Assembly: GCA_902520335.1 (NCBI GenBank)
Contig: CABYNS010000001.1
Coordinates: 1 to 64,000, forward strand
Source of the DNA: an uncultured Pelagibacteraceae bacterium
GTDB taxonomy: Bacteria; Pseudomonadota; Alphaproteobacteria; Pelagibacterales; Pelagibacteraceae
Direction: 5' to 3'
Length of the DNA stretch: 64,000 nt
In this document: one piece after another, positions 1 to 64,000 of the stretch
Position numbering within the stretch: position 1 is the stretch's first letter
How the letters are laid out: the number at the start of each line of letters is the position of its first letter
The notes under the pieces: model-generated
Seen by the model: the letters and a program-made list of their open reading frames with translations, nothing else
What the model was told of the DNA's origin: nothing
The model's database searches: none
Made by a program: the position numbers and the translations under genes

Positions 1-204
1 TTTAAATAGGTAAAAGTTTTTTTTAAAATAATTGATAGAAAAAGGTAATAGAATAAGAAAACATAAAGTCCATCTCCAAAAAGCTAGAGAGATTGGAGGT
101 ATAAGTTCTGTCCCACCTCTTGCAATCACTAAGTTACTTGCCATAAAAATTGGTTGAATAAATAAAAGAATGTATGGAACTAAAGTTTGATTACTATTTT
201 TCAA
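1..204 (-). CDS. DMT/EamA-family permease, N-terminal part (cut by window edge)
   Basis: Reading the minus strand from position 204 gives 68 codons that run off the window start. The peptide has a first hydrophobic helix (around residues 9-24) followed by ARGG and a PPISLAFWRW segment, which is the typical start of EamA drug/metabolite transporters at the inner membrane. The first possible ATG is internal, inside helix 1 (codon at 144), so the start is probably the TTG at 202-204; an in-frame stop at 220-222 prevents a longer form. It lies 15 bp beyond the small membrane protein at 220-396 and is probably the last or next gene of the same minus-strand operon. The substrate cannot be told from this fragment. 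Confidence 0.75.
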   Translation of the reverse strand, partial: MKNSNQTLVPYILLFIQPIFMASNLVIARGGTELIPPISLAFWRWTLCFLILLPFSINYFKKNFYLFK

Positions 205-219
205 AAAAATTAAGATGGA

Positions 220-396
220 TTAATCTTTGTCAAAAAAAGCTTCGTAAATCATCATTATAATAGCAGCACCCATTAACAAATAAACCGGTATTACATCTAA
301 AAAACCAATCATCATTGATCTAGTAAGAGTAGTCGCTAGACCAATTAAAAAGAAAACAGCAAATGACAAACCTATTATTGTTGTTATTTTATTCAT
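220..396 (-). CDS. small two-helix membrane protein, unknown function
   Basis: A 58-residue product beginning MNKITTIIG at the ATG 394-396, only 4 bp beyond the amidase stop. An in-frame extension to 438 would lie inside the amidase gene and adds a non-hydrophobic leader, so the internal ATG is preferred. Two hydrophobic segments (about residues 4-21 and 27-49) leave a short acidic tail ending FFDKD. I do not recognise a family. Its position between the amidase and a DMT permease suggests that it is co-transcribed with the TRAP/hydroxy-acid operon, but nothing in the sequence gives a role. Confidence 0.6.
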   Translation of the reverse strand: MNKITTIIGLSFAVFFLIGLATTLTRSMMIGFLDVIPVYLLMGAAIIMMIYEAFFDKD

Positions 397-400
397 ACAA

Positions 401-1729
401 TTAATCCTGACACTCCTTTTCAAGCCAATTGGCAACACCTAAAAATCTATGATCATCATATTTGTTGCCAATTAATTGAACTCCTAATGGTAGATTATTT
501 TCACCCTCAAGTAAAGGCAGTGATATGCAAGGGGTACCTAAATAAGACCAGACTTTGTTAAATTCTGCTGTTCCAGTACTCTTTAATCCTTTAGGTGCAA
601 CACCAGGACTAGAAGGGGATAAAACTCCATGATAATCTTCAAACACTTCTTCATATGACTCGTAACTTCTTTTCATAAAATCAATTGCTTCAGCATATTC
701 TTTTGCGGTGTATTTATTTCCATTTGAAATAGCATCCTGCATATACTTAGAAAGCTTCTTTTTAAATTTTTTAAAATAAACAGAAAAATTATTAGCCAAG
801 TCTGTTTCGTGAATAATCTGGTGATATTTGTGAATATCCTTAAAGTAGGAGGGAGTATCAAATATCTCAATATTTTTTTTAAAAGATTTGATAAAATATT
901 CAAAAGACTCTCGTGATTTTTTATCAATTATTTTCCAATGATCAGTTTTATAAAAAATAAATTTAGGTTCAAAAATTGGACCTTTCTTCGTTTCAGTTAA
1001 AATATTTTCTGTAGAATAATGAATGGTAGCTGCATCATATTTATCTTTCTTTATTAACACCTTTGCTAACATAGCTACATCTTCAACTTTACGTCCAAAC
1101 ATACCAATTTGATCTAAGCTGTATGAAGTTCTTAAAACTCCATTTCTTGAAATAAGCCCGTAACTTGGTTTATAACCAACAACACCACAATAAGATGCTG
1201 GTCTAATTACTGATCCTCCTGTTTGAGAGCCAATAGAAGCTGGGGCCATAAAGGAAGCAACCGAAGCTGCAGATCCGCTAGATGAGCCACCTGGTGTTCT
1301 ACTTTTATCGTGAGGATTAGTTGTGGATGGAGGCCCTAAATAAGCAAGTTCTGAGGTTGCCGTTTTGCCCATAACAATTGCTCCTGATGCATGAAGCAAA
1401 TCTATTATTTCAGCATTTTGAGAATATGATTTTCCTTTCCTAATTACAGTTCCACATTCTGTGGGCATATCAACAGTACCGATAATATCTTTCACTGCAA
1501 TCGGCACACCATGCAACAGTCCAACCGGTTTTCCTGATCTTCTATGATCATCAGCCTCAGTTGCTTTTTCTAATAAAACTTTTTTATCAAAATGAGCCCA
1601 GGCTTTTACATCTTTTTCAAACTTATTAATTCTCTCAATATATTTTTCACAAACTTCAACTGATGTAAATTCAGCGTCTTTAATTTTTTTTGCTAATTCC
1701 TCTAGACTTAAAGTAAATATATCTGTCAT
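401..1729 (-). CDS. amidase signature family hydrolase
   Basis: A 442-residue amidase signature enzyme (the family that includes GatA, malonamidase and FAAH). The Ser-cisSer-Lys triad is visible: Lys80 in VPIAVKD, Ser149 in PGGSSSGSAA and Ser173 in QTGGSVIRPA. The 24-residue spacing of the two serines matches my recollection of the family. It is slightly shorter than GatA, and it sits 6 bp after dctM rather than next to gatB/gatC, so a catabolic amide hydrolase is more likely than the aminoacyl-tRNA amidotransferase subunit. Being co-transcribed with a TRAP transporter, it may cleave an imported amide or release a hydroxy acid; the substrate is not deducible from sequence alone. Start ATG at 1727-1729. 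Confidence 0.88.
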   Translation of the reverse strand: MTDIFTLSLEELAKKIKDAEFTSVEVCEKYIERINKFEKDVKAWAHFDKKVLLEKATEADDHRRSGKPVGLLHGVPIAVKDIIGTVDMPTECGTVIRKGKSYSQNAEIIDLLHASGAIVMGKTATSELAYLGPPSTTNPHDKSRTPGGSSSGSAASVASFMAPASIGSQTGGSVIRPASYCGVVGYKPSYGLISRNGVLRTSYSLDQIGMFGRKVEDVAMLAKVLIKKDKYDAATIHYSTENILTETKKGPIFEPKFIFYKTDHWKIIDKKSRESFEYFIKSFKKNIEIFDTPSYFKDIHKYHQIIHETDLANNFSVYFKKFKKKLSKYMQDAISNGNKYTAKEYAEAIDFMKRSYESYEEVFEDYHGVLSPSSPGVAPKGLKSTGTAEFNKVWSYLGTPCISLPLLEGENNLPLGVQLIGNKYDDHRFLGVANWLEKECQD

Positions 1730-1735
1730 TCAAAA

Positions 1736-3097
1736 TTAATTTGCAAATAATGTCTCTGGTAACCAAAGTGCTATTCCTGGGAACCAGTACATTAAAACCA
1801 TCGCTAATATCACAATAGCTAAAAATGGCATTATGCCTCTAAATATATCCATCAATTCAACATTTCTAGACTGAACACCTTTCAAATAATAAGCAGACAT
1901 TGCCATTGGAGGTGTTAAAAATGATGTTTGTAAATTTAAAGCAATCAACATTGCAAAGAAATATGGATTTACTCCAAAAAATTCTACTAATGGTAAGAAA
2001 ATTGGTACAAAAATAATTAATATTTCAGTCCACTCTAACGGCCATCCCAATAAAAAAATAATTATTTGAGTAATAACTAAAAACTGCCAAGGTTGGAGAT
2101 TTAAAGATTTAAAGAAATGTTCAAACACTTCATGACCACCTAAATATGAAAATACTGAAGCGAAAGTCCAAGAACCAATGAACAACCACATTATCATTGC
2201 AGTTGTTTTAGCTGTTAAAAACACTGACTCTTTAAAATTCTTCCATTTCAATGTTTTATAAAAATAAGATAGCACTAATGCTCCAAATGCTCCTACGGCT
2301 GCAGCTTCTGCTGGAGTAGCAATACCCGCAAGTATCGTACCTAGAACTAAAATAATTAATGAAAACAAAGGTAAAAATGAAACTAAAACTTCTTTCATAA
2401 TTACTGCAGTAGGAGGTATCTCCTCAGCTGCTGGTTTTGGAGCTATTGATGGATTTAACCAAGCTCTGAAAACTGCATAACCAATGTAAAGTCCTGCCAA
2501 CATTAATCCTGGAAATATAGCTGCCGCAAATAATCTTAATGGAGACAATTGTGCAATTACTGAATAAACGATTAACATAATGCTAGGTGGTATTAAAATC
2601 CCTAAACATCCACCTGCACAAATAATTCCAGATGCAAATTTTTTATCATATCCTGCTTTAACCATTGCTGGCCAAGCTAAAAGTCCCATTAAAGTTACTA
2701 CCGCACCAATAATACCAGTTGCTGTCGAAAATAATGTGCAAGTTATTAAGGCTGCAACTGCCATAGATGCAGGAAGCTTGTGTGAAGCTAATCGTATTGC
2801 AAGAAATAATTTTGCTACTATTCCTGCCCTCTCAACTAAATATCCCATAAACAAAAAGAGTGGGACGGCGGTCAAAACATTATTGTCCATAACCGTATAA
2901 GTATTCTGAACAAAAAGTTGAAAGATCCTATTATCAAATAGGTGTTCCATTTTTGTAGGATCAAAATAAGCGTAGTATCCAAAACCTAAACCCATTGCCA
3001 TTAATGTGAATGCTATTGGGAAACCTAACAAGACTGCAAATAAAAATATTCCCATCATTAAAATTGCAACTTCGGGATTTGTTAAACTAAATAACAT
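1736..3097 (-). CDS. dctM: TRAP transporter large permease subunit (DctM)
   Basis: A 453-residue, very hydrophobic protein with about a dozen membrane segments and the DctM-type features FLFMGYLVERAG near residue 80 and LGILIPPSIMLIVYS near residue 170. This is the large membrane subunit of a tripartite ATP-independent periplasmic transporter, which uses the ion gradient to import an organic acid delivered by DctP. It overlaps the start region of dctQ by 11 bp (3087-3097), so translation is coupled. It resembles the group annotated as mannitol/chloroaromatic TRAP transporters, a label that says little about substrate; the flanking hydroxy-acid enzymes are a better guide. Confidence 0.93.
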   Translation of the reverse strand: MLFSLTNPEVAILMMGIFLFAVLLGFPIAFTLMAMGLGFGYYAYFDPTKMEHLFDNRIFQLFVQNTYTVMDNNVLTAVPLFLFMGYLVERAGIVAKLFLAIRLASHKLPASMAVAALITCTLFSTATGIIGAVVTLMGLLAWPAMVKAGYDKKFASGIICAGGCLGILIPPSIMLIVYSVIAQLSPLRLFAAAIFPGLMLAGLYIGYAVFRAWLNPSIAPKPAAEEIPPTAVIMKEVLVSFLPLFSLIILVLGTILAGIATPAEAAAVGAFGALVLSYFYKTLKWKNFKESVFLTAKTTAMIMWLFIGSWTFASVFSYLGGHEVFEHFFKSLNLQPWQFLVITQIIIFLLGWPLEWTEILIIFVPIFLPLVEFFGVNPYFFAMLIALNLQTSFLTPPMAMSAYYLKGVQSRNVELMDIFRGIMPFLAIVILAMVLMYWFPGIALWLPETLFAN

Positions 3098-3677
3098 CGT
3101 CAGTATTACCTTTCTGTGCAGTTCTCATTAATAATTTTTCTGTTTCTTCGGCATCAGCAGAATCTCTCACTGGCCAATTGCCAGTTTGAATACAAATAAT
3201 ACATCTTAAAACTTCACTAACACCTTGAATAGTCAAGAGCGCCCCTGACAACGGTATTAAAGATTTTGCCATATAAATTTGAATTTGAGCTGGACTGTTC
3301 CAACTTGTCTCTTTTATTTTCCAGGCCAACGCTGCATACTCATAACCATAAAAAGCTAAAGCAATAACGCCAGGAAAAAAGAAAATAAAGTATAAAACTA
3401 AATCAATATAGGCTTGTGTTTTTTGGGAGAATAATCTGTAAATTACATCTCCTCTAACATGTGCTTCAGTCGAAAGTGTGTAAGCACCAGCCATCATGAA
3501 TATAGCACCATACATCTGAAGACTAAAATCAAAATTCCATAAAGTAGGAGCATTAAGTGCATACGCCATAAAAACTTCATAGCATGTTCCGCCCATCAAA
3601 ATCACTATGCACCATGAAAAGGCTTTACCCATCGAGATACTTAATCTGTCTGCAAATTTTATAAATGATCTCATCAT
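3087..3677 (-). CDS. dctQ: TRAP transporter small permease subunit (DctQ)
   Basis: A 196-residue protein with four hydrophobic segments (about residues 17-38, 50-66, 90-115, 133-152), as usual for the small TRAP membrane subunit. It carries the typical STEAHVRGDVIYRLFS loop, which matches the E/AHVRVD region of DctQ proteins. The gene sits between dctP and dctM and overlaps dctM. The 84 bp gap to dctP contains a strong hairpin (3718-3738) that probably lowers expression of the membrane subunits relative to the binding protein. The charged C-terminal tail of about 30 residues is likely cytoplasmic. Confidence 0.9.
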   Translation of the reverse strand: MMRSFIKFADRLSISMGKAFSWCIVILMGGTCYEVFMAYALNAPTLWNFDFSLQMYGAIFMMAGAYTLSTEAHVRGDVIYRLFSQKTQAYIDLVLYFIFFFPGVIALAFYGYEYAALAWKIKETSWNSPAQIQIYMAKSLIPLSGALLTIQGVSEVLRCIICIQTGNWPVRDSADAEETEKLLMRTAQKGNTDDVI

Positions 3678-3717
3678 AAATAAAGACTTTTATTGAATTG
3701 TCTTGAATTAATCAAAT

Positions 3718-3738
3718 AAAAAGGGGGCCGAAGCCCCC
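3718..3738 (-). terminator. intra-operon terminator/attenuator between dctP and dctQ
   Basis: On the minus strand the RNA reads GGGGGC-UUCG-GCCCCC followed by UUUUUAUUUG. This is a perfect 6 bp G/C stem capped by a UUCG tetraloop and then a U-run, a textbook intrinsic terminator. It lies 24 bp after the dctP stop and 41 bp before the dctQ start. Because dctQM must still be transcribed, it probably acts as a partial terminator or an mRNA 3' stabiliser that keeps binding protein in excess. Confidence 0.85.
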
Positions 3739-3761
3739 TCCTTAAAATTTATAAAAGTTAA

Positions 3762-4919
3762 TTATATCTTAACTTTTCCAATTGGACCAAACTCATTTTC
3801 ATATGCAAGTTTGTAATTAGGCTGATTCATCAGCAAGTACTTCATTACTCTCTTCGCATAAGCTTTTTGAGAATCAACAACTTTCTTAAAGAAAGGATCT
3901 TTCTTATTAAAGTCACCAATTACTTTGTCCCAACCTTTTAATTGTTGAGCCAAAATCTCATCTGAAGTTTGGTAAACATTTACTTTATGCTCATTCATCA
4001 ACTTAGCTAAGTCAGCTGAGTATCTTACTAAAGCTTTAAAGTAGTTATCACTGTTTGCAGCGTAAGCAGCATTTTTCAATATTGCTTGGTGTGCAGGTGA
4101 TAAACTATTATATGTTTTTTTGTTAACTGGTATCTCAAACATCTCTTGAGATTGGTGGAAGCTTCCTAAGTGATAGTGCTTAGAAACGTCTTGCATACCA
4201 AATTGAGAGTCTGAAGTTGGGTTGTTAAACTCAGCAGCTTCAATCAAACCAGTTTTCATAGCTGGCTGAATTTCACCACCTGGTAATTGTCTAACTACCA
4301 TTCCCATTGCAGTCAAAACGTTAGTCGCTAGACCAACTGTTCTGTACTTCATACCTTTAACATCAGATACTTTAGTTACGTTCTTTTTGAACCAACCAAA
4401 AGGCTGTGCTGGCATAGGCATATGGAAAAAACCAATGTAATCGAAACCTACTTTTGCAAGTGTTTCATCATACAGTTTTCTTCCTCCACCATACTCCATC
4501 CATCCCATAACTTCTTGAGATGACATACCGTATGAAGGACCAGTTCCAAATAATGATGCAGCTGGATTTTTACCATACCAATATGCAGTCACCCAGTGAC
4601 CCATATCTACTACACCAGAACTTACTGCTTGTCCGATTTCTGAAGTCTTTACGACTGCTCCAACTGGTTGAAGATCAATCTTAAGTGTACCTCCAGACAT
4701 CTCATCTACCATTTTGCAGTAGTCACCGGCCATTTCAAAAAAGATGTTTGCTCCACTTGGCCATGCAGCTTGCATCTTTAAAGTTTTATGACCGCCAGCA
4801 GTTGCTATGTTTGGCATTGCAACGGCAGCTGCAGCTACAGCACCAGCTTTAGCAGCAGTTTTAAAGAACTTACGTCTTGAAGATGTCTTCACCTTCAATA
4901 ATTTATTTTCTTTTGTCAT
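3762..4919 (-). CDS. dctP: TRAP transporter substrate-binding protein, TakP/DctP7-like
   Basis: A 385-residue periplasmic solute receptor. The N-terminus has a twin-arginine motif (SSRRKFFK, residues 13-20), an Ala-rich hydrophobic stretch and a likely cleavage near IATAGG (about 38-43), so Tat export is expected. The mature part has the TRAP features MKYRTVGLATNV and EAAEFNNPTSD. It looks closest to receptors for 2-oxo acids or lactate (TakP and TTHA0766 groups, from memory), which fits the lactate-type dehydrogenases just upstream in the operon. A good Shine-Dalgarno (AGGAG, 4925-4929 on the complementary strand) precedes ATG 4917-4919. A strong hairpin follows the gene. Confidence 0.9.
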   Translation of the reverse strand: MTKENKLLKVKTSSRRKFFKTAAKAGAVAAAAVAMPNIATAGGHKTLKMQAAWPSGANIFFEMAGDYCKMVDEMSGGTLKIDLQPVGAVVKTSEIGQAVSSGVVDMGHWVTAYWYGKNPAASLFGTGPSYGMSSQEVMGWMEYGGGRKLYDETLAKVGFDYIGFFHMPMPAQPFGWFKKNVTKVSDVKGMKYRTVGLATNVLTAMGMVVRQLPGGEIQPAMKTGLIEAAEFNNPTSDSQFGMQDVSKHYHLGSFHQSQEMFEIPVNKKTYNSLSPAHQAILKNAAYAANSDNYFKALVRYSADLAKLMNEHKVNVYQTSDEILAQQLKGWDKVIGDFNKKDPFFKKVVDSQKAYAKRVMKYLLMNQPNYKLAYENEFGPIGKVKI

Positions 4920-4957
4920 TATTACTCCTATTAAAGTTAATTAACTGAGACAATTTA

Positions 4958-4986
4958 AGCATAGAATCAATTTAGAGTCTTTCCAA
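4958..4986 (-). promoter_or_regulatory. candidate promoter for dctP
   Basis: On the minus strand TTGGAA (4981-4986) and TATGCT (4958-4963) are separated by 17 bp, each matching 4 of 6 positions of the sigma-70 consensus. They stand about 40 bp before the dctP start in a 118 bp gap. This would give the transporter its own transcript. It is inferred from pattern only. Confidence 0.35.
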
Positions 4987-5037
4987 AAAATAGGGTAGAT
5001 GTCGCAGAATTTAAATTAATTTCAATCTGTGGTAGAA

Positions 5038-5991
5038 TTAATTTACTTTATTAGTGCAATTTCCTGTCTTAAAGAACTCGTCAATATTATCTATCGCAAG
5101 GTTTGCCATCGCAATTCTGGTGTCTTTAGTTGCACTACCTAAGTGGGGTAAAATAAAGGCTGACTTGATCTTTAAGTATCCTGGATTTAAATTTGGCTCA
5201 TTCTTGTAAACATCGAGTCCTACAGCATAAATTTTTCTTCTATTAAGTGCATCTATTAATGCATCATCATCAACTATATCACCTCTTGCAACATTAGTGA
5301 TTACTGCTCCTTTAGGGAAATACTCAACTGTCTCTTTGTTTATCATATTTTCAGTCTCTTTTGTTGCTGGACAGCAAATAGATAAAACATCTGACACTGA
5401 AAAAAGACTTTTTAAATTATCGTGATAAATGGCACCTTGTTCTTTTTCCTCATTTAGTTTTGAACGGTTATGATAGTGAATAATCATTCCTAATGATTTA
5501 GCAATCCTAGTAATTTTTTGTCCAATTCTACCCATTCCCAAAACTCCAAGCCTTGATCCTGTTAATTGTTTACCAATCAGATAATCTGCAGACCATTTCC
5601 ATCCACCCTCTCTGGCAGACTCAATTCCTTCTGCGGCTCTTCTACAAGCTCCTAATATTAAAAGAATACCAATCTCGGCTGTTGCATCTGACAAAACTTC
5701 AGGTGTATTAGTAACTGCAATTCCTCTTTTTTTTGCTGCTTCCAAATCTATATTTCCAAAACCAACTGCAAAATTTGAAATAATTTTTATTGTATCTGGT
5801 AACTTATCAATAGTCTCTTTATCCATCTTATCAGTTAAAGAGGATAGTATACCGTCACAACCTTGGCTCATCTCTATAACTTTTGATTGTGAATACAATT
5901 CATCATTAGAATTGAATATTGGTTCAAATGTTTTAGAAGCTTTATCCTCACTTTCTTTGATTAATTTTCTTGTAATCAAGATTTTTTTCAT
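5038..5991 (-). CDS. D-isomer-specific 2-hydroxyacid dehydrogenase (glyoxylate/hydroxypyruvate reductase-like)
   Basis: A 317-residue NAD(P)-dependent dehydrogenase. The Rossmann motif GVLGMGRIGQ is at residues 149-158. The catalytic set is visible as Arg236 (NVARGD), Glu265 (NEP) and His283 (PHLGS). The N-terminal substrate domain carries SNFAVGFGNID (72-82). Such enzymes interconvert 2-oxo acids and D-2-hydroxy acids in the cytoplasm, for example glyoxylate/glycolate or hydroxypyruvate/glycerate. The gene is followed by the TRAP transporter and preceded by a GlcD-like dehydrogenase 12 bp away, which supports a hydroxy-acid pathway. The exact substrate is uncertain. Confidence 0.88.
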   Translation of the reverse strand: MKKILITRKLIKESEDKASKTFEPIFNSNDELYSQSKVIEMSQGCDGILSSLTDKMDKETIDKLPDTIKIISNFAVGFGNIDLEAAKKRGIAVTNTPEVLSDATAEIGILLILGACRRAAEGIESAREGGWKWSADYLIGKQLTGSRLGVLGMGRIGQKITRIAKSLGMIIHYHNRSKLNEEKEQGAIYHDNLKSLFSVSDVLSICCPATKETENMINKETVEYFPKGAVITNVARGDIVDDDALIDALNRRKIYAVGLDVYKNEPNLNPGYLKIKSAFILPHLGSATKDTRIAMANLAIDNIDEFFKTGNCTNKVN

Positions 5992-6003
5992 AAAATATTT
6001 TTG

Positions 6004-7377
6004 TTAATTGAGATCAAATATCTTGCCTGGATTCATTATATTGTTTTGATCAATACTCCTTTTGATCAATTTCATAACAGGAATGTTGTCTCCATGCTCC
6101 TTTAAAAGATATTCTTTTTTATGAAGGCCTACACCGTGTTCTCCTGTAATCGTCCCTTTAAGTTCTAAGGCCTTTTTTATTAATAAATCATTAAATTCTC
6201 TTATTTTTTTATACATTTCTTTTTTTTCAGGATCAAAAGGTAATAATACATGAAAGTTTCCATCCCCTAGGTGGCCTACCATCGGAGCTCTAAGTCCAAA
6301 CTTTTTTGCTTGTTCTTCTGCATAATTTACACATTCAGTTATATTTGAAATAGGTAAACACACATCTGTTGAATAAACTCTTCCATTATTTATTAAGGCT
6401 TTTACAGAATAGTAAACGTCCCATCTTGCTTGCCAAAGTTTATTTCTCTCCTCTAAATCTTTTGCCCATTTAAAAGAACTTCCATTATTATCTTTAGATA
6501 TTTCCTCAACTATTTTGATATTTTCATTATTAGATAATTCGGATCCATGAAATTCAAAAAATAATGTGGGCGTTTCTTCAATATCTTTTAATTTTGAATA
6601 ATTTATACTTATTCCCATTTGATCTTTATTTAACATTTCAATTCTTGCAATTGGCACACCGTACTGAATAACTTGTTGTGCAGTTTGTACTGCTTTTTCT
6701 AAACTTGGGAAGTGACAAACAGCTGACATTATACTCTCTGGTATAGGAGAAAGCCTCAATTGAACTTCCGTTATAATGCCTAAAGTTCCCTCAGAACCAA
6801 TAAATAAATTAGTTAGATTATAACCTGCTGAAGTTTTTTTTGTTCTACCTCCTGTATTTATAATATCACCATTAGGCAAAACAACAGTTAGACCAGTAAT
6901 TACAGTTTTCATTGTACCGTATTTTACAGCCATTGTTCCTGAAGCTGAGGTGGAGGCCATACCTCCAATTGCTGCATTTGCACCTGGATCGATTGGAAAA
7001 AAGACACCATCTTCTCTTAAATATTCATTTAATTGCTCTTTTGTAACGCAGGCTTGAACCCTACAATCAAAGTCCTCAGCATTGACACTTAAAACTTTAT
7101 TCATCTTTTCAAGGCTAATCGTTATTCCTTTCTCATTTCCAACTACATTACCCTCCAAAGACGTTCCTGTACCAAAAGGCACCACGGGAATTTTGTGTTT
7201 ATTGCATAGTCTTAGTATCTGAGAAACCTCCTCATTAGTTTCTGGGAATACCACAGCTTTTGATAAAATTGGATCATATGTATCTTCACCTCTTGCATAA
7301 TTTGTTCTCGTCGACACAGAGGTAGAAAATCTTCCATTAAAAATTTTCTTAAGTTCAGCTTGTACTTGATCATTCAT
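6004..7377 (-). CDS. FAD-binding 2-hydroxyacid dehydrogenase (GlcD/D-lactate dehydrogenase family)
   Basis: A 457-residue flavoprotein of the FAD-linked oxidase family. The FAD site is seen as VVPFGTGTSLEGNVV (about 65-79) and PGANAAIGGMASTSASGTMA (about 132-151). The C-terminal half carries HLGDGNFH and GTITGEHGVGLHKKEYL, typical of GlcD and the D-lactate dehydrogenase Dld/LDHD. It would oxidise a D-2-hydroxy acid such as D-lactate or glycolate and pass electrons to the quinone pool. No glcE or glcF subunit is adjacent, so a stand-alone D-lactate-type dehydrogenase is more likely than glycolate oxidase. It complements the two L-specific FMN enzymes upstream. Confidence 0.87.
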   Translation of the reverse strand: MNDQVQAELKKIFNGRFSTSVSTRTNYARGEDTYDPILSKAVVFPETNEEVSQILRLCNKHKIPVVPFGTGTSLEGNVVGNEKGITISLEKMNKVLSVNAEDFDCRVQACVTKEQLNEYLREDGVFFPIDPGANAAIGGMASTSASGTMAVKYGTMKTVITGLTVVLPNGDIINTGGRTKKTSAGYNLTNLFIGSEGTLGIITEVQLRLSPIPESIMSAVCHFPSLEKAVQTAQQVIQYGVPIARIEMLNKDQMGISINYSKLKDIEETPTLFFEFHGSELSNNENIKIVEEISKDNNGSSFKWAKDLEERNKLWQARWDVYYSVKALINNGRVYSTDVCLPISNITECVNYAEEQAKKFGLRAPMVGHLGDGNFHVLLPFDPEKKEMYKKIREFNDLLIKKALELKGTITGEHGVGLHKKEYLLKEHGDNIPVMKLIKRSIDQNNIMNPGKIFDLN

Positions 7378-7416
7378 AAGAAGTGATATTAGTAAATAAT
7401 GCTAAAAAAATATACC

Positions 7417-8583
7417 TTATTTAGATAGCATTTTCTTTATATTTTCCAATGCTTGTGAAATATTATCTCTAGATGCTGCAAAACTAAATCTAACATAATT
7501 TTGGCAAGTTTCACCAAAAGCTGATCCGGGAACTATTGCTACTCCTGCTTCGTGCATAGCTTTTCTTGCAAATTCTGCACCATTCATGCCGGTGCCAATT
7601 ACTTTAGGAAATGCATAAAAAGCTCCTCCAGGTAAACTACATTCTACACCTGGTAAATCATTTAACCCTTTATAAATTAGATCTCTCCTTTGAGTAAATT
7701 TTTCCATCATTGCATCAATTGAATCATCTGGTCCATCCAATGCAGCAATACCTGCAAATTGAGCAGCAGCATTAACACATGAAACACTATTAATTAATAA
7801 TTTATTAACATGTTCAACTAAATGTTCTGGCCAAAAACTCCAACCAAGTCTCCACCCAGTCATTGAGTAAGCTTTGCTCCATCCCTCCAATACAATTAAT
7901 CTTTCCCTTAACTCTGGATAATTAAAAAATGTTGGCATTTCTTTTCCATCAAAAATTTGTCTGCTATAAATTTCATCGCTAAGTATTGTTACATGTGGAT
8001 GCTTCTTCAAACCGTCAGCTAAAACATCTACGTCTTTTTTATCAACAAAGCTTCCAGTTGGATTATTTGGATTTATAAGAATTAACAATCGAGTTTTATC
8101 TGTTATCAAAGATAAAATTTTATCTGGATCGAATTTTAAATCTTTATTTTCTGTTAAGTCATATGGAACAGAAGTTGAACCTGTATAATTTATCATTGAC
8201 TCATAAATTGGAAAAGCAGGTGTTGGATGTATAATCTCTGCTCCTGGTTCACCAAAACATTGTATAGCATAACTCATTGTAGGTTTTCCACCTGGCATAA
8301 TTATTATTCTTTCAAAATCAATATCTACGTTGTAACGTTTTTTTATCCACCTAGTTACTGACTGACGACATTCTGGGATGCCGTTTGACATAACATATCC
8401 ATGATGACCATCATCGAGTGCTTTCTTAGCCGCCTCGACAACATGTTTAGGGGTTTTAAAATCTGGTTGTCCTAATCCTAAATGGATCATTGGTTTTCCC
8501 TGAGCTTCTAATTTTTTAGCCTCTGCAAGAACAGTAAATGCAGACTCAGTGCCTAATCTTTCTAAACTTTTTGCTAATCTCAT
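7417..8583 (-). CDS. class I/II pyridoxal-phosphate aminotransferase (aspartate/alanine type)
   Basis: A 388-residue fold-type I aminotransferase. Key positions are Asn174 in NPNNPTG, Asp203 and Tyr206 in LSDEIYSR, the PLP-binding Lys237 in EGWSKAYSMTGWRLGW, and the C-terminal substrate Arg in YVRFSFA. It transfers amino groups between amino acids and 2-oxo acids. Its location inside a hydroxy-acid oxidation operon suggests that it converts the 2-oxo acid formed by the dehydrogenases (pyruvate or glyoxylate, for example) into an amino acid. Substrate assignment within the subfamily is not safe from sequence reading. Confidence 0.87.
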   Translation of the reverse strand: MRLAKSLERLGTESAFTVLAEAKKLEAQGKPMIHLGLGQPDFKTPKHVVEAAKKALDDGHHGYVMSNGIPECRQSVTRWIKKRYNVDIDFERIIIMPGGKPTMSYAIQCFGEPGAEIIHPTPAFPIYESMINYTGSTSVPYDLTENKDLKFDPDKILSLITDKTRLLILINPNNPTGSFVDKKDVDVLADGLKKHPHVTILSDEIYSRQIFDGKEMPTFFNYPELRERLIVLEGWSKAYSMTGWRLGWSFWPEHLVEHVNKLLINSVSCVNAAAQFAGIAALDGPDDSIDAMMEKFTQRRDLIYKGLNDLPGVECSLPGGAFYAFPKVIGTGMNGAEFARKAMHEAGVAIVPGSAFGETCQNYVRFSFAASRDNISQALENIKKMLSK

Positions 8584-8593
8584 AATTTACCCT

Positions 8594-9745
8594 CTATTTT
8601 CTATAGATTAATTTTGAACTATTCAACTCATTTAAATTTTTGCAGCCCATTAAAACCATATTTCTATTAATTTCATCGTGCATGTTTTGAAGTAAATGTT
8701 CAACACCTTGTTGGCCCCCTGCGGCCAAAGAGAACAAAAACATTTTTCCGAAACTGCAAGCTTTTGCGCCTGCTGCAATAGCTTTTAAAACATGCGTTCC
8801 TCTCCTTACTCCACCATCTAAGATTATTTCTAGCTTGTCTCCTACCGCATCTGAAATTGCCTTGACCTGATCAAAGGGAGACCTTGATCCATCTAGTTGT
8901 CGACCGCCATGATTTGATATCATTATAGCTGTACAGCCTATATCTATAGCTTTCTTAGCATCTTCAACTGACATAACTCCTTTAAGAGCAAAAGGTCCAT
9001 TCCATTTTTTTGCACAATACTCTGCATCTTTCCATCCCATTAAAGGGTCATATTGTTCATTAATATATTCAATTACTGATTTTGCAATATTTGTTCCTTT
9101 ATCTGTCTTTTTTTTTACGTTTGAGAGTTCAAATTTTTTTCCAGTTAGATAATTAAATACCCAGCTTGGTCTCATTGCAAAGCTCATCAAGCTTTGAAGA
9201 GTAAGTTTTGGTGGCGTTGTAAACCCAGTTCTATGATCCTTTTCTCTGTTGCCTGCAACCAAAGTGTCAACTGTCAGGCACATAGCATCAAATCCAGATC
9301 TTCTAGATCTATCAATCAGGTCGTCTGTTATTGATTGATCTTTATGAACATAAAGTTGAAATAATTTTGGACCGCTAGAAATATTAGATATCTCTTCAAT
9401 TGAGTTATTACTCATAGATGACATACTATAAAATGTTCCAAATTTTTCTGCTGCTCTTGCTGAAGCTTTATCACCGTCAACATGATAAAGTCTTTGCATT
9501 GCAGCTGGAGAAAGAAAAATTGGCATATCTATTTTTCTTCCAAACAGAGTTGTTGATAAATCAGGTTTACCGACTTTAGCCAGAACGTTTGGCACTAAAT
9601 CACACTCATTAAATGAATCTGTATTTCTTCTAAGAGTGGTCTCATCGTCAGATCCTCCATCTATATAATGAAAAATTGGTGATGGAAGTTTTTTTTTTGC
9701 TAGTTTTCTAAAATCGTCAAAGTTATAGCAATTTTTTAAACTCAC
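8594..9745 (-). CDS. lldD: FMN-dependent alpha-hydroxy-acid dehydrogenase, copy 1 (L-lactate dehydrogenase type)
   Basis: A 383-residue member of the FMN alpha-hydroxy-acid dehydrogenase family (LldD, glycolate oxidase, lactate oxidase). Active-site residues visible are Tyr27 (FHYIDG), Tyr132 (FQLYVHKD), Asp160 (LTVDT), Lys255 (ALKGV), His279 and Arg282 (SNHGGRQLDG). It is predicted to oxidise an L-2-hydroxy acid to a 2-oxo acid. The start appears to be a GTG that overlaps the TAG stop of the upstream paralogue by one base (TAGTG), so the two copies are translationally coupled. It is a tandem duplicate of the next gene, with the same length and roughly 60% identity by eye. Confidence 0.9.
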   Translation of the reverse strand: MSLKNCYNFDDFRKLAKKKLPSPIFHYIDGGSDDETTLRRNTDSFNECDLVPNVLAKVGKPDLSTTLFGRKIDMPIFLSPAAMQRLYHVDGDKASARAAEKFGTFYSMSSMSNNSIEEISNISSGPKLFQLYVHKDQSITDDLIDRSRRSGFDAMCLTVDTLVAGNREKDHRTGFTTPPKLTLQSLMSFAMRPSWVFNYLTGKKFELSNVKKKTDKGTNIAKSVIEYINEQYDPLMGWKDAEYCAKKWNGPFALKGVMSVEDAKKAIDIGCTAIMISNHGGRQLDGSRSPFDQVKAISDAVGDKLEIILDGGVRRGTHVLKAIAAGAKACSFGKMFLFSLAAGGQQGVEHLLQNMHDEINRNMVLMGCKNLNELNSSKLIYRK

Positions 9746-10896
9746 TATTTTCTAAATCTTAAATTACTTCTATTTAAATCACTTATGTTGGTACACCCCA
9801 TAAGTTTCATATCACGAACTAATTCAGCTTTATATTTTTCTAAAGCTCTTTCGACACCTGCTTGACCTCCAGCTGCTAAAGCATAAAGATATAATCTTCC
9901 CCCTGAACAAGCTTTAGCACCTAATGATAATGCTTTAAGCATATGTGTGCCTCTATGAATTCCACCTTCACAAATCACGTCTAATTTATCACCGACTGCA
10001 TCAACAATTTCTGCAAGTTGATCAAAGGGTGCTCTAGATCCATCTAATTGTCTTCCACCATGATTTGATACCATTATACCTGTGCATCCTATGTCTACTG
10101 CTCTTTTTGCATCTTCTACACTCATAACTCCTTTGAGAGCGAAATGACCTCCCCATTTAGAACAAAGATTTTCAGCGTCTTTCCAATTCATAGATTGATC
10201 CAACATAGTTGAAAAATAATTTCCAATTGATGAGTTAACATCAGTGCCTTCTTTCACAAAATCTTGTAAATGAGGTAATTCAAACTTACCTTTAGTTAGG
10301 TAATTAATTCCCCACATCGGTTTAGTAGCAAAACTAAATAAACTTGCTAAAGTTAACTTTGGTGGAGAGGTAAATCCTGTTCTTAAGTCTCGCTCTCTAT
10401 TACCTCCAGTAATAGTATCAACTGTTAAAGCCATCACATCAAATTTTGCAGCCTTTGCTCTTTCCAAACAAGAGTCGTTTAAACCTCTGTCTTTATGAAA
10501 ATAAAACTGAAACATTTTAGGTGTATCAATCATTGAAGAAATTTCCTCAACACTGACAGTGGCTAAAGCAGAAACACCAAACATAGTATTAAATTTTTTT
10601 GCAGCTTTTCCAACTGCTCTTTCTCCATCATAATGAAAAAGTCTCTGTAAAGCTGTTGGTGATAAATAAAAAGGTAAATCTAATTTTTTTCCAAATATCG
10701 TAGTAGACAAATCGACTTCTTCAACTCCTCGCAAAACATTAGGAACCAAATCCACATCATCAAATGCACTGGTATTCCTGGCATATGTAACTTCATCATC
10801 TGCTGCACCATCAATATAATGAAAGATTGGTGATGGTAACTTTTTTTGAGCTAATTTTCTAAAATCACTAAAATTATGACAATCCTTTAAATTCAT
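9745..10896 (-). CDS. lldD: FMN-dependent alpha-hydroxy-acid dehydrogenase, copy 2 (tandem paralogue)
   Basis: 383 residues, exactly the length of its neighbour and alignable almost without gaps. All the catalytic residues of the family are kept: FHYIDG, FQFYFHKD, LTVDT, ALKGV and SNHGGRQLDG. The copies differ most around residues 105-125 and 205-235, the latter being the variable loop that shapes the active-site entrance in this family. The two copies may therefore use different hydroxy acids (lactate and glycolate, for instance); this is inference. It is the first gene of the hydroxy-acid set after the PagL-like gene, 8 bp away. Confidence 0.9.
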   Translation of the reverse strand: MNLKDCHNFSDFRKLAQKKLPSPIFHYIDGAADDEVTYARNTSAFDDVDLVPNVLRGVEEVDLSTTIFGKKLDLPFYLSPTALQRLFHYDGERAVGKAAKKFNTMFGVSALATVSVEEISSMIDTPKMFQFYFHKDRGLNDSCLERAKAAKFDVMALTVDTITGGNRERDLRTGFTSPPKLTLASLFSFATKPMWGINYLTKGKFELPHLQDFVKEGTDVNSSIGNYFSTMLDQSMNWKDAENLCSKWGGHFALKGVMSVEDAKRAVDIGCTGIMVSNHGGRQLDGSRAPFDQLAEIVDAVGDKLDVICEGGIHRGTHMLKALSLGAKACSGGRLYLYALAAGGQAGVERALEKYKAELVRDMKLMGCTNISDLNRSNLRFRK

Positions 10897-10904
10897 AGTT
10901 TTAG

Positions 10905-11414
10905 TTAAAACTTTTTGAGGAAATTAAACATATAACTATTTGCCCCAGGATTTTTATCCCCTAAACTTGCATTAGACACATGATTATATGATACGGCAAA
11001 ATTAGTTGTATCAGTTGTTTTATAAGAAAGCTGTAATTCTGACTTAAATTCGAGAACATGTCCAAGATCCTTTCCATCGCCTTCGTGGTAAAGTCCAGGA
11101 GTAAAGCTTGGAGTGAAAAAAAATGGTCCCATGTCCATATTCCATTCCACACCTGTGTAAATGTATGCTGCAGAATTTTCAGTTATGAATCCTCCAGTAA
11201 CTGGCGAAATATTTCCTAAAAATGTATTTCTATTTAAATTTTCATTTTGGTGCTGGAAACCCAGCAATGTTGCTTTTTGCTTATCATCACTAAAATCAAA
11301 ATTTCCAAGATATAAATTAAATTGATGGGTGTTATCCTCAATATCAGTGTCCCCAAATAATTTTGAGGGCAAAGTCAAAATTAATAAGATCAAAAAAAAA
11401 TTTTTTAAAATCAT
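10905..11414 (-). CDS. PagL-like acyloxyacyl hydrolase, outer-membrane beta-barrel
   Basis: A 169-residue protein with a Sec signal (residues 1-21), alternating beta-strand pattern and a terminal Phe, as expected for an outer-membrane barrel. The segment PGLYHEGDGKDLGH (106-119) and the NHVSNAS motif (144-150) match the lipid A 3-O-deacylase PagL family; His145 and Ser147 would be two of the catalytic residues. The third residue, a Glu 14 positions after the His in PagL as I recall it, is Asn159 here within NPGAN. The enzyme removes an acyl chain from lipid A. It is also possible that this is a non-catalytic relative. It sits between ccmH and the lldD pair. Confidence 0.72.
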   Translation of the reverse strand: MILKNFFLILLILTLPSKLFGDTDIEDNTHQFNLYLGNFDFSDDKQKATLLGFQHQNENLNRNTFLGNISPVTGGFITENSAAYIYTGVEWNMDMGPFFFTPSFTPGLYHEGDGKDLGHVLEFKSELQLSYKTTDTTNFAVSYNHVSNASLGDKNPGANSYMFNFLKKF

Positions 11415-11429
11415 AATATTTAATTAAAA

Positions 11430-11792
11430 TTATTTTTTATAATAAAACTTTTTAATGATTATTGCACCACCTGCTAAGAATATCAAGATAGGCAATAGCC
11501 ATAAAAAGTAGGTATTTCTATTAAAAACAGGATCATACAATATCCACTCTCCGTATTTCATTTTTAAGAAACTGTATATTTCTTCCTCGCTCATTCCTTG
11601 TTGGATTTTTTCATTAATTACCAACTTAAGACTTATTGCAAATTCTGAATCTGAGTCATGCACTGATTGACCCTGACAAATTAAACATCTCAAATTTTTC
11701 GCTATTTCATTTTCAGACTTAATTTCATCTGCTTTTAATAAATTAAAATTTAAAATATTAATTACAATCAAGAATATATGAATAAATTTCAT
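11430..11792 (-). CDS. ccmH: cytochrome c maturation protein CcmH (CycL module)
   Basis: A 120-residue membrane-anchored periplasmic thiol protein. It has a signal sequence (1-21), the LRCLICQGQSVHDSDSEFA motif with Cys36 and Cys39, and a C-terminal transmembrane helix (about 95-115). CcmH reduces or holds apocytochrome c thiols before haem attachment. Only the short Cys-containing module is present; the long TPR part (CcmI) is not fused or adjacent. It overlaps ccmG by 4 bp and is the last of the ccm genes in this run. Confidence 0.92.
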   Translation of the reverse strand: MKFIHIFLIVINILNFNLLKADEIKSENEIAKNLRCLICQGQSVHDSDSEFAISLKLVINEKIQQGMSEEEIYSFLKMKYGEWILYDPVFNRNTYFLWLLPILIFLAGGAIIIKKFYYKK

Positions 11793-12307
11793 CTAATTAG
11801 TTTCTGAATTTCTAATAAATCTTCATTGTTAATTGGTCCAATAAATCTTTTTATAATTTTACTTTGATATATTAAAAAACTTTCAGGAACCCCGTAAGCT
11901 CCCCATTCTATTGACGCTGTACCATCCCTATCTGAAACAATTAAATCATAAGGGTTTCCCAAATCGTTTAAAAAACTTGAGGCATTTTTAAAATTATCTT
12001 TATAGTTTAATCCTATTAATTTAATTTTTTCATTATTTTTTAATTTCATCAAAAATTCATGTTCCACTTTACAGGGGATACACCATGATGCCCAAATGTT
12101 CATAAGATAATAATCATTATTTTTAAAAATTTTTTCTGAGATAATAATAGAGTCGTTCTCAAAAGATTTTAATTCAAATGGTGGAACTTCTTTTTCTAGA
12201 TTGGTGCTCGGAGTATAAATATTTGGATTTTTTAAACCTTTATAAAAAATTACAAAAGTTATTATAAAAATTAAAATGAAAATTAGTGGAATAAATTTAG
12301 ATTTCAT
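11789..12307 (-). CDS. ccmG: thiol:disulfide interchange protein CcmG/DsbE
   Basis: A 172-residue periplasmic thioredoxin-like protein with an N-terminal membrane anchor (residues 5-24). The active site WASWCIPC has Cys76 and Cys79, and the cis-proline region appears as GVPESFLI. It supplies reductant to the CcmH/apocytochrome system. The gene overlaps ccmF by 11 bp and ccmH by 4 bp, consistent with a tightly coupled ccmC-H operon. Confidence 0.92.
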   Translation of the reverse strand: MKSKFIPLIFILIFIITFVIFYKGLKNPNIYTPSTNLEKEVPPFELKSFENDSIIISEKIFKNNDYYLMNIWASWCIPCKVEHEFLMKLKNNEKIKLIGLNYKDNFKNASSFLNDLGNPYDLIVSDRDGTASIEWGAYGVPESFLIYQSKIIKRFIGPINNEDLLEIQKLIR

Positions 12308-14174
12308 ATCTTTTGTTGAAAAAACTTAAAGAACCTCCAAAAGTTATCAATAATACTGAAATCCATATCCAGATCATAAAAGGTTTAACTTGATATCTGA
12401 TATTAAAATATTCCTGATTCTGAACATAATTCATTGTCATGAATTTATCTGTGAAAAGGTTTGTTTTAATATCAGCTTCACTCGTGATTATATTTGGTTG
12501 ATTATATATTCTTAACTCAGGATTGAGGATATCTGTTGAGCCATCCAAATATTGGATATTAAATTTTCCTATAATTGCTTTGAAGTTTTTTTCATCTTCT
12601 TGCTCAATGTTCTCAAAGTTTATCGTGAATTTTTCAGCCGTGAATGTTTCACCAATTTTTAGGTTAGTAATTACCTCATTAGAAAAAATATTATTAAATA
12701 AAATACTCAGAATTAATAAGCTAAAACCAAAATGAGCAATGTTCTGAGATAAATTTCTAAATCTTTTGACAAAAAATTCTCTTGAAGTAGAAAAAAATAA
12801 AAAAAAAGCAGATGTGACTAAAATGGTGTTAATTAGGAAATTTATATCAAATTGTTTAATTATTAATGCTGATAATAAAAATGATATTGTCAAAAATATC
12901 ATCATATAAAACTTATCCTTAAAATCTGATTTAACCCAATTAAGATTTGGTCCAATTGCCATGGCTATTAAAAATGGAATTAAGAAAGGCAATATGAGTT
13001 TGTTATAAAAAGGCGGTCCAACAGATATTTTATTTGCGGTTATTACCTCTAGAAATATTGGATAAATTGTTCCAATTAAAACTACTGATAAAAAGTACAT
13101 CATAAACCAATTGTTAATCAAAATAGATGTCTCTTTACTTAGCCAAAAAAAATTATTTTCTATTTTTTCTTTCCCTGAATGAAAAAAAATGAAAATAAAA
13201 ATAGATAAAAAGATAAGTGTAAAAAGAAAAATTAGAATAAATAAACCTCTCTCTGGATCATTGGCAAATGTGTGAACTGAATTCAAAATTCCAGATCTTA
13301 CTAAAAAAGTACCACTCATACTCAAAGCAAAAGTTGCGATCGATAATATCATGGCCCATGAGGTCAATATTTTCTTCCTCTCCATGACTAATATACAGTG
13401 AAGTAAAGTTGTTAACGCAAACCATGGCATTAAAGATACATTTTCAACTGGATCCCAAAACCAAAAACCTCCCCAACCTAATTCATAATATGCCCAAATA
13501 GATCCAAGCAAAATTCCTAATGTAAGAAAAACCCAAGATGCTAAAACCCATTGTTTAATATGCTTCGCCCACTCTTTTGATACATATGACGTGACCATGG
13601 CAGCAAGAGCTGACGAAAAAATTATCGAAGAACCTACATAACCTAAATATAAAATTGGTGGATGTATTGCTAAAGCAGGATCCTGTAAAATTGGGTTCAA
13701 GCCTAAACCCTCATTTGGTGTTGGAAAAATATAATTAAATGGACTTGAAGTTTTAATCAAAAAAATAAAGAAACCTACAATTATTATTTGTTGAAATAAT
13801 AAGGTAAAAATTCTGTACTTTTTTGGCTGTTGATTTGATTTAATTAAAAAAATTGAAATAAATAAAGTTAATACTAGCAACCATAACAATAAACTACCCT
13901 CATGATTTCCCCAAGCTCCTGAGATTTTATAAAACAACGGTTTGGTTGTATGAGAGTGATTAAAAACAGTTTCGTTGCTAAAATCTGAGTTAATAAAAGA
14001 GATAATTAATCCAAAAAAACTTATGACTACAAAAAAAAATTGAATAAATGTTAAAGTTATTATCTTTTTATCTAAGATTTCAGCATTTTTTAAGTTTCTA
14101 AGTGAAAAAAAAATAATTAAAACTGAAAAAAGAAGTCCAAAACTTAATGAATAAGAACCTATTAAACTCGCCAA
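12297..14174 (-). CDS. ccmF: cytochrome c haem lyase subunit CcmF
   Basis: A 625-residue polytopic membrane protein of the HCT family. The tryptophan-rich haem-handling signature GWGGFWFWDPVENVSLMPW is present (around residues 230-250), as are PPILYLGYVG and the AWGNHEGSLLLW loop near residue 85. CcmF takes haem from holo-CcmE and, with CcmH, ligates it to apocytochrome c at the outer face of the inner membrane. It ends inside the ccmG start region. Length agrees with the family. Confidence 0.95.
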   Translation of the reverse strand: MASLIGSYSLSFGLLFSVLIIFFSLRNLKNAEILDKKIITLTFIQFFFVVISFFGLIISFINSDFSNETVFNHSHTTKPLFYKISGAWGNHEGSLLLWLLVLTLFISIFLIKSNQQPKKYRIFTLLFQQIIIVGFFIFLIKTSSPFNYIFPTPNEGLGLNPILQDPALAIHPPILYLGYVGSSIIFSSALAAMVTSYVSKEWAKHIKQWVLASWVFLTLGILLGSIWAYYELGWGGFWFWDPVENVSLMPWFALTTLLHCILVMERKKILTSWAMILSIATFALSMSGTFLVRSGILNSVHTFANDPERGLFILIFLFTLIFLSIFIFIFFHSGKEKIENNFFWLSKETSILINNWFMMYFLSVVLIGTIYPIFLEVITANKISVGPPFYNKLILPFLIPFLIAMAIGPNLNWVKSDFKDKFYMMIFLTISFLLSALIIKQFDINFLINTILVTSAFFLFFSTSREFFVKRFRNLSQNIAHFGFSLLILSILFNNIFSNEVITNLKIGETFTAEKFTINFENIEQEDEKNFKAIIGKFNIQYLDGSTDILNPELRIYNQPNIITSEADIKTNLFTDKFMTMNYVQNQEYFNIRYQVKPFMIWIWISVLLITFGGSLSFFNKRYEI

Positions 14175-14176
14175 AT

Positions 14177-14596
14177 TTATTTCTCCTCTAATGCAGCCTT
14201 AACTTCTGGCGGCATATAATTTTCGTCATGTTTAGCCAAAATTTTTGTAGCTAAAAAAAAATTTTTATCTTTTAAGTATCCCTCAGCAACAACACCCTTC
14301 TCCTCAGCAAAGAGATTCGGTACAACACCAGAATAAACAACATTTATCTCGTTTTTAAAATCTGTAACAATAAATTTAATTTCTTTGGAGATCATAGTTA
14401 TAGAGTCCTTTTTAACCATTCCACCTATTCTAATTTTCTTTTTACCAATTTCACTTAAAGTTTTAATTTCTGTTGGAGACTTAAAAAAAATAACATTTTC
14501 CTCTAAAGACTTAACTAATAAGAAGACTGATAACGCTAAGGTTGTTATTATTAATAATATAAAAAAAAATCTTAATTTAACTTTTCGCCCATACAT
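14177..14596 (-). CDS. ccmE: cytochrome c-type biogenesis haem chaperone CcmE
   Basis: A 139-residue periplasmic haem chaperone with one N-terminal membrane helix (about 9-29) and a beta-barrel OB fold. The covalent haem-binding motif is seen as [12 protein letters not shown], with His123 and Tyr127. It accepts haem exported by the CcmABCD complex and hands it to CcmF. The gene lies 2 bp upstream of ccmF. Confidence 0.95.
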
Positions 14597-14606
14597 GTTT
14601 CAAAAG

Positions 14607-14834
14607 TTAAATGATTGAGGTATTTGACAAAATTTCTTTATTTATTTTTTGAGATTTTGCAAAAGCTGCTCGCTCAGAATTTAAAGATCCAAATTTTGCT
14701 ATAAATTTATTTCTTTCTTTGTTATATTGAACTTTGATGATCAAAAAAAGTGTCAAAAAACTCACTAAAGTAAAAGAAAATGCTGACCAAACATACAGTC
14801 CATATCCATTCATAAAAAATAAACTTTCAATCAT
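14607..14834 (-). CDS. ccmD: CcmD-like haem exporter accessory protein
   Basis: A 75-residue protein with one membrane helix (about 15-34) preceded by MNGYGLYVWSAF, the usual CcmD opening. CcmD bridges CcmC and CcmE during haem transfer. The hydrophilic tail of about 40 residues is longer than in many CcmD proteins. The start at 14834 overlaps the ccmC stop by 4 bp; an internal ATG eight codons in (MNGYG) is an alternative. Confidence 0.85.
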   Translation of the reverse strand: MIESLFFMNGYGLYVWSAFSFTLVSFLTLFLIIKVQYNKERNKFIAKFGSLNSERAAFAKSQKINKEILSNTSII

Positions 14835-15538
14835 AACCTATCTAATCCTCTATTCTTAATTTTTATCAGTTCTGTATTATATTTCATTAAAAAAATTAGT
14901 AGAGAAAATAGGGCAAATGCCGCAGTCATTGTAATTAATGGAAACAGCATTGATATGTGAATTGAAGACTTCGAGAGTATGTTGATTGAAGCTGGTTGAT
15001 GCAATGTATTCCACCAATCTACTGAATATTTAATTATAGGAACATTAATAATTCCCAAAATTGTGATAATTGACGTGACTTTAAATGCTTTGTCACTATC
15101 TTCAAAAATTCTCCATGCAACAAGATACATTATATAAAACAGTGCTAGTATTAACATTGAGGTTATTCTTGCGTCCCAAGCCCACCACGTTCCCCATGTG
15201 GGTTTACCCCATATCGAACCAGTCACCAGAGCTATTATATTAAATACCAGCCCAGAGGATGCCAAACTTTTTGCGATTAAAAAAAAATTTCTTATTTTAA
15301 AAATGTACCCAACTATAGATAAAAAGGTAATAGCTGAAAAAATTCCAAGCGAAATCCAAGCTGCTGGAACATGAACATACATTATTCTGACAGAGTGACT
15401 TTGCTTATAATCCTCAGGAGATAATATTAACGCCTCAGTTAATCCTATTGAAAGAATGACAATAAATAAAAATAATACATATTTAGGTGCTTTCGACGTT
15501 ATTGAAAAAATTTTATTCGGTTCAAAATATTTAAACAT
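14831..15538 (-). CDS. ccmC: haem exporter protein CcmC
   Basis: A 235-residue protein with six predicted membrane helices and the WWD domain GTWWAWDARITSMLILAL (around residues 116-133). His residues in VHVPAAW (about 55) and near LHQPAS (about 180) are the expected haem ligands. CcmC loads haem onto CcmE. It is the first ccm gene here; ccmA and ccmB, the ABC part, are not in the window and must lie elsewhere. A structured 161 bp region precedes it. Confidence 0.94.
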   Translation of the reverse strand: MFKYFEPNKIFSITSKAPKYVLFLFIVILSIGLTEALILSPEDYKQSHSVRIMYVHVPAAWISLGIFSAITFLSIVGYIFKIRNFFLIAKSLASSGLVFNIIALVTGSIWGKPTWGTWWAWDARITSMLILALFYIMYLVAWRIFEDSDKAFKVTSIITILGIINVPIIKYSVDWWNTLHQPASINILSKSSIHISMLFPLITMTAAFALFSLLIFLMKYNTELIKIKNRGLDRL

Positions 15539-15699
15539 ATATCAGATTATATTTATTATGAAAAAACTTCCTGATCAAGAATGCCAGAGGGAGATAATAA
15601 CGAAGGGTAAATAAGTAGCACCCTTGATCAGAATTAACCTCATAAAAGCAAATTGCTGTGTCAAAGGTTTGAGCTAAATGTGTTAAAAAAGTGATTTAT
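15539..15699 (-). other. 161 bp intergenic region with a long inverted repeat between hspQ and ccmC
   Basis: The gap contains a perfect 9 bp inverted repeat, CTGATCAAG (15571-15579) and CTTGATCAG (15623-15631), enclosing about 43 bases. A second inverted repeat, AAGGGT (15603-15608) with ACCCTT (15620-15625), shares bases with the first, so the two stems compete. Read on the minus strand, the outer stem is followed by a run of six T (15561-15566) just before ccmC. This is more ordered than its neighbours and may be a small RNA or a ccm attenuator. The strand is uncertain and no known RNA family fits. Confidence 0.4.
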
Positions 15700-16023
15700 T
15701 TAATTAGATAGCTTGAAATAGCTAGATCCCTTTTTCCCAGAGAAAATTTCCTCAATTAAAGGATGTTTAATTGGTTCATCCGAGTCATCAACAAGAAGAT
15801 TTTGCTCGGAAACGTATGCCTCGTATGTGATTTCATCATTTTCAGCTAACAGATGATAAAAAGGCTGATCTTTTCTTGGTCTTACATTTTTTGGTATCGA
15901 TTGATACCATTCTTCTGAATTATTAAATTCAAAATCAACATCATAAATTACACCTCTAAAGTCGAAATGTTTATGTTTCACTATATCTCCAATTGAAAAT
16001 TTAGCTTTTTGAATTGCCATCAT
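15700..16023 (-). CDS. hspQ: HspQ-like heat shock / hemimethylated DNA-binding family protein
   Basis: A 107-residue protein of the YccV/HspQ family. It shows FSIGDIVKHKHFDFRGVIYDVD near the N-terminus and RPRKDQPFYHLLAEND in the middle, both typical. In enterobacteria HspQ is a specificity factor for the Lon protease; the older name comes from binding to hemimethylated DNA. A second ATG lies one codon in. The gene has its own 79 bp upstream gap shared divergently with yciB. Confidence 0.9.
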   Translation of the reverse strand: MMAIQKAKFSIGDIVKHKHFDFRGVIYDVDFEFNNSEEWYQSIPKNVRPRKDQPFYHLLAENDEITYEAYVSEQNLLVDDSDEPIKHPLIEEIFSGKKGSSYFKLSN

Positions 16024-16102
16024 ATTTAGTATGGGTATTTAAAAATAAAAATCAATAAGAAAAATAAAAAGTTTTTATGAAAATATTATTTATGTTAATA
16101 TC

Positions 16103-16660
16103 TTGCTTGTGAACAAATCTTTTTTAAAGTTTTTAACAGATTTCGGACCACTAGTAATTTTTTTTTACTACTACTACGATAGTGGAAAAGACTTAAAAAT
16201 TGCCATTCCCCCATTTATTATTGCGACAATAATTGCATTAGCTATTGTTTGGTTTTTAGAAAAAAAAATACCGAAGATTCCTTTATTAAGTGGAGTTTTA
16301 ATCACTTTATTTGGAGGCTTAACGATTTACTTTGATAATCCAGTTTTTATTTATGTCAAACCAACAATTATAAATATTCTCTTTGCACTCGCTCTGATAT
16401 TTGGAAGATACTTCACAAATGAACCTGTTTTAAAAAAATTAATGGGTAACTCTGTCTCACTCACTGATGAAGGATGGGAAATATTAAACAAAAGGTGGAT
16501 ATATTTCTTTTTTGGTCTTGCAATACTCAACGAAATAGTTTGGCGAACTCAAACTGAAGAATTTTGGGTAAACTTCAAAGTGTGGGGACTATTACCAATT
16601 ACATTTATATTTACTGCTTTTCAAATAGGTTTAATAAATAAGTATAAAACAAATGAATAA
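16103..16660 (+). CDS. yciB: YciB/IspZ family inner-membrane protein (septation protein A)
   Basis: A 185-residue membrane protein with about five hydrophobic segments and the family features LTDFGPLVIFFYYYY and RWIYFFFGLAILNEIVWR, plus the conserved TDEGWEILNKRW. YciB proteins affect cell-envelope synthesis and division in enterobacteria. No ATG is available: the start is the TTG at 16103 or the GTG at 16109 (VNKSFLK). It is followed by DUF2794 with an 8 bp overlap. Confidence 0.9.
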   Translation: MLVNKSFLKFLTDFGPLVIFFYYYYDSGKDLKIAIPPFIIATIIALAIVWFLEKKIPKIPLLSGVLITLFGGLTIYFDNPVFIYVKPTIINILFALALIFGRYFTNEPVLKKLMGNSVSLTDEGWEILNKRWIYFFFGLAILNEIVWRTQTEEFWVNFKVWGLLPITFIFTAFQIGLINKYKTNE

Positions 16661-16994
16661 TAATTTACGTCTAATAATCAACAATGTTAATAAAAAGAAT
16701 ATTGAAGAAAAACATTTTTTTGAAAAAGGTGAACTAAAAATTATTTTAGACTTATACGCTAAAATGGTCTCTGAAGGATCATGGAAAGACTATGGACTTA
16801 ATATTTCAAGCAAACAAGTTGGTTTTAGTGTTTTTAAAAATACTACAGAAAATGCTCTGTATAAGATTTGCAAAAATTTTAAGCCAAAAAATAAAAATCT
16901 TAAATACTTAATTACCGATGCTAATGGAAAAATATTTAGAAATTCTTCTGATCTAAATAATTTGTTAAAAAATATTAATTGGAAAAAACTTTAA
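16653..16994 (+). CDS. DUF2794 family protein
   Basis: A 113-residue soluble protein matching the alphaproteobacterial DUF2794 pattern: FFEKGELKIILDLYAKMVSEG, WKDYGLNIS, VGFSVFKNTTENALYKICK. The function of the family is unknown. Its coupling to yciB by an overlap of 8 bp, and its convergent end 1 bp from the BI-1 gene, are the only contextual information. Start ATG at 16653. Confidence 0.82.
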   Translation: MNNNLRLIINNVNKKNIEEKHFFEKGELKIILDLYAKMVSEGSWKDYGLNISSKQVGFSVFKNTTENALYKICKNFKPKNKNLKYLITDANGKIFRNSSDLNNLLKNINWKKL

Positions 16995-16995
16995 A

Positions 16996-17760
16996 TTATC
17001 TTCTTTGACCAAAAAGTCTTAGCAACATGATAAACAAATTAATGAAGTCTAAATAAAGCGTTAATGCACCCATTACAGCTTTTTTGCCCATTAATTCACC
17101 CGTATCACTAGCTGCATACATGTTTTTAATTTTTTGAGTGTCGTAAGCGGTTAGTCCTACAAAAATCAAAACTCCTAAAATAGAAATTACGAAATACATC
17201 ATTGAAGACTTCATAAATATATTAACTATTGATGCAATTATAATTCCAATTAAACCCATCATTAAAAAAGATCCTAATTTTGTTAAGTCTCTTTTTGTTG
17301 TATATCCATATATACTCATTGCTCCAAACGTTGCGGAACAAATGAAAAAAACCCTTGTGATACTCATGCCAGTATATATTAATAAAATTGACGAAAGAGA
17401 CAGACCCATTAATGCAGCAAAAATCCAAAAAGTTGTTTGCGCTTTAGCTGCACTCATTTTATTTATACCAAAGCTCATGTAAAACACGATTCCAAGCGGA
17501 GCTAACATTACTAGCCATTTTAGCCCAGACATATAGATCGCATTACCTACTTGAGTTAGTCCAACTATAGATCCTGAGCTATCGGTCACAACAGACATTT
17601 TGAAAGTTATAAGGGCAATTATCCCTGTCATAAGGATTCCTGTTGCCATGTAGTTATATACTTTTAACATGTAGGCTCTTAAGCCTTCATCTGTTACTGC
17701 TGTTGATTGATGTGCAGTTTCTTTTGCTCTACCTAGTATACCTTTTTTATTAAATTCCAT
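16996..17760 (-). CDS. Bax inhibitor-1/YccA family membrane protein
   Basis: A 254-residue protein with seven hydrophobic segments and the BI-1 signature GLTAYDTQKIKNMYAA near residue 210, including the conserved Asp pair region. Bacterial members include the calcium-leak protein BsYetJ and YccA, an inhibitor of FtsH proteolysis. The N-terminal 30 residues are soluble. It is transcribed alone, convergent with DUF2794. Confidence 0.92.
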   Translation of the reverse strand: MEFNKKGILGRAKETAHQSTAVTDEGLRAYMLKVYNYMATGILMTGIIALITFKMSVVTDSSGSIVGLTQVGNAIYMSGLKWLVMLAPLGIVFYMSFGINKMSAAKAQTTFWIFAALMGLSLSSILLIYTGMSITRVFFICSATFGAMSIYGYTTKRDLTKLGSFLMMGLIGIIIASIVNIFMKSSMMYFVISILGVLIFVGLTAYDTQKIKNMYAASDTGELMGKKAVMGALTLYLDFINLFIMLLRLFGQRR

Positions 17761-17838
17761 GATGTAATATATATAATCTTTTATTAATTATTCAAGATAT
17801 CAAAAAAAACAATAAATGACTAATATTTAAAAATACTA

Positions 17839-18879
17839 ATGAATTATAAAAAATTAGGAAATACTGATCTAGATGTAAGTACAATTTGTCTCGGTACAAT
17901 GACCTGGGGTGAACAAAATTCAGAGAAAGAGGGTTTTGAACAAATGGATTTTGCTTTAAGCCAAGGAGTAAATTTTTGGGATACAGCTGAAATATATTCA
18001 ATTCCAATGAGAGAAGAAACCTATGGGGAAACTGAAAAAATAATAGGTAATTGGTTTCAAAAAACAAAAAAAAGAAATGATGTTGTTCTTGCTACTAAAG
18101 TTTGTGGAAATACATCAAACAAATATATTAGAGGTGGTGGAAATAGTTTTGGTAAAAAAAAAATTACAGAAGCATTAGATGAAAGCTTAAGAAGATTAAA
18201 AACAGACTATATTGATTTATATCAACTTCATTGGCCTGAAAGAAGTACAAATTTTTTTGGTGATTACGGTTATGAACATGACGAAAATGATAAAGATTGG
18301 ACACCTTTTGAAGAAATTTTAGAAAGTTTAAAAAAATTTATTGAACAAGGTAAAATTAGATACGTAGGTTTATCTAATGAAACTGCTTGGGGTTTATCAA
18401 AATTTCTTGAACTCTCAAAGATGAAAGGGCTTCCAAAAATGATGTCTGTCCAGAATCCTTACAACTTACTAAATCGAACGTATGAGGTTGGTTTAGCGGA
18501 AATTTCCATTAGAGAACAAAGTGGATTATTAGCTTACTCACCATTGGCGTTCGGATATTTAACAGGAAAATATAGAAATAATAAATTACCAGCAAAATCT
18601 AGAATGCAATTGTTTAAAAATTTTAATAGATATAAAAATGAAAATGGTCAAAAAGCTATTGATGAATACTACAAAATTTCAAAAAAATATAATTTAGATT
18701 TTACTCAAATGTCCTTGAAATTCTGTGAAATTCAACATTTCACAACTAGTGTTATAATAGGGGCAACGACAATGGAACAGTTGAAAACAAATATAGAAAG
18801 TGTAAGTGTAAATTTTAACAGCGATATAATAAATGATATTAATAAAATTCAACAGAAATACCCTAATCCATGTCCATAA
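17839..18879 (+). CDS. aldo/keto reductase (Tas-like)
   Basis: A 346-residue NADPH-dependent TIM-barrel oxidoreductase. The catalytic tetrad is visible as Asp48 (WDTAEIY), Tyr53, Lys87 (LATKV) and His131 (YQLHWPE). The long loop after the tyrosine with ETYGETEKIIGNW and the motif EQGKIRYVGLSNETAWG match the Tas subgroup. Substrate is unknown. Its 3' end overlaps the IalB-like gene by 10 bp. Confidence 0.9.
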   Translation: MNYKKLGNTDLDVSTICLGTMTWGEQNSEKEGFEQMDFALSQGVNFWDTAEIYSIPMREETYGETEKIIGNWFQKTKKRNDVVLATKVCGNTSNKYIRGGGNSFGKKKITEALDESLRRLKTDYIDLYQLHWPERSTNFFGDYGYEHDENDKDWTPFEEILESLKKFIEQGKIRYVGLSNETAWGLSKFLELSKMKGLPKMMSVQNPYNLLNRTYEVGLAEISIREQSGLLAYSPLAFGYLTGKYRNNKLPAKSRMQLFKNFNRYKNENGQKAIDEYYKISKKYNLDFTQMSLKFCEIQHFTTSVIIGATTMEQLKTNIESVSVNFNSDIINDINKIQQKYPNPCP

Positions 18880-19376
18880 TTAAAAAATTTATCTTCTCAT
18901 TTTTATTTTTAATCATTCCAATAACATTTTGTTTAGCTGATATAAAAAAAGTTGGTAAGTTCAAAGATTGGGAAACATTAGTAATTCAAGAAAGTTCTGG
19001 GAAAGTTTGTTTTGCTCAATCTACCCCTGTTTTACAAGCACCAAAAACAAATAAAAGAGACGCTAGATTATTTGTTACTTTCAGACCGAATGAAAAAATT
19101 TCTAATGAGATAAGTGCAACTGCTGGATATGAATTTAACAAGAATAATACTGTTTTAGCAACTTCAGGAAATAACAAATTTAAGTTTGATATCAAACAAC
19201 AGGGTTTTGCTTGGATGACGAGTAATAAAAAAGAAAACATAATGGTTAAAGTTATGAAAAAAGGATCAAGAATTATGGTTACCGGTTACAATGAAAAGGG
19301 TTCGCAAACCATAGATCATTATTCATTATTAGGATTCACAAAGGCCTATAATTCTGCAAAAAAAGCTTGCAGTTAA
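18870..19376 (+). CDS. IalB-like (invasion-associated locus B) periplasmic protein
   Basis: A 168-residue secreted protein with a Sec signal (residues 1-23, ending CLADIKK). The mature part shows the IalB pattern: FKDWETLVIQ followed by a Cys (KVCFAQS), NEISATAGYEF, and a terminal pair ending KKACS. Despite the name, the family is widespread in free-living alphaproteobacteria and its function is unclear. It overlaps the aldo/keto reductase gene and stands 3 bp before argG. Confidence 0.8.
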   Translation: MSIIKKFIFSFLFLIIPITFCLADIKKVGKFKDWETLVIQESSGKVCFAQSTPVLQAPKTNKRDARLFVTFRPNEKISNEISATAGYEFNKNNTVLATSGNNKFKFDIKQQGFAWMTSNKKENIMVKVMKKGSRIMVTGYNEKGSQTIDHYSLLGFTKAYNSAKKACS

Positions 19377-19379
19377 TTA

Positions 19380-20570
19380 ATGAGATCAAAAAAAAGAATT
19401 GTCTTAGCTTACTCAGGTGGCTTAGATACGTCTATAATTCTAAAATGGCTTCAAGAAAATTATAATGCAGAAGTCATTTGTTATACTGCTGATATAGGCC
19501 AAGAGATTAATCGGAATAAAATAATCAATAATGCTAAAAAATTTGGTGTTAAAAAGATCATAATTAAGGATTTAAAAAATCTTTTTGTAAAAGATTATGT
19601 TTTTCCTATGATACGAGGCAATGCGATTTATGAGGGAGTTTATTTATTAGGAACTTCCATAGCAAGACCATTAATCGCAAAAGACCAAATAAGAATAGCA
19701 AAAAAATTTAAAGCATACGCGGTATCTCATGGAGCGACTGGAAAAGGTAATGATCAGGTCAGATTTGAGTTAGGCTATCACTATTTTGGCCCAAAGATAA
19801 AAGTTGTTGCACCCTGGAGAATTTGGAAATTAAAATCTAGAAGCGATTTAATAAATTATGCAAAAAAACATAAGATACCCATCCCAAAAGATAAAAAAGG
19901 TGCGCCCCCTTTTTCTGTAGACGATAATTTATTTCATACCTCAACTGAGGGTAAAATTTTAGAGAACCCAAAAAATTCAGCTCCGGAATTTATTTTCCAA
20001 AGAACAACCTCTCCTGAAAAAGCACCAAATAAACCAACTTTTATTTCAATTAATTTTAAAAATGGTGACCCTGTTGGAATAAATGGAAAAAAATTAAATC
20101 CTGAAAACATTCTTACTAAATTAAATTTCATTGCTGGAAAAAATGGCATAGGAAGAGTTGACCTAGTTGAAAATAGATTTCTTGGAATTAAATCAAGAGG
20201 AGTTTATGAAACACCGGGCGGAACACTTTTAATTCATGCCCATAGAGCTATTGAGTCAGTGACATTGGATAAAGAAACAATGCACAAAAAAGAATCTATT
20301 ATGCCAAGATATGCCGAACTGATTTACAATGGTTATTGGTACTCAAAAGAAAGATTTAAATTACAAAAAATTATTGATCAAAAAAGAAATAAGGTGAATG
20401 GGTCAGTAAAACTTAAACTATACAAAGGGAATATTACTATTCAATCTAGAATTACAAAAAGTAATGCATACTCAATGAAAAAAGTTTCTTTTGAGGAAAA
20501 TAAAACATTTAATAAATCTAATGTTGAAAGATTTATTAATTATCACAAGAAAAAACTGAGATATTTATAA
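19380..20570 (+). CDS. argG: argininosuccinate synthase
   Basis: A 396-residue ATP pyrophosphatase that joins citrulline and aspartate in arginine synthesis. The P-loop-like AYSGGLDTS motif is at residues 10-18, and GATGKGNDQVRFE and the SHGAT region are present near residue 115. Length matches type I ArgG. The start ATG at 19380 lies 3 bp after the IalB stop. No other arginine genes are nearby. Confidence 0.96.
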   Translation: MRSKKRIVLAYSGGLDTSIILKWLQENYNAEVICYTADIGQEINRNKIINNAKKFGVKKIIIKDLKNLFVKDYVFPMIRGNAIYEGVYLLGTSIARPLIAKDQIRIAKKFKAYAVSHGATGKGNDQVRFELGYHYFGPKIKVVAPWRIWKLKSRSDLINYAKKHKIPIPKDKKGAPPFSVDDNLFHTSTEGKILENPKNSAPEFIFQRTTSPEKAPNKPTFISINFKNGDPVGINGKKLNPENILTKLNFIAGKNGIGRVDLVENRFLGIKSRGVYETPGGTLLIHAHRAIESVTLDKETMHKKESIMPRYAELIYNGYWYSKERFKLQKIIDQKRNKVNGSVKLKLYKGNITIQSRITKSNAYSMKKVSFEENKTFNKSNVERFINYHKKKLRYL

Positions 20571-20624
20571 ATTTTAGGACAATTTATAGTTTGTTAAATT
20601 TATTTTTAGCTATATCTTAGAATC

Positions 20625-21083
20625 ATGGAATCACTTAAAAATTGGATGAGAGATACAGCAAACATTTTGTTTGATGATAGTAAAAATGATCTCCGTTCTC
20701 TCCCTAAAACTGTTAGGTTGCAAATTTTATTAGTTTTAAGCTTTATATGGACCACAGTTTTTAGTTTATATGTTTTTTCATACACAACTTTTGTTTTTGG
20801 TTGGACTGGTCTTTTTTTAGCTCACATTGGTTTAATCTTTGCCGTGTATATGACCTTTAAACATTTTCATAGAGCAGAAGAAAATTCAGCTAGTGTTTTT
20901 AAAACAAAAAATTTTGACCCTTTTAAAATAATGGTTCTTGTTTTTGTAATTGTATTTATATTTGTTTTTTCAAAAGGTATTGAAGTATTAACAAGTCCAA
21001 ATCCATATTCTTATTCAATTCCTTATGAGGGTTCTTCAAAATCGGTGTTTGAAAAATGGTTACCTTTTAGTAAAGATAAATAA
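20625..21083 (+). CDS. membrane protein of unknown function
   Basis: A 152-residue protein with a soluble N-terminus of about 28 residues, three hydrophobic segments (about 33-53, 56-78, 101-120) and a C-terminal soluble tail of about 30 residues rich in Ser, Pro and Tyr. I do not recognise a family. Its stop and the ATG of the PsiE-like gene overlap by one base, so the two are made together and may act as a pair. Confidence 0.7.
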   Translation: MESLKNWMRDTANILFDDSKNDLRSLPKTVRLQILLVLSFIWTTVFSLYVFSYTTFVFGWTGLFLAHIGLIFAVYMTFKHFHRAEENSASVFKTKNFDPFKIMVLVFVIVFIFVFSKGIEVLTSPNPYSYSIPYEGSSKSVFEKWLPFSKDK

Positions 21084-21463
21084 TGGAAAAAATAGCAAAA
21101 AATTTACAGCTTATTTTAATGGTTATCATTTTAATAAGCACAGTTATTGCAGTCGGTATAGAAATGTACAAAATGTTTGAGAATAGATCGGTAACCTTAG
21201 CTGATTTATTATTAATGTTTCTTTACCTAGAAGTGCTAGCAATGGTAAGAGTTTTTTGGAACCAACAATCAATTAGTATTACCCTTCCATTATTAATTGC
21301 AATTACTGCTTTAGCACGATTTATTATTCTTCAAGGTAAGGAAATGGATCCAGCAGCATTAGTTTATGAAGCTATTGCCATTGTTCTGATTGCTGGTGCA
21401 ATTGTTATTTTAAGATTAAGACATAGCGACAAGCTTGGTTTAAAGAAAAAAAAATCAAAATAA
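21083..21463 (+). CDS. PsiE-like membrane protein
   Basis: A 126-residue protein with four hydrophobic segments and the PsiE hallmark VTLADLLLMFLYLEVLAMVRVFW, followed by LPLLIAITALARFIILQGKEMDP. PsiE (phosphate-starvation inducible in E. coli) has no defined biochemical role. The Lys-rich C-terminus is cytoplasmic. It is coupled to the 152-residue membrane protein upstream and ends 6 bp before a photolyase-domain gene. Confidence 0.8.
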   Translation: MEKIAKNLQLILMVIILISTVIAVGIEMYKMFENRSVTLADLLLMFLYLEVLAMVRVFWNQQSISITLPLLIAITALARFIILQGKEMDPAALVYEAIAIVLIAGAIVILRLRHSDKLGLKKKKSK

Positions 21464-21469
21464 ATCAAA

Positions 21470-22609
21470 ATGAAATTTGAAGCCTCAAAGGCTGCGGCCT
21501 TAAATAGATTAAATAATTTTGTAAAAAAAAATCTTTCTGAATATTCCAAACTAAGAAATTTTGATTTTGGTCCGGAAAAGAGAACAAATATATCTGGTTT
21601 ATCTCCATATATTACTCATGGAGTTATCAACGAGAAAGAAGTTATTGAAAAATCACTTAGCAAGTTTTCTTTTTCAAAAAATGAAAAATTTATTCAAGAA
21701 GTTTTGTGGCGAACATATTGGAAGGGTTGGTTAGAATTACGACCAAACGTTTGGACAGATTACTTAGTTGAGTTAAATAAAATTCGAGAAGAATATAAAG
21801 ATAACCAAAATTACAAAAATGCAATAGATGGAAAAACCAATATTGAATGTTTTAATTTTTGGGTAACAGAGCTTAAAGAAAATAATTATTTACATAATCA
21901 CACTAGAATGTGGTTTGCTAGTATCTGGATTTTTACATTAGAATTACCCTGGCAATTAGGAGCAGAATTTTTTATGCAACATCTTTACGATGGTGACTCT
22001 GCATCTAATACTCTTGGTTGGAGATGGGTAGCTGGAATTCAAACACAAGGAAAACACTATTTAGCGAGCGAGTGGAATATTAAAAAATTCACTAATAATA
22101 GATTTAATAATATTAAATTAAACGAAAACGCTCCTCCAAAAGTTTCTGAAAAAACTTACTCAATAGTTAAACAAGATTTTAGCAATAAAAATATAGATGA
22201 TGAAAATCTTTTTATTTTTGAAAATAGTTTATCATTTGAAACCACAGATTTTCAAAATCATAAATTTAAAAAAATTTACATAATTTCAAATAAAAATGAA
22301 AATAGATCTATCAAACTAAGTGAAAAAGTTATTAAATTTAAAGCTCTTTTAGTAGATGATCAAAAACAAAGATTAGAAAATAATTCTATCACTTGTGAAG
22401 TGGTAGACATAAGTGAGATTAAAAATATAAACGAAAAAATTATAGCGTTATATCCAACAGTCGGTGAAAACCTGGATTATTTAAATTCAAATAATTTAAA
22501 AATAGATTTTTTATATAGAAAACTCGATCAATATTCATGGCAGTATTGTAATAAAGGTTTTTTTAATTTTAAAAATTATATTCCTAAAATAATTACAACT
22601 TTTAATTAA
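21470..22609 (+). CDS. photolyase/cryptochrome FAD-binding domain protein without the antenna domain
   Basis: A 379-residue protein whose first 210 residues are the helical FAD-binding half of a photolyase: LSPYITHG, EVLWRTYWKGW, HNHTRMWFASIWIF, DGDSASNTLGWRWVAG. The usual N-terminal alpha/beta domain that carries the light-harvesting cofactor is absent. Instead, a C-terminal part (about 215-379) with an alternating beta/alpha pattern (KIYIISN, FKALLVDD) ends in GFFNFKNYIPKII. It probably binds FAD and may repair DNA or sense light; the chemistry is not established here. It opens a block of photolyase-related genes. Confidence 0.8.
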   Translation: MKFEASKAAALNRLNNFVKKNLSEYSKLRNFDFGPEKRTNISGLSPYITHGVINEKEVIEKSLSKFSFSKNEKFIQEVLWRTYWKGWLELRPNVWTDYLVELNKIREEYKDNQNYKNAIDGKTNIECFNFWVTELKENNYLHNHTRMWFASIWIFTLELPWQLGAEFFMQHLYDGDSASNTLGWRWVAGIQTQGKHYLASEWNIKKFTNNRFNNIKLNENAPPKVSEKTYSIVKQDFSNKNIDDENLFIFENSLSFETTDFQNHKFKKIYIISNKNENRSIKLSEKVIKFKALLVDDQKQRLENNSITCEVVDISEIKNINEKIIALYPTVGENLDYLNSNNLKIDFLYRKLDQYSWQYCNKGFFNFKNYIPKIITTFN

Positions 22610-22833
22610 AACCACCTAAACATCCCGATGATTCCTGCTGTAGCATAAAAAAATTGTAAAAATAGTATTCCTCTGTGACCACCCCTATAGGCCCAAATTC
22701 CAATTAAAATTGCGGAAATAAGTAACAAACAAAAACCAAAAAATTCTATGCCAATATTCATAGCTACAAACAATGAATACAATATCGCTGTAATAACTCC
22801 TGCCCACTCAAAAATTTTATTATTCAAGCTCAT
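22606..22833 (-). CDS. small membrane protein, unknown
   Basis: A 75-residue hydrophobic protein with two to three membrane segments, a central AYRGGHRG turn and an ending of GMFRWF. No family is recognised with confidence. It is the last gene of the minus-strand set that starts with the photolyase relative at 24591 and overlaps the ArfA-like gene by 14 bp. Its own stop overlaps the end of the photolyase-domain gene on the other strand by 4 bp. Confidence 0.6.
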   Translation of the reverse strand: MSLNNKIFEWAGVITAILYSLFVAMNIGIEFFGFCLLLISAILIGIWAYRGGHRGILFLQFFYATAGIIGMFRWF

Positions 22834-22966
22834 ATTTCACTTTTTTTCTATTATATATCTTTTTTTTATTTTTAATTATTTTGTTTCTCAGCATTGGTGA
22901 GCTTAGCATTTTAGCTACGGGATTTTTTTTTCTTACTTTACTTTTTTTTTTTCTTTTCTTGCTCAT
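22820..22966 (-). CDS. short basic protein resembling ribosome-rescue factor ArfA
   Basis: A 48-residue, Lys/Arg-rich peptide starting at ATG 22964-22966, 6 bp after the DUF2256 stop. The core NPVAKMLSSPMLRNKIIKNKKKIYNRKK resembles ArfA, in which an N-terminal Asn/Ala-Leu segment is followed by a P-x-x-R-x-x-V-x-x-K block and a basic tail that enters the mRNA channel of a stalled ribosome to recruit RF2. The resemblance is by eye and the peptide is low-complexity at its start (a run of Lys), so the call is tentative. It overlaps the next gene by 14 bp. Confidence 0.45.
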   Translation of the reverse strand: MSKKRKKKSKVRKKNPVAKMLSSPMLRNKIIKNKKKIYNRKKVKYELE

Positions 22967-22972
22967 TAAATT

Positions 22973-23101
22973 CTAACTTAACTTAGAACATTTTTTGGAG
23001 CAATATTTAACTCTATCCCAATTCAATCTCCATTTTTTTCTCCAAACAAAAGGTCTTTTACAAACAGGACAAATTTTAGAAGGAAGATTTTCTTTTTTCA
23101 C
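22973..23101 (-). CDS. DUF2256 zinc-ribbon-like protein
   Basis: A 42-residue protein starting with GTG at 23099-23101, which overlaps the TAG stop of the photolyase relative by one base. It contains CPVCKRPFVWRKKW and YCSKKC, giving a C-x2-C...C-x3-C arrangement, with the conserved ENLPSKIC opening of DUF2256. Four Cys (11, 14, 34, 38) could bind zinc. In many bacteria DUF2256 is found directly beside bacterial cryptochrome/(6-4) photolyase genes, as it is here. Function is unknown. Confidence 0.85.
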   Translation of the reverse strand: MKKENLPSKICPVCKRPFVWRKKWRLNWDRVKYCSKKCSKLS

Positions 23102-24591
23102 TAAATTGTATTTTGTTTAATAAATTTATCAGCTGCAGATAAAATCATTTTTTTTCTATCTGCTTTCATTTTATCAAAAATTCTTACCATCATTGAAAGT
23201 CTTGGATTTTTTAAAAAAAACTTTCTATTACGATCTATAAATCTCCAATAAAGTCCGTCCATTGTGTTACACCACTCTCCTTTTTTAAAATCCATCATTT
23301 TCATAAAATAACTTGATCCACAAATGTATGGTTTGGTTGCAAAAATCCCCCCGTCACTAAATAACCCCATACCATAAACATTGGGTACCATTACCCAATC
23401 TGAGGAGTCGACAAACATCTCCATGAACCATTTATAAACAAACACTGGTTTGATCTCACAAAGGTTCATTATGTTTGATAAAATCATTAATCTTTCAATG
23501 TGATGAGACCATCCAAAATTTAATGCGTTTTTAATTGCGTAATCTAATGGAGGTAAACCTGTCGTTCCATCATACCATGACTTTTTCATTTTACGATTTT
23601 GTTTGAAAAAATTTCCAGTTTCCATTTCATTTGAGTAACTTTGATAAATTCCTCTCATAAATTCTCTCCATCCTATAACCTGACGAACATAACCTTCTAG
23701 AGAATTTAATCTGATTTTTTTACTCTTATGAAAATCTAAAACTTTTTTGATAATAAATTCAGGTGTGATTAAACCTAGGTTGATATAAGGACTTAAAGCG
23801 CTGTGAAACAAAATATTATCTTTTTGATCTACTGCGTCTTCATAATCACCAAATAAATTAGATTTTTCTTTAATAAAAAAATTCAATAATTTGACCACAT
23901 CATTATACTCTGTAGCAAACCAAAAATTTTTGGTTGTTCCTGGATGATCTTTAAATAGTTTTTCAATAATGGGTTTTAATTTTTTAGTATGATTTGTTTC
24001 ATTAATTTTAGGAAACTTTGGAATAGAAATATTTTTTGGTAACTTATTTCTATTATCTTCATCAAAACTCCATTTGCCTCCAATAGGATTTCCATCAGAA
24101 CCCATTAATATTCCAGATTTCTTTCTCACTTCCTTATAAAAAGTTGCCATGAAAGGTTTTTTTGATTTAGATAGATATTGTTTAAATTCATCTCTTGAGT
24201 TCAAAAACATCGGAGTTTGAATAATATTCCATTTGATCTTTTCTTTTTTTACGAATTGATTTATTTTTTTCTCAAAAAATTTATCCTCGACTTCAAAACT
24301 TGAAATCTCTTTTATTTTTTTTGAATTAATTATTTTTTTTAATTTTTTTAAATAGTCGTCTTTAAATTCTTTATCCTCAATTTTAAAATATTCTAATTTA
24401 AACTTATCTTTCCTGAGGGTTTCCGCATGTGAACGCATCGATGACAAAAAGAGAAGTATCTTATTTTTATGATGTTTTTCATAAGTACATAATTGATAAT
24501 CCTCTGCCATAAAAATTAGGTGGTCTTTTTTGAAGCGATCCAAGTATTTTGATGGAAATAATTGATTACCCAGTATAAAAAATAACTTCAT
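23101..24591 (-). CDS. bacterial (6-4) photolyase/CryPro-family protein lacking the Fe-S cysteines
   Basis: A 496-residue protein of the deoxyribodipyrimidine photolyase-related family (PhrB of Agrobacterium, CryB of Rhodobacter). The N-terminal alpha/beta domain begins FFILGNQLFP. The FAD domain shows ALSPYINLGL, GWREFMRG and WSHHIERLM, with the His363-His364 pair typical of (6-4) repair. From memory PhrB binds 4Fe-4S with four Cys; at the matching places here are Pro348 (GLPPLD) and a shortened MMDFKKGEWC segment that has lost the C-x2-C pair. Only Cys441 could correspond. The fold and active site look intact, so it is probably an Fe-S-free photolyase. It leads the DUF2256 operon. Confidence 0.87.
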   Translation of the reverse strand: MKLFFILGNQLFPSKYLDRFKKDHLIFMAEDYQLCTYEKHHKNKILLFLSSMRSHAETLRKDKFKLEYFKIEDKEFKDDYLKKLKKIINSKKIKEISSFEVEDKFFEKKINQFVKKEKIKWNIIQTPMFLNSRDEFKQYLSKSKKPFMATFYKEVRKKSGILMGSDGNPIGGKWSFDEDNRNKLPKNISIPKFPKINETNHTKKLKPIIEKLFKDHPGTTKNFWFATEYNDVVKLLNFFIKEKSNLFGDYEDAVDQKDNILFHSALSPYINLGLITPEFIIKKVLDFHKSKKIRLNSLEGYVRQVIGWREFMRGIYQSYSNEMETGNFFKQNRKMKKSWYDGTTGLPPLDYAIKNALNFGWSHHIERLMILSNIMNLCEIKPVFVYKWFMEMFVDSSDWVMVPNVYGMGLFSDGGIFATKPYICGSSYFMKMMDFKKGEWCNTMDGLYWRFIDRNRKFFLKNPRLSMMVRIFDKMKADRKKMILSAADKFIKQNTI

Positions 24592-24618
24592 AATTAAATA
24601 TAACTAATAAAATTTTTT

Positions 24619-25329
24619 ATGTCAGAAAAATATCTTATTCTTGGTGCGACAGGTTCAATCGGATCTAGCTTGGCTGAACAAATGGTAAATTCGGGATTTA
24701 ATATTCATTTGGTTGGGAGAAGCGAAACTGAAACCAAGGATATTTCTGAGAAATTAGGTTGTACTTTTACAATAGCCAATGTTTTAGAAAACGGGTTTAT
24801 TGAAAAAGTTAAAAATGACATTCAAGAAGTTAAAGGTGTTGCTTACTGTGTAGGTTCTATAGATTTAAAACCTTTAAGAATGGTAACAGAGGAAGATTTT
24901 AATAAATGTATGAAATTAAATCTCTATTCAGCAGTTGAGGTCATTAAAGGTTATCAAGAAAGTTTAAAAAAAAATAAAGGATCAGTAGTTCTATTTTCAA
25001 CTGTAGCTGCTCAAAGAGGATTTACTAATCACGCAATAATAGCATCTACAAAAGCGGCTGTTGAAGGATTAACAGTTTCTTTAGCTGCAGAGTTTGCACC
25101 AAATATAAGAGTAAACTGTATTGCTCCAAGCTTGACAAATTCAAAAATTGCAGAACCAATGTTAAAAAATAAAGCTTTGGCAGATGGTATAGCGAAAGCT
25201 CATCCTTTAAAAAGATTAGGTGAAGGAAAAGACTCCGCTGCTCTTGCAAAATTTCTAATTACCAATGATAGCTCTTGGGTTACAGGTCAAATAATTGCTG
25301 TCGATGGTGGAAGATCAAAACTTTCTTAG
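24619..25329 (+). CDS. short-chain dehydrogenase/reductase-like protein with atypical active site
   Basis: A 236-residue SDR protein. The nucleotide motif GATGSIGSS (9-17), Asn101 and Ser127 (LFSTVA) are present, as is Lys145 (STKAAVEGL). The catalytic Tyr of the Y-x3-K motif is replaced by Ile141 (HAIIASTK). The C-terminus VTGQIIAVDGG is standard. I recall that SDRs found next to bacterial photolyases often lack this Tyr, so this may be a subfamily property rather than decay. It is divergent from the photolyase relative with a 27 bp gap. Role unknown; it may bind NAD(P) without normal reductase chemistry. Confidence 0.85.
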   Translation: MSEKYLILGATGSIGSSLAEQMVNSGFNIHLVGRSETETKDISEKLGCTFTIANVLENGFIEKVKNDIQEVKGVAYCVGSIDLKPLRMVTEEDFNKCMKLNLYSAVEVIKGYQESLKKNKGSVVLFSTVAAQRGFTNHAIIASTKAAVEGLTVSLAAEFAPNIRVNCIAPSLTNSKIAEPMLKNKALADGIAKAHPLKRLGEGKDSAALAKFLITNDSSWVTGQIIAVDGGRSKLS

Positions 25330-25330
25330 A

Positions 25331-25552
25331 ATGGATTTAGATTTAAAACATCTCAAGAAAATTAATTCATCATGGCTAAAACATTTTTTATATGCGAGCT
25401 ATTTTAATTTTTTAGCTCTTTTAATTTTTATTACTGGTGTAATACATAGTATTTTCCCATGGATCTTTGTTTTCACACCTTACAAACTCGCAAAAAAAAT
25501 TGTTGATGGAACAGAAAAACAGTTTGGCTCAGATACTAAGAAAAGGGATTGA
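25331..25552 (+). CDS. DUF6356-like small membrane protein
   Basis: A 73-residue protein starting MDLDLKHLKKIN at the ATG one base after the SDR stop; a longer in-frame start at 25295 would lie within the SDR gene and is not preferred. It has one strong hydrophobic segment with HFLYASYFNFLALLIFITGVIHSIFPWIF, resembling DUF6356 proteins (tentative, by eye). The C-terminal hydrophilic part overlaps the adenylation-domain gene by about 47 bp in another frame. Confidence 0.6.
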   Translation: MDLDLKHLKKINSSWLKHFLYASYFNFLALLIFITGVIHSIFPWIFVFTPYKLAKKIVDGTEKQFGSDTKKRD

Positions 25553-26216
25553 ATTAAAATCTAGTGGGACAACTGGACCAAAAAAAAAGATTTATCAGTC
25601 ACCAGAAAAATTAAAAAGTGCAAATAAAATTGCACGAGAGTGCCAAAAAATTTCTTCCAAAAGTAAAATTTATACTATTTGTAAAATGGAACATGCGGGT
25701 GGTCTATTAGCACAAACACTTCCTGCTTTTGAGGTGGGTGCTGAAATAAAAATTGAAAAGTTTAACGCTTTTAATTTTTGTAAAAAAATAAGAAACTTTA
25801 CACATACACACATTACTCCTGATCATGGCAAAGCCATCTCTCTTACTAAATCGTTCAAAAGTTTAGATCTAAATGGTATTTGGGTGACATGTGGTAGTGA
25901 ACCTGTAGAATGGGATTTAATAATTAATTTTGTCGAAAGAGGTTGTAACTTCATGGTAAATTGGGGTATGACAGAAATCGGTCCATGTGCGATTAATACA
26001 ACGTTTAAAAATACAGAAAAAGTTTTAGAATATAAAAAAAGATCTATCGAAGGAACTCTAATGGGAGACAATTTATATTGTGATACAAAACTTGAAGACG
26101 GCACACTCCATGTAAAAGGAGATATAAGTGTGTTTGGAAATAATTGGTTTAATACAAAAGATAAAGTAAAAAAAAATAATAACAATGAATTTTATATTCA
26201 AGGGAGAGCGGAGTAA
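25506..26216 (+). CDS. minimal adenylate-forming (ANL superfamily) domain protein
   Basis: A 236-residue protein that matches only the central core of acyl-CoA synthetases. It begins just before the phosphate loop (KSSGTTGPKKK, 18-28), contains the A5-type motif NWGMTEIGPC (152-161) and the NTKD segment (216-219, the place of the usual TGD), and ends exactly at the hinge GRAE. The N-terminal third and the C-terminal lid with the catalytic Lys are missing. The start could be the ATG at 25506 or later, since the first residues overlap the preceding gene. Co-transcribed with the SDR. It may need a partner, or may have lost adenylation activity. Confidence 0.7.
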   Translation: MEQKNSLAQILRKGIELKSSGTTGPKKKIYQSPEKLKSANKIARECQKISSKSKIYTICKMEHAGGLLAQTLPAFEVGAEIKIEKFNAFNFCKKIRNFTHTHITPDHGKAISLTKSFKSLDLNGIWVTCGSEPVEWDLIINFVERGCNFMVNWGMTEIGPCAINTTFKNTEKVLEYKKRSIEGTLMGDNLYCDTKLEDGTLHVKGDISVFGNNWFNTKDKVKKNNNNEFYIQGRAE

Positions 26217-26219
26217 AAA

Positions 26220-27284
26220 CTGAGAACCGTAATTAAAATAATTTTTTTTCTTATAATCAGTATTTCAGCTGCGCAATCTGAAAACTTTAAATTTCAAAAG
26301 TTAATCGATTTAAACAGCCCTTGGGGTTCAACTTTTATTAATAATAAAGAGTTATTGATCACAGAGAAAAGCGGATCAATCAAATTAATCAATCTTAACA
26401 CAAAAAAAATTTCTAATATTAATCATAACCTTAATTTTTTAGAGCATGGCCAAGGTGGTTTGTTAGATGTTCTTTATAAAAACAATTTTGTATATATTTC
26501 ATATGCGGAAAATAGGGGTGATGGAAAAACAAGCACTTCAATAGCAAAATCAAAATTTAACAAAAAAGATTTTATCTTTAAAAATATTTTTCAAGCAAAT
26601 CCGCCTATCAACTCTGGATATCATTTTGGATCACGATTAGCTATAAAAGATGATTTTCTGTTTGCATCTGCTGGTGAAAGAGGAGAGGGTATGATTGCAC
26701 AAGATCCTACTAAACATCCTGGCAGTATTATTAGAATAAATATTGATGGTAGTATCCCAAAAGATAATCCAAAATTTCAGGGTAAATCAGACTGGCTTCC
26801 AGAAATTTATCAAATCGGAATTAGAAATCCTCAAGGTTTAACCTTATCTCCATTTGATGGAAAAATTTATATGAGTAATCATGGAGCACGAGGGGGTGAT
26901 TGGTTTGGTGAAGCCAAAAAAGGTGAAAATTATGGATGGAAGATTTTAGGATGGGGTGGAACAAACTATTCGGGCATTCCAATTGGGCCTAAATGGAAAC
27001 CAGGATTTACAAAAGCTATACATTATTGGGTTCCATCTATCGCTACAAGCGCGATAACAATCTATAAAGGTAAAGAATTTAATGAGTGGAATGGACATGC
27101 TTTGATTACTTCACTAAAAGATAAGTCTTTAAGAAAATTAATATTTGATGACACTTCGAATGTGAAGGAAGATATTATTTTTAAGGATAAAATTGGAAGA
27201 ATAAGAGATATTCAAGTACATCCAAGTAACGGGAAAATTTACTTTTTAGGTGCAGATGCTCTTTGGTTAATGGAGAAAAAATAG
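26220..27284 (+). CDS. PQQ-dependent soluble sugar/aldose dehydrogenase-like protein, apparent CTG start
   Basis: A six-bladed beta-propeller of the PQQ sugar dehydrogenase (YliI/Asd) family: SPWGSTFI, SGYHFGSRLAI, GIRNPQGLTLSPFDGKIYMSNHGARGGDW, KKGENYGWK. Homology to the family starts well before any ATG, TTG or GTG that would give a complete domain. An in-frame stop sits at 26214-26216, and the only sensible start giving a Sec signal (LRTVIKIIFFLIISISAAQS) is CTG at 26220, with a GGAG 7 bp upstream; an ATT at 26232 is the alternative. That gives 354 residues. It would oxidise sugars in the periplasm. Confidence 0.85.
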   Translation: MRTVIKIIFFLIISISAAQSENFKFQKLIDLNSPWGSTFINNKELLITEKSGSIKLINLNTKKISNINHNLNFLEHGQGGLLDVLYKNNFVYISYAENRGDGKTSTSIAKSKFNKKDFIFKNIFQANPPINSGYHFGSRLAIKDDFLFASAGERGEGMIAQDPTKHPGSIIRINIDGSIPKDNPKFQGKSDWLPEIYQIGIRNPQGLTLSPFDGKIYMSNHGARGGDWFGEAKKGENYGWKILGWGGTNYSGIPIGPKWKPGFTKAIHYWVPSIATSAITIYKGKEFNEWNGHALITSLKDKSLRKLIFDDTSNVKEDIIFKDKIGRIRDIQVHPSNGKIYFLGADALWLMEKK

Positions 27285-27341
27285 TTTTTTTAGATACAAC
27301 TAATTAATTAATTCTATTAAAACTTTGGTCTAAATAAATTT

Positions 27342-28238
27342 ATGAATTGGGTTATCTTTACAGTTTTAGCAGCTTTTTTTCAAAATTTAAGAACGTCGTT
27401 ACAGAAAAGATTAAATAAGAATCTATCATTAGTTGCGTCAGCATATGTAAGGTTTGCTTTTGCGTTACCATTTGCGTTTATAATATTTTTTATTAATTTT
27501 CGTAGTTTAGATATAGTTCAAATAATTTTAGATCAAAATAATTTTATTTACTACACTTTCCTAGGGGCAATTTTTCAGGTCATATTCACATTACTATTGT
27601 TGTATCTTTTCAAATTTTCAAATTTCGTTGTGGGAACGTCTTTAAGTAAAACAGAGGTTATACAAATAGCTATATTCGAATATATTATACTTAAAGATAA
27701 ATTAAATTTATTTGGAATTATTGGAATAATAGTCGCCACTATAGGTGTAATTGTTATAACAATTAAAGATGTAAAATTATTTTTTAGAAATTTTTTTTCA
27801 AAAGTTACACTTATAGGATTAACAACAGGTCTGATTTTAGGTTTGAGTGTTGTTTATTTTAGAGCAGCAGCATTATCACTTGAAAATTTTTCATCAAATT
27901 TTGATAAGGCAATTACAACTTTATTTTTTGGTTTGTTTATCCAAACTGCAGTAGTAACGACTTATCTTTTGACTTTTGAAAAATCAGAATTTAAAAAATT
28001 TTATCAAAATAAAGTTGAAATTTGTTTAACAGGATTAGCTGGCTTTTTAGCAACATTATCATGGTTTTTTGCATTTACTTTAATTCAAGCCTCTTTTGTT
28101 AGAGCAGTTGGTCAAATTGAAATACTTTTTAGTTATATGTCGTCAAAATATCTTTTTAAGGAAAAAATAACTTTTATAGAAATTATGGGTATTATAATAT
28201 TTATTTCTGGGGCAACATTATTACTACTAACAAAGTAA
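27342..28238 (+). CDS. DMT/EamA-family permease
   Basis: A 298-residue protein with about ten hydrophobic segments in two repeats, as expected for EamA transporters. VASAYVRFAFALPFAF and GTSLSKTEVIQIAIFEYIILKDKL mark the first repeat, ASFVRAVGQIEILFSYMSSKYLFKEKI the second. It transports an unknown small metabolite across the inner membrane. It is convergent with the SHOCT gene, 1 bp apart, and stands 57 bp after the PQQ dehydrogenase. Confidence 0.88.
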   Translation: MNWVIFTVLAAFFQNLRTSLQKRLNKNLSLVASAYVRFAFALPFAFIIFFINFRSLDIVQIILDQNNFIYYTFLGAIFQVIFTLLLLYLFKFSNFVVGTSLSKTEVIQIAIFEYIILKDKLNLFGIIGIIVATIGVIVITIKDVKLFFRNFFSKVTLIGLTTGLILGLSVVYFRAAALSLENFSSNFDKAITTLFFGLFIQTAVVTTYLLTFEKSEFKKFYQNKVEICLTGLAGFLATLSWFFAFTLIQASFVRAVGQIEILFSYMSSKYLFKEKITFIEIMGIIIFISGATLLLLTK

Positions 28239-28239
28239 T

Positions 28240-28506
28240 TTAATTATTCAGTAATTTATTTTTAGCCTTTTCAAACTCTTCTTGTGTCAAAACTCCAGAA
28301 TCTTTTAATTTGTTAAGTTTTTCAAGCTCATCACTTAAAGACTGTTCATCACCAAGTTGATCATGGGAAATGTTGTCTTCATTACCATCCTTTACTTTTC
28401 GATTAGCTTCTTTAGCGCTAAAACCGCTCATGATGGCTGTGCCACCCAAATATAAAACAAAAAGGAAAATTGGAATTACTAATCCAAAAAAAATTAATTT
28501 TTCCAT
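28240..28506 (-). CDS. membrane-anchored SHOCT-domain protein
   Basis: An 88-residue protein with one N-terminal membrane helix (about 3-26) and a C-terminal SHOCT motif (LNKLKDSGVLTQEEFEKAKNKLLNN, residues about 64-88). SHOCT is a short helical oligomerisation or targeting motif of unclear role. The middle is acidic. It lies 3 bp downstream of another small membrane protein and belongs to the folD-yggT-mscS minus-strand run. Confidence 0.78.
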   Translation of the reverse strand: MEKLIFFGLVIPIFLFVLYLGGTAIMSGFSAKEANRKVKDGNEDNISHDQLGDEQSLSDELEKLNKLKDSGVLTQEEFEKAKNKLLNN

Positions 28507-28509
28507 AAT

Positions 28510-28719
28510 CTAATCATCATCCTCTTCCTCTTCTCGCCAATTTTTTTCATACATTAACCAAGCAGCATATATAACTGAAAATGTTCCAACAATCATACCA
28601 TAATCAAAACCCGTTTGTTGATCATATAAGTACCACCCCAATTGGGTTGCTCCGATAGTTGGAACTGTTAAAATTAAGAATACTATTGCAATTCTATAAG
28701 GATATTTAGGTTTCTTCAC
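28510..28719 (-). CDS. small two-helix membrane protein with acidic tail
   Basis: The reading frame is open from 28803, but that part lies within folD. The sensible start is GTG at 28717-28719 (VKKPKYPYRIAI), with TTG at 28734 as an alternative, giving about 69 residues. There are two hydrophobic segments (YRIAIVFLILTVPTIGA and GMIVGTFSVIYAAWLMY) and a strongly acidic end, REEEEDDD. No family is recognised. It is co-directional with folD, downstream of it. Confidence 0.6.
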   Translation of the reverse strand: MKKPKYPYRIAIVFLILTVPTIGATQLGWYLYDQQTGFDYGMIVGTFSVIYAAWLMYEKNWREEEEDDD

Positions 28720-28754
28720 ACCATAAAGTATCAAAAAATTAATAAGTTGTAACT

Positions 28755-29600
28755 TTAAAGTTGCGATCTTTTGAAACACTCTACAGTATTTTTTAATAAA
28801 CATGCAATTGTCATTGGGCCCACACCACCTGGAACTGGCGTTAAAGCTTTAGCACTTTTTGAAACTTCATTAAAGGCAACATCTCCAACAATGCCCTTAT
28901 CTGTTTTGTTGATTCCTACATCAATTACTGTTGCATCTTTTTTTACCCAGTCTCCTTTAATAAGCTCGGGTATACCAACGGCTGCAACAAGGATATCCGC
29001 TTCCAAACATTCAGCTTTGAGATCTTTTGTTTTTGAGTGAGTAATTGTCACTGTACAGTTTTCTTTCAAAAGTAATTGTGTCATTGGTTTTCCATTCAAA
29101 TTTGATCTGCCTACTATTACTGCTTTTTTTCCACTTAAGTTTGGCTCAATTTTTTTAATTAAAAGATAACATCCTAAAGGAGTGCACGGTACAGAACTTT
29201 CGTAACCTGAGGAAAGATTACCAACATTCATAGGATGAAATCCATCAACGTCTTTAGATGGATGAATAGCCTCAATAATTTTTTGTTTATCGATATGTTT
29301 CGGCAAAGGTAACTGAACTAAAATACCTGAAACGCTTTTATCTTTATTTAGATCATTAATCTTGTTCAAAATAACTTTTTCTTCTACAGAGTCTGGGTAT
29401 TTAATTACATCAGACTTTAAACCAACCTCTTTTGCGGATTTCTCTTTGTTCCTTACATATATTTGACTAGGGGTAAGATCTCCAATCAATATCACCGTTA
29501 AACCTGGTACTTTATTATACTTATTTTTTAATTCAGCTACCTCTTGTTTAAGTTCTTCTCTTAACTCAGCTGCTGCTTTTTTTCCGTCTATTAGAATCAT
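28755..29600 (-). CDS. folD: bifunctional methylene-THF dehydrogenase/methenyl-THF cyclohydrolase
   Basis: A 281-residue enzyme starting MILIDGKKAAAEL; an upstream in-frame ATG at 29657 would lie inside yggT and adds 19 atypical residues. Family motifs are YVRNKEKSAKEVGL, SGILVQLPLPKHI, DVDGFHPMNVG, CTPLGC, GRSNLNGKPM and the terminal PVPGGVGPMTIACL. The catalytic Lys lies in the YVRNKEKSAKEVG region. It provides one-carbon units in the cytoplasm. It is preceded by yggT (5 bp gap). Confidence 0.95.
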   Translation of the reverse strand: MILIDGKKAAAELREELKQEVAELKNKYNKVPGLTVILIGDLTPSQIYVRNKEKSAKEVGLKSDVIKYPDSVEEKVILNKINDLNKDKSVSGILVQLPLPKHIDKQKIIEAIHPSKDVDGFHPMNVGNLSSGYESSVPCTPLGCYLLIKKIEPNLSGKKAVIVGRSNLNGKPMTQLLLKENCTVTITHSKTKDLKAECLEADILVAAVGIPELIKGDWVKKDATVIDVGINKTDKGIVGDVAFNEVSKSAKALTPVPGGVGPMTIACLLKNTVECFKRSQL

Positions 29601-29605
29601 AAGTT

Positions 29606-29896
29606 TTAAAAAATTAAAGGTGCAATGTAGAGTTTCATACACATTTCTATAAACCAAATCAATAGAAGTAATATAATGGGTGAGATATCTAAGGATCCTA
29701 AATTAGGTAAAAAACGTCTTATTTTATTTAGTATAGGATCTGTTAAACGATATGTTAATTCTAAAATTGAATAAACAAATCTATTTTGTGTATTTAAAAC
29801 ATTAAAAGCAACCAACCAGCTTATAATTACATTCGCTATTACTACGTAGGAATAAAGCTTTAATATTTGTAAAGCTAGATAAAAAATGGCTATCAT
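29606..29896 (-). CDS. YggT family membrane protein
   Basis: A 96-residue protein with two YggT-type hydrophobic halves; the signature VVIANVIISWLVAFNV, YRLTDPILNKIRRFLPNLGSLDISPIILLLLIWF is clear. The family is linked to envelope integrity and osmotic shock but has no defined activity. It overlaps mscS by 4 bp and precedes folD, an order that is compatible with an osmotic-stress link to the channel gene. Confidence 0.9.
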   Translation of the reverse strand: MIAIFYLALQILKLYSYVVIANVIISWLVAFNVLNTQNRFVYSILELTYRLTDPILNKIRRFLPNLGSLDISPIILLLLIWFIEMCMKLYIAPLIF

Positions 29897-30978
29897 TTTT
29901 TTTCTATATAAATAGAAGAACTTGGGAATGCAAAAGACGCTTTGTTTTTTTCAACAATCTTTTTGATACCAATTGCTAATTTTTCTTTTACCGATAACCA
30001 CTCGTTCCAACTGTCTGATTTAGTAAAACAACGAACATACATATCAATCGAACTATCAGAAAATTTGTCAACTCTAACTGCAATTCCTATGCTTGTATTA
30101 AAGTCTTCGCTTTTTTGAATGTGATCTTCAATTTCATTTCTTATCGTTTTTAATTGATCAACCGTGGTGTCGTATTGAAGAGTAATAATCCAACTTATTA
30201 ACCAATTTGAAGTTTCACTAACATTTACAACTGCATTTTCAGCAAATTGAAAGTTAGGAATAATTGCTAATGATTTATCAAATTTTCTTATTGTTGTTGA
30301 TCTGAATCCAATTTTTTCAACTATACCCTCTATAATTCCCTCTACTAATATCCAATCACCAATTTTAAATCTTTTTTCAACTAAAACTAAAATACCTGAA
30401 ATCAAATTTTTAAATAAATCTTGGGCACCTAAAGCTACTGCAACACCAAATAAACCAAGACCAGCAATAATTGGTCCTATCTTTATTCCCCAAAGTTCTA
30501 GTACAGCAGCTAGACCTAAAATAAAAATTAGTATTTTTAAGGATTTAATGATCCAACCAATTAACTCTCTTGTTAAAAGTTTATCAAGTCCACTTAAAAT
30601 ATAAGACACAGGTTCAATAATTTGATGTATCACCCAAAAGATTAAAATTGTTATTAAAGTTCTATTTATTGTGTCAACAACTTCTCTACCTTCAATTGAA
30701 AAAGTCATATAATAACTTGCTATAAAAAAACCCAAAACAATTGGTAAAAATCTTGCTGGTCCAATCAATGCAGACACAAAAGTATCATCTAATTTATTAG
30801 TCGTTCTTTTAGAAATTATCTCTAATTTTTTAATAATAAGTTTACTTATTAATCCTCTAAATATTAAAAAAATTAAAAATATTCCAATACCAATTAATAT
30901 TTGAAAAATATCTACTCCTAGAATCCCTCTGTTCCAGACTGATAAAAAGACTTCAGAAAAATTATTTATTATTTCCAT
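29893..30978 (-). CDS. MscS-family small-conductance mechanosensitive channel
   Basis: A 361-residue membrane protein. Four to five N-terminal hydrophobic segments lead to the pore helix region GPIIAGLGLFGVAVALGAQDLFKNLISGI, rich in Gly/Ala as in MscS TM3, then the beta domain (FKIGDWILVEGIIEGIVEKIGFRSTTIRKFD) and the alpha/beta C-terminal domain. It releases solutes on hypo-osmotic shock. Overlaps yggT by 4 bp, follows hemD by 2 bp. Confidence 0.92.
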   Translation of the reverse strand: MEIINNFSEVFLSVWNRGILGVDIFQILIGIGIFLIFLIFRGLISKLIIKKLEIISKRTTNKLDDTFVSALIGPARFLPIVLGFFIASYYMTFSIEGREVVDTINRTLITILIFWVIHQIIEPVSYILSGLDKLLTRELIGWIIKSLKILIFILGLAAVLELWGIKIGPIIAGLGLFGVAVALGAQDLFKNLISGILVLVEKRFKIGDWILVEGIIEGIVEKIGFRSTTIRKFDKSLAIIPNFQFAENAVVNVSETSNWLISWIITLQYDTTVDQLKTIRNEIEDHIQKSEDFNTSIGIAVRVDKFSDSSIDMYVRCFTKSDSWNEWLSVKEKLAIGIKKIVEKNKASFAFPSSSIYIEKK

Positions 30979-30980
30979 AA

Positions 30981-31679
30981 TTAAATTTTATATAACAAAA
31001 ATTCCTCTTCTCCAGGATTAAAAAGAAATATCTTTTTCCACTTAATTTCATTTAATTTAGCTGATGTTTTTTCGCCTATACACATCAAATTAGTACTCAT
31101 CCAAAGACTTTCTAGCTGATTAAATTTTATAAACTTTAAAAGACTTGATGCGCTATTTTGTGAATAAACGTAAACCATATCAGGCATATCAAGTTTTAAC
31201 TTATTGATAAAATCATTATCAAATTTTTCATTATGTACAGTTTCATAGTTTATCAACCTCTTAACTTCATATCCCTCATTTTGCAGTTGATTATCAAGAT
31301 CCACTGAAATGTTTTCTCCACTTACATAAATTAATTTACCTTCTGTCTTATCAAAATTCTGTAATATTAATTCTTTTAAATTAAGAACATTTCCTTCTGC
31401 AGTAATTGTATTAGAAAAACCTTGACCTCTTGCTTCTTTTTCTGTTGCATTTCCTACACAAAAACATTTTATGTTTTTATCTAACCCATTTGAATTTAAA
31501 AATCTTACTGCATTAGAGCTTGTGAAAATAATACCTTTAAATTCTAAAAGATTTATTTTTTCATGAAGAATTTTTTTAATAGATAATAAAGGTAGATGTG
31601 AAACTTTATGACCAAGAGACTGAAACTTAATGATCATTTCAGAACAATCTTCTAGAGGTCTAGTTAATAAGATATGCAT
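30981..31679 (-). CDS. hemD: uroporphyrinogen-III synthase
   Basis: A 232-residue protein with the two-domain pattern of HemD: LLTRPLEDCSEM at the start, GIIFTSSNAVRFL near residue 55, KLIYVSGENISVDL and MVYVYSQNSASSLLKF, the last being the usual F-T-S-x-x-x-A equivalent. It cyclises hydroxymethylbilane to uroporphyrinogen III. Sequence conservation in this family is low, but its position 1 bp after hemC makes the call firm. Confidence 0.87.
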   Translation of the reverse strand: MHILLTRPLEDCSEMIIKFQSLGHKVSHLPLLSIKKILHEKINLLEFKGIIFTSSNAVRFLNSNGLDKNIKCFCVGNATEKEARGQGFSNTITAEGNVLNLKELILQNFDKTEGKLIYVSGENISVDLDNQLQNEGYEVKRLINYETVHNEKFDNDFINKLKLDMPDMVYVYSQNSASSLLKFIKFNQLESLWMSTNLMCIGEKTSAKLNEIKWKKIFLFNPGEEEFLLYKI

Positions 31680-31680
31680 T

Positions 31681-32598
31681 TTATTTCTTATAAGAGTTAT
31701 TCGATTTTATTTTTAAAATTTGACCTATTTCATTTCCAAGTTCTCTAAAATTTTCTGAACTGTCAGATTTTTTTTCATAAAATCTTTGTGAGCCATCTAA
31801 TGAAAAAAGCTCTGCTTCGACTGTAATTTTGTTTTCATCTATTTTAGAATGAATTCCAACTGCTGTTTCACAATCCCCCTCTAAAATTTTTAGAATATTT
31901 CTTTCAGCATGTGCTCTTTTATAAGTCTCTTTATGATTAATCTTTTTTAACATTGAGATCATGTCTTCATCATTTACTCTACACTGTATAGCAATTATTC
32001 CTTGCCCTGCACTTGGAATTATTTCCTCAATAGAAAAAATTTCTGAAATTTTATCCTCTAATTTTAAGTACTTTATACCAGCATAAGATAAAATTATCGC
32101 ATCATACTCACCATCCATTAATTTTTTTATCCTAGTGTCAACATTCCCTCTTATAAGTTTACAATTAAAATCTGGTCTAATTTTTTTAATTTGAAATTGT
32201 CGTCTGTAAGAAGATGTTCCAATAACAGCATTCTTTTTTAAGTCTTTAAATTTTTTATTCCCATTAATTATTACGATTTCTCTCGCATCAGTTCTCTCAA
32301 GAAATGTATCTGTTAAAAGGCCATTGGTCTCAATTGCTGGCATGTCTTTTAGTGCATGAACTGCTATGTCTATATTATTTTTTTGGAGCTCTTGTTCAAT
32401 ACTACTTGAAAATAAACCTTTGCCACCAACATCAGATAATCTGGTGTCTTGTATCTCATCCCCTTTGGTAGAAATTTTTTCAATATTTATATCCTGGTCA
32501 GTAAAAATGGTTGCTTCAATAATTTTCTCTTTTACTTTTTGTGCATATAATAATGCTAACTTACTTCCTCGAGATCCAATTGTTATTTTCTTTTTCAT
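31681..32598 (-). CDS. hemC: porphobilinogen deaminase (hydroxymethylbilane synthase)
   Basis: A 305-residue enzyme. IGSRGSKLALLYA at the N-terminus, AVHALKDMP (79-87), the dipyrromethane cofactor Cys243 in EGDCETAVGIH and the Arg-rich GTSSYRRQFQI are all present. It polymerises four porphobilinogens. It is divergent from tsaD with a 55 bp gap and leads the hemC-hemD operon; hemE, hemH and hemJ are at the other end of the window. Confidence 0.96.
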   Translation of the reverse strand: MKKKITIGSRGSKLALLYAQKVKEKIIEATIFTDQDINIEKISTKGDEIQDTRLSDVGGKGLFSSSIEQELQKNNIDIAVHALKDMPAIETNGLLTDTFLERTDAREIVIINGNKKFKDLKKNAVIGTSSYRRQFQIKKIRPDFNCKLIRGNVDTRIKKLMDGEYDAIILSYAGIKYLKLEDKISEIFSIEEIIPSAGQGIIAIQCRVNDEDMISMLKKINHKETYKRAHAERNILKILEGDCETAVGIHSKIDENKITVEAELFSLDGSQRFYEKKSDSSENFRELGNEIGQILKIKSNNSYKK

Positions 32599-32653
32599 AA
32601 AAAAATCATTTCTTACTTGTATTGGGATTGTACAATTATTAAAAACTATTTGT

Positions 32654-33727
32654 ATGAATAAAAAGCCCTTAATTCTTGGAATAGAAACTAGTTGTGATGA
32701 AACTGCAGCATCTTTAATTTCAGAAAATGAGCGAGGAATACCAATAATTCTCTCTAATATTATTTCTAGCCAAACAGAAGTGCATAAAGAATTTGGTGGA
32801 GTTGTTCCTGAACTTGCTGCCCGATCCCATTTAGAAAAAATTGATTTGATTGTTCAAAAGGCTTTGGATGAAAGTGGAAAAAAAATAGACGAAATAGATG
32901 CAGTTGCTGCAACAGCCGGGCCGGGACTAGTTGTTTGTTTATCAGTTGGATTAAGTTTTGGTAAAACTTTCGCAAATTTAATTAAAAAACCATTTATTGC
33001 CATAAATCATTTAGAGGGCCACGCTTTAAGTCCAAAAATTAATTCAGGGTTGAATTACCCGTATTTATTTTTATTAATTTCAGGTGGACACTCACAATTT
33101 TTAAATGTTAAAGGACTTGGAAATTATAAAAGATTGGGCACTACTATAGATGATGCCTTAGGAGAAGCATTTGATAAAACTGCAAAATTATTAGGGATAG
33201 AATTTCCAGGAGGACCCAAAATTGAAGTTTTTGCTGATAAAGGAAATCCTGAAAGATATGAGCTACCAAAACCAATTATTAATAGAGGGGGGTGCAATCT
33301 GTCCTTTGCTGGTTTGAAGACAGCTGTCTTAAAAATATCAAAAAAAATAAAATCAGAACAAGATAGATTTGATTTGGCAGCTTCTTTTCAAAAAACTATA
33401 ATAGAAATCCTCTATAAGAAAACAAAAATTGCCTTTTTAGAGTTCGAAAAACAAAATAACTTGGGAAAAAAAATTTTTGTTGTCGCTGGTGGTGTTGCAG
33501 CTAACAAAAAAATTAGATTAATGTTAATTAATCTATGTAGAGAAAAAAGTTATGAAAGCATATTTCCTCCAATAGAACTATGTGGTGATAATGCTGCAAT
33601 GATAGGAATGGTAGGTTTAGAAAAATTTAAATTAAAACAATTCAATCATTTAAATTATCCAGCAAAACCAAGATGGCCATTAGATGAAAACGCTAATTTT
33701 TTAAAGGGAGCAGGAGTAAAATTATAA
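32654..33727 (+). CDS. tsaD: tRNA threonylcarbamoyladenosine transferase subunit
   Basis: A 357-residue ASKHA-fold protein starting MNKKPLILGIETSCDETA; a longer in-frame extension to 32366 is antisense to hemC and is not used. The iron-binding motif NHLEGHALSP has His119 and His123, and SGGHSQF, GRxGDDAxGEAFDK-like IDDALGEAFDKTAK and FAGLKTAV follow. TsaD completes N6-threonylcarbamoyladenosine at A37 of ANN-decoding tRNAs. Its stop overlaps the ATG of the EVE gene by one base. Confidence 0.96.
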   Translation: MNKKPLILGIETSCDETAASLISENERGIPIILSNIISSQTEVHKEFGGVVPELAARSHLEKIDLIVQKALDESGKKIDEIDAVAATAGPGLVVCLSVGLSFGKTFANLIKKPFIAINHLEGHALSPKINSGLNYPYLFLLISGGHSQFLNVKGLGNYKRLGTTIDDALGEAFDKTAKLLGIEFPGGPKIEVFADKGNPERYELPKPIINRGGCNLSFAGLKTAVLKISKKIKSEQDRFDLAASFQKTIIEILYKKTKIAFLEFEKQNNLGKKIFVVAGGVAANKKIRLMLINLCREKSYESIFPPIELCGDNAAMIGMVGLEKFKLKQFNHLNYPAKPRWPLDENANFLKGAGVKL

Positions 33728-34140
33728 TGCAATACTGGTTACTTAAATCAGAGCCTAACGTTTGGTCAATTGATCAACAAAAAAAAGCTGGTGAAAAAGG
33801 AGCACCCTGGGACGGTGTAAGAAACTATCAAGCAGCTAAGAATTTAAAAAATATGAAAAAGGGTGATCAATGTTTTTTTTATCACTCAAATATTGGAAAA
33901 GAAATTGTTGGAATAGTAGAAGTTGTGAAAGAACATTACATTGATAAAACAGACAAATCAGGAAGATTTGTTGCAGTGACTGTTAAATTTTTGAAAAAAC
34001 TTGATAATCCTGTATCTTTAGATGAGATTAAAAAAAACAAGGATTTAAGCCATTTATCTTTAATTAAACAAAGTAGATTATCTGTAATGCCTATTGACTC
34101 TAAAAGCTGGAAGCTTTTAAATAAAATGAGTAAATATTAA
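33727..34140 (+). CDS. EVE-domain protein
   Basis: A 137-residue single-domain protein with the EVE/PUA-like signature: [49 protein letters not shown] domains bind modified bases in DNA or RNA; the stand-alone form resembles human THYN1. The 1 bp overlap with tsaD, a tRNA-modification gene, is a common alphaproteobacterial arrangement and suggests an RNA-related role, which remains inference. Confidence 0.92.
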
Positions 34141-34148
34141 AAAAAAAT

Positions 34149-36236
34149 ATGCCAAAAAAAAAGAAATCAAAAAAGAAAAAAGCTAAAAAGATAAAGAAAA
34201 AAAAATCTTCTAAAAAGAGAAGAAAAATAAAAAGAGTTTCAAAAACTAAAAGAGCTTCTGTCATAAGATCTAAAAAGAAAAATATTGATAAAATATCATC
34301 TAATGAGCAAATTATTAAAACTAAACCTGAATGGGTGAAAAGAAGTTTAGCGAATAAAGCTCAGTATCAAAAAAAATATTCTGATTCTATTAAAAATAAT
34401 AATTCATTTTGGAAAAAGGAAGGAAAGAGAATTACTTGGATAAAACCTTACAAAAAAATTAAAGATGTTAAATATAGTAAAGACGAAGTTAGAATTAAAT
34501 GGTTTGAAGATGGCACTTTAAATGCATCTGCTAATTGCATTGATCGTCATTTAAAAGATAAAAAAGACAAAACAGCAATTATTTGGGTAGGAGATGATCC
34601 TAAAGACACTCAAAAAATTTCTTATAAACAATTACATCAAAAGGTTTCAAAGGCTGCAAATGGTCTTAAAAAACTTGGAATACAAAAAGGTGATCGTGTT
34701 ACTATTTATCTGACGATGATACCTGAATTAGCGATCTTGATGTTAGCTTGTGCAAGGATAGGTGCCGTACACTCAATAATTTTTGGTGGTTTCTCTGCAG
34801 AATCAATTTCAGGAAGAGTTAATGATTGTAAATCCGAATACATAATTACAGCTGATGAAGGAGTAAGAGGGGGTAAAACTATTCCTTTAAAAGCAACGAC
34901 AGATGAGGCTTTATCTAATTGTCCGGATGTTAAAAAATGTATCGTAGTAAAGAGAACTGGTAATTATGTATATTGGGATCAAAGTCGGGATGTTTGGTAT
35001 CACGACTTGATTAAAGATGTTCCAAGTCAATGTGAACCAGAAGAAATGAGTGCGGAAGATCCTTTGTTTATTCTTTATACATCTGGATCAACAGGAAAAC
35101 CGAAAGGGGTTTTGCATACAACTGGGGGATATATGGTTTATGCTTCCATGACTCATCAATATATTTTTAATTATAAACCAAATGATATTTATTGGTGCAC
35201 AGCAGATATTGGGTGGGTCACAGGTCATAGTTATATAATTTATGGGCCGTTAGCAAATGGTGCTACTACTATTATGTTTGAAGGTGTTCCAAATTATCCA
35301 GATAGCTCGAGATGGTGGCAGATAGTAGATAAATACAAAGTAAATACTTTTTATACGGCACCAACAGCCATAAGAGCCTTAATGAGGGAAGGTGATGGCC
35401 CAGTTAATAAAACTTCAAGAAAATCTTTAAAACTACTAGGAACTGTTGGAGAACCCATAAATCCAGAGGCATGGATGTGGTATTATAAAACTGTCGGAAA
35501 TTCAAAATGTCCAATAGTCGATACATGGTGGCAGACTGAGACAGGAGGAATTTTAATAGCACCACAAACTGGAGCTATTCCACTTAAACCTGGATCAGCA
35601 ACAAAACCTTTTTACGGAATTAAACCAGTGCTAGTGAATAAAGACGGTAAAGAAATAAAAGGTGAGGGTGAAGGTAGACTTTGTATAGCTCAGTCTTGGC
35701 CGGGCCAAATGAGAACTGTTTATGGTGACCATCAAAGATTTATAGACACTTATTTTTCTCAATTTGATGGAAAATATTTTACTGGAGATGGATGTAAAAG
35801 GGATAAAGATGGATATTACTGGATAACTGGTAGAGTTGATGATGTAATTATCGTTTCGGGGCATAATCTAGGTACTGCTGAAATTGAAAGTGCGTTTGTC
35901 GCGCATCCAAAAGTGGCTGAAGCTGCTGTAGTTGGATATCCACATGATATTAAAGGAAACGGATTGTACTGTTATGTTACTTTAAATGCTGGTGAAAATG
36001 AAACAGGAGATTTAGATAGAGAATTAAAACTTTGGGTAAGAAAACAAATAGGACCTTTAGCAACACCAGATCTAATTCATTTTACCCCTGGGCTTCCAAA
36101 AACTAGATCGGGAAAAATTATGAGAAGAATTTTGCGAAAGATTGCAGCAAACGAACATGGACAACTAGGTGATACAACTACTCTTGCTGATCCCAGTGTA
36201 GTCGATAGCTTAGTGGAAAATAGAAAAAATATTTAA
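34149..36236 (+). CDS. acs: acetyl-CoA synthetase with lysine-rich N-terminal extension
   Basis: A 695-residue AMP-forming acetyl-CoA synthetase. Motifs in order: [12 protein letters not shown] (phosphate loop, around 310), [11 protein letters not shown] (A5), [21 protein letters not shown] (hinge) and the regulatory Lys656 in [10 protein letters not shown]. Unusual is the first 50 or so residues, which are nearly all Lys, Arg and Ser and precede the normal start of the family (around the [10 protein letters not shown] region). The first ATG is the only one before the domain that follows the EVE stop. It activates acetate, fitting the symporter gene pair just downstream. Confidence 0.94.
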
Positions 36237-36856
36237 AACTTTATTCTTTCGTTAAACTCTTTTTTTACAACATCCCATTTTAAAATCACTGAGTTTAAAA
36301 CTATTTTACGATCTAAAGTTTTTAAATCTTCTGCGATAGGTGCCCACTTATATAATGATAAAGCGCTAGGATTAAAAGGTAAATCATTGTGATGATCATC
36401 CCAATTAATATTTTTTATTCTTTCATCAAAACTTTTTTTTGCATTTTCTATAATATCAATTGGCATCTTATTTGAAGTTTCATCATCTAAAATTTTTAAA
36501 AAAATTTCTTTTGCTTTCTCTATGTCTTGGTAATTAAAATTTGCTTTTAAATATGAAAATATAAAGAAAGTAAGATCTTGAAGAGCAACTGCATAAATAT
36601 TCCACTTTGCCAGATTTACTGAGTCCATAAAAGTATCATTCTCAAAGTGAAGAACATACCTGGTCCCCATCCTCGTTTTAAGGTAGCCGTATAAAGTAAC
36701 CTGACTTACCCAGGCAGATTTTGTTTGAATAAAAGTTTCAAGTTCATCCAAATTGCTAATTTTCCCCTTAGGAACAAAGGCTTTAAACATGGCGAAGAGA
36801 TAAGTCTTAAAATCATGCCAAGTTAGGTCTCTCCACGTTAATTTGTATTTTCCCAT
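36233..36856 (-). CDS. conserved protein of unknown function
   Basis: A 207-residue soluble protein beginning [16 protein letters not shown] at ATG 36854-36856, which has an AGGG six bases upstream; a GTG at 36877 would add seven residues and overlap a likely promoter. The conserved-looking block [28 protein letters not shown] and the later [25 protein letters not shown] suggest a real alphaproteobacterial family, but I cannot name it. It is convergent with acs (4 bp overlap) and divergent from the DUF4212 symporter gene. Confidence 0.7.
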
Positions 36857-36870
36857 AAAAAGCCCTATTT

Positions 36871-36899
36871 TTGACACTTATAACTAGAAAAGGCTAGTA
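36871..36899 (+). promoter_or_regulatory. candidate promoter for the DUF4212-symporter operon
   Basis: TTGACA (36871-36876) is a perfect -35 hexamer. After 17 bp comes CTAGTA (36894-36899), a weak -10. It lies 83 bp before the DUF4212 start, in the divergent gap shared with the unknown gene at 36233-36856. One copy of a repeated TTATAACTA element lies between the hexamers, which is a plausible operator position. Confidence 0.4.
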
Positions 36900-36969
36900 A
36901 ATTTACCAATTTTAATACTTTAAATCTTTTTCATAATGGTTATGGTTTTCGCCAGTTATAACTAAAAAG
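36878..36969. repeat. direct repeat TTATAACTA(G)AAAAG in the symporter promoter region
   Basis: TTATAACTAGAAAAG at 36878-36892 recurs as TTATAACTAAAAAG at 36956-36969, differing by one base. The core TTATAA is itself palindromic. The first copy lies inside the candidate promoter spacer, the second just before the ribosome-binding site (AGAGAGAGG) of the DUF4212 gene. Two similar elements flanking a transcript start suggest a regulator-binding pair; in such AT-rich DNA chance recurrence is possible. Confidence 0.4.
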
Positions 36970-36981
36970 AGAGAGGTATAA

Positions 36982-37242
36982 ATGTCAAAACAAGAACAAC
37001 ACTGGGAAAAATCCAAGGGTTTGCTAATGATGACGTTAGCAATTTGGTTTGTTTTCTCAATTGGCATCTTCCTATTCGGGGCTGAAATGAATGAAGTTAC
37101 GGGACCATTTGGTTATCCGTTAACTTATTGGTTCACTTGTCAAGGTTCTCTTGGAATTTTCGTAATACTAATTTTCTGGTTTGCGAATAGACAAGAAAAA
37201 ATTGATGAAGAGTTCGGCTTTAGTGAAAGAGGAGATGACTAA
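36982..37242 (+). CDS. DUF4212 sodium:substrate symporter small subunit
   Basis: An 86-residue protein with two membrane helices (about 14-34 and 48-69) and the DUF4212 features HWEKSKGLLMMTLAIWFVFS, FGYPLTYWFTCQGS and FANRQEKIDEEFG. The family accompanies VC_2705-type sodium:solute symporters as a small partner. Its stop and the symporter ATG overlap (TAATG). The strong Shine-Dalgarno (GAGAGG) is unusual for this genome and indicates high expression. Confidence 0.92.
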   Translation: MSKQEQHWEKSKGLLMMTLAIWFVFSIGIFLFGAEMNEVTGPFGYPLTYWFTCQGSLGIFVILIFWFANRQEKIDEEFGFSERGDD

Positions 37243-39053
37243 TGATTAAAGGTAATTTTATAGACAATTTACCTAAGGTTTATGGAATCTATACAGGTGG
37301 TTTTTTAGCTTTCATAATCATTATGTCAATTGGAGAGCAGATGGGTATGACAGCGAAAGTAATTGGTATTTGTTTCGTTGCCTTCACAGTAGCCATCTAT
37401 GCTATAATTGGTTATCTATCACGTACAGCTCAAGCTGATGCTTATTACGTTGCTGGAAGACAAGTACCAACCGTGTTTAACGGAATGGCAACTGCAGCAG
37501 ACTGGATGTCTGGTGCATCATTCGTTGCAATGGCAGGTGGTATTTATTTTAAAGGTTACGGTTATATGGCACTGCTTGTAGGTTGGACTGGTGGATATGT
37601 ATTGGTCGCATCACTATTAGCACCTTACTTGAGAAAATTTGGCTGTTACACAGTTCCAGATTTTATAGGTACAAGATACGGTGGTAATTTAACAAGGTTT
37701 CTTGCAGTAGTGGTTTTAACTGTTGCTTCATTTACCTATGTGACTGCTCAAATTAACGCCACAGGTACAATTGCATCTGTTGCACTTGATATTCCATTTC
37801 AATACGCAGTATACGTTGGACTAATAAGTATCTTACTTTGTTCAATGCTTGGTGGTATGAGAGGAGTAACTTGGACACAGGTAGCACAATATATCGTACT
37901 TATCATAGCTTACTTATTACCAGTATTCTGGATCAGTAACAAAATGGGTGCGGGTTTCTTCCCTCACTTCATGTTAGCTGATGAAGTTTCTAGAATAGCT
38001 GAATTAGAGGCTCAGTTTGGTTTTGTTAAAAACTCTGCTGAAAATCTAAAAGAAGTGCCAAAAGGTTTGGCTGGAATAACTAAAGCACACTCAGCGGTGA
38101 ACGCAACACCTTGGGCATTTATTTCATTAGCGTTAGCGATGATGATGGGAACAGCTTCATTGCCTCACGTTATGATGAGATATTTTACTACTCCAAGTGT
38201 AAAAGCAGCTAGAAAATCAGTAGGTTGGTCGTTATTCTTTATCTTCCTACTTTATTCTTCTGCTCCAATGTTAGCGACGCTATCTAAGTTGTCATTGATT
38301 GATCCATCACTACCAACAGGTATTATTGGTAAATCAATAGCTGAAGTTCAATCGATAGATTGGTATCAAAACTGGAACCAAGCAAACTTAATGTTTGTAA
38401 GCGACTTTAACGGAAATGGAACTCTTGAATTAAACGAGTTTTTCATGGGTGGTAAAGCCGTTGTGTTAGCAACTCCAGAAATAGCTGGATTACCATATGT
38501 AATCTCAGGTCTGGTTGCTGCTGGAGGTATGGCTGCTGCCATGTCAACAGCTGATGGTTTGATCTTAGCAATTGCAAACGCAATCTCACACGATGTTTAC
38601 TATAAAATCATCGATCCAAAAGCTGAGACTGCGAAGAGACTAGTTGTTGCAAGGGTATTACTTGTAGTAATTGGTTTTGCTGGAGCAACTATTGCGGCAA
38701 TGGAGATCCAAGGTATCTTAGGTTCAGTAATCTGGGCTTTTGACTTTGCGATGTCTGGATTGTTCTTCCCACTTGTACTTGGTGTATGGTGGAAGAGAGC
38801 TAACAGAGAAGGTGCTATAGCTGGTATGGCTTTAGGATTAATTTCTGGTGCTGGTTACCTAATTTGGGTAAGAACAGGTGGAAGTGGATTCTTAGGAATT
38901 ACTCAGTTAACGTTTGGTATCTTTGGTTCAGCTGTCAGCTTAGTAGCTATGGTAGTGGTCAGTTTAATGACTTCTGCACCTAATGCTGCAACGCAAAAAA
39001 TGGTTGATGAGGTTCGAGTACCGGCTGGTAGATCGATCCTTGGCAAACAATAA
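37242..39053 (+). CDS. sodium:solute symporter (SSS family, VC_2705/ActP-like) with EF-hand-like loop
   Basis: A 603-residue symporter with about 13-14 membrane helices. SSS features include YYVAGRQVPTVFNGMATAADWMSGASF (69-95) and GGMAAAMSTADGLILAIANAISHD. It probably takes up acetate or a related monocarboxylate, consistent with acs nearby. A soluble loop between helices holds DFNGNGTLELNE (388-399), which satisfies the 12-position EF-hand calcium pattern (D-x-N-x-N-G-x-L-x-x-x-E). Codon use is smoother and less A/T-extreme than its neighbours, as in highly expressed genes. Confidence 0.9.
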   Translation: MIKGNFIDNLPKVYGIYTGGFLAFIIIMSIGEQMGMTAKVIGICFVAFTVAIYAIIGYLSRTAQADAYYVAGRQVPTVFNGMATAADWMSGASFVAMAGGIYFKGYGYMALLVGWTGGYVLVASLLAPYLRKFGCYTVPDFIGTRYGGNLTRFLAVVVLTVASFTYVTAQINATGTIASVALDIPFQYAVYVGLISILLCSMLGGMRGVTWTQVAQYIVLIIAYLLPVFWISNKMGAGFFPHFMLADEVSRIAELEAQFGFVKNSAENLKEVPKGLAGITKAHSAVNATPWAFISLALAMMMGTASLPHVMMRYFTTPSVKAARKSVGWSLFFIFLLYSSAPMLATLSKLSLIDPSLPTGIIGKSIAEVQSIDWYQNWNQANLMFVSDFNGNGTLELNEFFMGGKAVVLATPEIAGLPYVISGLVAAGGMAAAMSTADGLILAIANAISHDVYYKIIDPKAETAKRLVVARVLLVVIGFAGATIAAMEIQGILGSVIWAFDFAMSGLFFPLVLGVWWKRANREGAIAGMALGLISGAGYLIWVRTGGSGFLGITQLTFGIFGSAVSLVAMVVVSLMTSAPNAATQKMVDEVRVPAGRSILGKQ

Positions 39054-39063
39054 AAAATCTTTT

Positions 39064-39090
39064 AAAGGGGCGATTAATTTCGCCCCTTTT
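39064..39090 (+). terminator. intrinsic terminator of the symporter operon
   Basis: AAAGGGGCG (39064-39072) pairs with CGCCCCTTT (39081-39089) around an 8-base loop, ending in TTTT. It follows the symporter stop by about 10 bp. Together with the hairpin after dctP it is one of only two clear G/C-rich intrinsic terminators I saw, and both follow genes of transporters likely to be highly expressed. Confidence 0.88.
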
Positions 39091-39122
39091 AATTTCCATC
39101 TTTTTCAAATATAAATTTCTTA

Positions 39123-39467
39123 ATGTCGGCTAACTTTCATCCCTTAGTATATATAATTGACTATATTCTTGGGGTAATCATGTGGACTTTGATTGGGAGA
39201 GTGGCAATGAATATTTTTCAAAGAGAAGATTCTCAGTTTTTTTTTATGAGAGTATTTGTTAAATTTACAAATCCTCTAATTAATCTTTTTAAACCTATAA
39301 CTCCAAAATTTATAATACAACCAATTGTGCCTCTTTATGTGGCATGGTTTTTCTTTATGATTAGGTTTTACTTTATGCCTTGGGTTCTAGGATACTCTGT
39401 GATGGGTATGTTATCATTTCCATTAGAAAGTGAGATTTCAAGACAAATTTATCAATTTTTTAATTAA
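39123..39467 (+). CDS. small membrane protein, YggT-like in places
   Basis: A 114-residue protein with two to three hydrophobic segments and a conserved-looking middle, RVFVKFTNPLINLFKPITPKFI, which recalls the RLTDPILNKIRR region of YggT proteins. It begins with IIDYILGVIMWTLIGRVAMNIF. The similarity to YggT is by eye and the protein could form its own family. It stands after the symporter terminator and 40 bp before rpe. Confidence 0.6.
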   Translation: MSANFHPLVYIIDYILGVIMWTLIGRVAMNIFQREDSQFFFMRVFVKFTNPLINLFKPITPKFIIQPIVPLYVAWFFFMIRFYFMPWVLGYSVMGMLSFPLESEISRQIYQFFN

Positions 39468-39507
39468 TTTAGATTTTAAAATTTGGTACTAGTTGATTTA
39501 ATAACTT

Positions 39508-40167
39508 ATGAAAAAAATACAAATTTCCCCTTCGATATTATCTGCTGACTTTAGTCAGTTAGGGAATGAGATTAAAAGACTCGAGGATGCAGGGGCAGAT
39601 ATGATACATGTCGATGTAATGGATGGTCACTTCGTTCCTAATTTAACTATTGGGCCTCCGGTTATTAAGACTCTCAGAAAGCATTCAGAATTAATCTTTG
39701 ATGTGCATTTGATGATTTCGCCTGTCCATAAATATATAAAAGATTTTGCAGATGCAGGAGCTGATATAATTACTATCCACCCTGAGGCAACTGATAATTT
39801 AGCTGACTCAATAAAGCATATTAAAAGTTTTAAAAAAAAAGTTGGTATTTCACTTAATCCAAATACTGAGGTCAAAATAATTGAAAATGAATTAGAAAAT
39901 GTAGATTTAGTTTTAGTCATGAGTGTACATCCAGGTTTTGGAGGGCAGAAATTTATTCCTGATGTTATTAAAAAAATTGAATTATTAAAAAAACTTAAAG
40001 ATGATAGAAATTATAAATACGATATTGAAGTGGATGGTGGGATAAATTTTTCAAATTCAAAGAATGTAATAAATGCAGGTGCAAATATTCTTGTGTCAGG
40101 AACTACAATATTTAAAGAAAACAACGGAAACATTAAAAAAAATATAGAAACACTTAAAGAAGTGTAG
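39508..40167 (+). CDS. rpe: ribulose-phosphate 3-epimerase
   Basis: A 219-residue TIM-barrel metalloenzyme of the pentose phosphate pathway. SPSILSADFSQLG, the metal-binding MIHVDVMDGHFVPNLTIGPPV, VHLMI, VLVMSVHPGFGGQKF and the EVDGGIN Asp are all present. It starts the rpe-heparinase-purH arrangement that is common in alphaproteobacteria. Start ATG 39508. Confidence 0.96.
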   Translation: MKKIQISPSILSADFSQLGNEIKRLEDAGADMIHVDVMDGHFVPNLTIGPPVIKTLRKHSELIFDVHLMISPVHKYIKDFADAGADIITIHPEATDNLADSIKHIKSFKKKVGISLNPNTEVKIIENELENVDLVLVMSVHPGFGGQKFIPDVIKKIELLKKLKDDRNYKYDIEVDGGINFSNSKNVINAGANILVSGTTIFKENNGNIKKNIETLKEV

Positions 40168-40168
40168 A

Positions 40169-41794
40169 ATGCTATTAGATGGATTTTTTAAAACCTTAAG
40201 TGAGTTTACATACATAGTAAAAAAAAAATTCAGAAATATTTACCAAAATTCGAGTTTCTACGAAAAGAAAATCTCTAAAACTTTTGATAATGAATTTATA
40301 TACAAACCAAGTCCTCACTTACTTTCATCAATAATCAAATACCAAAATAAGAAATATAAAATTGAGGATTTTGAACTAGAGACAGTTTGGAATAATCAAA
40401 TTAAATCTAGAGATTTTAAAAAATTAAATAATTTTTTTTGGTTGTTTAGTCTTGACCTTAAATCCTCAAAAAATTCTGTGAAAAAAGTTATAACTAATTG
40501 GATAAACAATAATAGTCGGTTTAAAAAAGAAAGTTGGGAATTTGATATGACTGCTAAACGTATTATTTCTTGTCTATCTAATCACCAGCTTACTTATGAC
40601 GATAATGATAAAGAATATAGATCAATATTTGATCACATTATTCAAAAACAAACAAATCATTTATTAAATGAGATGAAAAACTCTAAAGATTTAGAAAACA
40701 AAATAATTGGCTGCGCAGCAATAATTCTAACAGGACTATGTTACAAAATTAATAAAAACTATTTAGAGATTGGATTAAGTTTTCTAAAGAAAATTACTGT
40801 CTCCTCAATAGATAATCAAGGTTTTACAAGATCAAGAAGCATAAAACAGTTAATTTTTTTTTTAAAATATTTTGTTCTTATAAGAGAATGGTTTAAAGAA
40901 GCTCAAGTTGAAGTTCCAGATCATATAGAAGAAAATATTTATTACTTTGGACAAGGTTATGCTTTTATAAGACAAAATATAACTACAGATCTTTTGTTTA
41001 ATGGGAATAATAATTCTAATACTTACGATTTAGATAATTATCTTAAAAGACTTGGTTATAAATTTAAAAATGAAAACAAAGATTATGGTGGATATATTAT
41101 CTTAAAAAACAAAAAAATTTGTCTAGCAATGGATGTGGGATCTTCACCGAATTCCAAATATACCCACGATTATCAGTCGGGTGCTCTTTCATTTGAAATA
41201 ATTTCAAATGGAAAAAAACTTATAACTAATTGTGGTTATTACAAAAAAAATAATCAAAACCTTAATGAGATATCAAAATCTTCAGCCGTACACAGTACAT
41301 TAATAATTGATGATAATTCGTCGTGCAAGTTTACAAAAAAGAGAGATAAGTTGATTTTAAAAACAGGTTTAAAAATTACTCAAAGAAATTCTGTGTTTGA
41401 GAAAAATTATTGGAAGATCAGTGCTGCTCATGATGGATATTTTAAAAAATTTAAATCAATTCATGAGAGAAATATTGAATTTTTTCCTGAGCAAATGAAA
41501 TTTGTTGGAAATGATAAGATTATTAGAAAAAAGAATAATCATAATTTCAAGTTTGATATACGATTTCATTTAGAACCAAATATTAAATTAATGAAAACTC
41601 AAGATAATAAATCTATTTTTATAGAATTGGAGGATGAGGGTTGGAAATTTACTTGTGATAATTATGAAATTAATATTGATAATGGATTATACTTCGGTAA
41701 TAAAAATTCATATATTGAGAACCAAAATATTTTTGTATCTGGAATATTAAATAATAATGAAGAGAACATTAAATGGGAAATTAGAAAGATATAA
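40169..41794 (+). CDS. heparinase II/III-like family protein
   Basis: A 541-residue protein. The N-terminal 300 residues are helical, resembling the toroid part of heparinase-like lyases. The C-terminal half contains the beta-sandwich segment CLAMDVGSSPNSKYTHDYQSGALSFEIISNGKKLITNCGYY, typical of the heparinase II/III-like domain, with a His (HDYQSGA) in the catalytic position. In many alphaproteobacteria such a gene lies directly before purH, as here; its substrate is unknown, perhaps an envelope polysaccharide. No signal peptide is obvious. Confidence 0.85.
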   Translation: MLLDGFFKTLSEFTYIVKKKFRNIYQNSSFYEKKISKTFDNEFIYKPSPHLLSSIIKYQNKKYKIEDFELETVWNNQIKSRDFKKLNNFFWLFSLDLKSSKNSVKKVITNWINNNSRFKKESWEFDMTAKRIISCLSNHQLTYDDNDKEYRSIFDHIIQKQTNHLLNEMKNSKDLENKIIGCAAIILTGLCYKINKNYLEIGLSFLKKITVSSIDNQGFTRSRSIKQLIFFLKYFVLIREWFKEAQVEVPDHIEENIYYFGQGYAFIRQNITTDLLFNGNNNSNTYDLDNYLKRLGYKFKNENKDYGGYIILKNKKICLAMDVGSSPNSKYTHDYQSGALSFEIISNGKKLITNCGYYKKNNQNLNEISKSSAVHSTLIIDDNSSCKFTKKRDKLILKTGLKITQRNSVFEKNYWKISAAHDGYFKKFKSIHERNIEFFPEQMKFVGNDKIIRKKNNHNFKFDIRFHLEPNIKLMKTQDNKSIFIELEDEGWKFTCDNYEINIDNGLYFGNKNSYIENQNIFVSGILNNNEENIKWEIRKI

Positions 41795-43329
41795 TGAAAA
41801 AAATTAGATCGGCTTTAATATCATTGTCTGATAAATCTAATCTTAAGCCTTTATTACAAGAATTGAGGAGAAATAATATCAAAATAATTAGTTCTGGTGG
41901 AACATTTAAAGCAATTAAGAAACTTAAATTTAAATGTTTAGATATTTCAGATTTTACAGGATTTAAGGAAATACTTAATGGAAGAGTCAAAACTTTACAC
42001 CCAAAAATACATGCTGGAATTTTAAATAAAAGAAGTAACAAATCACATTCTAATGATATTAAGAAAAATAATTTTGAGAATATTGATTTAGTAATAGTTA
42101 ATTTCTATCCATTTGAAAAAACAATTGAACAAACAAAAAACCATTCAAAAATAATAGAAAATATTGATGTTGGTGGACCAACTATGGTCAGAGCTGCTGC
42201 CAAAAATTATAATGATGTAACTGTAATAACTTCTATCGATCAGTATTCAGAACTTATAAATGAGTTAAAAAAAAACAAAGGTAGTACTTCTTTAGAATTT
42301 AGAGAAAAAATGTCTAGGTTAGCTTTTAGCGAGACCGCCTATTATGATGCAGTAATTTCAAATTATTTCAATAAATTTAACAATATCAATTTTCCTAAAA
42401 GAAAAATTCTTTACACTAATTTAATAGAAAATCTTAGGTATGGAGAAAATCCTCACCAATTAGGTGCTTTCTATTCTCAAAATAAAAAAAATAAATTAGA
42501 GCAAATACATGGAAAAACTTTAAGTTATAATAATTACAATGATATTTTGGCTGCAATTACTATTTCAAAATCATTACCAAAAAACATCGGTACAGTTATT
42601 GTTAAACATGGAAATCCTTGTGGTGTCTCAGCTTTAAAAAATAATTTAGATAGTTATCAATCAGCATTAGAATCTGATCCGATAAGCGCATTTGGTGGTA
42701 TCGTTTCGTGTAACTATAAGGTCAGTAAAAAACTCGCATTTATGCTAAATAAAATTTTTCTTGAAGTAATTGTGGCCAATGGTTTTGATAAAAAAGCTCT
42801 TAAAATATTAAAATCAAAAAAAAATCTTAGGCTGATAGATTCCTCAAAAATTTCATTCAGTGAAATGTGGAAATTCAACTCTTTAGATAATTTTACACTT
42901 ATGCAATCAGAAGATAAAAAGATTTTTTCAAAGAAGGATTTTAGAATTGTTTCGAAAAAAAAACCAAATAAATCTCAGCTTGATAATTTAATGTTTGCAT
43001 TTAATGTTTGTCGATATACAAAATCAAATGCAATCGTTCTTGCTAGTAATAAATCTACTATTGGCATTGGTTCAGGACAACCTAGTAGATTAGACAGTTG
43101 TGAGATTGCAATAAATAAAATGAAAAAGTTTTCAAAAATCAAAAATGAAATAGTAGCGGCATCAGATGCTTTTTTTCCGTTTGTTGACGGAATAGAGAAA
43201 TTAGTTCAGTCAGGAGCTAGTGCGATAGTTCAGCCCGCTGGATCAATAAGAGATAAAGAAATTATAAAATTTGCAAATGAGACAAATACTGTTTTGGTTT
43301 TTTCAAAAACCCGTCATTTTAGGCATTAG
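41794..43329 (+). CDS. purH: bifunctional AICAR formyltransferase/IMP cyclohydrolase
   Basis: A 511-residue enzyme catalysing the last two steps of IMP synthesis. The N-terminal cyclohydrolase domain starts RSALISLSDKSNL and has SSGGTFKAI and GRVKTLHPKIHAGIL; the transformylase domain shows LRYGENPHQ, KHGNPCGVS, DPISAFGGIV and DAFFPF. Length is normal. It overlaps the preceding gene by one base and the convergent phhB by 11 bp. Confidence 0.97.
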   Translation: MKKIRSALISLSDKSNLKPLLQELRRNNIKIISSGGTFKAIKKLKFKCLDISDFTGFKEILNGRVKTLHPKIHAGILNKRSNKSHSNDIKKNNFENIDLVIVNFYPFEKTIEQTKNHSKIIENIDVGGPTMVRAAAKNYNDVTVITSIDQYSELINELKKNKGSTSLEFREKMSRLAFSETAYYDAVISNYFNKFNNINFPKRKILYTNLIENLRYGENPHQLGAFYSQNKKNKLEQIHGKTLSYNNYNDILAAITISKSLPKNIGTVIVKHGNPCGVSALKNNLDSYQSALESDPISAFGGIVSCNYKVSKKLAFMLNKIFLEVIVANGFDKKALKILKSKKNLRLIDSSKISFSEMWKFNSLDNFTLMQSEDKKIFSKKDFRIVSKKKPNKSQLDNLMFAFNVCRYTKSNAIVLASNKSTIGIGSGQPSRLDSCEIAINKMKKFSKIKNEIVAASDAFFPFVDGIEKLVQSGASAIVQPAGSIRDKEIIKFANETNTVLVFSKTRHFRH

Positions 43330-43663
43330 TTATATTATCAATTTTAGCAGCTAATATAAAATCGTTTTCAGATAAACCCTCTATTGCATGAGTTGTAATA
43401 TTAATCTTGGCATAACCCCAACCAAAAATAATATCTGGATGATGCCCTTCTTCCTCAGAGACTTTTCCGACGTCATTGACAAATTTTTGACTTTCTAAAA
43501 AATTTTTAAATTCAAATTTTTTTTCTAAAAGATAAACTTTTTTATCGTTTTGAATAATATCCCAGCCATCAACTTTTTTTTGATATTTATGAATTTCAGA
43601 AATGTCAAAAGCTTTAATACCTCCCTCACAAGGAACACATTTTTTTTCTAATAAATTATTCAT
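43319..43663 (-). CDS. phhB: pterin-4a-carbinolamine dehydratase family protein
   Basis: A 114-residue protein with the PCD signature: EEEGHHPDIIFGWGYAKINITTHAIEGLSENDFILAAKID, containing the His-His-Pro and a later His of the active site. The N-terminal CVPCEGGI is the usual variant of this group. It regenerates dihydropterin, or acts as a DCoH-like protein; no phenylalanine hydroxylase gene is nearby. It lies just after tRNA-Gly on the same strand. Confidence 0.88.
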   Translation of the reverse strand: MNNLLEKKCVPCEGGIKAFDISEIHKYQKKVDGWDIIQNDKKVYLLEKKFEFKNFLESQKFVNDVGKVSEEEGHHPDIIFGWGYAKINITTHAIEGLSENDFILAAKIDNITNA

Positions 43664-43670
43664 AGTTTAA

Positions 43671-43745
43671 TGGAGCGGGCAAAGGGGGTCGAACCCTCGA
43701 CCTTCTCGTTGGCAACGAGACGCTCTACCACTGAGCTATACCCGC
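43671..43745 (-). tRNA. tRNA-Gly (anticodon GCC)
   Basis: The minus strand folds as a complete cloverleaf: acceptor GCGGGTA/TGCCCGC, D-arm GCTC...GAGC, anticodon stem TCTCG/CGAGA with loop TTGCCAA (anticodon GCC), T-arm with GGTTCGACC, and an encoded CCA (43671-43673). It is followed on the same strand by phhB within 10 bp. It is the only tRNA gene found in the window. Confidence 0.97.
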
Positions 43746-43871
43746 TTTTTCTATTAATGTCGAAAGTATAAGCTTTTTAAAAATTAAGCAATAGCGCTTT
43801 TTGTGAAATTTTAACTGAATGTACCAAGAGTATGCTAGAAAATTAACACAACGTTTTAAATACTGGCACAC
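43746..43871. other. 126 bp gap between tRNA-Gly and the sulfotransferase gene
   Basis: The gap is A/T-rich, without an open frame or a strong hairpin. It must contain the promoter of tRNA-Gly on the minus strand and the 3' end of the sulfotransferase transcript. No specific site could be supported. Confidence 0.4.
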
Positions 43872-44720
43872 TTAATAATTTAATTCATTTAAATTTTTTT
43901 CAAAAATATTATTTAATTTCTCAACAAATTCATTATCAAAGTTTTTTTGCCAATTATTCTTAGGTCCCAAATGGAAAAAAGGTATCTTTTTTTTTTCTTT
44001 GCGTGAGATAATGGACTCACTAAATCCATTCGTTTCTTCTATCCTTTTCAAGTTTTCAAAAGAAGTAGTTTTAACTGCGTTTTTAGCTTTTTCCCTTATA
44101 AATCCACTTTTATTATTTGTCAGTTTATCTATAAATTCTATTATCTCTTTAAATACAAAAAAAGTTTCTGACAATAAATCCTCATATTTTAAAAATTTTA
44201 TTGGTAATAAGTTATTATTTTTCCAAGATTGATAATTTAATTCCCATGAACTAATAAATTGATAATCACTATAATCCCTTTTCTTTTTAAAGTCATAAGT
44301 AAAGTTTTTTTTATCTTGCATTACCTCTAAAGCTTTATCATGATCGATTTGAAAATGTCTGGACATGGAGTCTAAAACGTTTCTAGGATCTCTTACTATA
44401 TAAATTCCACCAAGTGAGTTAGCTCGATTTGTAAAATCATTTTTTCCCAATTTCACAAGAGCATTATGTGTCTTGAAAAACTTTATCTTTCGATCCTCAT
44501 TAATTTTTTCTTGGGCTAAGACCCATAATCTCGAAGTGTCTCCTGGTATTGCTAAATCATAATCAAAACTTTCTAAATATTTTTTTACAGGAAACTGCTC
44601 AACGTTTTTTAAATGATTATCGCCAAGAAAAATGCCATCTTTTGTATAATAATAAGCACTTATCAACGATCTTAACCATGTGTTGCCATTTTTAGGGTAA
44701 GAAGCGAGCCAAATTATCAT
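43872..44720 (-). CDS. sulfotransferase-domain protein
   Basis: A 282-residue protein of the PAPS-dependent sulfotransferase fold. The 5'-phosphosulfate loop is visible at the start (WLASYPKNGNTWLRSLI, residues 4-20), the 3'-phosphate segment as YIVRDPRNVLDSMSRHF (near 107-123) and the terminal G-x-x-x-x-W equivalent as HLGPKNNWQ. The acceptor is unknown; a lipid or surface sugar is possible. It is a single gene divergent from the Lon-N gene. Confidence 0.87.
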   Translation of the reverse strand: MIIWLASYPKNGNTWLRSLISAYYYTKDGIFLGDNHLKNVEQFPVKKYLESFDYDLAIPGDTSRLWVLAQEKINEDRKIKFFKTHNALVKLGKNDFTNRANSLGGIYIVRDPRNVLDSMSRHFQIDHDKALEVMQDKKNFTYDFKKKRDYSDYQFISSWELNYQSWKNNNLLPIKFLKYEDLLSETFFVFKEIIEFIDKLTNNKSGFIREKAKNAVKTTSFENLKRIEETNGFSESIISRKEKKKIPFFHLGPKNNWQKNFDNEFVEKLNNIFEKNLNELNY

Positions 44721-44768
44721 ATTTTTATATTTTAATTATTTTTATATTATTAGTATATTTATTAAATT

Positions 44769-45410
44769 ATGAAACTTCCAAAAACTATACCTGTTTTTCC
44801 GCTCAGTAATTTTATAATTTTTCCTAAAACTACAGTACCCTTAAACATTTTTGAGCCAAGATATATAGATATGGTCAATGATAGTATGAAAGCAGATAAG
44901 TTTATAGGCATGGTTCAACCAAAAATCACAAAGAATTTTGATGATAATAAATTACCTTCACTTCATAAAGTTGGTTGTTTAGGTAAAATTACAAGCTTCA
45001 AAGAAGCTGATGATGGAAGATATTTAATTGACCTAAAGGGTGTTATTAGATTTGAAATCAAAAAAGAAATAGATTCAAATAAAAAGTATAGAGAATTTAA
45101 GATAAATTTTGAAAATTTTTTAGATGATTTAGAAGAAAAAAAAGAAAACTTAAAATTTTCTGATTTAGAACTTATTTTCAAAGATTTAAAAACTTTATTT
45201 GAAAAAAGAGGATTTATCATTAATTGGAAAGCTCTAGAAAAACAAAGTTTAGACGAGACAATAAATGCTCTGGCAATGACATCACCATTTAGTTTGGAGG
45301 AAAAACAAGTTTTATTAGAGACTAAAAATCTGGAAATTAGAAAAACAAAAATTTCTGAAATTTTAAATACTTATACTTACGATCAATTTGATAATACCAC
45401 TCTTCAATAA
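44769..45410 (+). CDS. Lon N-terminal (LON) substrate-binding domain protein
   Basis: A 213-residue protein made of the LON domain only, without AAA or protease parts. IPVFPLSNFIIFPKTTVPLNIFEPRYIDMVND, FIGMVQP, VGCLGKITSFKEADDGRYLIDLKGVIRFEI are typical. The C-terminal half is a helical bundle. Stand-alone LON proteins are widespread in alphaproteobacteria and their role is not known; substrate recruitment for proteolysis is a guess. It ends 1 bp from the convergent UbiH-like gene. Confidence 0.9.
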   Translation: MKLPKTIPVFPLSNFIIFPKTTVPLNIFEPRYIDMVNDSMKADKFIGMVQPKITKNFDDNKLPSLHKVGCLGKITSFKEADDGRYLIDLKGVIRFEIKKEIDSNKKYREFKINFENFLDDLEEKKENLKFSDLELIFKDLKTLFEKRGFIINWKALEKQSLDETINALAMTSPFSLEEKQVLLETKNLEIRKTKISEILNTYTYDQFDNTTLQ

Positions 45411-45411
45411 A

Positions 45412-46494
45412 TTAGTTTTGTAAACCCATATCAGCGATATCTTTAAAATATTTATTTAATTTTTTATTCTGTCCAATTATTCTTGCTGTTGAGTCAATTA
45501 AATCTTCTCCAATCTTATTTTCAGAATTAAAATATTCATAGATAAAATTTATTCCTTCTGAAAAAACAAAATTTTTACTTTTTACATTATTCTGAAATTC
45601 AACACATACACTTTGATCTATAGGTAAACCAAGTTTTATTTTGTAATCAATTATTTTTAAAAATTCTTTTATATCTCTAATTGACATATTAAAACCTTGA
45701 CCGGCTAAAGGATGAAGTTTGTGCAACAAATCACCAAAGGCTAAAATGTTATCTTTATAATATTCTCTTAAATTTATTGATTTTAAATCAAATTTTGAAA
45801 TCTTATGAATTTTCTTTATTTCATATTTAGGGTTGAACTTATTAATAATTTTATTGATCTCCAATTCGGTTTTATTTTTTTTGATTCTTGCAGAATAAAC
45901 AATTGAAGTTTTTTCTTTTGATATTGGCAAAAATGCAATTGGACCATCACTTGTAAAAATCTGTATTGCTTCGTTATTAGGAGATAATTTTAAGTGATCT
46001 ATTATTGTTGTGAATGCGATGCTATTATATTTTTTTTCAAATTTTTTTGAAAAATATTTTTTTGTTAGTTCATTTCTAATGTCGCAATTAATCATCAAAT
46101 CATAACTTAAATTATTAAATTTTCTGTATTTTATATATTTTTTGAATTTTAAAAATTTACTCTTTTTAAGTTCAATTATTAATTGATTAAATATTTTTTG
46201 ATTCTGCAAGATTGAAAATAGATTGTCCTTTTGATCCTCGAATTTTAAAATTTCTTTGTCATTAGAGTTTTCTGTAAAAATTTTTATTTTTTTGATTGGC
46301 CACAACATTTTTTTAATATTTGTTATTTCCCTATTAAAAAAATCAATATTTGATTTTGAAATTCCAATTGTGCGTGTAATATCTATTTTAGTGTTTTTTT
46401 TCTCGTAAAATAAATCAACAAATATCTCTTTTTTAACTAAGGCTGTTGCCAGAGCTAAGCTTGTAAGGTTATCACCCAATATACAGACTTTCAT
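45412..46494 (-). CDS. UbiH/UbiF-like FAD-dependent hydroxylase, degenerate dinucleotide motif
   Basis: A 360-residue protein starting MKVCILGDNLTSLALATAL at 46494; an upstream in-frame ATG at 46533 is inside the ftsK start region and adds 13 residues. The C-terminal motif ILAFGDLLHKLHPLAGQGFNMSIRDI is clearly that of ubiquinone-biosynthesis hydroxylases. The N-terminal G-x-G-x-x-G is reduced to GDNLTS and the protein is shorter than usual, so FAD binding may be altered. It probably hydroxylates a ubiquinone precursor. Divergent from ftsK with a 30 bp gap. Confidence 0.8.
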   Translation of the reverse strand: MKVCILGDNLTSLALATALVKKEIFVDLFYEKKNTKIDITRTIGISKSNIDFFNREITNIKKMLWPIKKIKIFTENSNDKEILKFEDQKDNLFSILQNQKIFNQLIIELKKSKFLKFKKYIKYRKFNNLSYDLMINCDIRNELTKKYFSKKFEKKYNSIAFTTIIDHLKLSPNNEAIQIFTSDGPIAFLPISKEKTSIVYSARIKKNKTELEINKIINKFNPKYEIKKIHKISKFDLKSINLREYYKDNILAFGDLLHKLHPLAGQGFNMSIRDIKEFLKIIDYKIKLGLPIDQSVCVEFQNNVKSKNFVFSEGINFIYEYFNSENKIGEDLIDSTARIIGQNKKLNKYFKDIADMGLQN

Positions 46495-46524
46495 AATAAA
46501 TTTAATTTTAACAAGAAAAATTAG

Positions 46525-48645
46525 ATGATACAAAGTGATAAATTTGATTCACTTGATATGAACATAAATAAAATTGTTAATATAAGTCTTCTTTTTATTG
46601 CTAAAAGGGTAACAGAAGTATTTGGTTTTCTAGTATTATCTGCTGGTATCTTTTTGTTTGTCTCATTAATTTCATATTCTCCAGAAGATCCTAATTTTAT
46701 ATTTCCTGAGAATACAGAAATCAGAAATCTTTTGGGTTTTAGGGGAAGTTATATTTCTGATATTTTTTTTCAATCAATCGGTTTAATCTCTTATTTAGTT
46801 TCATTAACTCTAATCTTTACCGGTATAAAAATTATTATAAGAAAAGATTTCTTTTTAATAATTGAAAATATTTTTTATTCAATTTTATATTCAATTTTTG
46901 GATCAGTATTTTTAAACCATTTTTATAATACCACTTTTGCCCTTTTTATTAATGGTAACGGGGGTTTTGTTGGAAACTATTTAAATGAAAATTTTTTCAA
47001 AAGTTTATTAAATTTAAACGAAAATATATCCTATTATTTTTTAATCATCTTAACAGTCGTGCTTTTTTTTCTTAGTGTAAATTTTAGTCTAAAGAAATTT
47101 TTTAATTTTTTTAAAAAAATCAATTTTCTTAATCCTAAAAATAGTAAAAATTATACAGACAAGAGTGAGGTTATTAATGAATATATTCCACAGGAAGCAA
47201 TTAAAAATTTAATACAAGAAGATTTACCTTTTATAAAAGCTGATGAACTAAAAAAAACCGAAATACAAAAATTTAAATTACCTAGCCTAGATTTACTTAA
47301 AATTCCATCTAAAAAGGAAAGAGAAAATTCTGAAAAAAACCAATCAAGCAATCCTGAATTTTTAGAAAAAATATTATTAGACTTTGGTGTTAGTGGAAAA
47401 ATCAAAAAAATTAGTCACGGACCGGTTGTTACGTTGAATGAATTTGAACCCGCTGCTGGTGTAAAGGTTTCAAAGATTATAAATCTATCTGACGATATCG
47501 CGAGAAACACTAGCTCTGAATCAGCTAGAATTTCAACTATTCCAGGAAGTAACACTATTGGAATTGAGTTACCTAATTCATCAAGGGAAAATGTTTATTT
47601 AAGTGAGATTTTAAATAACTCAGACTTTAAAAAAAAAGAGATTAAATTACCAATCGCTTTAGGTAAAAGCATATCTGGAAATCCTATAGTTGGGGATTTA
47701 TCTTCAATGCCTCATTTATTAATAGCTGGAACAACTGGGTCTGGAAAGTCAGTTTGCATCAATACAATAATATTATCACTACTTTATCGTCATACTCCTG
47801 AGAGATGTAAATTTATTTTGATTGATCCTAAAATGCTTGAACTATCAACATATGAAGGTGTACCTCATCTTTTATGTCCAGTGATAACAGAAGCAAAAAA
47901 AGCTGCCTCAGTTTTAGGCTGGGTAGTTAAAGAGATGGAAAGTAGATACAGACTTATGACTAAAGAAGGAGTTAGAAATATAGATGGTTACAACTCAAAA
48001 CATAAACTTCCAATGCCTTATATAGTCGTAGTGGTCGATGAAATGTCTGATTTAATGTTGGTTGCAGGAAAAGAAATTGAAAACTATATTCAAAAATTAT
48101 CTCAAATGGCAAGAGCAGCTGGTATACATATTATCATGGCTACTCAAAGACCAAGTGTTGACGTTATTACTGGGACAATTAAAGCAAACTTTCCAACACG
48201 AATATCTTTCCAAGTTACATCTAAAATAGATAGTAGAACCATATTAGGAGAACAAGGTGCTGAACAATTATTAGGTAAAGGTGATATGTTGTATATGTCA
48301 TCTGCTAACAGAGTTATAAGAATACATGCACCATTTGTATCTGACAATGAGATTGAAAATATTAACAATTCTTTGAGATCCCAAGCAGAACCAGATTATG
48401 TAGACGAAATTCTTAATTTTGCAGATGAAAAAGAAATAGGTGATGGATCCAAAAATATGGGTGATAAAGATGAACTTTATCAAACAGCTGTGGAAATCAT
48501 AAAATCTGAAGGGAAAGCATCAACGTCTTTTTTACAAAGAAAACTACAAATTGGATATAATCGAGCAGCAAGAATAATTGATATGATGGAAGAAGAGGGG
48601 GTTGTGAGTAAGGCCAATCATGGAGGAAAACGTGATGTTCTTTGA
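46525..48645 (+). CDS. ftsK: DNA translocase FtsK
   Basis: A 706-residue protein. Four to five membrane helices lie in the first 195 residues, followed by a short charged linker, the alpha/beta motor domain with Walker A GTTGSGKSVC (around 411-420) and VVVVDEMSDLM (Walker B), and the C-terminal winged-helix gamma domain (ASTSFLQRKLQIGYNRAARIIDMMEEEGVV) that reads KOPS sequences. FtsK pumps the chromosome terminus to dif during division. The linker is short, as in other reduced genomes. The start may be the ATG at 46525 or the one at MNINKIV (46558). Confidence 0.95.
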   Translation: MIQSDKFDSLDMNINKIVNISLLFIAKRVTEVFGFLVLSAGIFLFVSLISYSPEDPNFIFPENTEIRNLLGFRGSYISDIFFQSIGLISYLVSLTLIFTGIKIIIRKDFFLIIENIFYSILYSIFGSVFLNHFYNTTFALFINGNGGFVGNYLNENFFKSLLNLNENISYYFLIILTVVLFFLSVNFSLKKFFNFFKKINFLNPKNSKNYTDKSEVINEYIPQEAIKNLIQEDLPFIKADELKKTEIQKFKLPSLDLLKIPSKKERENSEKNQSSNPEFLEKILLDFGVSGKIKKISHGPVVTLNEFEPAAGVKVSKIINLSDDIARNTSSESARISTIPGSNTIGIELPNSSRENVYLSEILNNSDFKKKEIKLPIALGKSISGNPIVGDLSSMPHLLIAGTTGSGKSVCINTIILSLLYRHTPERCKFILIDPKMLELSTYEGVPHLLCPVITEAKKAASVLGWVVKEMESRYRLMTKEGVRNIDGYNSKHKLPMPYIVVVVDEMSDLMLVAGKEIENYIQKLSQMARAAGIHIIMATQRPSVDVITGTIKANFPTRISFQVTSKIDSRTILGEQGAEQLLGKGDMLYMSSANRVIRIHAPFVSDNEIENINNSLRSQAEPDYVDEILNFADEKEIGDGSKNMGDKDELYQTAVEIIKSEGKASTSFLQRKLQIGYNRAARIIDMMEEEGVVSKANHGGKRDVL

Positions 48646-49193
48646 TGATTAATAGATTAATTTTTTTATTTCTTTTATTTTCAATTGTTGAAGCTTCAGC
48701 AAATATTAAAGAAAAAATTATTCAAAATTTAGAAACTACTAATAACTTGACATTTAACTTTGAGCAAAATGTTAATGGCAAAACAGAAAATGGCCATTGT
48801 GCTCTTTCATACCCACAAAAAATATTTTGCAAATATAATTTAAAAAATAAAAAAATTTTAGTTTCCAATGGAAAATCCATAGTTATAAAGACTAATAATA
48901 GCTATTACCTATATCCCCTTGAACGAACACCATTAAATCTAATATTAAATAAAAAATTTTTAGTTAATAAGATCAAAAATTTAAATGAGAGAGTCCTGGA
49001 TAATAAATTTGTAAATTTCAAGTTTTTTGAGGAAGATTTTGAGGTGAATATTTTCTTTGATTATAACACTCTTGATTTAATTGGTTGGCAAACTACAGAT
49101 ATTTATCAAAATCTTAGTATCACTTTCTTAGATACGGTTAAAAAAAATCAAAAATTAAATAGTAATTTATTTGTTTTACCTCAACAAAATTAA
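48645..49193 (+). CDS. lolA: outer-membrane lipoprotein carrier protein LolA
   Basis: A 182-residue periplasmic protein with a Sec signal (1-19, ending VEASANIKE), translated from an ATG overlapping the ftsK stop by one base (TGATG). The LolA fold is indicated by IIQNLETTNNLTFNFEQNVNGK, GHCALSYPQKIFCKYN and LYPLERTPLNLILNK. It carries lipoproteins from LolCDE to the outer membrane. Position after ftsK is the usual alphaproteobacterial and enterobacterial order. Confidence 0.87.
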   Translation: MINRLIFLFLLFSIVEASANIKEKIIQNLETTNNLTFNFEQNVNGKTENGHCALSYPQKIFCKYNLKNKKILVSNGKSIVIKTNNSYYLYPLERTPLNLILNKKFLVNKIKNLNERVLDNKFVNFKFFEEDFEVNIFFDYNTLDLIGWQTTDIYQNLSITFLDTVKKNQKLNSNLFVLPQQN

Positions 49194-49693
49194 ATTGAAA
49201 CGGACTCTGTCTTATAAATTCTCATACCTCTTGAAATATAATTATTTAATGCATTTTTATGGTCTAAAGAACAAGTATGTACCCAAACTCTATTAGTTTT
49301 TTCAGAAAAAGAATTTTTTATAGCTGATGTTAAAAGGAAAGAGCCTAATTTTTTATTCTGATATTCTTTAAGCAAACCAAGATAAGCAATTTCTGTCTCT
49401 TTTTTTTCCTCATGGAAAATAAGTTCAAAATATCCGGCCATATCGTTAGCTTTTTTAAGAATATAAGTTTTTACCTTTTGATCAGAAATATATTCGATCC
49501 ATTGTTTATCTGTCCAAACTAATCGATCCGTCCATCGATGTTCTTTACCAATACTTTTATAAAAAAACTTATTTATTTGAAAATCCGCTGGATCACTAAG
49601 ATCAATTAAACAGTCTTCTGGAGAAAAATTAGATTTTTTTAAGTCTTTAAGTGAATTGATTTCTAAATAATTTCTTTCAACTTTAGTGCTCAC
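49190..49693 (-). CDS. GNAT-family N-acetyltransferase
   Basis: A 167-residue GCN5-like acetyltransferase. The acetyl-CoA loop is EYQNKKLGSFLLTSAI (R/Q-x-x-G/K type, around 117-132), preceded by the strand ETEIAYLGLL and followed by VWVHTCSLDHKNALNNYISRGM. The substrate is not predictable. It overlaps hinT by 4 bp and is the last gene of the his operon run; its stop overlaps the lolA end by 4 bp. Confidence 0.87.
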   Translation of the reverse strand: MSTKVERNYLEINSLKDLKKSNFSPEDCLIDLSDPADFQINKFFYKSIGKEHRWTDRLVWTDKQWIEYISDQKVKTYILKKANDMAGYFELIFHEEKKETEIAYLGLLKEYQNKKLGSFLLTSAIKNSFSEKTNRVWVHTCSLDHKNALNNYISRGMRIYKTESVSI

Positions 49694-50055
49694 TCCACCA
49701 TCTTTCCAACTTTTTCACCTCCAAATAGATGAAAATGTAAATGAGGTACTTCTTGACCACCGTGTTCAGATATATTAGCTAAGGCACGATAACCTTTACC
49801 ACCGTCTACTGATATACCAAGTTTTTTTGCAACAAGATTAATACCCTTTAATAAACCCACCATTTCCTCTGGAGAGGCGTTTTGACTAAAATCATCAAGG
49901 TCAATATATCTTCCTTTAGGTATTACCAGCGCATGAATCTTTTTTTGTGGGTTAATATCATGAAATGATAAAACGTGATCATCCTCGTAAATCTTTTTAC
50001 AAGGAATTTCTCCCCTTAAGATTTTAGCAAAAATATTATTATCATCATAACTCAT
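49690..50055 (-). CDS. HIT-family nucleotide hydrolase (HinT-like)
   Basis: A 121-residue protein with the HIT motif HLHFHLFG (His105, His107, His109) and NIFAKILRGEIPCKKIYEDD at the start. HinT enzymes hydrolyse purine phosphoramidates. It overlaps hisE by 4 bp and the GNAT gene by 4 bp, an arrangement common in alphaproteobacteria. Confidence 0.92.
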   Translation of the reverse strand: MSYDDNNIFAKILRGEIPCKKIYEDDHVLSFHDINPQKKIHALVIPKGRYIDLDDFSQNASPEEMVGLLKGINLVAKKLGISVDGGKGYRALANISEHGGQEVPHLHFHLFGGEKVGKMVE

Positions 50056-50324
50056 TTTTTTCTTTTGTTTAGTTCTTCCATTACATCCTCAATTTTCACA
50101 TCGTTTGCCTCTAGATACATTGTTAAATGATAGAAAACATCAGCTGCTTCATGAATTTTATTTGAATTTTTTTCTACTGCCTCAATAAGTTCATTAATTT
50201 CTTCTAAAATCTTTTCTTTGCTCAAAGATTTATCACTAAGTAATTTATTAGTGTAAGAACCATCTACAGGGGTTTTTTTCCGCTCTCTTGCAAGATTAAA
50301 TAAGCTTTCTAAAGTATTGAGCAT
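50052..50324 (-). CDS. hisE: phosphoribosyl-ATP pyrophosphatase
   Basis: A 90-residue all-alpha enzyme with the MazG-like EELNELIEA-equivalent KILEEINELIEAV and the second metal motif EAADVFYHLTMYL (Glu/Asp ligands). It removes pyrophosphate from PR-ATP, the second step of histidine synthesis. HisI is not fused and not in this window. It stands 1 bp after hisF. Confidence 0.94.
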   Translation of the reverse strand: MLNTLESLFNLARERKKTPVDGSYTNKLLSDKSLSKEKILEEINELIEAVEKNSNKIHEAADVFYHLTMYLEANDVKIEDVMEELNKRKK

Positions 50325-50325
50325 A

Positions 50326-51081
50326 TTAAATTCTAACAGGTATTCCTTTCGAGTCCAAATAATCCTTGGCTTCTTTTACCGAGTGTTTGCCATAATGAAA
50401 TATAGAAGCTGCCAAAACTGCACTAGCTTTTCCTAATTTAATTCCATCCACTAGGTGATCTAAATTACCCACCCCACCAGATGCGATAACTGGAATATTT
50501 ACTTTTGATGAAATTTTTGACATGAGATCAATATCATAACCTTCTTGTGTTCCATCTCTATCCATAGAAGTTACTAATAACTCCCCTGCACCGTTTTTTT
50601 CCATTTGTTCAGCATACTCTAAAGCGTCAATACCACTATTATTTCTTCCGCCGTGAGTAAACACTTCCCACTTGTCTCCATTTTTTTTAGCATCGATAGC
50701 AACTACAATACACTGAGACCCAAATTTTTTTGAACTATCGATAACAACCTTTGAATTTTCAACAGCTGCAGTGTTTATAGATACTTTATCAGCGCCACAA
50801 TTAAGTAATTTGTTAATATCCTCAACACTTCTCACACCACCTCCTACAGTCAATGGCACGAAACATTTTTTTGAAGTTTTCTCCACAACATCGTAAATGG
50901 TATTTCTATTTTCATTTGAAGCAGTAATATCTAAAAAACAAATTTCATCAGCTCCACCATCACTATAGATTTTAGCTTGTTCAACAGGGTCTCCTGCATC
51001 TTTTAGATCAACAAAGTTTATACCCTTAACTACACGACCGTTTTTTACGTCTAAACAAGGTATTATTCTATTTTTGAGCAT
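50326..51081 (-). CDS. hisF: imidazole glycerol phosphate synthase, cyclase subunit
   Basis: A 251-residue TIM barrel. [16 protein letters not shown] contains the catalytic Asp11, [12 protein letters not shown] and [17 protein letters not shown] contain the second catalytic Asp, and PVIASGGVG the phosphate site. It works with HisH to make IGP and AICAR. Overlaps hisA by 14 bp. Confidence 0.97.
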
Positions 51082-51790
51082 CTTCTTTTATTAATTCCTC
51101 TAATTTTATATCTCCATCATAAATAGCTTTACCAACTATTATACCCTCAACATTTTTTAAATTCCTCGCTTTTTTAATATCATCTATTGATGAAACGCCA
51201 CCTGATATAATTACAGGACACTTTGACATCGTGGCAACTTTCATTGTTTCATTAAAATTTGGACTTTGTTTCATACCGTCTCTATTAATATCAGTATAAA
51301 TTAATCTACTAACACCATAATCATTGACCTCTTTTAAATACTCTAAAGTTAATTGATTAGAACTTTCTTTCCATCCAGATACTGACAAATACCCGTCTTT
51401 AGCATCTAAACCTAATGCAATTTTATTTGGAAATTTTTCACAAGATTCTTTTAAAAAATTCTTATCTTTAATAGCAGCACTTCCCAGAATGACTTTCTCT
51501 ACACCAGCATCGATGTATTTTTGAATACTCTCAGAATTTCTAATACCACCACCTACCTCAACCTTTAAATTAAATTTACCAATTATATCCTGAATAATAT
51601 CTAAATTTACTGTTTCGCCAGTTAAAGCACCATCTAAATCAACTATGTGTAAATTTTTAAATCCATGATCTTTATATTTTCCTGCTTGTTCAATTGGAGA
51701 CATTTTATACTCAGTTTTATTATCAAAATCTCCTTTAACTAATCTTACACACTTTTTATCTTTAATATCTATTGCAGGAAATATTTTCAT
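51068..51790 (-). CDS. hisA: phosphoribosylformimino-5-aminoimidazole carboxamide ribotide isomerase
   Basis: A 240-residue TIM barrel with [19 protein letters not shown] (catalytic Asp8), VEVGGGIRN, the second catalytic Asp in [11 protein letters not shown] and [11 protein letters not shown]. It catalyses the fourth step of histidine synthesis. It lies 1 bp after hisH and overlaps hisF. Confidence 0.97.
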
Positions 51791-51791
51791 T

Positions 51792-52418
51792 TTACAAACT
51801 TATAAAATTATCAATTATTTTAAGCCCAATCCTATCACTCTTCTCTGGATGAAATTGGGTTCCAAAAATATTTTCTTTTTCAACAGAGCAAACAATATTT
51901 GATGAATAATCTGTTGTCGCTGAAATCACTTTTTTATCATTTGGTAGAAATTCATAACTATGAACAAAGTACATATGAGAATTATTTTCTATATCTTTAA
52001 AAATTTTACTATCTTTGACAATATTGATTTGATTCCAACCAATATGAGGAAGTTTATACTTACCCTTCTGATTATCTATTTTAGATACTTTTCCTGAAAT
52101 CCATCCTAACCCTTTAGTTTCGGTTTCTTCATAACCAACATCAGCAAACATTTGCAAACCAACACAAATTCCAAGTAGAGGTTTTTTTTTAGTTATCGCA
52201 AATTCATTTAAAGTGTCTGTAAGACCTTTAATTTTATTTAAGGCATCCACACAACTTTTAAATGAGCCCTGCCCTGGTAAAACTACTTTATCACTTGATT
52301 TTATCTTATTTAAATCTGAGGAAACCTCTATAGTTACTTTATCTTTTGCAACTTCTTTAAAAGAGTTTATTACCGAGCTTATATTGCCCGATTTATAATC
52401 AACAATTGTGACGTTCAT
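51792..52418 (-). CDS. hisH: imidazole glycerol phosphate synthase, glutamine amidotransferase subunit
   Basis: A 208-residue class I glutaminase. The nucleophile Cys is in LLGICVGLQMF (around 84-94), the oxyanion segment is VVLPGQGSFKS, and the catalytic His-x-Glu is FGTQFHPEKS near the C-terminus. It delivers ammonia to HisF. It follows hisB by 5 bp. Confidence 0.96.
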   Translation of the reverse strand: MNVTIVDYKSGNISSVINSFKEVAKDKVTIEVSSDLNKIKSSDKVVLPGQGSFKSCVDALNKIKGLTDTLNEFAITKKKPLLGICVGLQMFADVGYEETETKGLGWISGKVSKIDNQKGKYKLPHIGWNQINIVKDSKIFKDIENNSHMYFVHSYEFLPNDKKVISATTDYSSNIVCSVEKENIFGTQFHPEKSDRIGLKIIDNFISL

Positions 52419-52423
52419 TAAAC

Positions 52424-53014
52424 TTATAAAGAACCTTTTGTAGAAGGAATAGTTTTTTTATTCCTCGGATCTATTTCTAATGCAGTTCTTAAAGACCGTG
52501 CTAATCCTTTATAACAAGACTCGATAATGTGGTGACTATTATCACCATAAATATTTTCAACGTGCAGAGTAATTCCAGCAGCTTGAGAGAATGCTTGAAA
52601 CCATTCTTTAAAAAGTTCTGTATCCATCTCACCAAGTTTTTCGACCTTTAAATTAACTTTCCAAATCAAATAAGGTCTATTTGAAATATCAATTGCAACA
52701 CGCGATAAAGTTTCATCCATAGGAATCATTGCATGAGCATATCTTCTTATTCCAACAGATTTTTTCAAAGCTTTTTTTAAGGCTTCACCAATAGCAATTC
52801 CTGTATCTTCAGTTGTGTGGTGTAGATCAATATGAGTATCTCCTTTAGCTTTTATACTCATGTCAATTGAAGAATGCTTAGATAGTTGTTCAAGCATGTG
52901 ATTTAAAAAACCTATTCCTGTGTCAATTTTGTATTTACCTTTACCGTCAATATTTAAATCAACACTAATGCTTGTTTCTTTTGTTTTCCTGCTTATTTTA
53001 CCTTTACGCTTCAT
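52424..53014 (-). CDS. hisB: imidazoleglycerol-phosphate dehydratase
   Basis: A 196-residue monofunctional IGPD with both metal motifs: [12 protein letters not shown] (residues about 63-74) and [11 protein letters not shown] near 162. [12 protein letters not shown] is also typical. It starts the hisB-H-A-F-E operon and is divergent from hslV, the standard alphaproteobacterial neighbour. The HisB phosphatase domain of enterobacteria is absent. Confidence 0.96.
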
Positions 53015-53070
53015 AATTAAAAACAGGTATACATATATTATTCAATTATGGCAATAATACTAAACCTGGG

Positions 53071-53096
53071 CTTGAACTATCAAATTTAGTATCCAT
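53071..53096 (+). promoter_or_regulatory. candidate heat-shock (sigma-32) promoter of hslVU
   Basis: CTTGAAC (53071-53077) followed after 13 bp by ATCCAT (53091-53096) matches the sigma-32 pattern CTTGAAA-N13-CCCCAT well (6 of 7 and 4 of 6). Transcription would begin about 7 bp on, at or next to the hslV ATG at 53106, giving a nearly leaderless mRNA. HslVU is a heat-shock protease, so the assignment makes biological sense but is pattern-based. Confidence 0.45.
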
Positions 53097-53105
53097 TTAT
53101 AAGCT

Positions 53106-53621
53106 ATGACAACGATTGTGTTAGTTAGAAAAAACAATGAAGTGGTAGTAGCTGGTGACGGACAAGTAAGTATGGGCAATACTGTCGTAAAAAGCACTGC
53201 CTCCAAAGTCAGAAAAATTGAAAAGAGAGATGTAGTAGCTGGTTTTGCTGGATCAACGGCTGATGCATTAACTTTATTTGAAAGATTAGAGGGAAAATTA
53301 GAAAAGCATGCTGGTAACTTATCTAGAGCTGCTGTGGAGTTAGCTAAAGATTGGAGAACAGATAAATATCTAAGAAGATTAGAAGCGCTAATGGCAGTCG
53401 GTGACAAGAACAATAGTTATATAATTTCAGGGACTGGTGACGTTCTAGAACCTGAAGGAGACGTTATTGGTATTGGCTCTGGTGGTAATTATGCTTTAGC
53501 TGCAGGAAAAGTCTTAATGGAAAGTAATATTTCAGCAGAAGAAGTCGCAAAAAAAGCTATAAAAGTTGCAGCTGATATCTGCGTATTTACAAATGAAAAA
53601 GTCAAAATTGAAAAAATTTAA
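53106..53621 (+). CDS. hslV: ATP-dependent protease proteolytic subunit HslV
   Basis: A 171-residue proteasome-like peptidase. After Met removal Thr2 ([10 protein letters not shown]) is the nucleophile; [29 protein letters not shown] and [13 protein letters not shown] are typical. It forms the double-hexamer chamber capped by HslU. The gene overlaps hslU by one base and is divergent from hisB. Confidence 0.97.
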
Positions 53622-54994
53622 TGGATAAATCAAACGTAACTCAATTGCATCCTAAAGGTGATCAGCAAAAAGAAGAGGCTTCATTAGTAAGCTCTTTGTC
53701 ACCAAGAGAAATTGTCTCTGAATTAGACAGGTTTGTTGTCGGTCAAAATAAAGCTAAAAGAGCAGTTGCTGTTGCCTTACGAAACAGATGGAGAAGACAA
53801 GCTTTAAAAGGCGAAATGAGAAATGAGGTTTTACCTAAAAATATTTTAATGATTGGTCCAACAGGTGTTGGAAAAACAGAAATTTCAAGAAGACTTTCTA
53901 AATTAGCAGAGGCTCCTTTTGTAAAAGTTGAAGCAACTAGATTTACTGAGGTTGGTTATGTGGGAAGAGATGTAGAACAGATTGTCAGAGATTTAATTGA
54001 AATAGCAATTTCAATGGAAAAAGTTAAAAAAAGAAAAGAGGTCTACGCAAAAGCTCAGAAACTAGCTGAAGAAAAAGTATTAGATGCTTTAGTTGGGAAA
54101 AAAGCAAGCACCGCTACAAGAGAAAGCTTTAGAAAAAGACTTAGAGACGGAGATTTAGATAATAATGAGATAGAAATAGCTGTCAGCGAAAGTGGTGGTA
54201 ATAGTACATCATTTGAAATTCCTGGAATGCCTGGTGCTAATGTAGGAATGATTAATATCGGAGAGATGCTTGGAAAGTCTATGGGTAAGCAGGAAAAAAA
54301 GAAAAAAATGACAGTAAAAGAATCTCACGAGATTTTGATAAATGACGAGTCTGATAAATTAATTGAACAAGATAAAATAATTAAAGCTGCAAAGATCTCT
54401 ACAGAAAATAATGGAATAGTTTTCTTAGATGAAATAGACAAAATTTCTGGAAGAACAGACAGGGTTGGTGGAGATGTATCTAGAGAAGGTGTGCAGAGAG
54501 ATTTATTACCTTTAATTGAAGGAACAACAGTTAATACAAAATATGGACCTATAAAAACTGACCATATATTATTTATTGCATCTGGTGCTTTCCAATTGGC
54601 TAAGCCTTCTGATTTACTCCCCGAGTTACAAGGTAGACTACCAATCAGAGTTGAGCTAGAGGCTTTATCAAGTGAGGATTTTAAAAGAATTCTTAAAGAA
54701 CCTGATTTTAGTTTAATTAAACAGTATGTGGCTTTGTTAAAGACTGAGAATGTTGAGCTTGAGTTTACTGAAGATGGAATTGATGCAATCGCTAATATTG
54801 CTTCTGAGGTAAATGCAACTGTTGAGAATATAGGTGCTAGAAGATTACACACAATAATAGAGAAAATTCTTGATGAAATTAGTTTCACTGCAACTGACAG
54901 ATCTGGTGAAAAAATCTCAATAAATAAAGAATATATAAACAAAAATCTTGATAATCTTGTCAAAGATACAGATCTATCAAAATTTATTTTATAA
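53621..54994 (+). CDS. hslU: HslUV protease ATPase subunit HslU
   Basis: A 457-residue AAA+ unfoldase. [34 protein letters not shown] opens the domain, Walker A is [13 protein letters not shown], the intermediate domain spans roughly residues 120-240, Walker B is [10 protein letters not shown], and the GYVGRDVE pore loop is present. The C-terminus ends KFIL, the peptide that inserts into HslV. It is convergent with smr with a 6 bp overlap. Confidence 0.97.
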
Positions 54995-55402
54995 TTTTTT
55001 TTTTAAAAAGATATAAAAAGCCCCACTGCCACCATCTTCAATTTCGGCATCAGTTATAGTTTTTATTTTTTTCATTAAACTGGAATTATTTTTAATAAAA
55101 TCAGGAACAGAATTTTTTAAAATACCAAATTTCTTTGAAATATATGGGTCTTTATCATTTTGAGAATGAAGTCCTTTACCGGTAACTATTATAACTTTGG
55201 AGACCTTTTGATCAAAACAATCGGTTATAAAACTTTCAACTTTTTTGTTTGCTTCATCAAGTGTGTAACCATGAAGATCTAATGATTTAGTAATATGAAA
55301 TTTATTCTCTTTTTTTTCTAAATCTTTATTTGGTAATCTTTCTTTCTTTTCTAGAAAGTCTTTCCAATCTTTTTTGTCTTTATCTGAAATATTATTGTTC
55401 AA
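54989..55402 (-). CDS. Smr-domain protein
   Basis: A 137-residue protein with an N-terminal charged linker of about 45 residues and a small MutS-related domain: [41 protein letters not shown]. Smr domains are nucleases or nucleic-acid-binding modules; recent work links some to ribosome-collision mRNA cleavage. The position between hslU and the Tim44-like gene is conserved in alphaproteobacteria. Confidence 0.9.
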
Positions 55403-55999
55403 TTAGGAAAGAGTGTCTACTAACTGCCAATTTGGATTATTAGTACTTGTATCTCTTGAAAATACCCAGGTATCATAAATCTTCTTAATTTTTTCTGGGT
55501 CTCCAGAAACTATTTTTTTATCTTTATCCCTGATACAAGTTATTACTTCACCTACAAATTCGACGGTTACCTGTAAAATTTTTCCTAAAAACTTATGCTC
55601 TTTAATGTTTGCGGAATTTACTCCAATAAAAGTAATTTCTGCAAGATGACCCCTTTTACCTCTTTCTTTAAGCGCAGTGTTAAATTGATCATAAATTTTA
55701 TTGCTTAACAAAGGTTTGCTAGTAGTCAGTTTGTTGTCACTATCACCAAAGTCTGTAATGATCGTTTCGTATGCTATCTTAGCACCCTTTAAGAAGTCTT
55801 TTTTGGCATTTTCATCAAAATCAGTTTTTTTATTTATTTTTATTTCAGGATTTATATTTTTCATAATTTCCTCAAACTGAGGTGAAGCTTTTCCCTCAAA
55901 ACCTGTTCTTTTCCCAAGGATTCCTCTAAGTCTTAAAAAAATGAAACCAGCGATCATTGCTAATAGAATGATATCAATATATCCAAAACCATAATTCAT
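55403..55999 (-). CDS. Tim44-domain (TimA-like) membrane-associated protein
   Basis: A 198-residue protein with one N-terminal membrane helix (about 5-24) and a C-terminal Tim44-like domain (AKKDFLKGAKIAYETIITDFGDSD, ITFIGVNSANIKEHKFLGKILQVTVEFVGEV, WVFSRDTSTNNPNWQLVDT). The mitochondrial relative helps recruit Hsp70 to the import channel; in bacteria the role is unclear but its location beside fxsA and secB is conserved. It is divergent from fxsA and directly upstream of smr. Confidence 0.9.
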   Translation of the reverse strand: MNYGFGYIDIILLAMIAGFIFLRLRGILGKRTGFEGKASPQFEEIMKNINPEIKINKKTDFDENAKKDFLKGAKIAYETIITDFGDSDNKLTTSKPLLSNKIYDQFNTALKERGKRGHLAEITFIGVNSANIKEHKFLGKILQVTVEFVGEVITCIRDKDKKIVSGDPEKIKKIYDTWVFSRDTSTNNPNWQLVDTLS

Positions 56000-56056
56000 A
56001 ATTTAAATTTAATTACTATGTTGATTAATTTCAACTAACAATTACATTAAAGACAA

Positions 56057-56482
56057 ATGAACACAGTACTTTTAGCTGTTATTTTAATCCCAACTGTAGA
56101 AATTTACCTTTTTATAAAGATCGGGTCTCAAATAGGTGCATTCAGCACTATATTCCTGGTATTTTTTACTGCAGTTGTGGGTGTGTACTATGCCAGATAC
56201 GAAGGTATTAACACTCTAAGGTCTGGAATGACTCAAATAATTAAAAATCAAATTCCAGCCCACGAATTAATTTCTGGTGCAGCAATAGCATTTGCGGCTG
56301 TTCTGTTAATAATACCAGGATTTGCAACTGACCTGATTGGGTTCCTTTTAATCATCCCAATAACACGAAGGTTAATATTAGGAAGATTAAAAAAAAAATT
56401 TGAAAATAAAGAGACGAAAAAAAGTAATTTTATTGAGGGAGAATTTGAAGATATAGAAGATGACAATGACAGAAAAATTTAA
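56057..56482 (+). CDS. fxsA: FxsA family membrane protein
   Basis: A 141-residue protein with three to four hydrophobic segments. ILIPTVEIYLFIKIGSQIG and the glycine-rich GFATDLIGFLLIIPITRRLIL are FxsA hallmarks. In E. coli overproduction of FxsA relieves exclusion of phage T7 by the F plasmid; its normal function is not known. It overlaps secB by 23 bp. Confidence 0.9.
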   Translation: MNTVLLAVILIPTVEIYLFIKIGSQIGAFSTIFLVFFTAVVGVYYARYEGINTLRSGMTQIIKNQIPAHELISGAAIAFAAVLLIIPGFATDLIGFLLIIPITRRLILGRLKKKFENKETKKSNFIEGEFEDIEDDNDRKI

Positions 56483-56891
56483 AATTTTAGCAAAATACAT
56501 AAAAGATATGTCTAGTGAAACACCAGATGTTGAAACTTACATATCTGCAGGAAATAACATGGGTAAATATCAATTAGATATCGATATCAAATCAATAGCC
56601 CTTAAAAATAAAATGATCGAGGTAAATATAACATTAAAATTTCAACACAAAGATACTCAAGTTAAAAAATCTCATTTTGAGATTGTTTACGCAGCAGCAG
56701 TAAAAATCGATGAGTCAATTAAAGAAAAAAAAGATCTTGAAAAAATTGTTCTATGTGACGTACCTAATTCAGTTTATCCAGATTTAGAAAAATCATTTTT
56801 GGATATGATGCATAATTCTGGATATCCTAATATCAAACTAGAAAAAAAAATTGATTTTACAAAACTTTATTTAGAAAGATTTAATCAATAA
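56460..56891 (+). CDS. secB: protein-export chaperone SecB
   Basis: A 143-residue chaperone: YIKDMSSETPDVETYI, VNITLKFQHKD, HFEIVYAAAVKID and the terminal LCDVPNSVYPDLEKSFLDMMHNSGYPNIKLEKKIDFTKLY, which corresponds to the PxxLFPYAR region in altered form. SecB keeps preproteins unfolded for SecA. Start ATG at 56460 or at 56466 two codons later. It is convergent with dnaQ (7 bp overlap). Confidence 0.92.
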   Translation: MTMTEKFKILAKYIKDMSSETPDVETYISAGNNMGKYQLDIDIKSIALKNKMIEVNITLKFQHKDTQVKKSHFEIVYAAAVKIDESIKEKKDLEKIVLCDVPNSVYPDLEKSFLDMMHNSGYPNIKLEKKIDFTKLYLERFNQ

Positions 56892-57547
56892 AAGTTTTTT
56901 TTAAGAGAAGTCTTAAGGTAAATTTGATGATTTTTGAGCTCCTCAGGAGACGGTTTGATAACCTTTGTAGAATAGATAACTTTTTCAGTACTTAATTTTG
57001 AAACTTCTTCCTCTTTATTTTTAAAATCTAAAGTTGGTTCTTTTTGATCTATCAAATTTATATAAACTTTAGCTAGCAAATCACAGTCGATAAGCGCAGT
57101 ATGTTGGACTCTTTTAGAATTATCTATCCTATACCTTTTACATAAAGCATCCAAACTAATTTGGGAGCCTGGAAATTTGTTTCTAGCTAATGATAAAGTG
57201 TCTACTATCTCATTATCAATATTTTCTTTTCCAAGAATTTTAAGTTCATTATTTAAATGAGATAAATCAAATTCTGCATTATGAATTATCAATCTTTTAT
57301 TTTTAATAAATTTGAGAAAATCATCAGCTATTTCTCCAAATTTCATTTTATCAGATAAAAAACTATCTGAGTATCCGTGTACTTCAAAAGCTTTTTCAGA
57401 AACTTTTCTTTCTGGATTTAAGTAGCAGTGAAACTTATTTTTTGTTGGTATTAAATTATCTAATTCAATACATCCGATTTCTACAATCCTGTGTCCCTCT
57501 TTTACTGAAATACCAGTTGTTTCTGTGTCTAAAACAATCTCCTTCAT
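56885..57547 (-). CDS. dnaQ: DNA polymerase III epsilon subunit (proofreading exonuclease)
   Basis: A 220-residue DEDDh exonuclease. ExoI is EIVLDTETTGIS (Asp7, Glu9), ExoII is HNAEFDLSHLNNEL, and the HxAxxD motif is QHTALIDCDLLAKVY. The C-terminal region of about 40 residues is the polymerase-binding tail. It overlaps coaE by 4 bp, in the origin-proximal gene order found in many alphaproteobacteria. Confidence 0.94.
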   Translation of the reverse strand: MKEIVLDTETTGISVKEGHRIVEIGCIELDNLIPTKNKFHCYLNPERKVSEKAFEVHGYSDSFLSDKMKFGEIADDFLKFIKNKRLIIHNAEFDLSHLNNELKILGKENIDNEIVDTLSLARNKFPGSQISLDALCKRYRIDNSKRVQHTALIDCDLLAKVYINLIDQKEPTLDFKNKEEEVSKLSTEKVIYSTKVIKPSPEELKNHQIYLKTSLKKNFY

Positions 57548-58113
57548 ATTAAATTTTCTATAATCTCTTTTACTCTTATTTTAACAGAATTTTTCTTAAA
57601 ATTGTTCTTTATTATAAATTGAGACTTCTTTCTTTTAAAATCAAGTGAAAGTTGAATCTTTTGAAAATTACTTAGTATTTTCATGTTAAAATTTTTCCTT
57701 TTCTTTAGTCTTTTTAAAATTTCTGATTTCTTAGACTCAACAAAAATCAATACATCATTTTTTTTATTAATCTTATTCTCCAATAAAAGAGGAATATCTA
57801 AGATTACAATTTTCTTATTTTTGTTTTTTTTTAAAAAATTATTCATTTTTTTTCTAACTTCATAATGAACTATTTTAATAATTTTTTTTAAATTTCTCTT
57901 GTTGGAAAGAATTGCATCAATAATTTCATTTTTTTTAATCGGAAAAGAATCGAAATGAAACGGAAGTTCTTTTTTTAATTTTTGAAAAACTTTTTTGTTT
58001 TCTTTATAGATTTTTGCAACTTCTAAATCAGCATTAAATACAGGAAAACCAAAACATTTGGCTATATAAGATTTGCCAGATCCTATATCTCCTAAAATAC
58101 CTATTCTTTTCAT
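57544..58113 (-). CDS. coaE: dephospho-CoA kinase
   Basis: A 189-residue P-loop kinase: GILGDIGSGKSYIAKCF (Walker A), FNADLEVAKIYKEN with the conserved Asp, KKIVILDIPLLLENK and the lid region KSEILKRLKKR. It makes CoA from dephospho-CoA. The protein is extremely Lys-rich, with long A/T runs in the gene. Overlaps aroE by 4 bp. Confidence 0.94.
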   Translation of the reverse strand: MKRIGILGDIGSGKSYIAKCFGFPVFNADLEVAKIYKENKKVFQKLKKELPFHFDSFPIKKNEIIDAILSNKRNLKKIIKIVHYEVRKKMNNFLKKNKNKKIVILDIPLLLENKINKKNDVLIFVESKKSEILKRLKKRKNFNMKILSNFQKIQLSLDFKRKKSQFIIKNNFKKNSVKIRVKEIIENLI

Positions 58114-58904
58114 AAATCTAAAAAATTCTTTAATTCATCATCAATTTTTGGTTTAACTTTATGCCATAGTTTAAATGCCTCAAAAGCCTGATAAATAAAC
58201 ATCATTTTACCATTAGAAACCTTACAGCCTAAGCTTTTTCCAGTTTTTAAAAAATTAGTCTCTTTTGGATTATAAATAACATCATAAAATAGCTTTTCTT
58301 TATTTTTATTTTTAAGATTTAAACCTATTTCATCTTCTTTACTTAGCCCCAAACTGGTAGCATTAATAATCATGTCAAATTCTGCTTGATCTCCCCAGTC
58401 AACTAAACCGATGTTTGAAAAATTTTTCTTTAAATCTTCAGCTTTTTCTTTTGTTCTATTGCTTACTGATATTTTAGAAACACCCAATTTTTCTAAAGCA
58501 TAAATTATAGAAGGCACTACACCTCCAGCTCCTAAAATAAATATTGATTTATTGTTTAAATCAAATTGAGTATCTTCTAGACTTAATTCAAAACCTTTAA
58601 TATCAGTGTTGTGACCTACTAATTTTTTATCATGCATATAAATGGTATTAACAGATTGAGTAATCTGAGCTTCTTTACTAAGCGTATCTAAAAAAGGAAT
58701 GACATCGGTTTTAAAAGGAACAGTAACGTTTATTCCATCTAATTTATTATCCTTAATTTCATTAATAATCCCTTGAATTTCGCTCTTATCTGTTTTTCTT
58801 CTTTCATAATTTGCATCAATGTTATTTTTTTTAAACCAATAGTTATGTAATTTAGGTGAAAGTGAATGTTCGATAGGATTTCCAATTACAAGATATTTTT
58901 TCAT
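58110..58904 (-). CDS. aroE: shikimate dehydrogenase
   Basis: A 264-residue enzyme: VIGNPIEHSLSPKLHNYWF, GINVTVPFKTDVIPFLD with the catalytic Lys, HNTDIKGF with the catalytic Asp, the nucleotide motif ILGAGGVVPSI and DMIINATSLGL. It reduces 3-dehydroshikimate with NADPH. It lies between maf and coaE with 4 bp overlaps on both sides. Confidence 0.96.
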   Translation of the reverse strand: MKKYLVIGNPIEHSLSPKLHNYWFKKNNIDANYERRKTDKSEIQGIINEIKDNKLDGINVTVPFKTDVIPFLDTLSKEAQITQSVNTIYMHDKKLVGHNTDIKGFELSLEDTQFDLNNKSIFILGAGGVVPSIIYALEKLGVSKISVSNRTKEKAEDLKKNFSNIGLVDWGDQAEFDMIINATSLGLSKEDEIGLNLKNKNKEKLFYDVIYNPKETNFLKTGKSLGCKVSNGKMMFIYQAFEAFKLWHKVKPKIDDELKNFLDL

Positions 58905-59485
58905 TTATAATTATCTAAATATTTTTTAATTTTTTCAATCGGGAGTCCCATTATTGTATTTTTATTTCCGTCGATACTTGAGAATAAATCTTTTCCCTCG
59001 CCTTCTATTTGATAAACATTATAAGCATATAAAGCCTCATCAGAAATTTTAGCTAAGTAATTTTTAAGCTCATCATCTTTCATTTTTTTCATTGTCAAAG
59101 TTGCCCTATCTGTATGATTCCATACCATAGATCCATTTTTAGAGATACATACTGAACTAATTAAATAATGTTTTTTGCCATTAAGTTTTCTTAAAATTTC
59201 TAAAGCTTCTTCTCTATTGTCCGGTTTTGATATTAGTTCTCCGTTCAAATCGATGACACTATCAGCGCCTAAAACTAAATTATCACTATATTTCCCGCTT
59301 ATCTTGTTGGCTTTTAATTCAGCTAAATTTTTGGATATTATCTCTGGTGAAGCTTCTTCTTTTAATAAACTTGATTTTACAACATCTTCATCAACATTTG
59401 ATGGTCTAACTTCATTCAAAATATTGTATTCATCAAGAATTTTCTTTCTAACTTTGCTTTGAGAAGCAAGAATAATTTTAAGCAT
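58901..59485 (-). CDS. maf: Maf-like nucleotide pyrophosphatase
   Basis: A 194-residue protein with ILASQSKVRKKILDE (the SxxR motif), LVLGADSVIDLNGELISKP, the central KxxDxxRA replaced by REEALEILRKLNGKKHYLISSV and QIEGEGKDLFSSIDGNKNTIMGLPI. Maf proteins hydrolyse modified or canonical nucleoside triphosphates. Overlaps ppsR by 8 bp and aroE by 4 bp. Confidence 0.92.
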   Translation of the reverse strand: MLKIILASQSKVRKKILDEYNILNEVRPSNVDEDVVKSSLLKEEASPEIISKNLAELKANKISGKYSDNLVLGADSVIDLNGELISKPDNREEALEILRKLNGKKHYLISSVCISKNGSMVWNHTDRATLTMKKMKDDELKNYLAKISDEALYAYNVYQIEGEGKDLFSSIDGNKNTIMGLPIEKIKKYLDNYK

Positions 59486-60302
59486 TTTCTTTAAAAATTT
59501 CGTATATTTTAATTACTGAAGCTGCCGTTTCTTCTACAGATTTTCTAGTTACATCAATTGATGGCCATTTATATTTTTTAAAGGTATTTTTTGCCATGTC
59601 CACTTCCTTTTTTATCTGTTCTAAATCAGTGTAAAGTTTATTGGTATTTTCCTTAAGAGAGTTCATTCTGTTTTTTCTTATTTCTACTAACCTTTCTGGT
59701 TCGGTGTTTAATCCCACAACACATGAAATTTTTGGATTTTTTTTTAAAATCTCTGGAATAGAATCTTCTGTTATTAAGGGAATGTTGGATGTCTTTAGAC
59801 CTTTATTTGCTAAAAAAACAGCTGTAGGAGTTTTGCTTGTTCTACTAACTCCTAATAAAATTACATCAGATTGTTTTATTTCTTTTACAAGATTGCCGTC
59901 ATCATGATTCATTGTAAATTGAATCGCCTCAATTCTTTTATAGTAGTCTTCATCCAGAGCATATTGACCACTTGGTTGGTGTGAGGCTTTTTGGTTTAAA
60001 AGTTTAGAAAAACTTAATATTAGATCACCCAACACTCCAAAGCATGGAATTTTTTTCATATCACTATTTTTGGCAAGATATTTTGCTAAGCTACTGTCGA
60101 CAATGGAATATAAAATTATGGAATTTTTTTCTTGCTCTGCGTTTTCTAAAATTTTTAGTATCTGATTTTCTGTCCTAGTAAAGGAATAAGTGTGTACTTT
60201 GTAATTTATATTTTTAAATTGAGCTTTAATAGCTATAAAAATACGATCCAAAGTTTCACCAGTTGCATCTGATATTAAATAAATTTGGTATAAATTACTC
60301 AT
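59478..60302 (-). CDS. ppsR: pyruvate,phosphate/water dikinase regulatory protein
   Basis: A 274-residue DUF299 kinase/phosphotransferase: IYLISDATGETLDRIF, HQPSGQYALDEDYYKRIEAIQFTMNHDDG and the P-loop GVSRTSKTPTAVFLANKG. It reversibly phosphorylates a Thr of the dikinase PpdK or PpsA. It is the first gene left of the origin candidate, in the conserved place next to hemE across the origin gap. Confidence 0.93.
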   Translation of the reverse strand: MSNLYQIYLISDATGETLDRIFIAIKAQFKNINYKVHTYSFTRTENQILKILENAEQEKNSIILYSIVDSSLAKYLAKNSDMKKIPCFGVLGDLILSFSKLLNQKASHQPSGQYALDEDYYKRIEAIQFTMNHDDGNLVKEIKQSDVILLGVSRTSKTPTAVFLANKGLKTSNIPLITEDSIPEILKKNPKISCVVGLNTEPERLVEIRKNRMNSLKENTNKLYTDLEQIKKEVDMAKNTFKKYKWPSIDVTRKSVEETAASVIKIYEIFKENA

Positions 60303-60584
60303 GTATAAAATGTGTATAAATTTGTATTATATTTATCATATTGGATATTTTTCATAATTTTAAATTTACGCTGTAAAACAATACTTTTATTAACAATATC
60401 AAACATGTTAAAATCTTTAATGGTTATTTAATGTATTTAGTTAATAAGCTTCAATTTTGCGTATATATTTAATAAAATTTAAGACTTAAATGTTAATAAA
60501 TTGTTTATAAAATGTTCACTAAATTTAATCATCAATATTCACAGACTATACTAATATTACTACTAATTATATTTAATTATTAAT
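60303..60584. other. candidate chromosomal origin of replication (oriC), AT-rich divergent gap between ppsR and hemE
   Basis: A 282 bp gap without a gene, very rich in A and T even for this genome. It holds one perfect DnaA-box match, TGTGTATAA (60311-60319). Three one-mismatch boxes are TGTTAATAA (60491-60499), TGTTTATAA (60502-60510) and ATATTCACA (60535-60543). The flanking order (rho, hemJ, hemH, hemE on one side; ppsR, maf, aroE, coaE, dnaQ on the other, transcribed away from the gap) matches the hemE-linked origins of Caulobacter and Rickettsia. It also must hold the promoters of ppsR and hemE. Confidence 0.6.
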
Positions 60585-61586
60585 ATGTCTCCAATTGAAG
60601 AAGTAATAATAAATAAAAAAAGTGATATTAATCCGATTTGGATTATGAGACAAGCTGGAAGGTATTTACCTGAGTTTAGAGAAATAAGAAAACAAAATCC
60701 AGATTTTATCAAACTTTGTCTCAATGAAAAATTATCTAGTGAAATTACTTTGCAACCCTTAAAAAGATTTAATTTAGATGCAGCAATAATTTTCTCTGAT
60801 ATTTTAATGTTACCATACGGTTTAAATCAAAATGTTGAATTTAAAAAAAATATAGGTCCATTACTCGGCAATCTTGATTTAGAAAAAATATCTAATGTAG
60901 AAGAAGTTGACTTCGTTGAAAAACTTTCAGCTGTTTATAAATTAATTGAATTAGTTAGTAATTCGCAACACACTAAAAACAAAACTACCATAGGTTTTAT
61001 AGGAGCACCTTGGACTTTATTGGTATATATGTTAAATAAAAAATCGCCAAAATTAAATTTAAATGATAATTTTTATGAAGATAAATATTTAATTGATAAA
61101 GTTTTAAAAATTTTAGACAAATTTTTAAAAATACATATTAAAAATCAAATTGATAGTGGAGCTCAAATAATTCAAATTTTTGATAGTTGGGCCGGGTTAT
61201 TAAAAGAAAAAGATTTATCTTATTATATATATAATCCTACATTAAGTTTGGTTAATTATGTTAAATCGTTAAACGTGCCTGTTATTTGTTTCCCGAGAGG
61301 AATAAAAAATTATAAAGATTATTGTGAAATCGTTAAACCAGATACAATTTGTATTGACTATGAGGTTGATCCAATAAAGATTAATAAAGAAATTAAAATT
61401 CCTGTGCAAGGCGGGATGGATCCAAAAGTTTTACTTTCTGATAAAGAAAACTTAAAAAAGGAGGCAATAAAATATTTGGATATATTTAAAGATCACCCAT
61501 ATATATTTAATTTAGGACATGGTATTTTGCCAGAAACAGATCCAAATATGATGGATTATTTGGTGAAAACTGTGAAAGATTATTAA
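60585..61586 (+). CDS. hemE: uroporphyrinogen decarboxylase
   Basis: A 333-residue enzyme with WIMRQAGRYLPEFREIR at residues 21-37, the AIIFSDILMLPYGLN segment with the catalytic Asp, GFIGAPWTLLVYML and FNLGHGILPETDPN at the end. It decarboxylates uroporphyrinogen III to coproporphyrinogen III. It shares one base with hemH. It is the first gene right of the origin candidate. Confidence 0.97.
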   Translation: MSPIEEVIINKKSDINPIWIMRQAGRYLPEFREIRKQNPDFIKLCLNEKLSSEITLQPLKRFNLDAAIIFSDILMLPYGLNQNVEFKKNIGPLLGNLDLEKISNVEEVDFVEKLSAVYKLIELVSNSQHTKNKTTIGFIGAPWTLLVYMLNKKSPKLNLNDNFYEDKYLIDKVLKILDKFLKIHIKNQIDSGAQIIQIFDSWAGLLKEKDLSYYIYNPTLSLVNYVKSLNVPVICFPRGIKNYKDYCEIVKPDTICIDYEVDPIKINKEIKIPVQGGMDPKVLLSDKENLKKEAIKYLDIFKDHPYIFNLGHGILPETDPNMMDYLVKTVKDY

Positions 61587-62584
61587 TGAAAAACAAAAAT
61601 GAACACCCGCCAATAAATTTTGGCAAAACTGGAGTTTTAATAATAAATTTGGGAACGCCCGACTCAACAAGTTGGCTAGATATTAGAAAATATCTTAAAG
61701 AATTTTTATCGGACAGAAGAGTGATTGAAGTTAGCCCGATAATTTGGCAGTTTATCTTAAATGTTTTTATATTAACTTTTCGACCCTCTAAAACAGCAAA
61801 AGCTTACAAAGAAATTTGGATGAAAGATAAAAATATTTCACCACTTTTGCATTATACCCAAAAACAAGCGGAGAAACTTTCAAGCATAATATCAGAAAAA
61901 AACTTGATAATAGATTACGCAATGAGATATGGAAATCCAAGCATAAGAAGTAAAATTGCAACTCTTCATGAGATGGGTTGTGAAAATTTAATAATTCTCC
62001 CGCTTTATCCTCAATATGCAGCAGCAACTACCGCAACCGTCTGTGATGAAGTATACAGAACTCTTATGAAAATGAGATGGCAACCTTCACTAAAAATAGT
62101 GCCACATTATGAATCTGACCCTTTATACATAGAGGCGCTTGTAAACTCTTTGAATAAGAAAATTAAAGAAATCAATTGGAAGCCAGATTTAATATTGGCT
62201 TCTTATCATGGAATACCACAAAAATATTTTGATAAAGGTGACCCTTATCATTGCTATTGTCATAAAACAACGAGACTGATATCAGAAAAATTTACTTCAG
62301 TTGAGATCAAGACAACATTCCAGTCTAGATTTGGCCCTGAGAAGTGGCTTCAACCTTACACAGACAAAACTTTAGAAAGTTTACCTAAAGAGGGTAAAAA
62401 AAATGTTTTAGCTATATGTCCAGGATTTTCCTCAGATTGTGTAGAAACTTTAGAAGAAATACAAATTCAAGGAAAAGAGAGTTTTTTAGAATCTGGTGGA
62501 GAAAATTTTGATATGGTGCCATGTTTGAATGATAATGAGGATCACATAATTCTATTAAAATCTCTAATTCAAAAAAATATCTAA
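61586..62584 (+). CDS. hemH: ferrochelatase
   Basis: A 332-residue enzyme: GVLIINLGTPDS, FLSDRRVIEVSP, the catalytic His in LILASYHGIPQKYFDKGDPYHCYC, FQSRFGPEKWLQPYTDKTL and the conserved Glu in SDCVETLEEI. It inserts ferrous iron into protoporphyrin IX. It lies between hemE and hemJ. Confidence 0.97.
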   Translation: MKNKNEHPPINFGKTGVLIINLGTPDSTSWLDIRKYLKEFLSDRRVIEVSPIIWQFILNVFILTFRPSKTAKAYKEIWMKDKNISPLLHYTQKQAEKLSSIISEKNLIIDYAMRYGNPSIRSKIATLHEMGCENLIILPLYPQYAAATTATVCDEVYRTLMKMRWQPSLKIVPHYESDPLYIEALVNSLNKKIKEINWKPDLILASYHGIPQKYFDKGDPYHCYCHKTTRLISEKFTSVEIKTTFQSRFGPEKWLQPYTDKTLESLPKEGKKNVLAICPGFSSDCVETLEEIQIQGKESFLESGGENFDMVPCLNDNEDHIILLKSLIQKNI

Positions 62585-62587
62585 TTA

Positions 62588-63022
62588 ATGAATATTTACT
62601 TACTTTTAAAATCGTTACATTTAATATCAGTTATTTCTTGGATGGCTGGATTGTTATATCTTCCAAGAATTTTTGTTTACCATTCTCAAAACAATACTCA
62701 GCCAATTATATCAGATGTATTCAAGGTAATGGAAAGAAAACTATTTTTTTATATCATGACACCAGCGATGGTATTATCTTGGCTATTTGGTTTATTATTA
62801 ATCCATGAAATAGGATTTCAACAACTTGGACAAACCTGGATGATTTTGAAATTGATATTTGTCGTTATTTTAACAATTTATCATTTTTATCTTGGTCGAA
62901 TTTTAGGACAGTTTAAATTAGACGTTAATACACATTCACATAAATTTTATAGATTTATAAATGAAATACCGACATTGTTGCTTATTTTAATCATATTTGT
63001 TGTGATTTTTAAGCCTATCTAG
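62588..63022 (+). CDS. hemJ: protoporphyrinogen IX oxidase HemJ
   Basis: A 144-residue membrane protein with four helices and the HemJ features KSLHLISVISWMAGLLYLPRIFVYH (containing the conserved His) and WMILKLIFVVILTIYHFYLG (containing the conserved Lys). HemJ replaces HemG/HemY in most alphaproteobacteria. It completes a hemE-hemH-hemJ operon 3 bp after hemH. Confidence 0.92.
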   Translation: MNIYLLLKSLHLISVISWMAGLLYLPRIFVYHSQNNTQPIISDVFKVMERKLFFYIMTPAMVLSWLFGLLLIHEIGFQQLGQTWMILKLIFVVILTIYHFYLGRILGQFKLDVNTHSHKFYRFINEIPTLLLILIIFVVIFKPI

Positions 63023-63086
63023 GGTTGAATATTTACAAATAGCATATATATTCGTTCTATTATTAAGTCCTTAATAATTTTTAATC

Positions 63087-64000
63087 ATGAACATACAAGA
63101 ACTAAAACTCAAATCATCCGAACAACTTATTACACAAGCAGAAGAGCTTGGTATTGAGAACGCAAGTACACTAAGAAAACAAGAAATTCTCTTTGCAATT
63201 CTTAAAAAAGTTGCTGAAAAAGAAGAAATTACAGGAGCTGGAGTTTTACAATTGCTCCAGGATGGATTTGGTTTTTTAAGAGCAATGGAATCAAACTATC
63301 TTCCAGGACCTGACGATATTTATGTCAGTCCAAGCCAGATAAGAAAATTTGGATTAAGAACTGGAGATACAGTAGAAGGGCCAGTTAGAGCACCCAAAGA
63401 AGGTGAGAGATATTTTGCTCTTTTACAAGTAAGTAAGATAAATTTCGAAGAACCTGATAAGTCTAGACACAAAATAGCTTTTGATAACCTGACTCCATTA
63501 TACCCAGATAAACAACTGGTTATGGAAGTTGAAATATCAAAACCAGATAAAAAACAAGATTTAACACCTAGATTAATTGATTTAGTAAGCCCAATAGGAA
63601 AAGGACAAAGGTCGATTATTATTTCACCTCCTAAGGCTGGTAAAACAATGATTTTACAAAGCATAGCAAACTCAATTGCTAAAAATTATCCAGAATGCTA
63701 TTTAATTGTATTGCTTATTGATGAACGACCAGAGGAAGTTACAGATATGCAAAGGACTGTAAAAGGTGAGGTAATAAGTTCTACTTTTGATGAACCAGCA
63801 CAAAGACACGTAGCCGTGGCTGAGATGGTTATAGAAAAAGCAAAAAGACTTACAGAACATAAAAAGGATGTAGTAATTCTTTTGGACTCAATAACCAGAT
63901 TAGGAAGAGCTTACAATGCTGTAATTCCAAGTTCTGGAAAGGTTTTAACCGGCGGTGTTGATGCGAATGCACTTCAACGACCAAAAAGATTTTTTGGTGC
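63087..64000 (+). CDS. rho: transcription termination factor Rho (cut by window end)
   Basis: The first 304 residues are present, starting [14 protein letters not shown]. The N-terminal helical domain, the RNA-binding cold-shock-like domain ([36 protein letters not shown]), the P-loop [10 protein letters not shown], the Walker B region [16 protein letters not shown] and GKVLTGGVD follow in order. Only the last quarter, including the secondary RNA sites, is beyond the edge. Rho beside hemE is part of the conserved origin-proximal order. Confidence 0.97.

Follow-up and report, generated by a model that had tools for sequence, protein, structure and literature searches.

The 282-bp gap that separates ppsR from hemE in a Pelagibacteraceae (SAR11) genome is, we propose, the origin of chromosome replication, of the hemE-linked kind (probability of about 0.92). 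The gap lies in the window, by which we mean the whole stretch of 64,000 bp that was analyzed, from a draft genome of 1,056,516 bases in 27 contigs that is 90% complete. Among the matches listed, the named genomes nearest to it by ppsR come from uncultured Pelagibacteraceae, with the top match at 97%. An earlier reading of the window from its letters (the sequence-only reading) had proposed this origin with gene order as the strongest argument; the comparative evidence presented here now exceeds gene order alone.

The ppsR-hemE gap and its neighbors

The two boundary genes, ppsR (encoding a DUF299/COG1806 kinase-PPPase) and hemE, are both transcribed away from the gap, and the sequence-only reading had placed the gap between them correctly (Table 1). 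NCBIfam gene names give the order dnaQ-coaE-aroE-maf-ppsR before the gap and hemE-hemH-hemJ after it. The latter are followed by a rho-like reading frame. PpsR passes the subfamily model PRK05339 and falls below the stricter equivalog cutoff. The gap is very AT-rich, as had been claimed, with 16% GC compared with 25 to 32% in the surrounding 2-kb windows.

According to PMC1914354, the Caulobacter origin was mapped experimentally between hemE and the COG1806 gene (ppsR/DUF299), and the Rickettsia prowazekii origin lies between the same two genes, which is the order that the sequence-only reading had named for its divergent flanking genes. Several of the features by which that paper describes hemE-linked origins were found here as well: the gap stands beside hemE and COG1806, it contains multiple DnaA boxes of the TTATNCACA type, its AT content is above that of its surroundings, and the GC skew shifts, the last being taken from samples of four relatives, two of which peak elsewhere.

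The hemE search of the family found the gene in 122 of 147 genomes. We assembled 70 family loci, 30 from this search and 40 as fetched stretches, two of which (L072 and L073) were fetched at ppsR. ppsR is present in 65 of the loci, with a divergent hemE in 63 and without it in 2; four other loci have hemE away from ppsR, and one (L032) stops at a contig end without ppsR. Excluded before counting were L079 (same genome as L030), L032, and L074 to L077 (no ppsR in the stretch), leaving 64 gaps. A second set consists of the gaps of 80 named relatives. It includes L261 (CAJPUR010000031.1), filed under a Flavobacteriaceae metagenome-assembled genome (MAG), in which a ppsR 81% identical to the SAR11 one faces hemE across the gap; this is probably a misbinned contig.

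In 14 of 16 compared genomes, ppsR adjoins hemE, as it does at 63 of the 68 loci that were fetched by way of hemE (a tally in which one genome appears twice). The gap is 258 to 297 bp long in all 62 distinct hemE-type family gaps, at ppsR identities down to 48%. At G040:C1:358209-359182 and G131:C5:73513-74509, hemE is found in two overlapping pieces, one with internal stop codons, for which a frameshift, a pseudogene, or a sequencing error could account.

Table 1. Features of the putative origin and its boundary genes (positions in the window; fractions give the gaps with at most one mismatch to TTATNNACA, in the 64 family gaps and then in the 80 named relatives)
Feature	Position	Strand	Basis or conservation
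ppsR (DUF299/COG1806 kinase-PPPase), boundary gene	59478..60302	-	
Putative oriC, ppsR-hemE intergenic gap	60303..60584	.	Sequence and conserved length
DnaA box TGTGTATAA (exact TTATNCACA)	60311..60319	-	55/64, 73/80
DnaA box TTATTAACA	60387..60395	+	34/64, 80/80
Box site, departed in the window (TGTTAAAAT)	60406..60414	-	Consensus of the 80 is TGTGTATAA; 13/64, 43/80 (weak across the family)
DnaA box TGTTAATAA, first of three at 11-bp steps	60491..60499	-	29/64, 79/80
DnaA box TGTTTATAA, second of three at 11-bp steps	60502..60510	-	39/64, 76/80
Box site, departed in the window (TGTTCACTA)	60513..60521	-	Consensus of the 80 is TGTTTATAA; 36/64, 48/80
DnaA box ATATTCACA of the candidate unwinding element	60535..60543	+	43/64, 54/80
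Spacer of 4 bp, GACT, box to triplets	60544..60547	+	Sequence and family alignment
Five conserved DnaA-trio-like NTA triplets, ATA CTA ATA TTA CTA	60548..60562	+	Complement reads 3'-NAT-5'
A/T-only stretch of 21 bp abutting the hemE start	60564..60584	.	Window sequence
hemE, boundary gene	60585..61586	+	

DnaA boxes

Matches to TTATNCACA with at most one mismatch number five in the window gap (one exact, four with one mismatch) versus 1.02 expected, a count reached in 1 of 500 dinucleotide shuffles. The sequence-only reading had named the exact box at 60311-60319, which is indeed there, and three one-mismatch boxes that we also find, at 60491-60499, 60502-60510, and 60535-60543; it had missed a fourth at 60387-60395. 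It had cautioned that single box matches can arise by chance in an AT-rich genome; the lone exact TTATNCACA box was matched by 19 of the 500 shuffles. The pattern TTATNNACA, which was picked after the alignment had been seen, occurs exactly four times in the window gap versus 0.45 expected, and none of the 500 shuffles was as high. With one mismatch allowed, it occurs 7 times versus 6.26 expected, which is no excess.

Conservation of the boxes across SAR11 gaps, which had been set as a test of the proposal, was borne out: over the 64 family gaps, TTATNNACA occurs 171 times versus 21.5 expected (maximum of 35 in 40 shuffles) and is present in 62 of them, and over the 80 named relatives it occurs 282 times versus 33.1 expected. 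Exact TTATNCACA is also in excess (24 versus 2.0 and 63 versus 2.7, respectively), with only 19 of the 64 and 47 of the 80 gaps carrying one. The gap itself is the densest TTATNNACA cluster, with four per 282 bp. This is so in the window and also in the relatives G003, G063, G009, and G005, each sampled over about 400 kb, the gap locus having been added to three of these four samples; in G009, one of the four boxes overlaps the ppsR start.

The gap holds seven box sites, two of them departed in the window (Table 1). At the last, 60535-60543, the commonest sequence is TTATTAACA in the 64 family gaps and TTATTCACA in the 80 named relatives, and the AC at 60541-60542 is invariant across the 64. 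Among the 80 close relatives, conservation is a weak test: the boxes are only slightly above the rest of the gap (0.865 versus 0.811), and 254 of 5,000 rotations were as high. A stretch at 60443-60472, starting AATAAGCTTCAATTTTGCG, is conserved like the boxes in these 80, and no pattern applied here for boxes, CtrA, or IHF matches it.

A candidate unwinding element

The box, spacer, and triplets at 60535-60562 match the basal unwinding system (BUS), the element made of a DnaA box and DnaA-trios by which other origins are unwound, and the A/T-only stretch at 60564-60584 is the likely DNA-unwinding region. PMC8287927 gives the BUS three parts: a DnaA box, a spacer of at most 16 bp, and at least three trios 3'-NAN-5'. 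Here, the spacer is 4 bp and five triplets are conserved. The BUS of Bacillus subtilis and other origins shares with the SAR11 element the box, the short spacer, and at least three triplets with a middle A on the bound strand. The SAR11 element is a candidate identified by its sequence, and Pelagibacter is not mentioned in the main text of that paper. A sixth triplet, CTA at 60563-60565, is present in the window and is not conserved.

At least three of the five NTA triplets are in frame in 59 of the 64 family gaps and 79 of the 80 named relatives, the frame having been read from the same alignments that were then counted; in frames shifted by -2, -1, +1, or +2, the number is 0 in both sets. 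At least three NTA triplets follow a box in 32 of the 64 family gaps, compared with 3.5 in shuffles (maximum of 8). The loose published BUS pattern was rejected as a discriminator, since it fits 61 of the 64 gaps yet also 34.2 of 64 shuffles. Because the DNA is so AT-rich, the literal pattern does not discriminate, whereas the fixed triplet frame does.

Relatives without hemE at the locus

The gap might instead serve ppsR and hemE as a shared, divergent promoter, its DnaA boxes acting only in the regulation of these genes. The two genes do diverge from it, TATACT at 60547-60552 could serve as a -10 element, and origin and promoter functions may overlap. We nonetheless consider a promoter-only role improbable. 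Triplets fixed in one frame correspond to no promoter feature that we know of, the symmetry center of skew and gene strand lies near the gap (see below), and the block of box and triplets persists where hemE has gone.

That last point comes from G009 and G022. In these genomes (L072 of G009, 2330-2682; L073 of G022, 2150-2502), ppsR is followed by a rho-like gene, with no frame for hemE, hemH, or hemJ in between. Each has a hemE match elsewhere in the genome at about 30% identity, which suggests that hemE was relocated or replaced. The block is still present between ppsR and the rho-like gene. A block profile built without G009 and G022 scores their ppsR-side gaps at 36.1 and 35.3 bits, and its best other score in G009 is 6.8 bits (remaining 19 sampled stretches, 380 kb). 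When built without the window's genus, the profile scores the window site at 30.8 versus 3.4 for the next place, and in the G003 sample the values are 28.7 and 9.9. As the block stays where hemE has left the locus, it is independent of hemE and is not just the hemE promoter. The hemE-less relatives thus amount to a natural deletion that parts the origin from a hemE promoter function.

GC skew and gene strand

Uncorrected GC skew in G003 was driven by gene strand, and its noise was too high. Therefore, we fitted third-position G versus C with gene strand as a covariate in four single-contig relatives, each sampled as 20 stretches of 20 kb. The corrected skew at the gap has z values of 2.04 in G003, 3.76 in G063, 3.35 in G009, and 6.14 in G005. 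Pooled, z is 7.64 at the gap; among 40 rotations the maximum, 7.82, falls one step earlier, about 30 kb away. The pooled leading-strand gene share, at 0.634, is highest at the gap. The resolution is about 30 to 60 kb at best, and the gap served as the anchor for three of the four samplings.

The sequence-only reading had named a full-genome GC-skew minimum at the gap as a check on its proposal. The pooled samples are at or next to their maximum there, though two of the four taken singly peak elsewhere: the best corrected position in G003 is 210 kb away (z of 2.6 versus 2.0), with the raw skew peak 150 kb off, and the corrected peak in G005 is 87 kb away (6.4 versus 6.1). For G009, the peaks of both raw skew and gene share lie 30 kb from the gap. 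Within the window, cumulative GC skew has a local low at the gap (-2.13) and is lower still at 31001-33000 (-2.47). A search for a dif-like terminus site with at most three mismatches gave none in the 16 genomes searched.

As in many other bacteria, the origin might adjoin dnaA, which is about 62 kb from the gap in the window's genome, a distance at which skew cannot distinguish them sharply. The two sites are tied in raw skew in G003 (0.038), where dnaA has a leading-gene share of 0.629 and the gap one of 0.627. In every one of the four genomes, corrected skew at dnaA nevertheless falls below its value at the gap (1.45, 2.65, 2.25, and 5.89 in the order given above), and the 3.5-kb dnaA locus, scanned in the window's genome alone, contains no TTATNNACA. 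We regard an origin at dnaA as very improbable. A last reading, to which we give almost no weight, takes the boxes and triplets for chance matches such as an AT-rich gap might produce: shuffled DNA does at times yield a lone exact box, and it yields the one-mismatch TTATNNACA count, but it does not reach the exact TTATNNACA counts in the window and the 64 gaps, and the triplet frame is conserved.

Regulators and methylation sites

Sites for CtrA and IHF are at most modestly enriched. The CtrA-type site TTAA-N7-TTAA occurs 29 times versus 17.1 in the 64 family gaps, a count that none of 200 shuffles reached, and 22 times versus 22.2 in the 80. It begins at 15 different positions, of which the commonest, 60313, is inside the DnaA box at 60311-60319 and is used in 7 of the 64. 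The one exact CtrA-type site in the window gap, at 60417-60431, was set aside: it falls in the part of the gap least conserved in close relatives, and a site starts there in 2 of the 64 gaps. The IHF site WATCAN5WTR is absent from the window gap; such sites number 30 versus 20.6 in the 64 gaps (4 of 200 as high) and 32 versus 28.7 in the 80 (56 of 200).

The genome encodes two IHF/HU-family proteins (by Pfam) and, in this 90% complete draft, four OmpR-type regulators, one of which passes PhoB. None of the four was identified as CtrA, whose model gave 123 and 28 bits among the matches listed, with a cutoff of 350. The gene may be missing from the draft; the result agrees with PMC2877005, which reports Pelagibacter as being without a ctrA ortholog.

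GANTC is depleted, with 2 occurrences versus 9.4 in the 64 gaps (1 of 200 shuffles as low) and 1 versus 7.3 in the 80 (0 of 200 as low). This depletion coexists with a CcrM-like methylase gene in the genome, which scores 579 bits to the CcrM model, below the cutoff of 830; PMC3973325, in wording that is ambiguous, credits SAR11 with a CcrM homolog. A gradient of GANTC methylation along Pelagibacter chromosomes is described in PMC9516812, where the ori of a MAG was placed by GC skew; the ppsR-hemE gap is not named as ori in the parts of that paper examined.

Comparison with hemE-linked alphaproteobacterial origins

The SAR11 gap would be a new member of the hemE-linked alphaproteobacterial origins, in which the anatomy of box and triplets is newly resolved. 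It shares with the Caulobacter crescentus Cori and with the hemE-linked origins predicted in Rickettsia, Wolbachia, and relatives a location beside hemE, a high AT content, and several DnaA boxes, and its ppsR neighbor (COG1806) is common to the Caulobacter and Rickettsia origins. It differs from the Cori type in being shorter (282 bp versus over 400 bp), in that many of its boxes read TTATTAACA, and in its CtrA sites, which have no fixed place, the IHF signal being likewise weak. CtrA sites are dispensable in several genera according to PMC1914354.

In other Alphaproteobacteria, we examined the ppsR loci of the best 30 of 100 matching genomes (143 searched), and all 30 have a divergent hemE. 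A crude pattern, in which a box is followed by G[GA] and C[TA]A[CT] motifs and which faces hemE as the SAR11 element does, was found at 8 of the 30, a count made without a shuffle control; six of these elements are 77 to 136 bp and two about 400 bp from hemE. The other 22 loci gave no match to this pattern. The gaps in these Alphaproteobacteria have a higher GC content and are longer (329 to 1,067 bp) than the SAR11 gap. Among the papers listed by literature searches, none was recognized as describing the SAR11 origin; databases such as DoriC may hold a prediction.

Proposed mechanism and implications

The SAR11 DnaA keeps the domain IV motifs PRQ and RDHTT, as judged by alignment to a solved DnaA. 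We suggest that DnaA binds the TTATNNACA boxes in the gap and that an oligomer would assemble from the box at 60535-60543 onto the strand opposite the NTA triplets, which reads 3'-NAT-5'. The oligomer would separate the two strands in the direction of hemE and so open the A/T-only DNA, where the helicase would be loaded and bidirectional replication would start. Each of these steps, from DnaA binding through unwinding and helicase loading to firing at the gap, is predicted from the layout of the sequence.

SAR11 are among the most abundant bacterial groups in the ocean. An origin placed at base level offers a fixed reference for peak-to-trough growth estimates, which is useful because the weak, largely gene-strand-driven GC skew locates the origin poorly, and the gap supplies a short DNA for testing SAR11 DnaA. 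More tentatively, and at less than even odds, the SAR11 origin may be a stripped-down alphaproteobacterial type run mainly by DnaA, with no CtrA control, no fixed CtrA site, GANTC kept out, and TTATTAACA-type boxes phased at 11 bp feeding the BUS. If this is true, the timing of initiation in these bacteria would rest mainly on the supply of DnaA.
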